From Flavobacteriales bacterium (GTDB lineage: Bacteria > Bacteroidota > Bacteroidia > Flavobacteriales_D > UBA2798), in NCBI GenBank assembly GCA_019694795.1, contig JAIBBF010000026.1:1-37064 (forward strand): 37,064 nucleotides of DNA. The letters run 5' to 3'. Position 1 is the first letter of the stretch. Every line of letters starts with the position of its first letter. This document shows positions 1 through 37,064 of this stretch, piece after piece. Made by a program: the position numbers and the translations under genes. Below the pieces are notes generated by a model. That model saw nothing but the letters and a program-made list of their open reading frames with translations. It was not told the DNA's origin and ran no database searches.

Positions 1-2
1 GA

Positions 3-1235
3 AATAAAGAGCATGCGAATGACAGTGTAAAATTTTATCACCATTACCGCGAGGACCTGGCATTGATGCGAAGTATGCATATCCGGAATTTTCGTTTTTC
101 ATTATCCTGGCCAAGAATTATTCCACACGGAACGGGGAAAATAAATGTAAACGGAATTGATTTTTATAACCGGCTCATTGACCAATGCCTTGAAATGGGA
201 ATTGAACCCTGGGTGACACTTTACCACTGGGATTTGCCTCACCATTTGGAATTAAAAGGGGGCTGGACCAATCGCGATATCATACACTGGTTTGCCGATT
301 ATGCCGAAACTTGTGCTTCTCATTTCGGAGATCGTATAAAAAAATGGATGGTGCTGAATGAACCAATGGTCTTTACTGGCGCCGGATATTTTATGGGTGT
401 TCATGCTCCTGGTAAAAGAGGATTAAGCAACTTTTTAAAAGCTATGCACCATGCCGTATTGGTTCAGGGTATTAGTCCCGAAATTATCCGTTACCATGTT
501 CCCGATGCAGAAATAGGGACCACCTTTTCCTGTTCGCATTTGAGTCCGCATTCCGAATCCCTGGCTGATCTGGAAGCGCTTAAACGGGCAGACGTGTTAT
601 TAAACCGTCTATTTCTGGAACCGATGCTTGGACTTGAATACCCCATTGCCGATTTCCGCGCATTGGAACGCGTGCATGATTTTATGGGGCCACGCGATGA
701 ATTACTGATGCAGGGAAAATATGATTTTATCGGAATTCAAAATTACACCCGCGAAGTGGTGCAGTCGGCCTGGTATATTCCCTATCTAAAAGCCCGTTTA
801 ATCAGTGCCAAAAAAAGAAATGTGCATCACACCCAAATGAACTGGGAAGTTTATCCGGAAGCGATTTATGAAATGATTAAGAAGTATTCTTCTTATCCGG
901 GTGAAAAAAAAATATATATCACCGAAAATGGAGCGGCTTTTCATGATGTAGTGCAAAACGGACGAATTCACGATTTGAATCGCACCAATTATCTCCAAAG
1001 TTATTTGCAACAGGTTTTAAGAGCGAAAAACGAAGGATATCCCGTTAGCGGATATTTTGTTTGGTCCTTTACCGATAATTACGAATGGGCAGAAGGATAC
1101 ACTCCAAAATTTGGTATTGTGCATGTGGATTTAAAAACCCAAAAGCGGATTGTAAAAGATTCTGGTTTGTGGTATAAATCCTTTTTACAAAATGAGGGAA
1201 TACAAACGAAACGCAAAGCAGGAAATCAACATTGA
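3..1235 (+). CDS. GH1 family beta-glucosidase, 5'-truncated by window edge
   Basis: Glycoside hydrolase family 1 enzyme that hydrolyses beta-glucosides by a retaining mechanism. The acid/base Glu is in the WMVLNEP motif (Glu codon 360-362) and the nucleophile Glu in YITENG (Glu codon 924-926). The motif FRFSLSWPRI, near the N-terminus of the visible part, is typical of GH1. The frame stays open to the left edge: the codons before the first in-window start (TTG at 63, ATG at 66) read HYREDLALM, which matches the conserved GH1 'Y.ED..LM' stretch. The true start is therefore outside the window and roughly 50-60 residues are missing. No signal peptide can be judged. It ends one base before the stop of the convergent WD40-caspase gene. 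The substrate cannot be told from the sequence. Confidence 0.95.
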   Translation, partial: NKEHANDSVKFYHHYREDLALMRSMHIRNFRFSLSWPRIIPHGTGKINVNGIDFYNRLIDQCLEMGIEPWVTLYHWDLPHHLELKGGWTNRDIIHWFADYAETCASHFGDRIKKWMVLNEPMVFTGAGYFMGVHAPGKRGLSNFLKAMHHAVLVQGISPEIIRYHVPDAEIGTTFSCSHLSPHSESLADLEALKRADVLLNRLFLEPMLGLEYPIADFRALERVHDFMGPRDELLMQGKYDFIGIQNYTREVVQSAWYIPYLKARLISAKKRNVHHTQMNWEVYPEAIYEMIKKYSSYPGEKKIYITENGAAFHDVVQNGRIHDLNRTNYLQSYLQQVLRAKNEGYPVSGYFVWSFTDNYEWAEGYTPKFGIVHVDLKTQKRIVKDSGLWYKSFLQNEGIQTKRKAGNQH

Positions 1236-1236
1236 T

Positions 1237-4200
1237 TTACCATATTACAAAATCGAGAATTAAATTATCGGAACGGGTGGTAGGTTTTTGTTTTCCGTTG
1301 CTTAATTGAATCACCTTTTCATAGGTGTATTTCCTCAATTCCGAAACGCTCATTTTTTTATCATAATTTAAATCCGCTTTAAAATCACTCGAAGCACTCA
1401 ATAGGCAATAGGTAAATAATCCATTTTTCCATTCATTACTTTCCATCGAAAACTCGGCTCCTCCCGATGAAGAAATAATTACAGCGCCCGTTTCATTTTT
1501 AACATCAGCAAATAGAACCTGCATCATTTCAAAGGTATTGGATAATCCAAATACTTCTTTCTGCCTCACCCCTGCTCCAACTGATCTGAATTTTACGTCG
1601 TTGCTGATTTCAACTTCTGCCTTGGTCTCTTTTTCTACTTCATCTTTATCCAATTCACCACTGTGACAGGTATCCATAATCAACAATTTGCGCTGCGATG
1701 GAATCCCTGAAAATAATTGTTCGATTTCCGAATAGGAAACACCCGTTCCCGAAGGATTATCGAAATTCATATCGGATGTACCGAAATAATAATCGAATTT
1801 ATCATCTAAAACACCGTGTCCGGCCATAAAAACAATGACCAAATCTTCGGGTCCTGCCTGAGAAATATATTCTTTTATTCCCAAAACAGATGTACGGGTG
1901 ACCTCCTTATCGAGTAATATTTTAGAGTGGACTTTCACATAATTTTCAGATTGCACTCCAATTTTTGCCGCTACATCTTTTGCATCTTTGGCTGCATATT
2001 TTAAATCGAAACGATCGTCGTTGTAGTCGGATACGCCAATACAAACGATAAACAATTCTCGTTTCACCTCCGATAACTCACACACCACGGAAAATTCTTC
2101 AATTAAGGACTCCGCTCCTTTTTCGTTCATGCAGGAAATGCTGATTTGGTTGGCACCCGAAATCAACCGGATTTCAGTCTCCATATCTATACTTCCACTG
2201 GAGGATTTGCTTAAATCATAACCGGTGGAACCATACATGGGCACACCATTTACCTGAACATGCAAGCGATCCAGTTTGTAGCGTTGATCGCGCATTTTAA
2301 CCTTAACTTTAAGAAGGGGTTCTTTAACAACTAAAGGTATAGTTGATTGATCAAGCGAAATTTCCGGCGCATGAAAATCTGCCGCAAAATTTTCTTCATT
2401 GTAATTCAGCCGTTTTAACCTTTTCTCATATATATAACGAAATGCATTCGCCAAATTGGGAGGAGTTTTTCCTATACGGGAAGCAATGATGTCGGGCCTG
2501 TTCAAGCGCAAATCAAATTGCTCAAATGGATAAATTTTATCGTCCACCCTAAAGCTGACCGCCTGCAATGCTTCTTTGGATGCTGTGTAATAATGATCGG
2601 GAGTTACTATAATGTGATCGCTTACATTGGCGCAAATCAGTGATGCCACTTCGGTGCATTTATTAATATCCCAAAGTTTTACCATTCCGTCATCGGAGCA
2701 GGAAAAAATGAAATTTCCATCCTTCTCCACAATTACTTTATTGATCTGACCGGTTGGATTTTCAAATTTACAAATGGCTGTTCCGCTTTTTACGTCCCAT
2801 ATCCGAATCGAATTATCAATGGGCGATACCACATTATTCCCCGCACCACTCACCAGGTATTTTCCGTCGGAAGAAAAGTTGAGTGTGGTCACAATGTTTT
2901 CATGTCCTTTCCATTGCTTGATTAAACTATGTTTATCGGCATCCCAAATACCAATGGTTTTATCCCATGAAGCCGTAGCTAGAATTTTTCCGTCGGGACT
3001 ATACTCCACATCATTCACCAGGACTTCATGTCCCACCATTTGCGCAATTTCTTTTCCGGATTTCAAATCCCAAATACGGACGGTATTATCCAGTCCACAT
3101 GTAGCAATTTTGCTTCCATCAGGATGGAAACTGCTCGCATAAATTCCACCGGCGTGTCCGGTTAAACGCGCCACCATTTTTCCGTTGCGTATATCCCATA
3201 CTTTTAATATTCCCAAAAAGCCGCCACCCGCTACATAATTTCCATCTTTAGAAAAACTCAAATTCTGAATCAATTCCATTTCCGTATCAAGTCGGTGAAT
3301 CACTTCACCTGTATTGGGGTTATACACTCTCAGATCAATCTGATTACCCATACAAACCAATTTCTCTCCATCGGGAGAAAATTCTACCGGAAAAAAACCG
3401 TCAATTTTTCGTTCAATGCGCAAGGCAGAAATATTCCAGAGTTTAATGGAAATATCATCTGCAGCAGTAGCCAAAAATTTTCCCTTCTGATCATAAGCCA
3501 TACTTAAAATCCGGTTCCCGCGGGCTTTAAATAGTTTTAGCTCATTTCCTGTTTTGGCATCTACATAGTGGACCTGTTTCCATTCCGGATAAGCAAGAAT
3601 GTCCTCAGTGGGGTGACTCGCCAATGAGGTAATTCCCATGACTGTTTTACCAATGGATTTTAATTTTTTTCCGGATTTAAAATCCCAGATCACCAAATCG
3701 CGGTTATGATCCACAGAAAACATGCGGTCATCTTTGCGCGAGAAACTAATATCCACCATTCTTATTTTATGTTCTTTCAATACATGCAGCACATTCCATT
3801 TCTCCAACGAAAAAACGCGAATATGATTATCGTCGAATCCTGCTGCAAGGTATTTACCGGTTCTGTCAATCACCAATGGGGTGGCACAATACATGTATTC
3901 TTTAAACAAAGGAAAACTTCTCAGTGTTTTTCCGCTGTTAAGATCAAACTCCAATAAATTCCCTAAATGATCGAGAATATATGCTTTGGTGCCGGATAAA
4001 TCCACACAAAATCGTGTAGGTGAAATTTCTAATGTGTAGTCCTTTTCAATTTTACCTGTAAACGGATCTGTTATCACCAGGTGATTGCTGTTGGAGGAAT
4101 AAAGTAATTTTTTCCCTCCCATGCAGTACTCAAAATTGCTGTAAGTAGCCTCTACATCGAGGAGTGAAGAATACAATTGTCCGTTTACGGGATTCCAGGT

Positions 4201-4500
4201 TCTTAGCTGACCATTGTAATTGAGTCCGCTCAAACATTTTCCATCGGGAGAAAAAGCCACTTTTACAATGCGACCATCGTTTCCGGACAAAGTCCTCATT
4301 TCACGAGCCGTGCGTACGTCCCAAATTTTGATGTTTTTGTCGTTTCCACCTGTAACCAAAAACTGTCCATTCGGTGAAAAACTGATGCAGTTAATCTGAT
4401 CGGTATGTCCGGCAGTAACCACCACTTCAGGTTTTTGGGCAATTCCCTGCAAAGAAATCAACAGGAAAAACAGCGATTGCAAAATTGAATTTTTCATCAT
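1237..4500 (-). CDS. exported WD40-repeat protein with C-terminal caspase (peptidase C14) domain
   Basis: A large multidomain protein of about 1087 residues. After a hydrophobic signal-like N-terminus ending near GIAQ, residues about 25-660 hold roughly a dozen or more WD40 blades (repeats ending IKIWDV, VRIWDL, VKLWDI), enough for two seven-bladed propellers. A linker with a possible Ig-like part follows. The last 240 or so residues are a caspase-hemoglobinase fold: a YAAKDAKDV helix, the catalytic His in FMAGHGVLDD (codon 1816-1818, about residue 895) and the catalytic Cys in MDTCHSGE (codon 1666-1668, about residue 945). I chose the ATG at 4500 because it begins a normal signal peptide. 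A start at 4527 would add nine residues before it; the Met at 4497 is equally possible. It is convergent with the GH1 gene and divergent from ccmB, so it looks like a single-gene unit. Substrate and trigger are unknown. Confidence 0.9.
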   Translation of the reverse strand: MMKNSILQSLFFLLISLQGIAQKPEVVVTAGHTDQINCISFSPNGQFLVTGGNDKNIKIWDVRTAREMRTLSGNDGRIVKVAFSPDGKCLSGLNYNGQLRTWNPVNGQLYSSLLDVEATYSNFEYCMGGKKLLYSSNSNHLVITDPFTGKIEKDYTLEISPTRFCVDLSGTKAYILDHLGNLLEFDLNSGKTLRSFPLFKEYMYCATPLVIDRTGKYLAAGFDDNHIRVFSLEKWNVLHVLKEHKIRMVDISFSRKDDRMFSVDHNRDLVIWDFKSGKKLKSIGKTVMGITSLASHPTEDILAYPEWKQVHYVDAKTGNELKLFKARGNRILSMAYDQKGKFLATAADDISIKLWNISALRIERKIDGFFPVEFSPDGEKLVCMGNQIDLRVYNPNTGEVIHRLDTEMELIQNLSFSKDGNYVAGGGFLGILKVWDIRNGKMVARLTGHAGGIYASSFHPDGSKIATCGLDNTVRIWDLKSGKEIAQMVGHEVLVNDVEYSPDGKILATASWDKTIGIWDADKHSLIKQWKGHENIVTTLNFSSDGKYLVSGAGNNVVSPIDNSIRIWDVKSGTAICKFENPTGQINKVIVEKDGNFIFSCSDDGMVKLWDINKCTEVASLICANVSDHIIVTPDHYYTASKEALQAVSFRVDDKIYPFEQFDLRLNRPDIIASRIGKTPPNLANAFRYIYEKRLKRLNYNEENFAADFHAPEISLDQSTIPLVVKEPLLKVKVKMRDQRYKLDRLHVQVNGVPMYGSTGYDLSKSSSGSIDMETEIRLISGANQISISCMNEKGAESLIEEFSVVCELSEVKRELFIVCIGVSDYNDDRFDLKYAAKDAKDVAAKIGVQSENYVKVHSKILLDKEVTRTSVLGIKEYISQAGPEDLVIVFMAGHGVLDDKFDYYFGTSDMNFDNPSGTGVSYSEIEQLFSGIPSQRKLLIMDTCHSGELDKDEVEKETKAEVEISNDVKFRSVGAGVRQKEVFGLSNTFEMMQVLFADVKNETGAVIISSSGGAEFSMESNEWKNGLFTYCLLSASSDFKADLNYDKKMSVSELRKYTYEKVIQLSNGKQKPTTRSDNLILDFVIW

Positions 4501-4543
4501 GGTTAAAAATAGTGATTTCCATCTCACGGGAATCTTTTCTTGC

Positions 4544-4555
4544 TAACTTCGTGCC
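4544..4555 (+). promoter_or_regulatory. possible -7 box directly before ccmB
   Basis: TAACTTCG at 4544-4551 resembles the Bacteroidota -7 consensus TAnnTTTG with one mismatch, and lies only 4 nt before the ccmB ATG. No convincing -33 TTG is visible at the usual distance. If used, the transcript would start at or next to the start codon. Confidence 0.35.
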
Positions 4556-5224
4556 ATGTCAGCAAAAGAGTTGTCGGTACTGCTCAAAAAGGAAATTGCG
4601 TTGGAATTGCGGAATAAAGTCGCCATTTCCGGTATTTTGCTCTATGTGATCAGTACCGTTTTTGTCTGTTACTTATCCTTTCGGAGACTGGATGATCCCC
4701 TGGTATGGAATACGCTTTTCTGGGTTATATTACTTTTTTCGGCCGTTAACACCATTTCGAAAAGTTTCCATACCGAAACCAGAAACCGGCTATTATACCT
4801 TTATACCCTATCATCACCGGCAGCGGTGATACTGAGTAAAATGCTTTATAATATTTTATTGATGGGCCTGACTTCATTGGTCACCCTCCTGGTCTACTCC
4901 ACACTTTTAGGCTCGGTTCCTCTCGAAGGCTCCAATGTTGGGATGTATATTGTAGCCCTCTTATTGGGATGTTCAGGGTTTTCGGGTATTTTCACGATGA
5001 TTGCCGCTATTTCTGCCCGCACCGGAAATAACCTGGGCATTATGGCCATTTTAGGTTTTCCCCTAATTCTTCCTTTGCTGGTAACGCTTATTGAGCTGTC
5101 CGGCATCGCCCTGAGGGGATTAACCTGGGAATATGGCTTTACGGCCATAAGTATTTTGGCGGGAATTAATGTGCTTGTTGTTGCACTCTCTTATTTGTTA
5201 TTTCCTTACCTTTGGCGCGAATAA
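4556..5224 (+). CDS. ccmB: heme exporter protein CcmB
   Basis: Membrane subunit of the CcmAB ABC transporter of cytochrome c maturation System I, in the cytoplasmic membrane. The 222 residues match the family length. A polar N-terminal helix (LLKKEIALELRNK) is followed by about six hydrophobic segments. The stretch beginning FSAVNTISKSFHTE fits the CcmB 'F....l...F..E' region after the second membrane helix. It is the first gene of the ccm operon. The ATPase partner CcmA is not next to it, so it must be encoded elsewhere if the transporter is complete. ccmC starts 17 nt downstream. Confidence 0.9.
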   Translation: MSAKELSVLLKKEIALELRNKVAISGILLYVISTVFVCYLSFRRLDDPLVWNTLFWVILLFSAVNTISKSFHTETRNRLLYLYTLSSPAAVILSKMLYNILLMGLTSLVTLLVYSTLLGSVPLEGSNVGMYIVALLLGCSGFSGIFTMIAAISARTGNNLGIMAILGFPLILPLLVTLIELSGIALRGLTWEYGFTAISILAGINVLVVALSYLLFPYLWRE

Positions 5225-5241
5225 TTTATTTGGAATCGGGA

Positions 5242-6273
5242 ATGAAAAACTGGTGGAAATTGGCTTCTGTGTTATTGTTGATGTATGTCATCGTCATGAG
5301 CCTGTTAACTCCTCTTGGTCCTGGAATTTCTTCGGTATCGCAAGAGAAATTGCATATGGGAAAAAACGATTCCATTTCAATTTACGGGTATAACACCGAT
5401 TTTACGGTAAGCTCGAAGGGACTTGAACAACCGGTTGTCTGGTTGGAAATCGGAGCATTCAATCTTCAGGCTGATACGATTCGGGTCATCAGCAAAAATG
5501 AAATCAGTGCAGATTTTTCTATACCCTATAATCTTCCTTCCAAATCTCAAACATTACATGTTCAGTATGCACAGGGACATTATGTGCTCCCCAATGCATT
5601 CCGTTGCGAAGAAGCGGGTAAGGATAATATTGAGCACGACGATTGTGAAGTAAAAAATCCGCAATACCTCAATAATGGAATGGTATTTCCCAATCGTGAA
5701 ATTTTAGGAGAGACCATTCGCAATTTAATGTTTCATGTACCCATGTGGTTCACCATGATGTTGCTGATGACGATTTCGGTAATTAATAGCATCCGTTATC
5801 TGTCCGGTTTTAATCCCCGTTACGATCTCATTGCTAAAGAAGCAGTAAAAGCCGGATTATTATTCGGGATTTTAGGTCTTGCAACCGGTTCTTTATGGGC
5901 CAGATTTACCTGGGGACACTGGTGGGTGAGCGATACCAAATTAAACGGTGCAGCCATAACAACCTTGATCTACATGGCTTATCTCATTTTAAGAGGTTCA
6001 GTGGGTGAAGAACAAAATCAGGCACGTGTATCGGCGGTGTACAACATTTTTGCATTCATGATTCTGGTCGTAATGCTCATGATTTTACCCCGAATTACCG
6101 ACTCCCTCCACCCGGGCAACGGCGGTAATCCTGCTTTTAGTCAGTACGACCTCGACAGCAAACTACGGATGGTATTTTATCCCGCCGTGTTGGGATGGAT
6201 TGGTATTGGATATTGGATATTTCAAATCCGGAAACGCATTGCTGTTCTCGGTGAAAAAACGCAAGAACTATGA
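5242..6273 (+). CDS. ccmC: cytochrome c maturation heme protein CcmC (CcsA family), extended form
   Basis: Handles heme at the periplasmic face of the membrane and loads it onto CcmE. The tryptophan-rich WWD-type motif is at residues 219-231 (WARFTWGHWWVSD). The flanking heme-ligand histidines are present as MFHVPMWF and SLHPGN. At 343 residues it is about 100 longer than typical CcmC: a soluble segment of about 140 residues (25-160) sits between the first membrane helix and the conserved core. The ATG at 5242 (MKNWWK) was chosen; an in-frame ATG at 5212 would overlap ccmB. Its stop overlaps the next start by ATGA. Confidence 0.9.
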   Translation: MKNWWKLASVLLLMYVIVMSLLTPLGPGISSVSQEKLHMGKNDSISIYGYNTDFTVSSKGLEQPVVWLEIGAFNLQADTIRVISKNEISADFSIPYNLPSKSQTLHVQYAQGHYVLPNAFRCEEAGKDNIEHDDCEVKNPQYLNNGMVFPNREILGETIRNLMFHVPMWFTMMLLMTISVINSIRYLSGFNPRYDLIAKEAVKAGLLFGILGLATGSLWARFTWGHWWVSDTKLNGAAITTLIYMAYLILRGSVGEEQNQARVSAVYNIFAFMILVVMLMILPRITDSLHPGNGGNPAFSQYDLDSKLRMVFYPAVLGWIGIGYWIFQIRKRIAVLGEKTQEL

Positions 6274-6470
6274 AAACATTATTAGCCGTTCTCATGTTGT
6301 TATTATCGAATCTTGCCATGGCTGCAGGTGCAGATACTTCAATGCATGAACAAGGAAAAATAAAAGTGGTAATTGGAGTAGTTGCCATCATTTTTATTGG
6401 CATCGTCGTTTACCTGTTTATGCTCGACCGCAAGATTTCGAAAATTGAAAAAGATATAAACGAAAAGTAA
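6270..6470 (+). CDS. ccmD: small CcmD-like membrane protein
   Basis: A 66-residue protein with an N-terminal hydrophobic stretch ending AMAAGA (signal peptide or first helix), one clear membrane helix (VVIGVVAIIFIGIVVYLFM), and a charged tail (LDRKISKIEKDINEK). CcmD in other bacteria is a small membrane protein that helps release CcmE from the CcmABC complex. The call rests on size, topology and position between ccmC and ccmE, since CcmD sequences are poorly conserved. It overlaps ccmC by 4 nt and ends 1 nt before ccmE. Confidence 0.7.
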   Translation: MKTLLAVLMLLLSNLAMAAGADTSMHEQGKIKVVIGVVAIIFIGIVVYLFMLDRKISKIEKDINEK

Positions 6471-6471
6471 G

Positions 6472-6843
6472 ATGAAAAAGACACACATCATCGGACTCAT
6501 CGTCATTGCCATTGCTATCGGAGTTATCATCACCTCGCTGAGTGGCGCAAGTACCTATGCCAACTTTACGGAAGCATTTGGTAATCCCGGAAAAAAATAC
6601 ACCGTGGTTGGCGAATTAGATCATGAACAGGAAATTACTTCCGAACCCTTGAAATGTACATTTTACATTAAGGACAAAGAAAATGTTGTAAAAAAAGTAG
6701 TTTACAACCAACCAAAACCAAAGGACTTTGAACGTTCGGAAAGTGTGGTTTTAACAGGCAGCGTGGAAGGTGATGTGTTTTATGCTTCTGAGATATCATT
6801 AAAATGTCCTTCGAAGTACAACGATTTGAATAAAAAACAGTGA
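6472..6843 (+). CDS. ccmE: heme chaperone CcmE, CxxxY variant
   Basis: Periplasmic heme chaperone, membrane-anchored by an N-terminal helix (residues about 5-25), with an OB-fold beta-barrel after it (YTVVGELDHEQEI, VVLTGSVEGDVFYASEI). In the classical protein the covalent heme ligand is a His in an HxxxY motif near the C-terminus. Here that position reads KCPSKY, so Cys112-x3-Tyr116. This is the CxxxY type known from variant System I in archaea and some Desulfovibrio. The 123-residue length is a little short for the family, with a short tail after the motif. Its stop overlaps the GTG start of ccmF. Confidence 0.9.
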   Translation: MKKTHIIGLIVIAIAIGVIITSLSGASTYANFTEAFGNPGKKYTVVGELDHEQEITSEPLKCTFYIKDKENVVKKVVYNQPKPKDFERSESVVLTGSVEGDVFYASEISLKCPSKYNDLNKKQ

Positions 6844-9704
6844 GTCAATATTCGGGTGAACACTTAATTCCCGGTGTGCTGGGAAATGCTTTTGTTGCAT
6901 TAACATTTGCAGCTGCTGCTTTATCGGTTTTTGCATATGCTATGGCATTTTTCCAAAAAGGAGATAGCTCTTTGCATTGGAAAAAATTAGGCCGGAAATC
7001 ATTTTTCATTTCTTCCATTGCTTCCTTCATTTTTATCGGTATTATGTTTTATCTGCTTACCATGCAGTATTTCGAATACCATTACGTGTGGGAGCAAATC
7101 AACAGTAAAATGTCGTTTAAATACATCCTGGTTGCATTCTGGGGTGGACAATCCGGTAGTTTTATGCTCTGGATTTTCTGGCATGCGGTAATCGGTTTGT
7201 TTTTATTAAAAAAGGAACGTCACTGGGAAACAGAAGTGATGGGCATTTTTGCTCTGGTAATGATGTTTCTTTCTTCCATGTTACTGGGCATTTATATTGG
7301 CGATTATCGTTTAGGATCAAATCCATTCAGATTACAGCGTGATGTAGTAGACGGATTCGGTACTATTTGGAGTTTAATTCCAGATTACCTGCAGCTCGAT
7401 CCCCGATTTGAAAACGGGAAAGGATTAAATCCACTGTTACAGAATTACTGGATGATTATTCATCCACCAACTTTATTCTTAGGATTTGCATTAACATTAG
7501 TCCCATTTGCATATGCTGCTGCCGGTTTATTAAGAAAATCGTATCAGGACTGGATTAAGCCGGCATTACCCTGGACATTCGTCGGCATTCTCGTTTTAGG
7601 AGTAGGAATATTAATGGGTGGAGCATGGGCCTATGAATCGCTCAGCTTTGGTGGCTTTTGGGCCTGGGATCCGGTAGAAAACGCATCACTCGTGCCCTGG
7701 TTAACCTTGGTAGGAGCCGGTCACCTTATGCTTGTAAATAAAAATCATCAGCGTTCGCTTTATTCTGCATTTTTCTTTTCACTCATTTCCTTCATCCTCA
7801 TTCTCTACTCTACGTTTTTAACCCGAAGCGGGGTGTTGGGAGATACATCTGTTCACTCATTCACAGGTGATGGAATGTTGGGACAATTGCTGGCATACCT
7901 CGTATTTTTCATTTGGTTTTCATTCATGCTGTTGCTGGTCGACAAAAAAGCAAGAATTCGATTTACACTGATCAGTATTGTATTAACCATAACCGGATTT
8001 ATGGTTGACCTCAATGCAATACTCACGCAAAGCGGCGATTTTATTTTAACCTGGAGAGGCTTAATTTTATTAATTGCGTTTACGTTCACTACCGTTTTCC
8101 TTATCAATAATTACCTGCTTCATTTCCCCAGAGAGAAAAAAGAAGAAGAATTGTGGTCGAGAGAATTCTGGATGTTTATCGGATCGCTGGTTTTAATATT
8201 GTCGGGATTACAGATCACCTTTTCTACTTCCATTCCGGTTATCAATTTATTGTTCGACACCAAAATGCAATTGGTAGAACAGGCAGCGCGCAATGAAGAA
8301 TTTAACCGCTGGCAAACTCCTTTTGCTATTATCATTGCTATTTTGGTAGCATTCACTCAATTTTTAAAATACAAGAACACCGACTTTACCGAATTCATAA
8401 AGAAAATTGCTGTATCATTAGGAATATCTCTGGTATTAACCTTCGTGTTAGGGTTTATTTTTCAATTTAGTCATTACCGCTATCTGATTTTATTACTGGC
8501 ATCACTCTTTACCGTAATTGCCAATTTCGATTACTGGATTCGCTTTTTAAAAGGAAAACTCAATCATGCCGGTCCCTCCATTGCTCACATTGGTTTTGGA
8601 ATTTTACTCCTGGGCGCTTTGATTTCGCAGAATAAACAACAAGTCATTTCCGAAACCACATTTGGATATAATCTTTCCATGCTTGGAAAAGAAATGAGTA
8701 ACAACAGCGATGTTCAGATTTTCAGAGGAGACACCACCGAAATGAAAGAATATTTCGTGAGCTATTCCGATAAAGTTCTGGATGGACATTTTCTCCGTTT
8801 CAACATTGATTATTTCGGTAAGGAAGCGGCCCAATATAAAATTGGCGACCGCATGAAATTTGAAGACAATGTTTATACATGTAAAACCGAACACACCTCG
8901 CAAAATAATTTTCAGGCAGAATTAAAAAACTGGGAAATGATTTCCGATGCCACTGTGGATGATTATTTCAAAGCTAAACCCTGGTCGGCATTTCAACCTT
9001 CGGAAAAACTCTATACACTGCAACCATTTGTGCAATTGAACGACATGAGCAATGTGGCAGAACCCGGTACAAAACATTTCTTCGATCACGATGTGTTTAC
9101 ACATATAAAATACGCCGATTTAAATCCGGGTAATCAAAGCGCAGAAATGCCTCCTTACGAATTAAAAGGTAAAGAAGGAGATACGATCGGAAATCCGGGA
9201 TTTATTGTCCGCATTTTATCCATAGAAGGTATTAAGCAAAAAGATAATGCCAGTTTCGGTCTCGACAGCAGCGATCTTGGTGCTGTGGTGCATTTAATGA
9301 TTAACGATATCTGGGATGTCAACCTCAAATACGGAATTCCTGTAGATCCGATTTTTGTTGTAAAAAACAATATGGAATTTACATCAAAACCCGTTTTTGT
9401 TTCTCAGATCAATACCACCTTTAACGTAAAAAACATTGCACCAAAAAAATCAGAGGAAGCACATGTTCACGAGCCGGGCGACACAACACATGTACATGAA
9501 GCAGAACCAGTGAACAGCGACAGCACGAAAGTGAAAAACGGATTTATGATGGGTGAATCTGAAATTACGATTGAAGTCACCACCCCCGAATTTATCGTGA
9601 TGCACGCTATTCGCTTTCCATGGATTATGATTCTTTGGCTGGGATGTATTATTATGGCTTTAGGAACAGGAATGGCCGTTTATCACCGCGTGAAAAGGGC
9701 CTGA
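6840..9704 (+). CDS. ccmF: cytochrome c heme lyase subunit CcmF, long form
   Basis: Integral membrane protein that transfers heme to apocytochrome c. The WWD-type motif is WAWDPVENAS at residues 274-283. Other CcmF hallmarks are FWGGQSGS near residue 100 and NYWMIIHPPTLFLGF near residues 200-215. With 954 residues it is much longer than typical CcmF of about 650. The extra length is a large soluble domain after the last core helix (about 600-920), followed by one final helix. That domain contains a short His-rich stretch, HVHEPGDTTHVHE, at residues 875-887. The start is GTG (6840), overlapping the ccmE stop. Last gene of the ccm operon; no ccmG, ccmH or ccmI follows. Confidence 0.93.
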   Translation: MSQYSGEHLIPGVLGNAFVALTFAAAALSVFAYAMAFFQKGDSSLHWKKLGRKSFFISSIASFIFIGIMFYLLTMQYFEYHYVWEQINSKMSFKYILVAFWGGQSGSFMLWIFWHAVIGLFLLKKERHWETEVMGIFALVMMFLSSMLLGIYIGDYRLGSNPFRLQRDVVDGFGTIWSLIPDYLQLDPRFENGKGLNPLLQNYWMIIHPPTLFLGFALTLVPFAYAAAGLLRKSYQDWIKPALPWTFVGILVLGVGILMGGAWAYESLSFGGFWAWDPVENASLVPWLTLVGAGHLMLVNKNHQRSLYSAFFFSLISFILILYSTFLTRSGVLGDTSVHSFTGDGMLGQLLAYLVFFIWFSFMLLLVDKKARIRFTLISIVLTITGFMVDLNAILTQSGDFILTWRGLILLIAFTFTTVFLINNYLLHFPREKKEEELWSREFWMFIGSLVLILSGLQITFSTSIPVINLLFDTKMQLVEQAARNEEFNRWQTPFAIIIAILVAFTQFLKYKNTDFTEFIKKIAVSLGISLVLTFVLGFIFQFSHYRYLILLLASLFTVIANFDYWIRFLKGKLNHAGPSIAHIGFGILLLGALISQNKQQVISETTFGYNLSMLGKEMSNNSDVQIFRGDTTEMKEYFVSYSDKVLDGHFLRFNIDYFGKEAAQYKIGDRMKFEDNVYTCKTEHTSQNNFQAELKNWEMISDATVDDYFKAKPWSAFQPSEKLYTLQPFVQLNDMSNVAEPGTKHFFDHDVFTHIKYADLNPGNQSAEMPPYELKGKEGDTIGNPGFIVRILSIEGIKQKDNASFGLDSSDLGAVVHLMINDIWDVNLKYGIPVDPIFVVKNNMEFTSKPVFVSQINTTFNVKNIAPKKSEEAHVHEPGDTTHVHEAEPVNSDSTKVKNGFMMGESEITIEVTTPEFIVMHAIRFPWIMILWLGCIIMALGTGMAVYHRVKRA

Positions 9705-10049
9705 TCACCACCAGCTAAAATATTCGAAGCCAATATAGATTCCATCTTCACGTTCTTCGAGGGGATAAACCTCCACATAAAGGCCTGCACCTCTTCCGTT
9801 TTTTAAATCGAATCCGTAGCGGTGCCAGGGACAAACCACTTTCCCATCTTCAACACATCCGCCCGCAGAAAAAGATTTTCCCTGGTGGGGACATTTATCT
9901 CTCACAGCAAAAAATTCCGTTCCATTTCTGGCAATGCAAATATTCGTGCTGTTCAGGTAATAATGCTTCAGACCCGAATCAGGGATCTGATCCATCAATA
10001 CCGATTTGGAATTGACCAGTTTATACCAACGGATTTTTGTTTTAAACAT
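9705..10049 (-). CDS. Rieske-type [2Fe-2S] ferredoxin
   Basis: A 114-residue soluble protein with the Rieske cluster motifs CPH (Cys53, His55) and CPWH (Cys73, His76), separated by 17 residues as in Rieske ferredoxins of dioxygenase or nitrite-reductase small-subunit type. No signal peptide or membrane anchor is present, so it is probably a cytoplasmic electron carrier. The ATG at 10049 was chosen over a GTG one codon upstream. It is convergent with ccmF: the two stop codons share the palindrome TGATCA. The partner enzyme is not visible. It is divergent from the acyl-CoA dehydrogenase gene with 63 nt between starts. Confidence 0.88.
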   Translation of the reverse strand: MFKTKIRWYKLVNSKSVLMDQIPDSGLKHYYLNSTNICIARNGTEFFAVRDKCPHQGKSFSAGGCVEDGKVVCPWHRYGFDLKNGRGAGLYVEVYPLEEREDGIYIGFEYFSWW

Positions 10050-10112
10050 CACTCTAAAAATACTTCCTTCAGTCGATTTTCCTAGTATATTTAAGCCTCA
10101 AATTAAAAACAG

Positions 10113-11015
10113 ATGAAAAATATTTCAGTGATTGGCGCAGGAACTATGGGTAATGGTATTGCGCATGTATTTGCACAATTTGGTTTTAAAGTAAACCTGG
10201 TAGATGTTTCGGAAGAAGCACTAAAAAAAGCAATAGGCACCATTGGAAAAAATCTGGATCGTCAGGTTGCAAAAGGTAGTTTGTCGGAAGCCGATAAAAA
10301 CTCAACCTTATCCAATATTACTACTTATACCGATTTAAAATCAGGAATCAGTGATGCTGATTTAGTGGTTGAAGCCGCTACAGAAAATGTTGATTTAAAA
10401 CTCAAAATTTTCCGTGATATGGATGCCTTTGCTCCAGCTAATGCCATTCTTGCAAGCAACACCTCCTCTATCTCCATTACTAAAATTGCAGCAGTAACCA
10501 AACGTCCCGAAAAAGTAATCGGAATGCACTTTATGAATCCGGTTCCTGTTATGAAATTGGTAGAAGTTATCCGCGGTTATGCCACAAGTGATGAAGTTAC
10601 GCATACGATTATGGAGATGTCGAAAAAACTTTCGAAAGTTCCGGTGGAAGTGAATGATTATCCCGGTTTCGTAGCCAATAAAATTTTAATGCCAATGATC
10701 AATGAAGCCATTATTACACTATGGCAGGGAACAGCAGGCGTTGAAGAAATTGATACCGTAATGAAATTAGGAATGGCTCATCCGATGGGTCCTCTGCAAT
10801 TAGCCGATTTTATCGGTTTGGATGTATGTCTTTCTATTCTTAAAGTGTTGCAGGATGGATTCGGCGACCCAAAATATGCCCCATGTCCGCTATTGGTCAA
10901 CATGGTAACCGCTGGTAAACTCGGAGTGAAATCCGGAGAAGGATTTTATTCGTGGACGCATGGAACTAAGGATTTAGTTGTTGCCGATAATTTTAAAAAG
11001 AAAGTAACCGCATAA
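10113..11015 (+). CDS. 3-hydroxyacyl-CoA (3-hydroxybutyryl-CoA) dehydrogenase
   Basis: NAD-dependent oxidation of (S)-3-hydroxyacyl-CoA, used in fatty acid, butyrate or phenylacetate metabolism. The Rossmann motif GAGTMGNGIAHVFA begins near residue 7. The catalytic His lies in GMHFMNPVPVMKLVE near residue 140, and NDYPGFVANKILMP marks the start of the C-terminal dimerisation domain. The 300 residues fit the short single-domain family (Hbd/PaaH type), not the fused FadB form. It stands alone and is closed by a strong terminator. The precise pathway cannot be assigned from its neighbours. Confidence 0.93.
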   Translation: MKNISVIGAGTMGNGIAHVFAQFGFKVNLVDVSEEALKKAIGTIGKNLDRQVAKGSLSEADKNSTLSNITTYTDLKSGISDADLVVEAATENVDLKLKIFRDMDAFAPANAILASNTSSISITKIAAVTKRPEKVIGMHFMNPVPVMKLVEVIRGYATSDEVTHTIMEMSKKLSKVPVEVNDYPGFVANKILMPMINEAIITLWQGTAGVEEIDTVMKLGMAHPMGPLQLADFIGLDVCLSILKVLQDGFGDPKYAPCPLLVNMVTAGKLGVKSGEGFYSWTHGTKDLVVADNFKKKVTA

Positions 11016-11017
11016 AT

Positions 11018-11047
11018 AATAAGCCATCTTCGGGATGGCTTATTTTT
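11018..11047 (+). terminator. rho-independent terminator after 3-hydroxyacyl-CoA dehydrogenase
   Basis: A perfect 11-bp stem (AATAAGCCATC, 11018-11028, with GATGGCTTATT, 11034-11044), loop TTCGG, then a T run. It begins 2 nt after the upstream stop and its T run merges with a TATTTTTG box before the next gene. Confidence 0.88.
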
Positions 11048-11048
11048 G
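11041..11048 (+). promoter_or_regulatory. candidate -7 box inside the terminator T-run
   Basis: TATTTTTG is an exact match to the Bacteroidota -7 consensus TAnnTTTG, ending 2 nt before the ATG at 11051. No TTG is seen 17-23 nt upstream, where the terminator stem lies, so promoter activity is uncertain. A T-rich terminator tail could also give this match by chance. Confidence 0.35.
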
Positions 11049-11050
11049 CT

Positions 11051-11287
11051 ATGAAAAAATCGGGTATTTGTCCAAAATGTGGAAGTCAAAATATCTTGAC
11101 CAACAAAGGCGTGAGTAAACGCGGCGAACGATCTTCCATGGCCGTTAGCTCCTTTACATCACTGTTTATTGAAGTGTATATGTGTACCGATTGTGGATTT
11201 TTTGAAGAATACATTGATGAAGCCGACCTCAGAAACCCGAAGAAGTTGGAAAAGCTCAATGCTGAATTCAAAAAACCAAAAAAATAA
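11051..11287 (+). CDS. small zinc-ribbon protein
   Basis: A 78-residue protein with two Cys pairs, CPKC (Cys7, Cys10) and CTDC (Cys45, Cys48), forming a typical zinc ribbon with knuckles CPKCGS and CTDCGF, then a charged Lys-rich tail (KKLEKLNAEFKKPKK). Such proteins often bind nucleic acid or another protein, but no specific function can be assigned. It lies between two strong hairpin terminators, so it forms its own transcription unit. The start is the only ATG that includes the first Cys pair. Confidence 0.8.
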   Translation: MKKSGICPKCGSQNILTNKGVSKRGERSSMAVSSFTSLFIEVYMCTDCGFFEEYIDEADLRNPKKLEKLNAEFKKPKK

Positions 11288-11288
11288 T

Positions 11289-11312
11289 AAAGGCCGCGAC
11301 AGCGGCCTTTTT
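11289..11312. terminator. bidirectional terminator between convergent genes
   Basis: AAAGGCCGC (11289-11297), loop GACA, GCGGCCTTT (11302-11310), followed by T on the plus strand. On the minus strand the hairpin is followed by ATTATTTTTTT. It serves the zinc-ribbon gene and the lipoprotein gene facing it. Confidence 0.88.
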
Positions 11313-11330
11313 CATAATCATACATTCAGT

Positions 11331-11585
11331 TTAATGCTGATCACATTCCTTTGTAATAGCGCTAATTTTTTTCATCATCTCATGATCATGTCCATATTTT
11401 TGTTCAATTTCATCTTCATATTTTTCCCGCTCATCTTTTGCTTTATCTTTTTCTTCTGCTGAAGTTGCCGAATGAACCTTAGCATTCATTTCGCACCACT
11501 TTTTTGAAATCGATTCCGCAGTTTCAGCTCCACATGAACTTAACATGAATAATGCAATAACAAGGGTATAAATTCCATTTTTCAT
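11331..11585 (-). CDS. small lipoprotein, function unknown
   Basis: An 84-residue protein starting MKNGIY, with a hydrophobic core and a lipobox LSSC (Cys18), so it is probably exported and lipid-anchored. The mature part is strongly charged and helical (DKAKDEREKYEDEIEQKY) and has a second Cys near each end of it, one in KKWCEM and one in KECDQH. A longer frame to 11639 was rejected because it would place the signal peptide inside the protein and overlap the divergent phosphatase gene. I do not recognise the family. Confidence 0.7.
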   Translation of the reverse strand: MKNGIYTLVIALFMLSSCGAETAESISKKWCEMNAKVHSATSAEEKDKAKDEREKYEDEIEQKYGHDHEMMKKISAITKECDQH

Positions 11586-11631
11586 TAGCTGATTGTTTAG
11601 GTTTACCTTAAATTTAAAAAAAAAAGGATTC

Positions 11632-12129
11632 ATGATCAAATTGATTCTTGTTCGTCATGCGAAATCATCCTGGAACGATCTGCAACTTGCAGATGTGGAT
11701 CGTCCGCTCAATGATCGAGGTAAAAAAAACGCTCCATTGATGGCCGAGGTTTTAAAATCGAAAAAGATTCTTCCAGATATCATTTATTGCAGCAAAGCAA
11801 AACGCTCCCGTTCAACCGCCAAACGAATGGCAAATGTTCTTTTTAAGGATGAAAAAGCCTTCGAAGTGATACCTGAAATTTACGAAGCTGAAATAATGAC
11901 CTTGCTTCATATCGTGAACCGCTTTCAGGATAAATACAAAACGATTATGCTTATTGGACATAATCCGGGCCTGACTGAATTCCTGAATTACCTCACTGAA
12001 GCAGGAATCGGAAATATTCCTACTACCGGTGTTGCAGAAATCCATTTCCCCTTTCAGCACTGGAAAGAAATTTCGCGCGATACCGGCAATTTGGTGTATT
12101 TCGACTACCCAAAGAATTACCCGTCCTGA
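11632..12129 (+). CDS. histidine phosphatase, SixA-like
   Basis: A 165-residue member of the phosphoglycerate-mutase-like histidine phosphatase superfamily. The catalytic signature is LVRHAKSSW (Arg8, His9), DRPLNDRGKKNA follows, and the second active-site His is in LIGHNPGL. The length and RHAKSS form fit SixA-type phosphohistidine phosphatases. The target protein is unknown. The ATG at 11632 has GGA 5-8 nt upstream and puts the RHG motif at the N-terminus as in the family; an in-frame upstream ATG at 11593 is unlikely. Confidence 0.88.
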   Translation: MIKLILVRHAKSSWNDLQLADVDRPLNDRGKKNAPLMAEVLKSKKILPDIIYCSKAKRSRSTAKRMANVLFKDEKAFEVIPEIYEAEIMTLLHIVNRFQDKYKTIMLIGHNPGLTEFLNYLTEAGIGNIPTTGVAEIHFPFQHWKEISRDTGNLVYFDYPKNYPS

Positions 12130-12150
12130 GTTTCCTAAAGCAGGATTCCT

Positions 12151-12158
12151 TATTTTTG
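12151..12158 (+). promoter_or_regulatory. -7 promoter box before trmD
   Basis: TATTTTTG exactly matches TAnnTTTG and ends 4 nt before the trmD ATG. A TTTC at 12131-12134 could serve as a weak -33 element, but the 16-nt spacing is short. Initiation here would give a leaderless or nearly leaderless trmD mRNA. Confidence 0.45.
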
Positions 12159-12162
12159 CCGC

Positions 12163-12840
12163 ATGCGTATCGATATTCTCACCGTGTTGCCTTCTTTATT
12201 GGAAAGCCCTTTTTCAGATTCTATTTTAAAAAGAGCTCAAACCAAAGGACTGGTTGAAGTGCATGTTCACAACATCCGTGATTATTCTACCAATAAACAT
12301 AAGTCGGTGGACGATTACCAATTTGGAGGAGGAGCCGGAATGGTATTGATGATTGAACCCATTGCAGCTTGTATCGATCAATTGAAAGCAGAGAGAACCT
12401 ACGATCAGATTATTTATACTACACCCGACGGAACCACTTTCAATCAAAAAATAGCCAATCAATTATCACTTGGTGAAAACATTTTGATTATTTGTGGTCA
12501 CTATAAAGGAATTGATCAACGGTTAAGAGACGAATACGTCACCATGGAACTCTCCATTGGCGATTATGTACTCAGTGGCGGAGAACTTGCCGCAGCGGTG
12601 ATTTCTGATGCTGTTATTCGATTAATACCCGGTGTACTTGGCGATGAAACTTCTGCCTTAACCGATAGCTTTCAGGACGACCTGCTTGCGCCTCCGGTTT
12701 ATACGCGACCGGAAGAATGGCGTGGACGAACAGTGCCGGCTGTATTAATGAGCGGTAATCATAAGGATATTGAAAACTGGCGACTCGAAGAAGCGATCAA
12801 GCGCACAAAAGAACGTCGGCCAGATCTTCTGAATGATTAA
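12163..12840 (+). CDS. trmD: tRNA (guanine-37-N1)-methyltransferase TrmD
   Basis: Methylates G37 of tRNAs that read CNN codons, using S-adenosylmethionine, which prevents +1 frameshifting. The 225 residues match the family. The signatures are [26 protein letters not shown], the deep-knot AdoMet loop [11 protein letters not shown], and [14 protein letters not shown]. In many bacteria trmD sits with rpsP-rimM-rplS. Here it stands downstream of a phosphatase gene with 33 nt between, and rpsP, rimM and rplS are not in the window. Confidence 0.97.
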
Positions 12841-12902
12841 CAATTCTTAACCAAATCTCAATACTAAAAAAGCAGAATTGCGTTTGATTGAAAAAATATC
12901 AA

Positions 12903-13559
12903 ATGGCTTATTTGTTTAACTCCTATCGCCTTCTATTCTTATCCCTTTTTTCTATTGGATTACTTTTTTTTAGAATAGAAATTTCTGGTCAGTTCACCTT
13001 CCTGTTTTTGCTTTGGAATCTCTTTCTGGCATGGATTCCATTATGGATATCCCGGTATTTTATCAGGCAGAAAAAAATTCAATCACCTATTTTCAGTCTT
13101 TTTGTTATGACTTCCTGGTTATTGTTTTTACCCAATGCTCCGTATATACTCACCGATTTTCTGCATTTACACCAGCGATACGGAGTCCCCATGTGGTTCG
13201 ATATCATGTTGATTTTTAGTTTTGCCTTAACCGGAATTTTCATTTACATCGAAACATGTAATGATGTATTTGCCTTTATAAAAAATAAAATTCCCTCTTC
13301 TATTTTTTGGATGCTTAGTCCCCTACTCTCTTTTTTAGTTGCATTCGGAATTTACCTGGGTCGATTTTTACGCTGGAATAGCTGGGATATTCTTCAAGAC
13401 ACATTGGGTTTGACATTTGATGTCCTGCATCGTTTTGTGCACCCCGAAATGCATCCGCGCACATGGGGAATTACACTCATATTAGGTAGTTTGCTTTGGC
13501 TATTGTATGCCATACAGCAACAGAACAAAGAAAAATCGGTTTCTTTATACGAGAATTAG
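12903..13559 (+). CDS. DUF1361 family membrane protein
   Basis: A polytopic membrane protein of about 218 residues with roughly seven hydrophobic segments. The motif LLFLPNAPYILTDFLHL is the hallmark of the DUF1361 family, whose function is unknown. I chose ATG 12903; a TTG five codons upstream (12888) is possible and would add MKKYQ. It heads a three-gene cluster with the unknown exported protein (start 9 nt downstream) and DgkA. Confidence 0.82.
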   Translation: MAYLFNSYRLLFLSLFSIGLLFFRIEISGQFTFLFLLWNLFLAWIPLWISRYFIRQKKIQSPIFSLFVMTSWLLFLPNAPYILTDFLHLHQRYGVPMWFDIMLIFSFALTGIFIYIETCNDVFAFIKNKIPSSIFWMLSPLLSFLVAFGIYLGRFLRWNSWDILQDTLGLTFDVLHRFVHPEMHPRTWGITLILGSLLWLLYAIQQQNKEKSVSLYEN

Positions 13560-13568
13560 TCCTGGAAT

Positions 13569-14183
13569 ATGAAAGCAATTTTTCTTCCATTAATCGTGCT
13601 CAGCGGTGTGTTGAGTTTGAATTTTTCAAGTCCACCGAATAAAAAACAACCTGAAGGAAAAATTGAATTCAGAAAAAATTTAGATCATCCCTTTTTTCAT
13701 GAATACAAATGGGATTATCCCTGGTACGTAATTCCCAATGACGATGGTACTTTCGAAAACACTTTGGGCGATTCGATCAGCAAAGAAGACACTTTACATT
13801 TAACGCATACTGCCGCATCGGTTTCGACTCACCAGGGTGAACATAACATTCGCTATTGTTTTGCTCAAAAAAAAGGGAAGGAAATTTTGCTCCATTTCGA
13901 AGATGGACTTCCGGCTTACGGTACTACGTATTTCATTAGGATAAACGGAAAAAAATTCACTTCCGAAATGAGTGTGAATTATATTTTCCCTACCGAACAT
14001 CTTAACATCATCACACGCCCTATTCATCAACAACTTATTCTTGATCCCAATTCCATCCGCCAAGGCGATAGTATTCGTGGAATTTTCGATTTAACTTTTG
14101 AAGAAACGCATTGGGAAAAGGGTCGACCAATCTATTCCGACACCTCAAAATTTAGCGGTGTATTTAAAGCAAAAATGGAGTGA
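13569..14183 (+). CDS. exported protein of unknown function
   Basis: A 204-residue protein with a hydrophobic N-terminus (about residues 2-18, LPLIVLSGVLSLNF), probably a signal peptide. The mature part is rich in aromatic, His and acidic residues (HPFFHEYKWDYPWYV) and looks mostly beta. No catalytic motif is recognisable. It lies between the DUF1361 and diacylglycerol kinase genes and its stop (14181-14183) is 2 nt before the dgkA ATG, so it is probably co-transcribed with a membrane or envelope role. I do not recognise the family. Confidence 0.65.
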   Translation: MKAIFLPLIVLSGVLSLNFSSPPNKKQPEGKIEFRKNLDHPFFHEYKWDYPWYVIPNDDGTFENTLGDSISKEDTLHLTHTAASVSTHQGEHNIRYCFAQKKGKEILLHFEDGLPAYGTTYFIRINGKKFTSEMSVNYIFPTEHLNIITRPIHQQLILDPNSIRQGDSIRGIFDLTFEETHWEKGRPIYSDTSKFSGVFKAKME

Positions 14184-14185
14184 AC

Positions 14186-14557
14186 ATGAAAAAAAATCAC
14201 AACCGGATTTCCAGCTTTAGATTTGCATGGAAAGGAATCGTTTCAACATGGAAAACCGAGCCCAACTTTAAAATTCATTTTATCTTATTGGCTCTGACAA
14301 TAACTGCAGGATTTCTGTTTCATATCAATTCCACCGAATGGATAATGATTGTGATGGTTGCTACCAGTGTTTTGGCAATGGAAATAATGAATACCGCCAT
14401 TGAAACACTTACCGATTTGGAATCACCTGAATATCATGCCTTGGCCGGAAAAACAAAAGACCTGTCGGCTGCTGCAGTTTTGGTGTTTACCATTGGAGCA
14501 GCGCTGACAGGTCTGTTCATTTTTGTACCGAAAATTTATTCGCTCTTGTTTTCCTGA
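14186..14557 (+). CDS. dgkA: diacylglycerol/undecaprenol kinase family protein
   Basis: Small integral membrane lipid kinase of 123 residues with three membrane helices. The signature AMEIMNTAIETLTDLESPEYH contains the catalytic/metal Glu residues and the conserved Asn. FRFAWKGIVSTWKTEPNFKIHF is the amphipathic N-terminal helix. Family members phosphorylate diacylglycerol or undecaprenol; the 'IE.LTDL.SP.YH..AGK.KD..AAAV' pattern resembles the Gram-positive undecaprenol kinase branch. ATG 14186 was preferred to a GTG at 14180 that overlaps the previous stop. Its last 22 nt overlap the convergent gene on the other strand. Confidence 0.9.
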   Translation: MKKNHNRISSFRFAWKGIVSTWKTEPNFKIHFILLALTITAGFLFHINSTEWIMIVMVATSVLAMEIMNTAIETLTDLESPEYHALAGKTKDLSAAAVLVFTIGAALTGLFIFVPKIYSLLFS

Positions 14558-14904
14558 TGGGGATTGTATCCGCAACGTGATAATTTTTTCTTGAACTTCT
14601 CACGTTCCTCTTCCGACATCCCCTCCATTTTGCGGTGCATTTTTTCTTTCCAGTATTGGTGTCGACCACCGGAGTGACATTGATTTCCGCAGCATTTTCC
14701 GCCATGGCCACCTTTCATTCCTCCAAATAAAATCTTGGATAAAACAAGAAGACCTAATGACTCAGCAAAGCAGATTTCGCGCAATCCGAATATGGAAGGC
14801 ATCAACCAGTTCCACAATAACATTACAACTCCACCTAGCGCTGTAATACCAATTGCAACAAGAACTGCAATTTTTATTCCTTTCAAAATATAATACCTTT
14901 TCAT
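14536..14904 (-). CDS. Cys/His-rich small membrane protein downstream of ECF sigma factor
   Basis: A 122-residue protein with two predicted membrane helices (about 11-33 and 43-60), then a Gly/Cys/His cluster (GGHGGKCCGNQCHSGG, residues 65-80, with Cys71, Cys72, Cys76 and His77) and a charged helical tail with a final Cys111. The cluster looks able to bind a metal ion. The gene starts 16 nt after the ECF sigma factor stop on the same strand, so the two are probably co-transcribed and it may act as the sigma factor's regulator. It overlaps dgkA tail to tail by 22 nt. No named family recognised. Confidence 0.75.
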   Translation of the reverse strand: MKRYYILKGIKIAVLVAIGITALGGVVMLLWNWLMPSIFGLREICFAESLGLLVLSKILFGGMKGGHGGKCCGNQCHSGGRHQYWKEKMHRKMEGMSEEEREKFKKKLSRCGYNPHQENKSE

Positions 14905-14920
14905 ACTACACTATTTAGTT

Positions 14921-15502
14921 CTACAATTCATCATATAAATCCTTCAATCGGTTTCGTAAATGCAAAACAGCATATCGTTTTCTCGAAAGAAGTGTATTAA
15001 CTCCTGCACCGGTGATTTCTGCAATTTCATTGAAGCTTTTGTCCTCGAGTTCATGCATAACAAAAACCTCTCGTTGTTCATCAGGCAATTCATCCAATGC
15101 TTCCATTACAGCCTCCATAATTAAATCATTGGTCATTACCGATTCGCCATCTTCACTATCACCTCTCAATAAATCCGAAAGAAAAAGAGAATCACCATCA
15201 TCATCACGGTGCACCGCAATGCTTTCGAGCGAATCCGGACGTTTCTTTCGGTATCCGTCTGTGATTTTATTACGCGCAACTGTAAACAACCAGGAGGTTA
15301 ATTGCTCAACAGGTTTCATCAAACGGTACGTCTCTACCAATTGGAAAAATACATCTTGTAAAATGTCTTCAGCTTCTTCATCATTGCGCACGCGGTCGCG
15401 AATGAAACGGAATAATCGTTTCCGTTCCTTTTTTACCGCTGCATCAATTTCATGATTTTGCTGTTCGGTCATTTCCAGTGCTATGTTTTCCGGCATGGTC
15501 AT
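14921..15502 (-). CDS. ECF-type RNA polymerase sigma-70 factor
   Basis: A 193-residue sigma factor with only regions 2 and 4. Region 2 is visible as NDEEAEDILQDVFFQLVETY and TSWLFTVARNKITDGYRKKR. Region 4 is visible as LPDEQREVFVMHELEDKSFNEIAEITG followed by the helix-turn-helix GAGVNTLLSRKRYAVLHLRNRL. No fused regulatory domain. The start at 15502 (MTMPEN) could also be two codons later. The Cys/His-rich membrane protein follows closely. The regulon is unknown. Confidence 0.93.
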   Translation of the reverse strand: MTMPENIALEMTEQQNHEIDAAVKKERKRLFRFIRDRVRNDEEAEDILQDVFFQLVETYRLMKPVEQLTSWLFTVARNKITDGYRKKRPDSLESIAVHRDDDGDSLFLSDLLRGDSEDGESVMTNDLIMEAVMEALDELPDEQREVFVMHELEDKSFNEIAEITGAGVNTLLSRKRYAVLHLRNRLKDLYDEL

Positions 15503-15567
15503 CTGAACTAACAGACGAACTCATGCGGTACGATATTTTAAAATTGAGTAAAAAAATATTAACCTCG

Positions 15568-16029
15568 TTAAATCCAGGAGTTTAGCGTTTCAAAATCGGG
15601 CAATTCCGCCATAAATCCGGGTTTTGCGCCTTCCGATACGCGTGCAAATACCTGCATCTTTCCATTCGTTAACAAAAGAAAGGGCACTTTTAATTTCATG
15701 TTATAAATCCAAACCTGATCAAAAACAGATTGGTCAATCACTACATCCGGAGCCTTACATTCCACGATCATCATCGGCTGATGCTCCTTCGAAAAATAGA
15801 TCACATCGCAACGGCGATTTAAACCGTTTAATTCAATACCCGCCTCTACCGAAGTTAATCCCGCAGGGAAACCTTTTTCCTTTTGTAAGTAGGTTAAAAC
15901 ATGCTGACGAATCCATTCTTCGGGACTCAGCACAACCCATTTCTTACGGAATTCATCAAATATTTGTGGCTTAGCTCCTTCTGTGTTAATTTTGAAGGAA
16001 TAAGCAGGATAAATCATTTCTTCTGCCAT
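15568..16029 (-). CDS. stand-alone HsdR N-terminal domain protein (PD-(D/E)XK nuclease fold)
   Basis: A 153-residue protein matching the type I restriction enzyme R-subunit N-terminal domain (HSDR_N_2 type). The nuclease-fold core is visible: an upstream Glu in VEAGIELNG, Asp75 in NRRCDVIYF, and Glu90-x-Lys92 in MIVECKAP, the PD-(D/E)XK arrangement. There is no helicase/translocase domain and no hsdM or hsdS nearby, so this is not a restriction system. It is divergent from amn-holA with only 23 nt between the two start codons. From memory, this protein is a frequent neighbour of holA in Bacteroidota, suggesting a DNA-maintenance role; that is inference. Confidence 0.87.
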   Translation of the reverse strand: MAEEMIYPAYSFKINTEGAKPQIFDEFRKKWVVLSPEEWIRQHVLTYLQKEKGFPAGLTSVEAGIELNGLNRRCDVIYFSKEHQPMMIVECKAPDVVIDQSVFDQVWIYNMKLKVPFLLLTNGKMQVFARVSEGAKPGFMAELPDFETLNSWI

Positions 16030-16052
16030 ACTTGCGCTAAATTACGTTAAAC

Positions 16053-16826
16053 ATGAAAACAAAACCCGAAATAGTAGAAAACTGGTTACCCCGGTATACA
16101 GGGACACCAACTGATCAGTTTGGTAAATATATTTTGCTGACCAATTTTAACAACTACGTAAACATGTTCGCCAAGAAAATGAGCGTGGATGTAATGGGTC
16201 AGGATAAAGCCATGCCCAATGCCACCAAAGGTGATATTTCCATCATCAATTTTGGAATGGGAAGCGCCAATGCGGCAACCATTATGGATTTGCTGACTGC
16301 AGTACAACCAAAAGCAGTTTTATTTCTGGGTAAATGTGGTGGACTAAAAAAGAAAAATAACATCGGAGATCTAATTCTTCCCATTGCAGCTGTGCGGGGC
16401 GAAGGAACCTCAGGCGATTATTTTCCACCGGAAGTCCCTGCCCTACCAGCCTTCCAATTACAAAGAGCTGTATCTTCTACCATTCGCGAGCATGATAAGG
16501 ATTACTGGACCGGTACAGTATATACCACCAACCGGAGAGTATGGGAACATGATGAGGCCTTTAAAGATTATCTGCGTAAACTGAGGGTGATGGCCATCGA
16601 CATGGAAACTGCAACCTTGTTTATTACAGGATTTGCCAACAAAATTCCAACCGGCGCCTTATTGCTTGTTTCCGACCAACCCATGATTCCTGAGGGAGTT
16701 AAAACGGAAGAAAGTGATAAAATTGTGACCACCAATTTTGTCGATAAACACCTTGAAATTGGTATTGATTCACTCTATGAGTTGATTAATTTCGGGCGTT
16801 CTATTAAACACCTCCGCTTCGAATGA
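16053..16826 (+). CDS. amn: AMP nucleosidase, short form
   Basis: Predicted to hydrolyse AMP to adenine and ribose 5-phosphate. The 257 residues form one PNP/UDP-phosphorylase fold: NFGMGSANAATIMDLL, LFLGKCGGLKKKN, AIDMETATLFITGFAN (purine/ribose-binding Glu), and LLVSDQPMIPEGVKTEES. It lacks the extra N-terminal domain of the roughly 480-residue E. coli Amn, as is usual in Bacteroidota. First gene of the run ending at 20852; its stop overlaps the holA start by 4 nt (ATGA). Confidence 0.88.
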   Translation: MKTKPEIVENWLPRYTGTPTDQFGKYILLTNFNNYVNMFAKKMSVDVMGQDKAMPNATKGDISIINFGMGSANAATIMDLLTAVQPKAVLFLGKCGGLKKKNNIGDLILPIAAVRGEGTSGDYFPPEVPALPAFQLQRAVSSTIREHDKDYWTGTVYTTNRRVWEHDEAFKDYLRKLRVMAIDMETATLFITGFANKIPTGALLLVSDQPMIPEGVKTEESDKIVTTNFVDKHLEIGIDSLYELINFGRSIKHLRFE

Positions 16827-17842
16827 GTAAAAAAACATCGGTTGATCAGTTTGATGAGATCATGCGTGATCTTAAAAACAGGATTTATCATCCGGTCTAT
16901 TTCCTATGCGGAGAAGAGCCCTATTACATCGATCAGATTGCAGATTTCATTGAGGAAAATGTACTGAATGAAATGGAAAGGGAATTTAACCAAACCGTAG
17001 TTTACGGTCAGGATATTTCCGAAGGCGATTTAGTGGCCACCTGCAAACGCTACCCGATGATGTCGGAATACCAGGTAGTGATTGTTAAGGAAGCACAAAA
17101 CATGAAAAAAATTGAGGAAATGAAAGCTTACGTGGAGAATCCTGTGAGTTCCACTATCCTCGTTTTCTGTTATAAATACAAAACGGTTGATCGCCGTAAA
17201 GAATTCGGAAAAATGCTCGATAAAAAATCGGTGTATTATGTTTCCGAAAAAATTAAAGATTACAAACTGGCCGAATGGATCGAAAAGTTTGTGAAAAGCC
17301 AGAAAATGAAAATATCTCCGAGATCCGCCGCTTTATTGGCAGAATTTCTTGGAAACGATTTGGCTAAAATCAGCAATGAAATCGGTAAACTGAAAATCCT
17401 CCTCCCGGAAGGAACCGAAATTAATGATGATGTAATTCAACAGAATATCGGGATTTCGAAAGACTACAATATATTCGAATTGCAAACTGCACTTGGTGAA
17501 AAAGACATTTTAAAATCGAACCGGATCCTAAATTATTTCGCCGCAAATAAAAAATCTCATCCTATACAAATGACAATTCCGTCCTTGTATGGGTTTTTCA
17601 CCAAAATTCTACGTTATCACATGGTGGCTAATTTACCGGCCAAAGAAATTGCAGCTGAATTAGGAGTGCATGAATTTTTTGTGCGTGATTATGCCCGCTA
17701 TGCAAAAACCTATAGTCCCGGTAAACTCCTTAAAATAACCGAATACCTTTTAGAAGCCGATCTAAAAAGTAAAGGGGTAAACACCACCGAAAGTGACGAT
17801 GAAGAAATTATGAAAGAATTATTCTACAAAATTCTACACTGA
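16823..17842 (+). CDS. holA: DNA polymerase III subunit delta (HolA)
   Basis: Clamp-loader delta subunit that opens the beta sliding clamp. The 339 residues match the family. The N-terminal part has PVYFLCGEEPYYIDQIADFIEE and the 'GQDISEGDLVATCKRYPMMSEYQVVIVKEAQ' pattern seen split across residues 55-90. The linker has AEFLGNDLAKISNEIGKL, and a C-terminal helical collar follows (FELQTALGEKDILKSNRIL). It overlaps amn by 4 nt and is followed after 9 nt by the WG/FGE-like gene, so transcriptional coupling is likely. Confidence 0.92.
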   Translation: MSKKTSVDQFDEIMRDLKNRIYHPVYFLCGEEPYYIDQIADFIEENVLNEMEREFNQTVVYGQDISEGDLVATCKRYPMMSEYQVVIVKEAQNMKKIEEMKAYVENPVSSTILVFCYKYKTVDRRKEFGKMLDKKSVYYVSEKIKDYKLAEWIEKFVKSQKMKISPRSAALLAEFLGNDLAKISNEIGKLKILLPEGTEINDDVIQQNIGISKDYNIFELQTALGEKDILKSNRILNYFAANKKSHPIQMTIPSLYGFFTKILRYHMVANLPAKEIAAELGVHEFFVRDYARYAKTYSPGKLLKITEYLLEADLKSKGVNTTESDDEEIMKELFYKILH

Positions 17843-17851
17843 TACCGCTCA

Positions 17852-19024
17852 ATGAAAATTTTTATTAGCTCCTGCATTTTATTCTTTTCCCTAACTGCCA
17901 TTGCGCAAAATACGCCTTGTATTCTCGATTTGGGTGATGGTAACTGTCTCGTAAAAGTGAATGAGGATTATGGAATGAAGAAAAAAAACAAATTCATTAT
18001 TCCGGCATTTTTCGACACCATCATTCCTATGGAATACCACCACTATATGGCTTATCAGAATGGAAGAAAAGGAGTTTTCGATAAAAAAGGGAGAATGATT
18101 GTTCCGGTAAGTTATACCGATGTTATTCCCCTATCACTCGAAAAAGATTTGTTTGAAGTGATTGGCACCGGAATGAGATCGGTAATTACTTCTCCTGCTG
18201 TTAACAAAGTAAAAAATTACAGAAAGGTGAACGATCTATTATTGGTTTCTGCATTTGAAGTCAGCATCATCGAGTATTTAGCTATTGCTGAATTTGCCAA
18301 AACCAACGAGAAATACAAGGACCTCCCTTCCACTTATTTTATTCCTGACACCAATGCGATGTCGGAAAAAACCAGAGGACCTATTCGTTATTTCCTGAAC
18401 AACGATGGAAAAAAATACAATGAAAGTTATTCATTCGATTTTGCAAGTTTGTCCTTTAGAGTAGCAGTACCGTTTAGCGACAATATTCTGCTTGATAAAA
18501 AAGCTATGCAGGCGCTGGATTATCCAATAACTGGAATTACCTATGAACAAGCCATTACTTTTTGTAAAATAAAATCTGAATTGTTTAATCAGGAATTAAA
18601 TCCATTCGAAAACGAAAACATTTCCTTCCGCTTTCGACTCCCCCGTTTATTCGAATGGGAGGAATTTGCTACATCCGGATTACCCAATGAGGAAATGAAA
18701 AAAAGAGCAGCAATGGATAGTCTGAACAGCAAAGGCTGTCAGTTATTTCATTATCAATTTTCATTCACCTGTGAAAGCATCCAAAGCTTCGAAAAAAAGC
18801 TTGGTCCCGGCTTATCCCTGGTGCAGGATTATTATCCGAATTCAGATGGGATCAATCAACTTTTCGGAAACGTTGCGGAAATGATTGAAGAAAAGGGGTA
18901 TGCCAAAGGAGGCAGTTATCTGCACTATGCAAAAGATGCAGAAGTAAAAATGCAATTGACCTATAAAAAACCGGAACCCTGGTTGGGATTTCGTCCGGTT
19001 TTAGAATATTTTGTAACACAATGA
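17852..19024 (+). CDS. exported WG-repeat / FGE-sulfatase-like fusion protein
   Basis: A 390-residue protein with a signal peptide (residues 1-18, ending AIAQ). Residues about 30-115 contain WG-type beta repeats (GRKGVFDKKGRMIVPVSY). Residues about 165-390 resemble the formylglycine-generating-enzyme/SUMF1 fold: ITYEQAITFC, FRFRLPRLFEWEEFA, QLFGNVAEMIEE, GYAKGGSYL, and the ending WLGFRPVLEY. The Cys pair used by true FGE enzymes is not evident in the C-terminal core, so it is probably a non-catalytic binding domain, as in gliding-motility GldJ/GldK-type proteins. It lies in the amn-holA run and overlaps the next gene by ATGA. Confidence 0.78.
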   Translation: MKIFISSCILFFSLTAIAQNTPCILDLGDGNCLVKVNEDYGMKKKNKFIIPAFFDTIIPMEYHHYMAYQNGRKGVFDKKGRMIVPVSYTDVIPLSLEKDLFEVIGTGMRSVITSPAVNKVKNYRKVNDLLLVSAFEVSIIEYLAIAEFAKTNEKYKDLPSTYFIPDTNAMSEKTRGPIRYFLNNDGKKYNESYSFDFASLSFRVAVPFSDNILLDKKAMQALDYPITGITYEQAITFCKIKSELFNQELNPFENENISFRFRLPRLFEWEEFATSGLPNEEMKKRAAMDSLNSKGCQLFHYQFSFTCESIQSFEKKLGPGLSLVQDYYPNSDGINQLFGNVAEMIEEKGYAKGGSYLHYAKDAEVKMQLTYKKPEPWLGFRPVLEYFVTQ

Positions 19025-19530
19025 CACCTCCATTTCCATCCGAGCTCGACGAAAAATACTTCGAGGGCGAAAACCTGATTGCCGAACGTCGTTTTGCAGA
19101 TGCTGCTCAACTCTTCAGAGAAATTATTGCAGAAGCACCCGACCATTGGCGTGCGCACCATCATTTAGCATGGATTTTAGAAAATAAATATTCAAGCTTT
19201 CTGGAAGCCAAACGTCACTACGAAATTTGTCTCCAACTCGCACCGGAATTTCCGCAAGCTTATTACGATTATGCTGTTTTGTTATCGCGACTCAATCTGG
19301 AAATTGAGCTGGAAAAAGTATTAGCAGCAGCTATGCAGGTTCCGGGTATGGACAAAGCCGTCATCTACAACGAATGGGGGATTTTCTTCGAAAACAAATC
19401 CGACTATTTGCAGGCTATTGCTCATTATAAAAATGCATTGCGTTATTCGTTCAGCAACCAGATGGTTGAAACCTATCGTTCATCCATCGATCGGTGTAAA
19501 ATAAAAATGCAAATTCTTACAGAGGAATGA
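19021..19530 (+). CDS. tetratricopeptide-repeat protein
   Basis: A 169-residue protein made mostly of TPR helices: RRFADAAQLFREIIAEAPDH, HHLAWILENKYSSFLEAKRHYEICLQLAPE, and KSDYLQAIAHYKNALRYS. No signal peptide, so it is probably a cytoplasmic adaptor. The start overlaps the preceding stop (ATGA) and its stop overlaps nth (ATGA), so translation is probably coupled. The partner is not identifiable. Confidence 0.85.
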   Translation: MTPPFPSELDEKYFEGENLIAERRFADAAQLFREIIAEAPDHWRAHHHLAWILENKYSSFLEAKRHYEICLQLAPEFPQAYYDYAVLLSRLNLEIELEKVLAAAMQVPGMDKAVIYNEWGIFFENKSDYLQAIAHYKNALRYSFSNQMVETYRSSIDRCKIKMQILTEE

Positions 19531-20162
19531 CCAAAAAAGAAAAAGCGCAATTTGTAATGGACCAATTGGAGCATTTCTATCCAAGGCCCGCAGTTCCGCT
19601 TGATCATAAAGATGCTTATACATTACTGGTTGCTGTTTTACTTTCCGCACAATGCACCGATGTAAGAGTTAACCAGGTTACGCCACATTTATTCCACCTT
19701 GCCGATAGTCCCCAATCCATGGTAAAGTTATCGGTGGACCAAATCCGGGAAATCATAAAACCTTGCGGACTATCCCCTGCAAAATCGAAAGCTATTCATC
19801 GTCTGTCAGAAATCCTATTGGAGAAATACAAAGGAAAGGTGCCGGATAAAATGGAATTGCTGGAGGAACTTCCTGGGGTTGGACATAAAACAGCTTCGGT
19901 GGTTATGTGTCAGGCTTTTGATCAACCTGCATTTCCAGTGGATACCCATATTCATCGTTTAATTTACCGCTGGGGATTAAGTAATGGTAAAAATGTGGAG
20001 CAAACCGAAAAAGATTGCAAACGCCTTTTCCCAATAGAGAAATGGAATAAACTTCATTTACAAATTATTTATTTCGGCAGAGAATATTGTCCGGCAAGAG
20101 GACACCAGGCTGAAGATTGTCCCATTTGTTCCGTTATTGGACGTAAAGAATTATTCCGATGA
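19527..20162 (+). CDS. nth: endonuclease III (DNA glycosylase/AP lyase) with irregular Fe-S motif
   Basis: Base-excision repair enzyme that removes oxidised pyrimidines and nicks abasic sites. The 211 residues equal the E. coli length. The helix-hairpin-helix LPGVGHKTAS carries catalytic Lys121 and FPVDTHIHR carries Asp139. The C-terminal [4Fe-4S] loop is unusual: Cys188, Cys198 and Cys201 are present with an x9-x2 spacing, against Cys-x6-Cys-x2-Cys-x5-Cys in E. coli. No fourth Cys exists after residue 201. His193 lies in the loop and could replace a ligand. Confidence 0.93.
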   Translation: MTKKEKAQFVMDQLEHFYPRPAVPLDHKDAYTLLVAVLLSAQCTDVRVNQVTPHLFHLADSPQSMVKLSVDQIREIIKPCGLSPAKSKAIHRLSEILLEKYKGKVPDKMELLEELPGVGHKTASVVMCQAFDQPAFPVDTHIHRLIYRWGLSNGKNVEQTEKDCKRLFPIEKWNKLHLQIIYFGREYCPARGHQAEDCPICSVIGRKELFR

Positions 20163-20434
20163 GCATTGAAAATATAGTTATCATTTCCATTCCGGTTGCG
20201 GTTCTGGTTTTAATTGTGGTTTATTCTTCCAGAAACAGCAAGGATGTTCAGTTGGAGGAGTCGGACCCTGAGGATGAAAAATTATTTGATCCTTTAACCG
20301 GCAGAGAAATCAGTTTCGAGGAAGCGGAAAATGGTATTGCCGTTTCGGAAGAAGATGAAAAGAAAGTATTGGATGCAATTGAATTTGAAGAGCTCGATAA
20401 TAACACCATTGAAAAACTAGATCCCAATGAATAA
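20159..20434 (+). CDS. small acidic membrane-anchored protein, function unknown
   Basis: A 91-residue protein with one N-terminal membrane helix (residues about 5-21, NIVIISIPVAVLVLIVVY) followed by a highly acidic soluble tail (EESDPEDEKLFDPLTGREISFEEAENG). It overlaps the nth stop by ATGA and the next gene by 8 nt, so it is part of the same operon. No family recognised. Confidence that it is translated comes from the overlapping start/stop arrangement and coding-like composition. Confidence 0.65.
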   Translation: MSIENIVIISIPVAVLVLIVVYSSRNSKDVQLEESDPEDEKLFDPLTGREISFEEAENGIAVSEEDEKKVLDAIEFEELDNNTIEKLDPNE

Positions 20435-20852
20435 TTTGAGGGACTCATTAGATCAGGATGAATTCACTCCGGAAGAATTGTTCGAAGGTTTATCGCTTTC
20501 TGAAATTCGTAAAATTTTAACCGGGCGGGGACTTAAAGAGGATGAGATCAGGAAAAAAATTGAAGCGATCGACGATTACCGGATCGATGAGGAATACCGG
20601 AAATTACATTTCAAAAAAATAAATCAGTCATTACTCATTGGCAAAATCCTAATGGGAATGGGCCTGGTTTCATTTATTCCACTCTACCTGGGATTCATTA
20701 TTTCAGCGGATAAAGGTCTTCAATTGTTTTCTGCATTTTTATTTGGTGCGGGTTATTTCATTTATCGCAGAGGAAAAAAACTAAGCAAACAACGCGTTCC
20801 CAGTTTCAAAGATCATGTAAGGAAATCCTTTGCCGATATACAACGGCTATAA
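20427..20852 (+). CDS. small membrane protein, function unknown
   Basis: A 141-residue protein. The acidic N-terminal half is helical and charged (FTPEELFEGLSLSEIRKILTGRGLKEDEIRKKI), somewhat like a small helical protein-binding domain. Two membrane helices follow (about 70-90 and 97-112) with a basic tail (RRGKKLSKQRVPSFKDHVRK). The start overlaps the preceding gene by 8 nt. Last gene of the run that begins with amn. No family recognised. Confidence 0.65.
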   Translation: MNNLRDSLDQDEFTPEELFEGLSLSEIRKILTGRGLKEDEIRKKIEAIDDYRIDEEYRKLHFKKINQSLLIGKILMGMGLVSFIPLYLGFIISADKGLQLFSAFLFGAGYFIYRRGKKLSKQRVPSFKDHVRKSFADIQRL

Positions 20853-20888
20853 AAAGAAAAACCGCCCCCCATCTCTGAGGTAGCGGTT
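20851..20888 (-). terminator. probable terminator for the minus-strand small gene
   Basis: On the minus strand AACCGC pairs with GCGGTT (plus 20860-20865 and 20883-20888), with additional G-rich pairing possible inside, and is followed by TTTTCTTTTT (plus 20851-20860). It sits between convergent genes. Confidence 0.55.
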
Positions 20889-20905
20889 CCTTCGATCGAT
20901 AAATT

Positions 20906-21103
20906 TCAGTTTAGAACGGTAAGAATTCTGTTTTCACCTTGCTGATGCACTTCCAGTGAACGGGAGTAATTCAGAATACGATGAACAAGGTTTACAGGAG
21001 CTTTCTCAAGTGGAGGAATTTCCTCCTTTTCGGTTTGGAAAAACTCATTTTCTTCATTCAGGATGTCGGAAATACGATTTTCTAGAGTAGAGATTTGCTT
21101 CAT
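20906..21103 (-). CDS. small protein downstream of ECF sigma factor, function unknown
   Basis: A 65-residue acidic protein, mostly helical (MKQISTLENRISDILNEENE), with no membrane segment or lipobox. It lies 62 nt downstream of the ECF sigma factor stop on the same strand, so it may be co-transcribed. A possible terminator follows. It is too small to be a classical membrane-spanning anti-sigma factor. No family recognised. Confidence 0.55.
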   Translation of the reverse strand: MKQISTLENRISDILNEENEFFQTEKEEIPPLEKAPVNLVHRILNYSRSLEVHQQGENRILTVLN

Positions 21104-21165
21104 AGGCTTTAAAGGCGTTTCAATAAAAACGTGACTTTATCACCCATATTGCACAAACCAAAAAA

Positions 21166-21750
21166 TTAATCCAGCGCAATCGATTTTTCTTCAACCATCC
21201 GTCTCAAATTGATTAAAGCATAACGCATACGGCCCAATGCAGTATTGATGCTCACATTGGTGGCCTCAGCTATTTCTTTGAAGCTCATATCCGAGAAGTG
21301 ACGCATCATCACCACTTCACGCTGCTCGTCGGGTAAATATTCTACGAGGCGACGAACATCCTTCAGGATTTGGTCTGTAATTAACTTATCCTGAACATTT
21401 TCATCATAAACCCGCAGGCTTCCGAAAATATCATGGTCCTCATTTTTAGGTTCAACCGTAGGCATCTTGGCGCTTCTACGGAAGGTGTCGATAATCAGGT
21501 TATGCGAAATCCGCATTACCCATGGGAGAAACTTGCCCTCCTCATTGTATTTCCCTGATTTTAAAGTGTTGACAATCTTAACGAAGGTATCCTGAAAGAT
21601 ATCTTCGGCTAACTGACGATCCTTCACCATATATACGATGTAAGAAAATACACGGTCGGAATGGCGAGACATTAAAACCTCAAAGGCTTTCTCATTTCCG
21701 TTTTGATATTCGCGAACAAGCTGGGTGTCGCCAAGAACATGAATAGACAT
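21166..21750 (-). CDS. ECF-type RNA polymerase sigma-70 factor
   Basis: A 194-residue sigma factor. Region 2 is seen as DRQLAEDIFQDTFVKIVNTL and LPWVMRISHNLIIDTFRRS. Region 4 is seen as LPDEQREVVMMRHFSDMSFKEIAEATNVSINTALGRMRYALINLRR, split across residues about 140-185. Its sequence type is one I associate with a widely conserved ECF factor of Bacteroidota (recollection, not tested). A near-perfect promoter lies about 110 nt upstream, giving a long 5' leader. No obvious membrane anti-sigma factor gene is adjacent. Confidence 0.95.
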   Translation of the reverse strand: MSIHVLGDTQLVREYQNGNEKAFEVLMSRHSDRVFSYIVYMVKDRQLAEDIFQDTFVKIVNTLKSGKYNEEGKFLPWVMRISHNLIIDTFRRSAKMPTVEPKNEDHDIFGSLRVYDENVQDKLITDQILKDVRRLVEYLPDEQREVVMMRHFSDMSFKEIAEATNVSINTALGRMRYALINLRRMVEEKSIALD

Positions 21751-21865
21751 AAACTCTCCCTTTTTAAACAGTAAACTGAATTTTTAGAGTAGAATTTATC
21801 CTATAGGCGATCGTTTTGTTTTAAGTGAGACGAGCAAAATGTTGAATAGTTACTCGCTGTTGAAC

Positions 21866-21897
21866 CAAATTTAAATAAAAAATAAATCCATACCAAA
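21866..21897 (-). promoter_or_regulatory. Bacteroidota-type promoter for the ECF sigma factor
   Basis: Reading the minus strand: TTTG (plus 21894-21897), a 20-nt spacer, then TAAATTTG (plus 21866-21873), an exact match to the TTTG/TAnnTTTG consensus at the expected spacing. Transcription would begin near 21860, leaving a 5' leader of roughly 110 nt before the ATG at 21750. The rest of the 206-nt intergenic region (21751-21956) shows nothing else. Confidence 0.7.
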
Positions 21898-21956
21898 GAA
21901 TTACCTGAACGCCGGTAATTATTGATTAAAGGGTAAAATTGACTGATTAAACGGTA

Positions 21957-22499
21957 TTACTGGAGCGGCTGCTGGTTGATGATCATCTGCATAAAAGCTT
22001 CATAATCGAGCGAATCGATTGATTTTAAGCGGACTTTTGCATCCCGTACAAAATTGGTATCCTTCACTTCAGCAACCACTTTATTGTACCACTCTTTAGC
22101 TTCCCCTCGTTGGTTTAATTCGGCATCGAGGGTAAATGCGAGCAGGTACTTCACAACATCCATTCGCGGGTAATCGGGATATTCATTGATGATTTTTTTG
22201 TAGCATTCTTCCTTTACCGAAGGTTTGTTAATGGCCGTTGCTACATCAGCAGCTTTCATCAAATAGTCAGGAGCCTCCTTGGTTTTGGGATATAAACCGG
22301 CAAAATCTTTATACATGGCAATCATTTTCTCTGCGCTCTCTTTATTAAGCGTTGAATTAGCTCCAAAAAGGCTATCCTCCATTTGTTTGATATCGGCCTT
22401 AAGCGAAGCTTCGGTAACTTCTTTCTTTTCTTCGCTGTTATTGTTTCCGCCACAGGCCACAAGAACAATCAGCAATAAGGTGTAAACTACTTTTTTCAT
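21957..22499 (-). CDS. TPR-like lipoprotein
   Basis: A 180-residue protein with a lipoprotein signal peptide (lipobox LVAC, Cys16) followed by a low-complexity Asn/Ser/Glu linker. The mature part is helical with tetratricopeptide-like units (EKMIAMYKDFAGLYPKTKEAPDYLMKAADV, split, and CYKKIINEYPDYPRMD), so it probably makes protein contacts at the cell envelope. It starts 6 nt downstream of the peptide deformylase stop, so the two are likely co-transcribed. Specific role unknown. Confidence 0.8.
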   Translation of the reverse strand: MKKVVYTLLLIVLVACGGNNNSEEKKEVTEASLKADIKQMEDSLFGANSTLNKESAEKMIAMYKDFAGLYPKTKEAPDYLMKAADVATAINKPSVKEECYKKIINEYPDYPRMDVVKYLLAFTLDAELNQRGEAKEWYNKVVAEVKDTNFVRDAKVRLKSIDSLDYEAFMQMIINQQPLQ

Positions 22500-22505
22500 G
22501 GGTAA

Positions 22506-23075
22506 TTATCGTTTTGGAAATTTCATTTTATAACGCACATCAACATCACCAATGGTGATTTCTTCCAGCTTGCGCTTTAATAGTCTTCTGCGCAGTGGCG
22601 AGATTTTTTCAGTGAAAAGAATTCCTTCTAAATGATCATATTCATGCTGAATAATTCGGGCAGCATATCCATCATAACTTTCTTCATGAAAATTAAAGTT
22701 CTCATCGTAGTAGGAAATTTTTAAGTTTTCCTGACGAAACACTTCTTCCCTGATTCCCGGAATGCTCAAACAACCTTCATTAAAACCCCATTCCTCGCCG
22801 CTTTCATCCTCAATAATCGGATTGATAAATACTTTTTTAAAATCTTTTAAATGTTCAGTCCCTTCTTCCTCATCCTCCGCAAAAGGAGAAGCATCCACCA
22901 CAAACAAACGAATCGATTTCCCCACCTGCGGAGCGGCTAATCCTACTCCACTTGCATTGTACATGGTTTCAAACATATCCGCAATAAATTCCTTTAACTT
23001 CGGATAATCCTCATCAATTTCCTCAGCCACTTTCTTTAAAACCGGATCCCCGTAGGCTACTATCGGTAATACCAT
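22506..23075 (-). CDS. def: peptide deformylase
   Basis: Removes the N-formyl group from nascent proteins. The 189 residues have all three signature motifs: GVGLAAPQVG (residues 43-52), EGCLSIPG with metal ligand Cys102, and QHEYDHLEG with ligands His144 and His148 and catalytic Glu145. An acidic insertion (FAEDEEEGTEH, about 65-75) enlarges the loop after the first motif. It heads a two-gene minus-strand unit with the TPR-like lipoprotein and is divergent from fumarylacetoacetase. Confidence 0.97.
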   Translation of the reverse strand: MVLPIVAYGDPVLKKVAEEIDEDYPKLKEFIADMFETMYNASGVGLAAPQVGKSIRLFVVDASPFAEDEEEGTEHLKDFKKVFINPIIEDESGEEWGFNEGCLSIPGIREEVFRQENLKISYYDENFNFHEESYDGYAARIIQHEYDHLEGILFTEKISPLRRRLLKRKLEEITIGDVDVRYKMKFPKR

Positions 23076-23214
23076 AAATCAAATTTGAAGTGCAAATTTA
23101 ACAATCCATTTCCATGAACAGTTCATGATTGGATAACTTTCGCGTTTTCGGTCAAAATTTATTAGGCAACTGCTCGTTTGTCTGTTATTTTTACATCCGT
23201 AATACCTGTTTACA

Positions 23215-24489
23215 ATGAATATTCGTGCTAACGACCCCAACCGGAAATCATGGGTAAATGTTCCTGCCCATAGCGATTTTCCGATTCAAAATCTGCCCTT
23301 CGGCGTGTTTTCCACCGAACATCACGGTCCGCGTGTAGGTGTGGCTATCGGAAATAAAATTCTTGATCTGAAAGCGATGCATGTGCTGGGTTATTTCCCA
23401 AATCAGCCTTTTGCACAGAATGATCTGGATGCTGATTGTTTGAACAAAATGATGATGCATGGAAAAAAAGCTATTCGCGAATTCCGTAATCGAATTTCCG
23501 ATATCCTCGAAATCAATAATGGAGAGTTAAGAGATAATCAGCATCATGTCGACCAGGTTTTAATTAATCAGGCAGATGCCAAATTATTATTACCGGTTCG
23601 TATTGGAGATTATACCGATTTCTACTCCAGTATCGATCATGCCACCAACATTGGTAAAATGATCCGCGATCCGCAAAATGCGTTAATGCCGAATTGGCGA
23701 CATATCCCTGTTGGTTACCACGGACGCTCCAGCTCTATTATTCCATCGGGAATAAATATTCACCGCCCCAAAGGTCAATCGAAAGCTCCGGATGCTGAAT
23801 TACCCGGATTCGGTCCCTGCAAATTGCTCGATTTCGAACTCGAAACGGGTTTCTTTACGTTTCAGGGAAAAGCCTTAGGTCAATCCATCTCCACTGCCGA
23901 AGCCGATGATTACATTTTCGGAATGGTATTGCTGAACGATTGGTCGGCCCGCGATATTCAAACCTGGGAGTATGTTCCACTGGGTCCCTTCCTGGCCAAA
24001 AACTTTGCTTCCAGCATATCACCATGGGTGGTGACATTAGACGCTCTGGAACCTTTCCGTGTTGCGGGAATGAAACAAGAACCTGCGGTACTACCCTACT
24101 TGCAATACAGCGGAGAAAAAAATATCGATATTCAACTGGATGTCATCATTGAAACCGCAGATGGCACTGAAAATCCGGTTTCCCATTCCAACAATAAATT
24201 CATGTATTGGAATATCGAGCAGCAATTGGCTCACCATACGGTGAATGGATGTAACGTGAATTGTGGCGATTTTATGGGATCAGGAACCATTAGCGGACCA
24301 GAACGTGAATCGTTTGGATCCATGATGGAAATAACCTGGAAAGGAACCAATCCCGTTAAAATGAAAGACGGATCAGAACGCAAATTCATTAATGATGGCG
24401 ACACCGTGATTATGCGGGGTCATTGCGAAAAAGACGGCGTTCGAATAGGTTTCGGCGAAGTACGCACAAAAGTTTTACCGGCCATTTAA
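23215..24489 (+). CDS. fahA: fumarylacetoacetase
   Basis: Last step of tyrosine/homogentisate breakdown: hydrolyses fumarylacetoacetate to fumarate and acetoacetate. The 424 residues match the family. The metal and catalytic residues align one to one with the mammalian enzyme at an offset of nine: Asp135 in DYTDFYSS, His142 in IDHATNIG, and Glu208 and Glu210 in FELETGFF. NDWSARDIQTWEYVPLGPFL and the ending GTISGPERESFGSMME fit the family. No other tyrosine-degradation gene is in the window. Rel follows after 11 nt and may be co-transcribed. Confidence 0.97.
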   Translation: MNIRANDPNRKSWVNVPAHSDFPIQNLPFGVFSTEHHGPRVGVAIGNKILDLKAMHVLGYFPNQPFAQNDLDADCLNKMMMHGKKAIREFRNRISDILEINNGELRDNQHHVDQVLINQADAKLLLPVRIGDYTDFYSSIDHATNIGKMIRDPQNALMPNWRHIPVGYHGRSSSIIPSGINIHRPKGQSKAPDAELPGFGPCKLLDFELETGFFTFQGKALGQSISTAEADDYIFGMVLLNDWSARDIQTWEYVPLGPFLAKNFASSISPWVVTLDALEPFRVAGMKQEPAVLPYLQYSGEKNIDIQLDVIIETADGTENPVSHSNNKFMYWNIEQQLAHHTVNGCNVNCGDFMGSGTISGPERESFGSMMEITWKGTNPVKMKDGSERKFINDGDTVIMRGHCEKDGVRIGFGEVRTKVLPAI

Positions 24490-24500
24490 TTTGCAGTGCA

Positions 24501-26708
24501 ATGGTGATTGATTACGAAAAGGAGAAACAGGAAATTTTAAATGCCTATCGGGGATTGTTACGTGCGTGTAAAAACTCCCGCGATAAAGCAGATACCAATA
24601 CCATTCGTAAAGCATTTAACATTGCGGTTGAGGCCCATAAAAACATGCGCCGCAAATCGGGTGAACCCTATATTTTTCATCCGATTGCAGTAGCCAGAAT
24701 CTGCGCCGAAGAAATTGGATTAGGAACCACCTCCATTGTTTCCGCTCTTTTGCACGATACCGTAGAAGATACGGATCTTACATTGGAGGAAGTTGAAAAT
24801 ATGTTCGGAAAAAAAGTGGCCCGGATTATTGATGGTCTCACTAAAATTACCGGCTTTGTTGACAATACAGAATCCATTCAGGCAGAAAATTTCCGTAAGG
24901 TATTGCTCACGTTGGCCGATGATGTACGGGTGATTCTCATCAAGCTGGCCGATCGCTTGCACAATATGCGTACGCTGGATTCGATGAGCAAGGAGAAACA
25001 ATTAAAAATCGCTTCTGAAACCGAATACCTTTATGCTCCACTTGCCCATCGGTTGGGATTAAATGCCATAAAAACAGAATTAGAAGACCTTTCCCTTAAG
25101 TTTCGTGAACCAACAGTGTATTTCGATATTTTAAATCGTTTACAAAAAACACAGGCTGTTAGGAATCGTTTCATTTCGCAATTTGTATTGCCGATTAAGC
25201 GACAACTGGATAAGGAAGATTTTAAATACACCATCAAAAGCAGAACCAAATCCGTTTTTTCGATTTGGAAAAAAATTCATCAGAAGAATGTTCCCTTCGA
25301 TGAAATCTATGATTTGTTTGCCATCCGTATTATTCTTGAAAGCGATGCCGATAAAGAAAAATCGGAATGCTGGAGAGTCTATTCCATTGTAACCGATTAT
25401 TACCAACCCAGTCCGGATCGTCTGCGCGATTGGATCAGTACACCGAAAGGAAATGGATACGAATCTCTTCACACCACGGTGATGAGTCCGACCGGAAAAT
25501 GGGTGGAGGTTCAAATCCGAACTACCCGCATGGATGAGATTGCTGAACGTGGATATGCGGCACACTGGAAGTACAAGGAAAACAACAATGCCGAAAGTGG
25601 TTTGGATATGTGGCTCAATAATATTCGCGAGCTGCTCGAAAATCCGCAATCGAATGCGTTGGATTTTCTCGATGAATTTAAATTGAATTTATTTTCCGAA
25701 GAGATATTTGTATTTACTCCAAAAGGTGAATTAAAATCCCTTCCATCAGGAGCAACGGCGCTCGATTTTGCTTTCGATATACACTCGAAAATTGGTGAAC
25801 ATTGCATTGGTGCGAAAGTCAATAATAAATTGGTCCCATTAAGTCACCAACTCAAAAGTGGCGATCAGATTGAGGTAATCACTTCCAAAAAACAACGACC
25901 GAAAGAAGATTGGCTGAAGTTTGTTTTTACTGCCAGGGCCAAACAGAAAATTAAAGATGCCTTAAAAGAAGAACGAAAAGAAGTTGCCCGGGAAGGAAAA
26001 GAATCGCTTCGAAAAAAATTCGAGCAAATGGGTGTTTTGGTCAATGACAAAAACATAAAAAAAGTGGAAGATTTTTTCCATGCCGCCAATAATACAGATC
26101 TCTTTTTCCGGATCGCAAAAGGGAGTATTGACCTCTCCAAACTAAAAGAATTTGAGGTAAAAAATGGCGAACTCCATTTATTCCAGAGTAGTCCCGAAAA
26201 ACCGGTTACTATCGAGGAATTAATGCAACAAACCAATGGTAAACCGGTATCGAACGATTTGCTGGTGCTTGCCGATGGACTCAAAGAAATCGATTACAAA
26301 TTATCGCCCTGCTGTAATCCTATTCCGGGTGATGATGTGTTTGGATTTATAACCGTTAACGAAGGAATTAAAATTCACCGCGTTTCCTGCCCCAATGCCG
26401 TTCAGCTGATGTCGAATTACGGCTACCGGATTGTAAAAGCAAGATGGAAAAGTCAGGAAGCCATTGAATTCCTTGCCGGGGTTCATTTTAAGGGAATTGA
26501 TGATGTGGGACTGGTAAATAAAATCACCTCCGTTATTTCAAAGGAATTGAATATCAATATGAGGTCCATTTCATTTGAAAGTCACGACGGCATCTTTGAA
26601 GGTAAGGTGTTCCTGTATGTGCACGACACACATCACCTCGACCGTTTGATTCAAAATCTGAGGCAGGTAAATGGCGTACAATCCGTTATTCGCGTGGATA
26701 ATCAGTGA
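24501..26708 (+). CDS. bifunctional (p)ppGpp synthetase/hydrolase Rel (RelA/SpoT family)
   Basis: Makes and degrades the stringent-response alarmone. The 735 residues show, in order: an HD hydrolase domain with LLHDTVEDTDLT (His85-Asp86) and KLADRLHNMRTL; a synthetase domain with RLRDWISTPKGNGYESLHTTV split over about 305-325; a TGS domain (about 400-450, FVFTPKGELKSLPSGATALD); a zinc-finger-like domain (CCNPIPGDDVFG, IHRVSCPN); and a C-terminal ACT domain (about 655-735). RLRD stands where bifunctional enzymes have RxKD. The intact HD motif supports hydrolase activity. ATG 24501 was chosen; an earlier in-frame start would lie inside fahA. Confidence 0.96.
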   Translation: MVIDYEKEKQEILNAYRGLLRACKNSRDKADTNTIRKAFNIAVEAHKNMRRKSGEPYIFHPIAVARICAEEIGLGTTSIVSALLHDTVEDTDLTLEEVENMFGKKVARIIDGLTKITGFVDNTESIQAENFRKVLLTLADDVRVILIKLADRLHNMRTLDSMSKEKQLKIASETEYLYAPLAHRLGLNAIKTELEDLSLKFREPTVYFDILNRLQKTQAVRNRFISQFVLPIKRQLDKEDFKYTIKSRTKSVFSIWKKIHQKNVPFDEIYDLFAIRIILESDADKEKSECWRVYSIVTDYYQPSPDRLRDWISTPKGNGYESLHTTVMSPTGKWVEVQIRTTRMDEIAERGYAAHWKYKENNNAESGLDMWLNNIRELLENPQSNALDFLDEFKLNLFSEEIFVFTPKGELKSLPSGATALDFAFDIHSKIGEHCIGAKVNNKLVPLSHQLKSGDQIEVITSKKQRPKEDWLKFVFTARAKQKIKDALKEERKEVAREGKESLRKKFEQMGVLVNDKNIKKVEDFFHAANNTDLFFRIAKGSIDLSKLKEFEVKNGELHLFQSSPEKPVTIEELMQQTNGKPVSNDLLVLADGLKEIDYKLSPCCNPIPGDDVFGFITVNEGIKIHRVSCPNAVQLMSNYGYRIVKARWKSQEAIEFLAGVHFKGIDDVGLVNKITSVISKELNINMRSISFESHDGIFEGKVFLYVHDTHHLDRLIQNLRQVNGVQSVIRVDNQ

Positions 26709-26744
26709 TTCACATTTCGTCTTTTTCTGTTGAAAACTCCCTGA

Positions 26745-26773
26745 TTGCCTGCCTTCCTTTTTTATTACTTTTA
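26745..26773 (+). promoter_or_regulatory. probable promoter of the Fur-STAS-purA operon
   Basis: TTG (26745-26747), an 18-nt spacer and TACTTTTA (26766-26773, one mismatch to TAnnTTTG), ending 17 nt before the ATG at 26791. Spacing fits Bacteroidota promoters. No Fur-box-like palindrome was recognised around it. Confidence 0.45.
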
Positions 26774-26790
26774 CCCCTTAATCAGCTTAT

Positions 26791-27279
26791 ATGTCTGGCG
26801 CTGACATCAAAGAAACCGTTCGACAAATATTTTTAGGGTACCTCGAACAACATGGTCACCGGAAAACTCCGGAGCGCTTCGCCATACTCAATGAAATTTA
26901 TGATTATGACGGTCATTTCGACATCGAATCGCTCTATGTTAAAATGAAAAATAAAAAATACCGGGTTAGTCGCGCAACCTTGTACAATACCATTGAATTA
27001 TTACTGAGTTGCGATCTGGTTAAAAAACATCAGTTCGGTAAAAACCAGGCTCAATTCGAAAAATCCTATTCCAAAAAACAACACGATCACGTTATATGCA
27101 CCGATACCGGTGAAGTGCTTGAATTTTGTGATCCTCGAATTCAGCATATCAAAGAAACGATCGAAGAAATATTCGGAGTAACCGTACTACATCATTCATT
27201 GTATTTCTATGCCCAACGAAATGCAGTAAATGAATCAACAGAAAAGAAATCTAACAGCAGGGCAAAAAAGAAGGTTTAA
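26791..27279 (+). CDS. Fur-family transcriptional regulator
   Basis: A 162-residue metal- or redox-responsive DNA-binding regulator. The winged-helix N-terminus reads [26 protein letters not shown] and [20 protein letters not shown]. The dimerisation domain begins with the metal-binding QHDHVIC (His98, His100). The structural-zinc CxxC motifs of classical Fur are absent: CTDT replaces CxxC after the HDH, leaving Cys103 and Cys113. Whether it senses iron, zinc or peroxide cannot be told. The Lys-rich C-terminus ends 1 nt before the STAS gene. Confidence 0.92.
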
Positions 27280-27280
27280 A

Positions 27281-27628
27281 ATGGAATTTAGCTATTCACT
27301 CAGTGTCAATAACAACATCGTGCTTTGTCAGCTCAAAGGCAGGTTAATGGACAAAGAGCAGGCTGCTCCAATGCTGGCCGAAATCGACCGACAGGTTGCG
27401 GAGAATAACAACAAAATTATTTTGGATTTATCCGGTGTTGATTACATGAACAGTTCCGGTTTAAATATTTTGGTCAATATTCTCACCAAAGCCAGAAGCA
27501 AAAATGGCGAAGTGGTCATTTGCAATCTGAGCGCTAAAGTGAAAGAACTTTTTATTATTACTAAATTAAATACACTCTTTCACGTAAGCGATGACCTCGC
27601 TTCTGCTGAAACGATGTTAAAAAAATAA
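27281..27628 (+). CDS. STAS-domain protein (anti-sigma factor antagonist type)
   Basis: A 115-residue single STAS domain of the SpoIIAA/RsbV type. The phosphorylatable Ser lies in DLSGVDYMNSSGLNILV (Ser58 or Ser59), with LVNILTKARSKNGEVVICNLSAKV completing the core. Such proteins usually switch between an anti-sigma kinase and its sigma factor, but no RsbW-type kinase or PP2C phosphatase gene is in the window. It sits between the Fur-like gene and purA, 1 nt and 14 nt away, so it is clearly in that operon. An in-frame start at 27230 inside the Fur-like gene was rejected. Confidence 0.9.
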   Translation: MEFSYSLSVNNNIVLCQLKGRLMDKEQAAPMLAEIDRQVAENNNKIILDLSGVDYMNSSGLNILVNILTKARSKNGEVVICNLSAKVKELFIITKLNTLFHVSDDLASAETMLKK

Positions 27629-27642
27629 GCGAAAAAAATACC

Positions 27643-28911
27643 ATGAAAGTAGATGTATTACTCGGACTCCAATGGGGAGACGAAGGGAAAGGAAAAATTG
27701 TTGACGTTCTCACACCAAAATATCAGGTAATCGGCCGTTTTCAGGGCGGACCAAATGCCGGACATACGCTGGAATTTAATGGTATTAAACACGTGCTTCA
27801 TACCATTCCATCCGGAATTTTTCATGAAAATGTCATCAACCTTGTTGGTAACGGTGTGGTGGTTGACCCTGTTGTTTTGAAACGGGAAATTGATGCCTTA
27901 AAAAAATTAAATGTCGATGTAAAAAACCGACTGTTATTATCGCGTAAAGCGCATTTGATTTTGCCTACACATCGTTTAATCGATCAGGCTTCCGAAGCAT
28001 CAAAAGGAAAAGAAAAAATCGGATCAACGCTTAAAGGGATTGGTCCAACCTACATGGATAAAACCGGTAGAAACGGATTGCGCATCGGCGATATTTTTAT
28101 GCCCGATTTTAAAGAACGTTATAACAAACTGGTAGAAAAGCATATTCGTCTTTTATCATTTCACCAATTCGAATATGATTTAAGCGCATTAGAACCTGCA
28201 TTTTTCGAAGGCATTGAAGCACTGAAAGAATTAACGGTTGTTGACAGCGAACATTACATTAACGATCATCTTAAAAAAGAACAAAAAGTCCTTGCAGAAG
28301 GAGCTCAGGGAACCTTACTCGATATCGATTTTGGATCCTATCCTTTTGTTACTTCCTCCAATACAACAACTGCCGGAGCTTGCACTGGTTTAGGAATTGC
28401 ACCTAACCGCATTGGTGATGTAATCGGAATTTTTAAAGCCTATTGCACCCGTGTAGGAAGCGGTCCCTTCCCTACCGAACTCGAAGATGAAACCGGTGAA
28501 CGTTTGCGAAAACTCGGGAATGAATTCGGATCCACAACCGGACGTCCGCGTCGCTGTGGCTGGATTGACCTGCCTGCTTTGCGTTACGCAATCATGATTA
28601 ATGGAGTCACCTCCTTAGCCATGATGAAAGCGGATGTTCTCAATACATTTGAAACCATTAAAGTTTGCACACATTACAAAGTAAATGGCGAGCTTACAGC
28701 CGATATGCCATACGATTTATGTTGTGTGGATGCCGAACCGGTGTACAAAGAATTAAAAGGATGGAATTGCGATTTAACCGGGATTTCTGAATATAAAAAT
28801 CTGCCTAAAGCATTACTCGATTACACCTTGTTCCTGGAAAAAGAATTAGGTGTTTCCATCGATGTAATTTCGGTAGGACCTGACCGCACGCAAACCCTGC
28901 TAAAAAACTAA
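27643..28911 (+). CDS. purA: adenylosuccinate synthetase
   Basis: GTP-dependent conversion of IMP and aspartate to adenylosuccinate, the first committed step to AMP. The 422 residues match the family. The N-terminal signature is LLGLQWGDEGKGKIVD with the phosphate loop; NAGHTLEF, IGSTLKGIGPTYMDKTGR, AEGAQGTLLDIDFGSYPFVTSSN (split) and TTTGRPRRCGWIDL follow. PurA is a known (p)ppGpp-inhibited enzyme in E. coli, and rel lies two genes upstream. Next gene starts 9 nt downstream. Confidence 0.98.
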   Translation: MKVDVLLGLQWGDEGKGKIVDVLTPKYQVIGRFQGGPNAGHTLEFNGIKHVLHTIPSGIFHENVINLVGNGVVVDPVVLKREIDALKKLNVDVKNRLLLSRKAHLILPTHRLIDQASEASKGKEKIGSTLKGIGPTYMDKTGRNGLRIGDIFMPDFKERYNKLVEKHIRLLSFHQFEYDLSALEPAFFEGIEALKELTVVDSEHYINDHLKKEQKVLAEGAQGTLLDIDFGSYPFVTSSNTTTAGACTGLGIAPNRIGDVIGIFKAYCTRVGSGPFPTELEDETGERLRKLGNEFGSTTGRPRRCGWIDLPALRYAIMINGVTSLAMMKADVLNTFETIKVCTHYKVNGELTADMPYDLCCVDAEPVYKELKGWNCDLTGISEYKNLPKALLDYTLFLEKELGVSIDVISVGPDRTQTLLKN

Positions 28912-28920
28912 TTCAGGACC

Positions 28921-30264
28921 ATGGCAGGGAATCTCCACAAACTGATTGGTGGCGACTTCCCGGAGAGGGAAATCAACCGCCTGGCTATTCCTGCCATCAT
29001 TGCTTCCATTGCTGAGCCTTTAATTTCTATTGGAGATGCTGCCATTATTGGTCAGTATGCCGAAAAAGATTCTGTATCACTCGGTGCTGTGGCTGTTGGT
29101 TCAACCTTTTTTCTGAGTATCATTTGGGTATTTGCTCAAACCCGCACCGCTATGTCGTCGGTGATGTCGAGATATTACGGTGAGAAAAAACTGGAGGCTG
29201 TTCGAACGCTGGTTCCGCAAATGATATTTATGAATTTCATGTTGGGACTTTTTTTCTACCTGTTCACCAATTTATTTTCCAGAGAAATTTTTACGCTTTA
29301 CAATGTAGAAGGACAACAACTCGAAGAAACGATTCGTTATTTCAGTATCCGGTCCATTGGATTTCCATTTGTATTATCCACCATGATGATGTTTGGTGTT
29401 TTTCGGGGAATTCAAAACACAGTTTGGGCTATGTCGATTAGTTTGGTTGGCGGATTAATCAATATTCTTCTCGATCAAATTCTCATTGGAGGGGTGGATG
29501 GATTAATATCTCCAATGGGCATCGAAGGCGTTGCATTTGCCAGCTTGTGTGCACAACTTGTAATGTTTGTAATGGCCATATTTTTCCTCTATAAAAAAGC
29601 GGGTTATTCCCTTAATTTTTTGTTCCCGGTAAATCAGGAAGTCTATTGGTTACTCCATTTAACCGGAAATCTGATTATCCGTTCTCTCGCTGTGCAAACT
29701 GCTTATTTCTTTTCCGGAAGAATTGCAGCGGGGTGTGGACCCCATTATCTCAATGTACATGGTGTATTTTGGAACATCTGGTTATTCAGTGCCTTTTTTA
29801 TTGAAGGTTATTGCAGTGCAGGTAATGCGCTTGCCGGAAAATTTTACGGCGAAAAAAATCCGGAAATGCTTTGGCGCTTATCCAAATTCATGATTAAACG
29901 AACCATAGCCATTGGTGTTGGACTAACCCTTATTTATTTCATCACCTACAGATGGATCGGGCATTTATTTTTAACCAATAGTACTGAGTTGGAAATTTTT
30001 TATTCTGCTTTTTGGCTGGTAGCCCTTGTTCAACCGTTTAATGCATTTGCCTTTACTTACGATGAATTACTAAAAGGAATCGGAGAAATGAAGTATATTC
30101 GAAATACACTCATCATTGCCACCTTTATTGGTTTTGTACCGGTAATTCATTTTTTAGATTTTATGGAATGGCATTTGCTGTCGGTATGGTCGGCATTTAT
30201 CGTTTGGATGAGTATTAGAGGGGGACGCTTAATGCTTTATTTTAATCGTAATTTCAGCTACTGA
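28921..30264 (+). CDS. MATE family efflux transporter
   Basis: A 447-residue integral membrane protein with about twelve hydrophobic helices in the two-half MATE arrangement. Typical features are INRLAIPAIIASIAEPLISIGDAAIIGQ at the N-terminus (split), the central SIRSIGFPFVLSTMMMFGVFRGIQNT, and GYCSAGNALAGKFYGEKN in the second half. It probably exports organic cations or drugs using an ion gradient; the substrate is not predictable. Ninth-base spacing from purA and a 1-nt overlap (TGATG) with the nuclease gene place it in one operon. Confidence 0.92.
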   Translation: MAGNLHKLIGGDFPEREINRLAIPAIIASIAEPLISIGDAAIIGQYAEKDSVSLGAVAVGSTFFLSIIWVFAQTRTAMSSVMSRYYGEKKLEAVRTLVPQMIFMNFMLGLFFYLFTNLFSREIFTLYNVEGQQLEETIRYFSIRSIGFPFVLSTMMMFGVFRGIQNTVWAMSISLVGGLINILLDQILIGGVDGLISPMGIEGVAFASLCAQLVMFVMAIFFLYKKAGYSLNFLFPVNQEVYWLLHLTGNLIIRSLAVQTAYFFSGRIAAGCGPHYLNVHGVFWNIWLFSAFFIEGYCSAGNALAGKFYGEKNPEMLWRLSKFMIKRTIAIGVGLTLIYFITYRWIGHLFLTNSTELEIFYSAFWLVALVQPFNAFAFTYDELLKGIGEMKYIRNTLIIATFIGFVPVIHFLDFMEWHLLSVWSAFIVWMSIRGGRLMLYFNRNFSY

Positions 30265-31493
30265 TGAAAAAAATATTTTTAATAGTATTTACCATCGCAC
30301 TTTCTGTTTCTAATCCATTACAGGGTTGGAGTCAGAAGGATTCATTGGTAGAAAAAGAGATCCGCGATGCCGAGGAGCAATTAAAGATCATCCGCGAAAG
30401 GGAAATTCAAACTCAACTGCGCATCGAATTGCTAAAAATGCAAATGTGCAGTACCATGTTACAAACCATCGGATTTCCCATTGTATCGGGTGGATCTTTT
30501 CCAACTATTTCTCACCATGCTATGGTGCTGGCTTATGATGAAAGCAATGAACAGGCCAAATGGGTAATGCATGTTATTTTACCGGATATTCTGGACGGAA
30601 AAGTTGCACGCACCAATGATTTCAGAAAAGATACATTGGTAAAAACAGGAACCGCAGAAAAAGAAGATTATTGGAAAAGTGGATACGACCGTGGCCACCT
30701 TGCTCCTTCTGCTGATTTCAGATGGTCGCCCACTGCACTGAGTGAATCGTATTTTTATTCGAATATGAGTCCGCAAAAACCCGAATTAAACCGCGAGAAA
30801 TGGGCTGAGATGGAAGATCTGCTGAGGGAATACGTTATGAATAACGGGCATAAATTATTTGTAGTTACGGGTCCCGTTATGAAGGATTCGCCCGGACAAA
30901 TCGGCAATAAAAACAAGGTAACTATTCCGGGGTATTTTTATAAAGTTGCCATGGATCCCGCATCGAAAGTGGGAATTGCTTTTATCATGCCGAATGATCG
31001 TTGTCCAAAAACCGTTCTGCAATATGCAGTGAGCATCGACAGTGTAGAAAAGTTTACGGGCATCAATTTTTTCCCGGTATTAAACGCATCTGAAGAAAAG
31101 GAAATTGAATCGAAAACCGACATCGAGAAATGGAAAATCCGTCGCGAAGACGGGAATGCCGACCCGATTAATCCGGAAAGTCTGCCGAAAGGGAAGTTCA
31201 ATACCTCTCAGGCAAAATATCACATTGGTGATAAAGCTACGGTTTGCGGCAAAGTAGTTTCTGCCAAATATAATGAGAAATCAGGCGCTACGTTTATAAA
31301 TCTGGACCGCAAATTCCCGGACCAGATTTTTACCATTCAAATCTGGAAGGACAGTCGCCAGAATTTTAGCTACCACCCTGAAGAAGAGCTGCTTAACAAA
31401 ACTATTTGCGTTACCGGTAAAATACTTGAAAATCAAGGAGTTCCGGTAATGACCATTTATAATGAAAGCGCTATTGAGATTGAAGAAGATTAA
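30264..31493 (+). CDS. exported DNA/RNA non-specific endonuclease with C-terminal OB-like domain
   Basis: A 409-residue protein with a signal peptide (ending near GWSQ). The beta-beta-alpha-metal nuclease domain (about 70-290) has the catalytic motif YDRGHLAPSADF with His145, and the metal-binding Asn in FYSNMSPQKPELN. A coiled N-terminal segment (about 25-60) precedes it. The C-terminal 95 residues (KATVCGKVVSAKYNEKSGATFINLD, split, to IEIEED) look like a small OB-type nucleic-acid-binding domain. Probably secreted or periplasmic, degrading nucleic acids. It starts within the MATE stop codon. Confidence 0.9.
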   Translation: MKKIFLIVFTIALSVSNPLQGWSQKDSLVEKEIRDAEEQLKIIREREIQTQLRIELLKMQMCSTMLQTIGFPIVSGGSFPTISHHAMVLAYDESNEQAKWVMHVILPDILDGKVARTNDFRKDTLVKTGTAEKEDYWKSGYDRGHLAPSADFRWSPTALSESYFYSNMSPQKPELNREKWAEMEDLLREYVMNNGHKLFVVTGPVMKDSPGQIGNKNKVTIPGYFYKVAMDPASKVGIAFIMPNDRCPKTVLQYAVSIDSVEKFTGINFFPVLNASEEKEIESKTDIEKWKIRREDGNADPINPESLPKGKFNTSQAKYHIGDKATVCGKVVSAKYNEKSGATFINLDRKFPDQIFTIQIWKDSRQNFSYHPEEELLNKTICVTGKILENQGVPVMTIYNESAIEIEED

Positions 31494-31551
31494 TTTATTT
31501 TCAGAAGCAACCTTTTTTGTTTATCTTAGTCTAATATGTAAAATCATCCTC

Positions 31552-31905
31552 ATGAAAAATCTTAAGTTCATATTTACTGCCGTTGTTACCATGTTGGTAT
31601 TAAGTGTTAGTGCACAAAAATCAGCAGCACCTCAACAACATTCAGCCGACGAGCGCGCAAATCACCGTACCCGTAAAATGGCTGCAGAATTAGCCCTCAA
31701 TGAGAGTCAGCTTAACGATGTAAAAACGCTTAACCTCGAGTTTGCCAACAAAATGGAAGAAGCGAAAAAGCATGACGGATTTGAAACTGAAAAAGCAAAA
31801 TTACAAGCGACATACGATTCAAAACTTCAAACGATTCTTTCAGCTCAACAGTTTGAGAAATACAAACAAATGATGGCTGAGAAAAACGAAAAAAGATCCA
31901 AATAA
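31552..31905 (+). CDS. Spy/CpxP-like small periplasmic protein
   Basis: A 117-residue protein with a signal peptide (ending SVSAQ) and an all-helical charged mature region. LALNESQLNDVKTLNLEF and QTILSAQQFEKYKQMMAE resemble the LTxxQ-type repeats of Spy/CpxP-related periplasmic proteins. In that family the proteins act as chaperones or stress sensors; here the function is only inferred. The ATG at 31552 was chosen over an in-frame start at 31462 inside the nuclease gene. A strong terminator follows. Confidence 0.75.
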   Translation: MKNLKFIFTAVVTMLVLSVSAQKSAAPQQHSADERANHRTRKMAAELALNESQLNDVKTLNLEFANKMEEAKKHDGFETEKAKLQATYDSKLQTILSAQQFEKYKQMMAEKNEKRSK

Positions 31906-31921
31906 TTAAACAGGGTTTACA

Positions 31922-31953
31922 AAAAAAGGGTGTTCGAATGAACACCCTTTTTT
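31922..31953. terminator. strong bidirectional terminator
   Basis: A perfect 14-bp stem (AAAAAAGGGTGTTC, 31922-31935, with its complement 31940-31953), loop GAAT, with T runs on both strands. It separates the Spy-like gene from the convergent minus-strand small gene. Confidence 0.92.
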
Positions 31954-31971
31954 ATTTTACACTAATTCTAT

Positions 31972-32151
31972 TCAGGCCAATGAACTCGTTAATTCCGGTG
32001 TGAAATGTTTTCGTACCCAGGCTTTCAGTTCATGTACATCTTCTTCTACTAATCGGGCTATGGCTTTATAATACTCTTTTCTGAATAATTGCGGATCGAA
32101 ACTGACCCGCTCGAGAATAAATTTGGTGTATTCCAGAGCGTTCTTTTTCAT
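31972..32151 (-). CDS. small protein of unknown function
   Basis: A 59-residue protein starting MKKNALEYTKFILERVSFD, helical throughout, with alternating charged and aromatic residues (FRKEYYKAIARLVEEDVHELKAWV). It has no membrane segment. An upstream in-frame ATG at 32286 was rejected because it runs through the terminator hairpin of the neighbouring lipoprotein gene. Small proteins of this kind occur in Bacteroidota, but I cannot assign a function. Confidence 0.6.
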   Translation of the reverse strand: MKKNALEYTKFILERVSFDPQLFRKEYYKAIARLVEEDVHELKAWVRKHFTPELTSSLA

Positions 32152-32224
32152 GGTGTTTTTATTTGGTGCTAATTTCAACGATGAATTTACACAAGAGGTT
32201 ACCTCGTTGGTCGCAAAAAAACAG

Positions 32225-32256
32225 CAAAAAAGGCCTGGTTTTTCAACACAGGCCTT
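32225..32256 (-). terminator. terminator of the coiled-coil lipoprotein gene
   Basis: Stem AAGGCCTG (32230-32237) with CAGGCCTT (32249-32256), followed on the minus strand by a T run (plus 32225-32230). It lies 22 nt beyond the lipoprotein stop. Confidence 0.8.
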
Positions 32257-32278
32257 GTTAAAAAGATGCTTTTTCGGT

Positions 32279-33139
32279 TTAGTCAACCACTACCACCAGG
32301 TATTTAGAAACACTCCAGAATGCTTTGGCATCGGTAATGACCAATTTCTCTTTCACTTTTTCACCTACTAACTTATAGGAAGAACTTGGGTGTGTGGTTA
32401 AAATTTCAATGGTTTTACCACCCAGCGTAATATCGCTGACTTTCGTAATATCCACCTGAGTAAAATAATCCTTATTAAAATCTTCTCTCAATTTCTTGAT
32501 TTTACCCAATCCAATAAACCCGCCTTCTTTGGTAATAATACCATGCTCCTTTAATTCTTTGGTCGATCCAATCACATAAAATGCAGTATTCAATTCTGCA
32601 TCTTTTTCTTCCACCACAGCCATGGTTTCATTTAAGGTAGCCGTCAGTTCATCCATCGCAATATCATACTTCGATAATTCTTCACGAAGTGAATTGATCG
32701 TGTTTTCCTGATCTTCGATTTTAGTCAGTAAATTCTCAATCATTTTTTCTAGTTCCCCGATTTTCATATCGGCCTTTTTTAATTTGGAACGGAGACTCGA
32801 AATTTTGTTTTTGTTTTCCTCCATCAGGGAGTTGATGATCTGAATTTCCTCAATGATACGGTCCTTCTGATCCGATTCCATTTCCGGATCATTATTGCGA
32901 CTCATATTGATAGCTCCTTCTTTCTGACGGATCAGGGAAAGATTATCTTCAATTTCATTCAACATGCGGATAGATGCATTCATGGCCGAATCTTTTCCAT
33001 CGAGATCTGCCCTCAATTTTTCGTTTTCCCGAATGAGACTATCCATTTCCGGATTAGAAACTCCATCGCCGGATGAACCCTGAGGCTGACAAGAAAACAA
33101 TAGAACCAATGCCGAAGCAAGGAAAATGAGTTTTTTCAT
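32279..33139 (-). CDS. coiled-coil lipoprotein
   Basis: A 286-residue protein with lipobox LFSC (Cys17). Residues about 30-190 form a long coiled coil rich in Glu, Lys, Leu and Ile (MDSLIRENEKLRADL, IGELEKMIENLLTKIED). The C-terminal 95 residues form a globular, beta-rich domain (AFYVIGSTKELKEHGIITKEGG, split; KTIEILTTHPSSSYKLVGE). The layout resembles a group of Bacteroidota envelope proteins sometimes labelled Cbp1-type adhesins, but that label is only a recollection and does not establish function. Single-gene unit with its own terminator. Confidence 0.8.
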   Translation of the reverse strand: MKKLIFLASALVLLFSCQPQGSSGDGVSNPEMDSLIRENEKLRADLDGKDSAMNASIRMLNEIEDNLSLIRQKEGAINMSRNNDPEMESDQKDRIIEEIQIINSLMEENKNKISSLRSKLKKADMKIGELEKMIENLLTKIEDQENTINSLREELSKYDIAMDELTATLNETMAVVEEKDAELNTAFYVIGSTKELKEHGIITKEGGFIGLGKIKKLREDFNKDYFTQVDITKVSDITLGGKTIEILTTHPSSSYKLVGEKVKEKLVITDAKAFWSVSKYLVVVVD

Positions 33140-33216
33140 AAAAAGGCTGTTTCAACAAAAATAAGAATTCCCCATTAAACCGAACATTCCTTATTTTTAT
33201 TGCTCAATTCCAAACC

Positions 33217-34986
33217 ATGAAGAACAAATTCCTATTGCTGATTAGCTTCCTTTCCTTTAACTATCTGGTTCAGGGACAACAAGTGCGCTATTCCCTATCA
33301 ATGCCACGGCCTGAAACGCATTATTTTGAGGTGGACATGTACATCTCGGGCTTTAAAGGAAATTTTCTGGACCTCAGCATGCCGGTTTGGGCTCCGGGAT
33401 CTTACCTGGTAAGGGAATTTGAAAAGAACGTCGATTTTTTTGAAGCTGAATCGAACGGCAAAAAACTAGGCGTAAAAAAAGCAGACAAAAACACCTGGCG
33501 AATCGAAACGGTTTCTTCCGATATCCATGTCCATTACTCTGTTTATGCGTATGAACTTTCAGTTCGGACTTCCTTTTTAGATGATAGTCACGGATACATC
33601 AACGGCACTTCTGTATTTATGTACATCGAAGGAAAAAAGAACCTCAGCGGAACACTTGAAATAAAACCACATCCTTCGTTTAAGAAGATTTCTACTTCAT
33701 TAGAAAAAACCGGAACCAATACCTATCATTTTCCCGATTACGATATACTGGCAGATTGTCCCATCGAAATCGGAAATCAATTCACTTTTCATTTTAATGC
33801 TGCAGGTGTAGATCATGAAGTAGCGATGTATGGTGATGGGAATTATGATGTGGAAGAATTGAAAAAAGACATGGCAAAAGTGGTGGAAGCAGCCACCCGG
33901 GTATTTGGTGAAAATCCCAATAAATATTATTTATTTATCGTGCATAATTTAACTGTGGGTTCGGGTGGACTCGAACATCTGAGTTCAACTACTCTACAGG
34001 TTAACCGCTACACCTATTCCGGTTCGGGCTATAAAGGATTTTTAAGTTTGGTTGCCCATGAATATTTCCATTTATGGAACGTTAAACGCATGCGCGCCGA
34101 TGTTCTGGGTCCCTTCAATTACGATCAGGAAAATTACACCACACTCCTTTGGGTGCAGGAAGGATTTACTTCGTATTACGATGAGTTACTACTCGTGCGC
34201 AGCGGTTATCACGATGTGAAAGATTATTTCCGCATTTTATCCGGCATGATGAATACGCTGGAAACTACACCTGGAAATAAAGTACAATCGGCAGCTGAGT
34301 CGAGTTACGATGCATGGATTAAAGGATATCGTCCGAATGAAAATTCAGTGAATTCGCAGATTTCTTATTATTCCAAAGGACAAGTTTTAGGTTGGATTCT
34401 GGATATGGAAATCATTATTCGCACCAAAGGTGAAAAGCGATTGGATGATTTAATGAGCTACCTCTACAACACCTATTACAAAAAAGAAAAAAGAGGATTC
34501 TCAGAAACTGAATTCATGAAAGCAGCCAATTTAATTGCCGGTAGCGACTTATCTGCATTTTTCACGGATTACGTTTATGGAACAAAAACCATCGATTATC
34601 AATCGTACCTCCAGCATTTTGGATTACGACTGGTACAGAACGACAAATCCGGTGAAGTTTGGCTAGGAGCAAAATTGAGTGATGCAGGAGGAAAAATTAT
34701 CGTGAAAGAAACCACCCGTGGAGGAAGCGCTTACGAATCGGGATTGAATGTGAACGATGAAATTATTGCATGCAATGGAATCCGAATGGATCTTTCCACC
34801 TTTAACCGATTAATTGCCGGTGGAGTTGCGGGTCAGGAATTCAATTTGGTGATTGCCCGCGACAATGTAATGAAAGATCTAAAAATCAAACTGCTACCTA
34901 ATCCCTTTAAGGATCATCAGGTAGCAGCTGCAGATCAAACAGATGTAAATCAGGAAAAACTCCTGAAAAAATGGTTGGGGAAATAA
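33217..34986 (+). CDS. M61 family metallopeptidase (glycyl-aminopeptidase type) with PDZ domain
   Basis: A 589-residue exported zinc peptidase. After the signal peptide (ending VQGQ), an N-terminal beta domain is followed by the thermolysin-like catalytic domain with LVAHEYFHLWNVKRMR (zinc ligands His281 and His285, catalytic Glu282) and the third ligand Glu315 in VQEGFTSYYDE. GSGGLEHLSSTTLQ is another M61 hallmark. A PDZ domain lies near residues 475-560 (ARGGSAYESGLN region). It probably trims peptides in the periplasm. It is divergent from the lipoprotein gene; a TATTTTTA lies 18 nt before the ATG. Confidence 0.93.
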   Translation: MKNKFLLLISFLSFNYLVQGQQVRYSLSMPRPETHYFEVDMYISGFKGNFLDLSMPVWAPGSYLVREFEKNVDFFEAESNGKKLGVKKADKNTWRIETVSSDIHVHYSVYAYELSVRTSFLDDSHGYINGTSVFMYIEGKKNLSGTLEIKPHPSFKKISTSLEKTGTNTYHFPDYDILADCPIEIGNQFTFHFNAAGVDHEVAMYGDGNYDVEELKKDMAKVVEAATRVFGENPNKYYLFIVHNLTVGSGGLEHLSSTTLQVNRYTYSGSGYKGFLSLVAHEYFHLWNVKRMRADVLGPFNYDQENYTTLLWVQEGFTSYYDELLLVRSGYHDVKDYFRILSGMMNTLETTPGNKVQSAAESSYDAWIKGYRPNENSVNSQISYYSKGQVLGWILDMEIIIRTKGEKRLDDLMSYLYNTYYKKEKRGFSETEFMKAANLIAGSDLSAFFTDYVYGTKTIDYQSYLQHFGLRLVQNDKSGEVWLGAKLSDAGGKIIVKETTRGGSAYESGLNVNDEIIACNGIRMDLSTFNRLIAGGVAGQEFNLVIARDNVMKDLKIKLLPNPFKDHQVAAADQTDVNQEKLLKKWLGK

Positions 34987-35002
34987 TTTCCCTTCCATTG
35001 CC

Positions 35003-35188
35003 TTAGTTATTTTTTAGATCAATGGCTGTTTCAACCACTGTAAAAGAGGCGTTTTTATGGTATTTTTTATAACCGGTGTAGGCAGGACAAGAAGTTCCTT
35101 TGCTGCAGGAGGTCATGAGTGATGCTCCGAGAATCAAGGTTGCTGCTACTTTAGATGCGCCTTTAAGGAAGTGGTTGTTCAATTTCAT
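35003..35188 (-). CDS. small lipoprotein
   Basis: A 61-residue protein starting MKLNNHFLKG with a lipobox LMTSC (Cys28). The mature peptide is short (about 34 residues), with SKGTSCPAYTGYKKYHK, a second Cys and many Lys/Tyr. Very small lipoproteins with a 'SCPAY' motif occur in Bacteroidota, but no function is known to me. The frame upstream to 35269 was rejected since the signal peptide would be internal. It is divergent from the ECF sigma factor gene with 154 nt between. Confidence 0.68.
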   Translation of the reverse strand: MKLNNHFLKGASKVAATLILGASLMTSCSKGTSCPAYTGYKKYHKNASFTVVETAIDLKNN

Positions 35189-35342
35189 GATCGCTGGTTT
35201 TAAGAGGTTGTATAGAGGTTGTTTTTGTTTGTTCTGAAACGATAGGTACAGGCTCCACAAAAATTCCATAAAAAAAGAATAAAAAAAATTTATGAAGTTT
35301 TTGGAGAATTCTCCCTACCTTAATAAAACCTAAGAATTTCTC

Positions 35343-35936
35343 TTGTTTCTGGCTATTTTCCATACAGTTGAGTCCCTGAGCGATGAAAAGCTCCTGGAAA
35401 AATACCGTAGCAGCGGAAACTCCTGGTATGTAGGCGAGTTATACAAAAGATATACCAAAGCAGTAGCCGGTGTATGCTATTCCTATTTTAAAGATCGGGA
35501 TGAAGCCGAAGACACTGTAATGGAAATATTCGAACTGGTTATCAGTGATTTAAAAAAATATGAGGTACAAACTTTTAAACCCTGGCTCTTTTCGGTGGTT
35601 CGACATTATTGTCTGAGAAAGAAGGAAAAAAGTAAAAAGGCATTCGATCATCATCAGGACCTCAAAAAAAATCCGGATTATTTTATGGAATCTTCCGACG
35701 AGCTGTCCCTTTCCTTTTTAGATGGGCAGGTTTCGCGGGATATGCATGTGGAATTAGAAAAAGCCATAGCCCAGTTAAAAGATGAACAAAGAATCTGTGT
35801 TGAATTATTTTTCCTGCAAGACAAAAGCTATCAGGAAATTAGCACAATTACAGGTTACAGTTTAAATAATGTAAAGAGCCATATTCAAAACGGAAAACGA
35901 AATCTTAAAATTCTTTTAGAAAGCCAAAATGGCTAA
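35343..35936 (+). CDS. ECF-type RNA polymerase sigma factor
   Basis: A sigma factor of about 197 residues. Region 2 is visible as DRDEAEDTVMEIFELVISDL and FKPWLFSVVRHYCLRKKEKS. Region 4 is visible as LKDEQRICVELFFLQDKSYQEISTITGYSLNNVKSHIQNGKRNLKI split across residues about 145-190. No ATG exists in the N-terminal region: the frame opens after a stop at 35331-35333 and offers TTG 35343, CTG 35349, ATT 35355 and later CTG. TTG 35343 was taken, so the start is uncertain. Its end overlaps the membrane TonB-domain gene by 8 nt, so the two are co-expressed. Confidence 0.9.
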   Translation: MFLAIFHTVESLSDEKLLEKYRSSGNSWYVGELYKRYTKAVAGVCYSYFKDRDEAEDTVMEIFELVISDLKKYEVQTFKPWLFSVVRHYCLRKKEKSKKAFDHHQDLKKNPDYFMESSDELSLSFLDGQVSRDMHVELEKAIAQLKDEQRICVELFFLQDKSYQEISTITGYSLNNVKSHIQNGKRNLKILLESQNG

Positions 35937-36957
35937 GCCTAAGCAAACATATCGCCCCGATTGGTCTTTAGATCCTGAAATTTCGGATCTGCTTAAGGAT
36001 TTTAGTCCTGCCGATTTTGCCATGGCCGAAGAGATTTCGAAGTCGGTAAACCTGCGTATTGATGGCATGGTGCCCCCTCCTCCGGCTACCGCTAAATATG
36101 TACCTCATTTTCTGTATGGTCTTGTTCTTCTGTCGGGAATTGCATTTTATTTCCTCTGGCAAGATGAAAAACAATTGGCCGATTCAGGTTCAGCTTCATC
36201 ACCCGGTGAAAATAAAAATACAAGCATTGTTCAAGCCCCATCCTCAACCTCTGATCATACCGTTCAAAAAGTAGATGAGTCGGGAACTTTTCCTGCCAAT
36301 GAAAATGGAACAAAACAAGTTTTGGCTCCCGAAATCACAGATAACAACACCAAAAATGAAAACGATCTCGCGGAAAGTCTAACCGAAAATAAAACGGATA
36401 ACCTGGAAAATTCGCTGGGAACAGAAACCAACACTACAAAGGATAACAAAGAAAAAAATCAGGAAATAATCCCGGTTGATAATACCAAAAAGCAGGCGGA
36501 GGACAATAATCGTTTTGTTTATTTACGCATTGCTAATGTTCAGGTGATGAACAAAGTTGATCTGGCATCTTCTACTGGATCCGGAAATAAAACGACCAAA
36601 GTAAATGATCCCAACATTGGTGGAAAAACCATTACCAAAACAAAAAACAATACCTATGCCTTGGACGATATGCCGCAACATAGCGGAGGCGATCAGGGGC
36701 TTATTTCATACATTTCCAGAAACCTTAGTAATCGTATTTATATCCGGAAATCAACTGCAGTTAATACGGTGAATGTCCGCTTTGAAGTAAATTCAAAAGG
36801 AAAAGTTGAAAATGTCTCCATGCTGGATGATATTCCAGGTCCAATGGAAAAAGAAATCATCAGTGTTTTAGAAAATGACAATGGTTGGAGTCCCGGTAAA
36901 AAATCCGGTAAAAAAGGAAGCCTGGAAATCATTTTGAGTATTCAGTTTTACTGGTAA
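35929..36957 (+). CDS. membrane protein with TonB-type C-terminal domain, putative anti-sigma factor
   Basis: A 342-residue protein with a cytoplasmic N-terminal segment of about 57 residues (DWSLDPEISDLLKDFSPADF), one membrane helix (about 58-77) and a long disordered Asn/Thr/Glu/Lys-rich periplasmic linker (about 80-185). The C-terminal 80 residues have the TonB C-terminal fold pattern (VNVRFEVNSKGKVENVSMLDD, split, and GSLEIILSIQFYW). The topology and overlap with the sigma gene suggest it controls that sigma factor, like a membrane-spanning anti-sigma factor. There is no recognisable anti-sigma zinc motif. It is tail to tail with a helicase gene, 5 nt apart. Confidence 0.8.
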   Translation: MAKPKQTYRPDWSLDPEISDLLKDFSPADFAMAEEISKSVNLRIDGMVPPPPATAKYVPHFLYGLVLLSGIAFYFLWQDEKQLADSGSASSPGENKNTSIVQAPSSTSDHTVQKVDESGTFPANENGTKQVLAPEITDNNTKNENDLAESLTENKTDNLENSLGTETNTTKDNKEKNQEIIPVDNTKKQAEDNNRFVYLRIANVQVMNKVDLASSTGSGNKTTKVNDPNIGGKTITKTKNNTYALDDMPQHSGGDQGLISYISRNLSNRIYIRKSTAVNTVNVRFEVNSKGKVENVSMLDDIPGPMEKEIISVLENDNGWSPGKKSGKKGSLEIILSIQFYW

Positions 36958-36962
36958 ATTCT

Positions 36963-37064
36963 TCAGAAAAACTTATCGTTAAAATTAACCAGGTAAAGTT
37001 TTACACTTGCACGGGTGATGGCTGTATACAACCATCTTAAAAATTCCTGATCCATCATTTCATC
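36963..37064 (-). CDS. C-terminus of a UvrD/RecD-type helicase, truncated by window edge
   Basis: An open frame on the minus strand running from the right edge to TGA (plus 36963-36965) gives 33 residues. They include LRWLYTAITRASVKLYLVNF, the conserved helicase motif VI region ('YtAiTRA...lyl') of superfamily 1 helicases, followed by a short tail. It may be a RecD2-like or AAA-domain helicase; the rest lies outside the window. It is convergent with the TonB-domain gene. Confidence 0.75.
   Translation of the reverse strand, partial: DEMMDQEFLRWLYTAITRASVKLYLVNFNDKFF

Follow-up and report, generated by a model that had tools for sequence, protein, structure and literature searches.

The window, the whole stretch of 37,064 nucleotides analyzed here, comes from a Bacteroidota bacterium and encodes a caspase homolog on its minus strand (4500–1237). 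A predicted signal peptide comes first in this protein, followed by 14 WD40 blades, a connector and an Ig-like domain, with the caspase domain at the C-terminus. Comparison with its homologs adds two conserved features, an arginine (Arg971) in the linker between the p20 and p10-like parts and an EF-hand-like loop in the p10-like part. We did not find a description of either in the portions of the open-access literature searched, and among these texts they are apparently new. Judged from the sequences, the chances are about even that the protein is a soluble, periplasmic caspase-like zymogen, which would cut itself at Arg971, probably with calcium, and use its propellers as a variable recognition part.

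Gene Boundaries and Predicted Export

The gene is complete and real. The open reading frame list starts it at GTG 4527, which adds nine residues, and ATG 4500 (1,087 aa) or ATG 4497 (1,086 aa) is a better fit to the homologs; the N-terminus of homolog L028 aligns from the same Met as the window protein. Residues are numbered here from ATG 4497, as in the structure models, and numbers counted from the GTG are 10 higher. All features described below lie on the minus strand.

Read from ATG 4500, the chain begins with MMKNSILQSLFFLLISLQGIA (4438–4500), a predicted Sec/SPase I-like signal peptide with cleavage before QKP and without a lipobox Cys. This call is based on a simple rule and on comparison with homolog N-termini; it agrees with the signal peptide claimed in an earlier note on this DNA, and either ATG start retains it. 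The rule is permissive, as 205 of 443 neighboring proteins also pass it, and it is therefore the near-universality of the signal peptide within the family, rather than a single score, that supports export. The rule was passed by 59 of 67 homologs, and the remaining eight comprise five with a signal peptide evident by eye and three that are N-terminally truncated or contain unread bases. Among the other C14 proteins of the order 12 of 24 passed, the single-domain ones of 248–331 aa mostly failing. As signal-peptide-like starts are nearly universal in the family and found in about half of these other C14 proteins, exported caspase homologs look ordinary in the sampled order.

The earlier note had regarded an exported bacterial caspase homolog as exceptional. 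That premise is not supported in view of these common signal-peptide-like starts and of a 2012 survey, which in the part available assigns 98 prokaryotic homologs to a membrane class, most of which carry a possible signal peptide in the form of an N-terminal helix (PMC3501461). The chain ends at the caspase domain and no T9SS sorting domain was found at its C-terminus in an NCBIfam search at E 0.001; T9SS secretion was rejected on these grounds. The window protein would probably be a Sec-exported, soluble protein of the periplasm.

The Caspase Domain and Its Active Site

The window protein is a member of peptidase family C14, as seen from its Pfam match, its catalytic dyad and its predicted fold. 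The C-terminal part (1240–2055), comprising p20 and p10-like parts, matches PF00656 with 49.4 bits, where the cut-off is 21.4; a scan of the genome gave 48.7 bits. Two models were used, one of the full chain built with AlphaFold2 (mean pLDDT 77.7) and one of the C-terminal 475 residues (mean pLDDT 72.3); both were built on eight sequence rows (the window protein and related loci), an alignment of less depth than could be had from the full family. The C-terminal model supports the caspase fold proposed earlier, with a Z score of 20.7 to both GSU0716 of Geobacter (3bij) and Arabidopsis metacaspase-4 (6w8s), the joint closest fold matches, and of 19.4 to MALT1. The p10-like region is present in the model and, by structure comparison only, covered by the structural matches. 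A PDB sequence search with the caspase part alone found no caspase, and a profile search of the PDB found metacaspase-4 at E 0.0013.

GSU0716 has a bacterial caspase fold like that of the window protein (Z 20.7 over 220 residues). Its solved chain of ∼265 residues, in contrast, has no WD40, Ig-like or signal-peptide part. The paracaspase MALT1 has an Ig domain beside its caspase fold, as does the window protein; MALT1 has a different domain order around the caspase, carries a death domain and is cytosolic. The Ig-like or FnIII-like β domain of the window protein (2080–2367) lies ahead of the caspase domain and is recognized from the model strands and from weak Foldseek matches (CbhA FnIII modules). 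It is preceded by a connector (2368–2634) with the family motif Q-F-x(4)-N-R-P-D-I, which has no Pfam match and is modeled with low confidence.

The His/Cys pair reported in the earlier note is present at the places given there, as His894 in AGHG (1816–1818) and Cys944 in DTCHSGE (1666–1668). The dyad is intact in all 67 homologs first fetched and in all 28 fetched later. Examination of the start codon, the fold and the homolog dyads thus turned up nothing that speaks against the note. Asp838 (1984–1986) is a probable S1-pocket residue from a motif match to Asp95 of TbMC2, and Asp942 of the D-T-C motif (1672–1674) takes the position of the second pocket residue, TbMC2 Asp211 (pocket residues as given in the part of PMC6426788 consulted). 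By HMM alignment to metacaspase-4, the first S1 Asp falls one helical turn further on than by the motif match. Both aspartates are kept in 52/52 core members of the family (defined below), and cleavage after Arg or Lys is therefore predicted.

A Conserved Linker Arginine and an EF-Hand-Like Loop

The tails of 67 homologs were aligned, and a core of 52 remained once 10 rows of a distinct C14 subfamily, the three rows of L091, which form a divergent tandem array, and the divergent rows L078 and L093 had been set aside. Conservation in ≥95% of the core members is seen, among other columns, for the dyad, for both S1 aspartates and for Arg971, which is the sole column of this kind between E948 and G1004. 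It lies within V-K-F-R971-S (1582–1596), which fits the family motif [VIL]-x-F-R-[ASN] of a linker that is otherwise variable and acidic. The Arg is found in 52/52 core members (52/54 if L078, without the Arg, and L093, without the motif, are counted), with Phe just before it in 46/52 and Ala, Ser or Asn just after it in 44/52. Ahead of it runs an acidic stretch of 19–26 residues with a mean excess of ∼5 acidic residues. Going by sequence conservation, the arginine would look like the self-cleavage site of an Arg-specific enzyme, and it is a candidate autoprocessing site.

The second feature is DLNYDKKMSVSE (1339–1374), an EF-hand-like loop flanked by two helices within the p10-like part. The pattern D-x-[DNS]-x-[DNS]-x-x-[ILVM]-x-x-x-[ED] fits 48/52 core members here. 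It occurs 51 times in the 52 tails, 48 times at the p10 loop and three times elsewhere. Of 24 other C14 proteins from the order, about one has it at the p10 place. The loop is not a canonical EF-hand: its position 6 is K, not G, in the window protein, and in relatives a hydrophobic residue (W or M) is often found at position 9. The stricter EF-hand pattern used first fits 22 of the 67 homologs, and among the core members a stricter form fits only 20/52; position 9 was freed after the sequences had been seen, which makes the looser pattern post hoc for the first set. Since both this pattern and the core set were fixed after the sequences had been seen, the first-set counts for the Arg and the loop are descriptive.

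A further 28 members were fetched after the patterns had been fixed. By script, 26 of them have the dyad, 24 the Arg and 24 the loop; after reading of L118, L134, L125, L140 and L139 the numbers are 28, 27 and 25, respectively. This later set serves as a check rather than an independent sample, since its members belong to the same order, some of them to genomes that the first set had covered, and were selected for their similarity to the C-terminal half of the window protein. The divergent members L139 and L078 keep the dyad, have neither the linker Arg nor the EF-like loop, and carry DACNSGE instead of D[AT]CHSGE. Four other exported C14 proteins (L101, L099, L102 and L104) have the EF-like pattern near the N-terminus and not in the p10 part.

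Arg971 lies in a low-confidence region of the model (pLDDT about 56–63), and a structural role is for this reason conceivable. The protein would then still be exported and caspase-folded, with the Arg pinning a linker strand, the p10 loop serving as a turn, with or without a constitutive ion, and the activity being constitutive or set only by the propellers and by substrate docking. The model does put R971 in a short predicted strand (968–972), the short linker of another C14 subfamily in this order (L035 and its relatives) contains a common R-G motif, and many members depart from the canonical residue at loop position 9. However, the linker residues on either side of the Arg differ strongly among members and confidence in the model is low here; for a structural Arg this would be unusual. 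Loop positions 1, 3, 5 and 12, which coordinate the ion in an EF-hand, are kept in 48/52 core members. We regard the structural explanation as possible, leaning against it.

Propellers, Paralogs and Distribution

The N-terminal half is built from two seven-bladed WD40 propellers (2635–4428). Profile search of the window protein found 11 repeats, and the full-chain AlphaFold2 model has 56 strands in residues 24–621, which make up 14 blades arranged as 7+7 (counted from the DSSP listing). The double propeller of about a dozen blades that had been proposed is thus borne out. The tandem-propeller proteins 2ymu and 1nr0 are among the structural matches of the model.

Identity to the window protein is 47–23% for the N-terminal halves versus 60–29% for the C-terminal halves, and lower for the N-terminal half in every pair compared. 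Such faster N-terminal divergence is as expected for a variable recognition part on a constant effector. Four family members (L061, L049, L084 and L135) lack WD40 repeats and have the same caspase half behind N-terminal regions without any Pfam match. At L091, three giant C14 genes (frames of 1304–1712 aa) stand in tandem in genome G111; their caspase active-site regions are nearly identical and their N-terminal WD40 content differs. In L038 a further gene of ∼310 aa (L038:12274-13206) encodes WD40 repeats only and is two genes away from the caspase gene; a WD40-only gene is also found near L043, a relative of L038, in a sister genome (G001:C4:58059-58412).

The genome that holds the window has seven C14 genes, six of which, the window gene included, match the window protein from its connector through the Ig-like domain to the caspase domain with E values of 1e-80 or better. 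Within the order, a C14 match was found in 36 of 150 genomes, and the family, at E 1e-80, in 21 of 199 genomes with up to eight copies. In a phylum-wide sample the profile matched at E 1e-40 in 4 of 296 genomes, that of the window among them, a loose first look which may miss some. The order of signal peptide, WD40 and caspase, whose conservation the earlier note had asked about, extends throughout the order and to some Spirochaetota and Delongbacteria, where relatives also occur. In a quick maximum-likelihood tree the window protein and seven others form a well supported clade.

Genomic Neighborhood

The window gene is flanked by a GH1 glycosidase gene and by ccm cytochrome c genes, and the order GH1-caspase-ccmB-ccmC is kept in a second genome of the genus (L040). 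Caspase gene and ccmB point away from each other, their start codons being ∼55 bases apart (4500–4556), and this arrangement is also kept in L040; because of the close divergent starts the two genes may share a regulatory region. The kept gene order could be taken to mean that the partner of the protease is cytochrome c maturation, with the product of a gene divergent from the periplasm-acting ccmBCEF regulating or cleaving a Ccm factor. This is highly improbable, as ccm genes adjoin the caspase gene in none of the other fetched homolog loci, including the nearest in the tree.

Neighbor clustering of the fetched loci gave no general partner gene and only subclade pairs. A conserved operon partner was discarded since no neighbor family stands beside most members, and the description of the gene as a single-gene unit holds, as no neighbor recurs beyond the genus. 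In genome G083 the second gene upstream of a family member (L072:49-1086) encodes a CHAT-domain protein (200.6 bits), CHAT being another protease family of clan CD. The window also contains three genes for ECF-type sigma factors with Sigma70_r2 and r4 matches, at 14921–15502 (minus strand), 21166–21750 (minus strand) and 35343–35936 (plus strand).

WD40 repeats and caspase-like domains are both found in bacterial conflict systems, and the window protein might be an anti-phage or programmed-cell-death effector like the caspase homologs there. The several paralogs per genome would fit such a role, as would a match to the PADLOC caspase model, which is weak (32.5 bits). The surroundings of the genes argue against it: among the 44 neighboring proteins of 12 family loci, PADLOC matched only three, each in isolation (HEAT-ARM, TPR and mad3), and found no system, so a defense island was rejected, and those neighbors recognizable by sequence look housekeeping. 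The window gene itself sits between glycosidase and ccm genes, and an exported effector would be unfit for cytosolic phage sensing. We therefore consider an effector of this kind improbable.

Comparison With Known Caspase Homologs

Fusion of caspase and WD40 domains has itself been described before. WD40 repeats were found in 10.9% of 671 prokaryotic caspase homologs in the 2012 survey, whose metacaspases likewise include WD40-C14 proteins and N-terminal helices that are likely signal peptides; the portion of the survey at hand makes no mention of EF-hands, and a linker Arg is not among the features described there (PMC3501461). It also reports Bacteroidota genomes with many copies, such as Haliscomenobacter hydrossis with 28. 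The cyanobacterial WD40 metacaspases or orthocaspases (cbMC-beta) resemble the window protein in combining C14 and WD40 in one chain, with 7–15 repeats, often 14 (PMC2853523; PMC8283722, in the parts consulted). Their accessory domains are, however, mostly C-terminal to the caspase (PMC8283722), whereas the window protein has its signal peptide, propellers and Ig-like domain first and the caspase last. The words "signal peptide" are absent from PMC2853523 and PMC8283722.

Type II metacaspases such as plant metacaspase-4 have Arg/Lys specificity and a p20-p10 linker that is cut on addition of millimolar calcium, according to the sections of PMC5756287 consulted; for the window protein, cleavage in the linker and dependence on calcium are only predicted. 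The same sections report type II enzymes only from the green lineage, and these lack the propellers and the predicted export of the window protein. We use type II activation as an analogy for linker cleavage and not as a claim of membership. Orthocaspases are described as calcium-independent (same sections of PMC5756287), and calcium control should therefore not be assumed for the window protein.

A Possible Activation Mechanism and Its Implications

Returning to the reading of the window protein as a periplasmic zymogen, the protease would be made inactive and exported by the Sec route to the periplasm. On activation, the caspase domain would cut itself or its neighbor after Arg971 in the disordered acidic linker, a calcium ion probably being held in the EF-hand-like loop of the p10 part. 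With two aspartates in its S1 pocket, the active enzyme would then cleave behind Arg or Lys. The double propeller of 14 blades would be the variable part, which in each paralog would sense a different partner or dock the protease on it. The earlier statement that the protein has no known trigger or substrate still holds, although the family sequences do suggest a mode of activation. Our guess is that its role lies in envelope quality control or stress signaling rather than in cell suicide.

Extended to the whole, this would describe a large family of exported caspases, all zymogens that become active in the periplasm through calcium and self-cleavage at [VIL]-x-F-R, with a double-propeller receptor for each paralog. 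In this full form we hold the proposal to be doubtful and put it forward tentatively. Very few bacterial caspase homologs have been characterized biochemically, one orthocaspase by 2017 according to the available part of PMC5756287. The family, present in several copies in some Bacteroidota, yields testable claims on one arginine, one loop and one compartment. If the proposal is true, it would amount to a periplasmic counterpart of caspase zymogen activation, and if the enzymes are active in the periplasm, caspase-type regulated proteolysis would be placed in the bacterial envelope.

Follow-up and report, generated by a model that had tools for sequence, protein, structure and literature searches.

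The closest described relatives of the locus analyzed here use System I*, a variant of cytochrome c maturation System I. According to PMC3601427, Cys-type CcmE, mostly with the motif CPSKY, occurs in archaea, in Desulfovibrio and other delta-proteobacteria, in Chloroflexi and in Firmicutes, and the question raised by System I* is how haem comes to be joined to the CcmE cysteine by a thioether bond and how that bond is later broken. Desulfovibrio (Allen 2006 and Goddard 2010, as cited in that source) combines such a CcmE with the absence of CcmH and of a recognised CcmG. In archaea, PMC9084895 describes CcmABCEF as sufficient and residue C120 of CcmE as needed for haem binding; the Methanosarcina acetivorans system reported there has a CXXXY CcmE whose cysteine is required for haem attachment, no CcmH or CcmI, no CcmD, and CcmF as two proteins. 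For the E. coli complex, PMC10457321 places CcmE on top of the interface between CcmB and CcmC; H130 of CcmE stacks on W119 of CcmC in an AlphaFold model of that complex. Bacteroidota are not named as holders of System I* in the accessible parts of PMC3601427 and PMC3884852 or elsewhere in the literature searched, and Allen 2006 and Goddard 2010 could name them.

A ccmBCDEF operon of the System I* type

The window, the whole 37,064-nucleotide stretch of Flavobacteriales contig JAIBBF010000026.1 that was analyzed, carries the genes ccmB-ccmC-ccmD-ccmE-ccmF in this order on the plus strand (4556-9704), each with Pfam or NCBIfam support (Table 1). Three of the junctions are tight, with 4 bp overlaps at ccmC/ccmD and ccmE/ccmF and a 1 bp gap between ccmD and ccmE. 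Translation of ccmC most likely starts from the ATG at 5242, which lies inside a listed open reading frame that begins with TTG at 5212.

Table 1 Features of the ccmBCDEF locus (positions within the window).
Feature	Position	Strand	Basis
ccmB, membrane subunit of the CcmAB ABC transporter, 222 aa	4556..5224	+	PF03379 CcmB, 38.3 bits
ccmC, 343 aa	5242..6273	+	Cytochrom_C_asm and ccmC family matches
Predicted IPT/TIG-like beta domain inserted within ccmC, ~residues 24-125, between TM1 and TM2	5311..5616	+	Length comparison with other lineages; AlphaFold model
ccmD (CcmD_alt type), 66 aa	6270..6470	+	PF20077, 49.8 bits; TIGR04391, 30.9 bits (cut-off 24)
ccmE, haem chaperone, 123 aa, CxxxY type	6472..6843	+	PF03100, 44.4 bits (cut-off 24.6)
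Codons Cys112-Pro-Ser-Lys-Tyr116, predicted haem-attachment motif of CcmE	6805..6819	+	Codon reading; CPSKY in 68/68 other genomes
ccmF, cytochrome c synthetase subunit, 954 aa, GTG start	6840..9704	+	PF01578 (Cytochrom_C_asm) and PF16327 (CcmF_C)

An earlier interpretation made from the DNA letters (the sequence-only reading) had described an operon without ccmA, ccmG, ccmH or ccmI and belonging to a CxxxY variant of System I. The open reading frames between 4556 and 9704 agree with the first statement, and the variant can be named as System I*, since CcmE is of the CxxxY type, CcmB, CcmC, CcmD, CcmE and CcmF are present and CcmH is absent. The locus very probably supplies ccmBCDEF to a CcmABCDEF apparatus of the System I* type, the only cytochrome c maturation apparatus detected in the genome. 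Judged by sequence, we regard it as System I* of the ordinary kind, except that its CcmC has an architecture specific to the lineage and its ccmA is probably unlinked; these two features are what is unexpected here, Cys-type CcmE having been described before. Compared with the Desulfovibrio system, ccmA is missing from the ccmBCDEF operon and CcmC carries an IPT/TIG-like insert, whereas the differences from M. acetivorans are the presence of CcmD and a CcmF made as one long protein. E. coli CcmABCDEFGH (7f02, 8ce1) shares the CcmC core fold with its haem-ligand histidines as well as the CcmB, CcmE and CcmF families, but His130 of its CcmE is replaced here by Cys and Trp125 of the CcmC WxWD motif by Ser, CcmG and CcmH were not found, and CcmC has the extra domain.

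Spread of Cys-type CcmE and searches for other maturation proteins

Codons 112 to 116 of ccmE read TGT CCT TCG AAG TAC and thus encode CPSKY, exactly the Cys112 to Tyr116 motif that had been pointed out beforehand. A search of the whole genome found one CcmE, and a PDB sequence search with this protein returned no match. Across Bacteroidota, CcmE was present in 193 of the 296 genomes sampled. The CcmE gene was read in 68 further Bacteroidota genomes (the 30 best-scoring loci and 38 picked by hand for family spread), and the motif was CPSKY in 68/68, and again in 21/21 CcmE from the 23 named loci fetched together with CcmC, two of which (L153 and L161) yielded no CcmE. Conservation in every CcmE read rules out a sequencing error at Cys112, and a second, classical Ccm cluster with an HxxxY CcmE is ruled out by the single CcmE and the lack of any CcmH match in the genome. 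The comparison of Bacteroidota CcmE that the sequence-only reading had proposed therefore has a clear outcome, with CxxxY general in the phylum. As far as these sequences represent it, Cys-type CcmE is the normal type in Bacteroidota; the motif does mark System I*, as had been suggested, but a feature this general in the phylum does not single out an operon as unusual. Haem attachment through Cys112 is predicted by analogy.

The expected absence of CcmH was confirmed: PF03918 found nothing at E ≤ 1 in the host genome (99.9% complete in 124 contigs, so that contig loss is not strictly excluded), and the same search detected CcmH over the cut-off in four of the 14 controls. CcmH is also nearly absent from the phylum, as only 7/296 Bacteroidota genomes had matches, all of them weak and two over the cut-off. 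None of the seven was accepted as an ordinary CcmH: one (L107) resembles a histidine kinase by eye, and the other six are zinc-ribbon, TM, Cys-rich proteins (two were put to Pfam). The loss of CcmH had further been treated as typical of the variant, which fits the present genome; nevertheless, the absence of CcmH is not diagnostic of System I*, because about one third of bacteria with Cys-type CcmE keep CcmH (PMC3601427). For CcmG, the CcmG/DsbE model TIGR00385 found ten thioredoxin-like matches in the genome, none over the cut-off. No ResB match exceeded the cut-off either (best E 0.13), which rules out System II (CcsBA/ResBC) in the genome, and cytochrome c gave eight matches, seven of them over the cut-off. 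With one CcmE, no ResB over the cut-off and these cytochrome c matches, no maturation system other than System I was detected, and proteins for it to mature are present.

By analogy with the described systems, CcmABCD would bring haem to the periplasmic CcmC site (H165/H290 and the W-rich loop), where CcmE would bind it covalently through Cys112. ATP hydrolysis by a candidate CcmA would then release holo-CcmE, and CcmF, acting without CcmH, would pass the haem to CXXCH apocytochromes that thioredoxin-like proteins may keep reduced.

An inserted domain in CcmC and a long CcmF

The most unusual part of the operon had been missed by the sequence-only reading. Roughly 100 residues are inserted in CcmC after TM1 and before TM2, just ahead of the haem-binding H165. 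In the core of the protein, H165, W224, D231 and H290 are invariant in the 21 rows of the alignment; counted along an alignment with E. coli CcmC, the counterparts of H165, W224 and H290 are H60, W119 and H184. The core of the full CcmC model (pLDDT 81) matches E. coli CcmC (7f02_C, Z 20.6, 210 aligned residues, rmsd 3.0). The second Trp of the WxWD motif is Ser230 here, and Trp is kept in 3 of 22 aligned CcmC; a link between its loss and Cys-type CcmE was dropped, as L089, L092 and L101 keep this Trp and have CPSKY.

In other lineages, CcmC measures 219-274 aa and lacks the insert in 26 of the 29 loci with a separate CcmC open reading frame. The three longer proteins were judged to result from the choice of open reading frame start (L088, L090) or have an unrelated extension (L101). 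Of the 199 genomes of the order, 109 had a CcmC match, which was full-length in 80, partial in two and only weak in 27. The insert is kept in all 80 full-length matches, which have open frames of at least 342 aa. The weak matches lie in open reading frames of 530-1108 aa, and the three tested among them proved to be ResB-CcsA fusions, i.e., System II, in genomes that belong to sister families. Record titles of the named loci are mostly those of Flavobacteriales MAGs. The extended CcmC thus appears to be a lineage-specific architecture, absent from the CcmC of the other lineages sampled. By the CcmE survey, System I* is the normal system in Bacteroidota, and one lineage has a CcmC with an additional domain, close to the hand-over site, that could be excised.

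Modeled alone with AlphaFold, the insert forms eight strands (pLDDT 81, and about 90 over the first 100 residues). Its best structural match is the Met IPT domain 5lsp_A (Z 10.3, rmsd 2.1, 85 aligned residues), with plexin A1 at Z 9.8 (range for Met and plexin A1 9.4-10.3) and Bacteroides proteins (3hrp, 7k44, 3tc9) among the next matches; in the full CcmC model, residues 25-125 likewise match IPT domains. Foldseek with the insert model gave no match at E ≤ 0.001, and a profile of the insert matched no PDB sequence. The models predict an IPT/TIG-like immunoglobulin fold of the kind found in Met, plexins and Bacteroides surface proteins, but one without a Pfam sequence match over the cut-off, as PF01833 (TIG) matched only 1 of 14 members of the insert family (E 0.048) and did not match that of the host. 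In the literature searched, including for CcmC together with TIG or immunoglobulin-like domains, no description of an inserted CcmC domain was found.

Because the insert shares a loop with H165 and comes just before it, it must lie near the place where haem is handed to CcmE, and it may contact CcmE or CcmB at this site. The least certain step of the proposed mechanism, which we put forward tentatively, is that the domain sits over the periplasmic face of CcmB/CcmC, where it would help to keep the CcmE head in place or suitably turned while haem is passed on. Conservation of the insert is low, with L2, N28, P72 and P127 as its only invariant columns, which disfavors a precise catalytic role, and a conserved Cys pair with a redox function is ruled out, since cysteine positions differ and L158, L151 and L156 have few or none. 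Such low conservation would also suit a domain that takes no part in haem transfer and either drifts as a decoration that the protein tolerates or has some other role in the envelope (e.g., contact with peptidoglycan or an envelope protein). This is a serious possibility, if short of a probable one: other Bacteroidota lineages do without the insert and like folds are modules of the Bacteroides surface proteins named above, whereas its retention throughout the full-length CcmC of the order and its placement just before a haem-ligand histidine argue against mere decoration.

CcmF residues H208, H295, H339 and H583, which we take to be the four functional histidines of the protein, are conserved in 43/43 aligned CcmF. 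The match between the host protein and T. thermophilus CcmF (6zmq, E 1.1e-31) supports the histidine assignment for the first part. The C-terminal periplasmic part is long, with 371 residues after H583 in the host and 248-406 in 41 of 42 relatives, the last of which (L152, 95 residues) is cut by a contig end. T. thermophilus CcmF has 660 aa in all, and about 150 residues remain there, as estimated from the last, non-significant piece of the alignment. This long part might supply the CcmH function and so be the compensating feature of this System I* branch. Its length in host and relatives and the shorter T. thermophilus protein speak for such a role, which we nonetheless consider quite unlikely, as Pfam finds no match to CcmH in CcmF and the T. 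thermophilus comparison is non-significant in just this part. Returning to a role of the insert in haem transfer, its fullest version would make the IPT/TIG-like domain a lineage-specific, built-in docking and release platform for Cys-type CcmE that, along with the enlarged CcmF, lets a six-protein CcmABCDEF work without CcmG, CcmH and CcmI; this combined proposal is speculative and rather unlikely as a whole.

The unlinked ATPase

The lack of ccmA in the operon had been counted as a fit to the variant, which did not hold, as studied System I* keeps CcmA and a candidate gene lies unlinked elsewhere in the genome. There are 39 ABC matches to the CcmA model TIGR01189 in the genome, none over the cut-off, and the candidate is the tenth of these. 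It is a stand-alone ABC ATPase of 210 aa (contig C4, 30720-31349) whose neighboring genes resemble lpxA and an lpxC-fabZ fusion (names assigned by eye), and for which the NCBIfam ABC-F, DrrA, lantibiotic and GldA models outrank ccmA. In L096, a locus from a different class, ccmB is preceded at a distance of 5 bp by an ABC gene, and the best match of that gene's product among the ABC proteins of the host is the candidate (117.5 bits; next 102.7). A profile (A1) was made from nine such ATPases, including these two, for which matches to the profile are circular. Among the 199 genomes of the order, A1 matched at E ≤ 1e-37 in 75 of 82 genomes with extended CcmC vs 9 of 117 without, and at E ≤ 1e-50 in 52/82 vs 3/117 (Fisher p 8e-36 and 1e-22, respectively, ignoring relatedness). 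The exceptions at 1e-37, seven genomes with CcmC and no A1 match and nine with the reverse, are partly incomplete MAGs. In 40 CcmA loci, two of which come from the host genome itself, 35 have an adjoining lpxA-like gene, four adjoin ccmB and one adjoins neither.

Its co-occurrence with the Ccm system and the homologues placed directly before ccmB in other classes identify the 210-aa, lpxA-linked ATPase, most likely, as CcmA, which in the class of the host would have its place beside lpxA. That Ccm instead runs without a dedicated CcmA (CcmB working with another ABC ATPase or none), the lpxA-linked protein serving lipid A or envelope biogenesis, would agree with the prevailing lpxA neighborhood and the ccmA score below the cut-off but is very unlikely, given that most genomes of the order that lack extended CcmC have either no match to the ATPase or just a distant one and that homologues outside the class directly precede ccmB. 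As ccmA can escape both family cut-offs and gene linkage, Bacteroidota Ccm systems called ATPase-less need to be checked at the lpxA locus.

Across the phylum, 40 genomes taken as CcmE-negative had A1 matches, none better than 2.9e-37, and some CcmE-positive genomes matched weakly (e.g., G006, G096, G196 and G239) or, in one case (G022), not at all. Both positions were given for 120 genomes; in 23 of these, one of them (G172) itself a member of the profile, the best A1 match is on the strand of ccmE and 1.9-2.4 kb upstream of it.

Cysteine-rich and CcmE-like proteins in other genomes

At the center of six loci from other genomes (L102-L106 and L108), an ORF encodes a protein with zinc ribbons at its N-terminus, a TM segment and two CcmH-like Cys-rich repeats. 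PF03918, the CcmH family, matched the two of these six proteins that were tested, with E-values of 1e-7 and 3e-9. These proteins are possibly a degenerate relative of CcmH, in genomes whose CcmE is Cys-type. Three loci (L013, L024 and L101) carry a second CcmE-like ORF, from which the CxxxY motif is missing.

CcmC variants and System II in sister families

In the window CcmC, Ser occupies the second Trp position of the WxWD motif; this Trp is substituted in most aligned CcmC of the same class and retained in three outer lineages. The CcmC of L101 has an N-terminal extension of another kind, which aligned poorly to the insert of the window CcmC. In sister families of the same order, Ccm is replaced by a ResB-CcsA fusion (L203, L204 and L205), and two maturation systems therefore substitute for each other inside one order.

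Genes flanking the operon

The WD40-repeat protein scored 71 bits against NF047832, below the model's cut-off of 140. The Rieske-type ferredoxin gene and ccmF form a convergent pair.

Coordinates of features in the window and in loci (L) from other genomes
Feature	Position	Strand	Size	Family
Extra CcmE-like ORF, shorter, near ccmE	L013:441-797; L024:1081-1452; L101:9665-10012			
Protein with CcmH-like repeats	central ORF of L102-L106, L108		~254-323 aa	
CcmC	L101:10507-11520		338 aa	
CcmC residues 229-231, spanning the second Trp position of WxWD	window 5926-5934			
WD40-repeat and caspase-like-domain protein	window 1237-4527	-	1096 aa	NF047832, below cut-off
Rieske-type ferredoxin	window 9705-10052	-		PF00355, 45 bits
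ResB-CcsA fusion, System II	L203:1974-5183; L204:4166-7357; L205:1834-5088		~1070 aa
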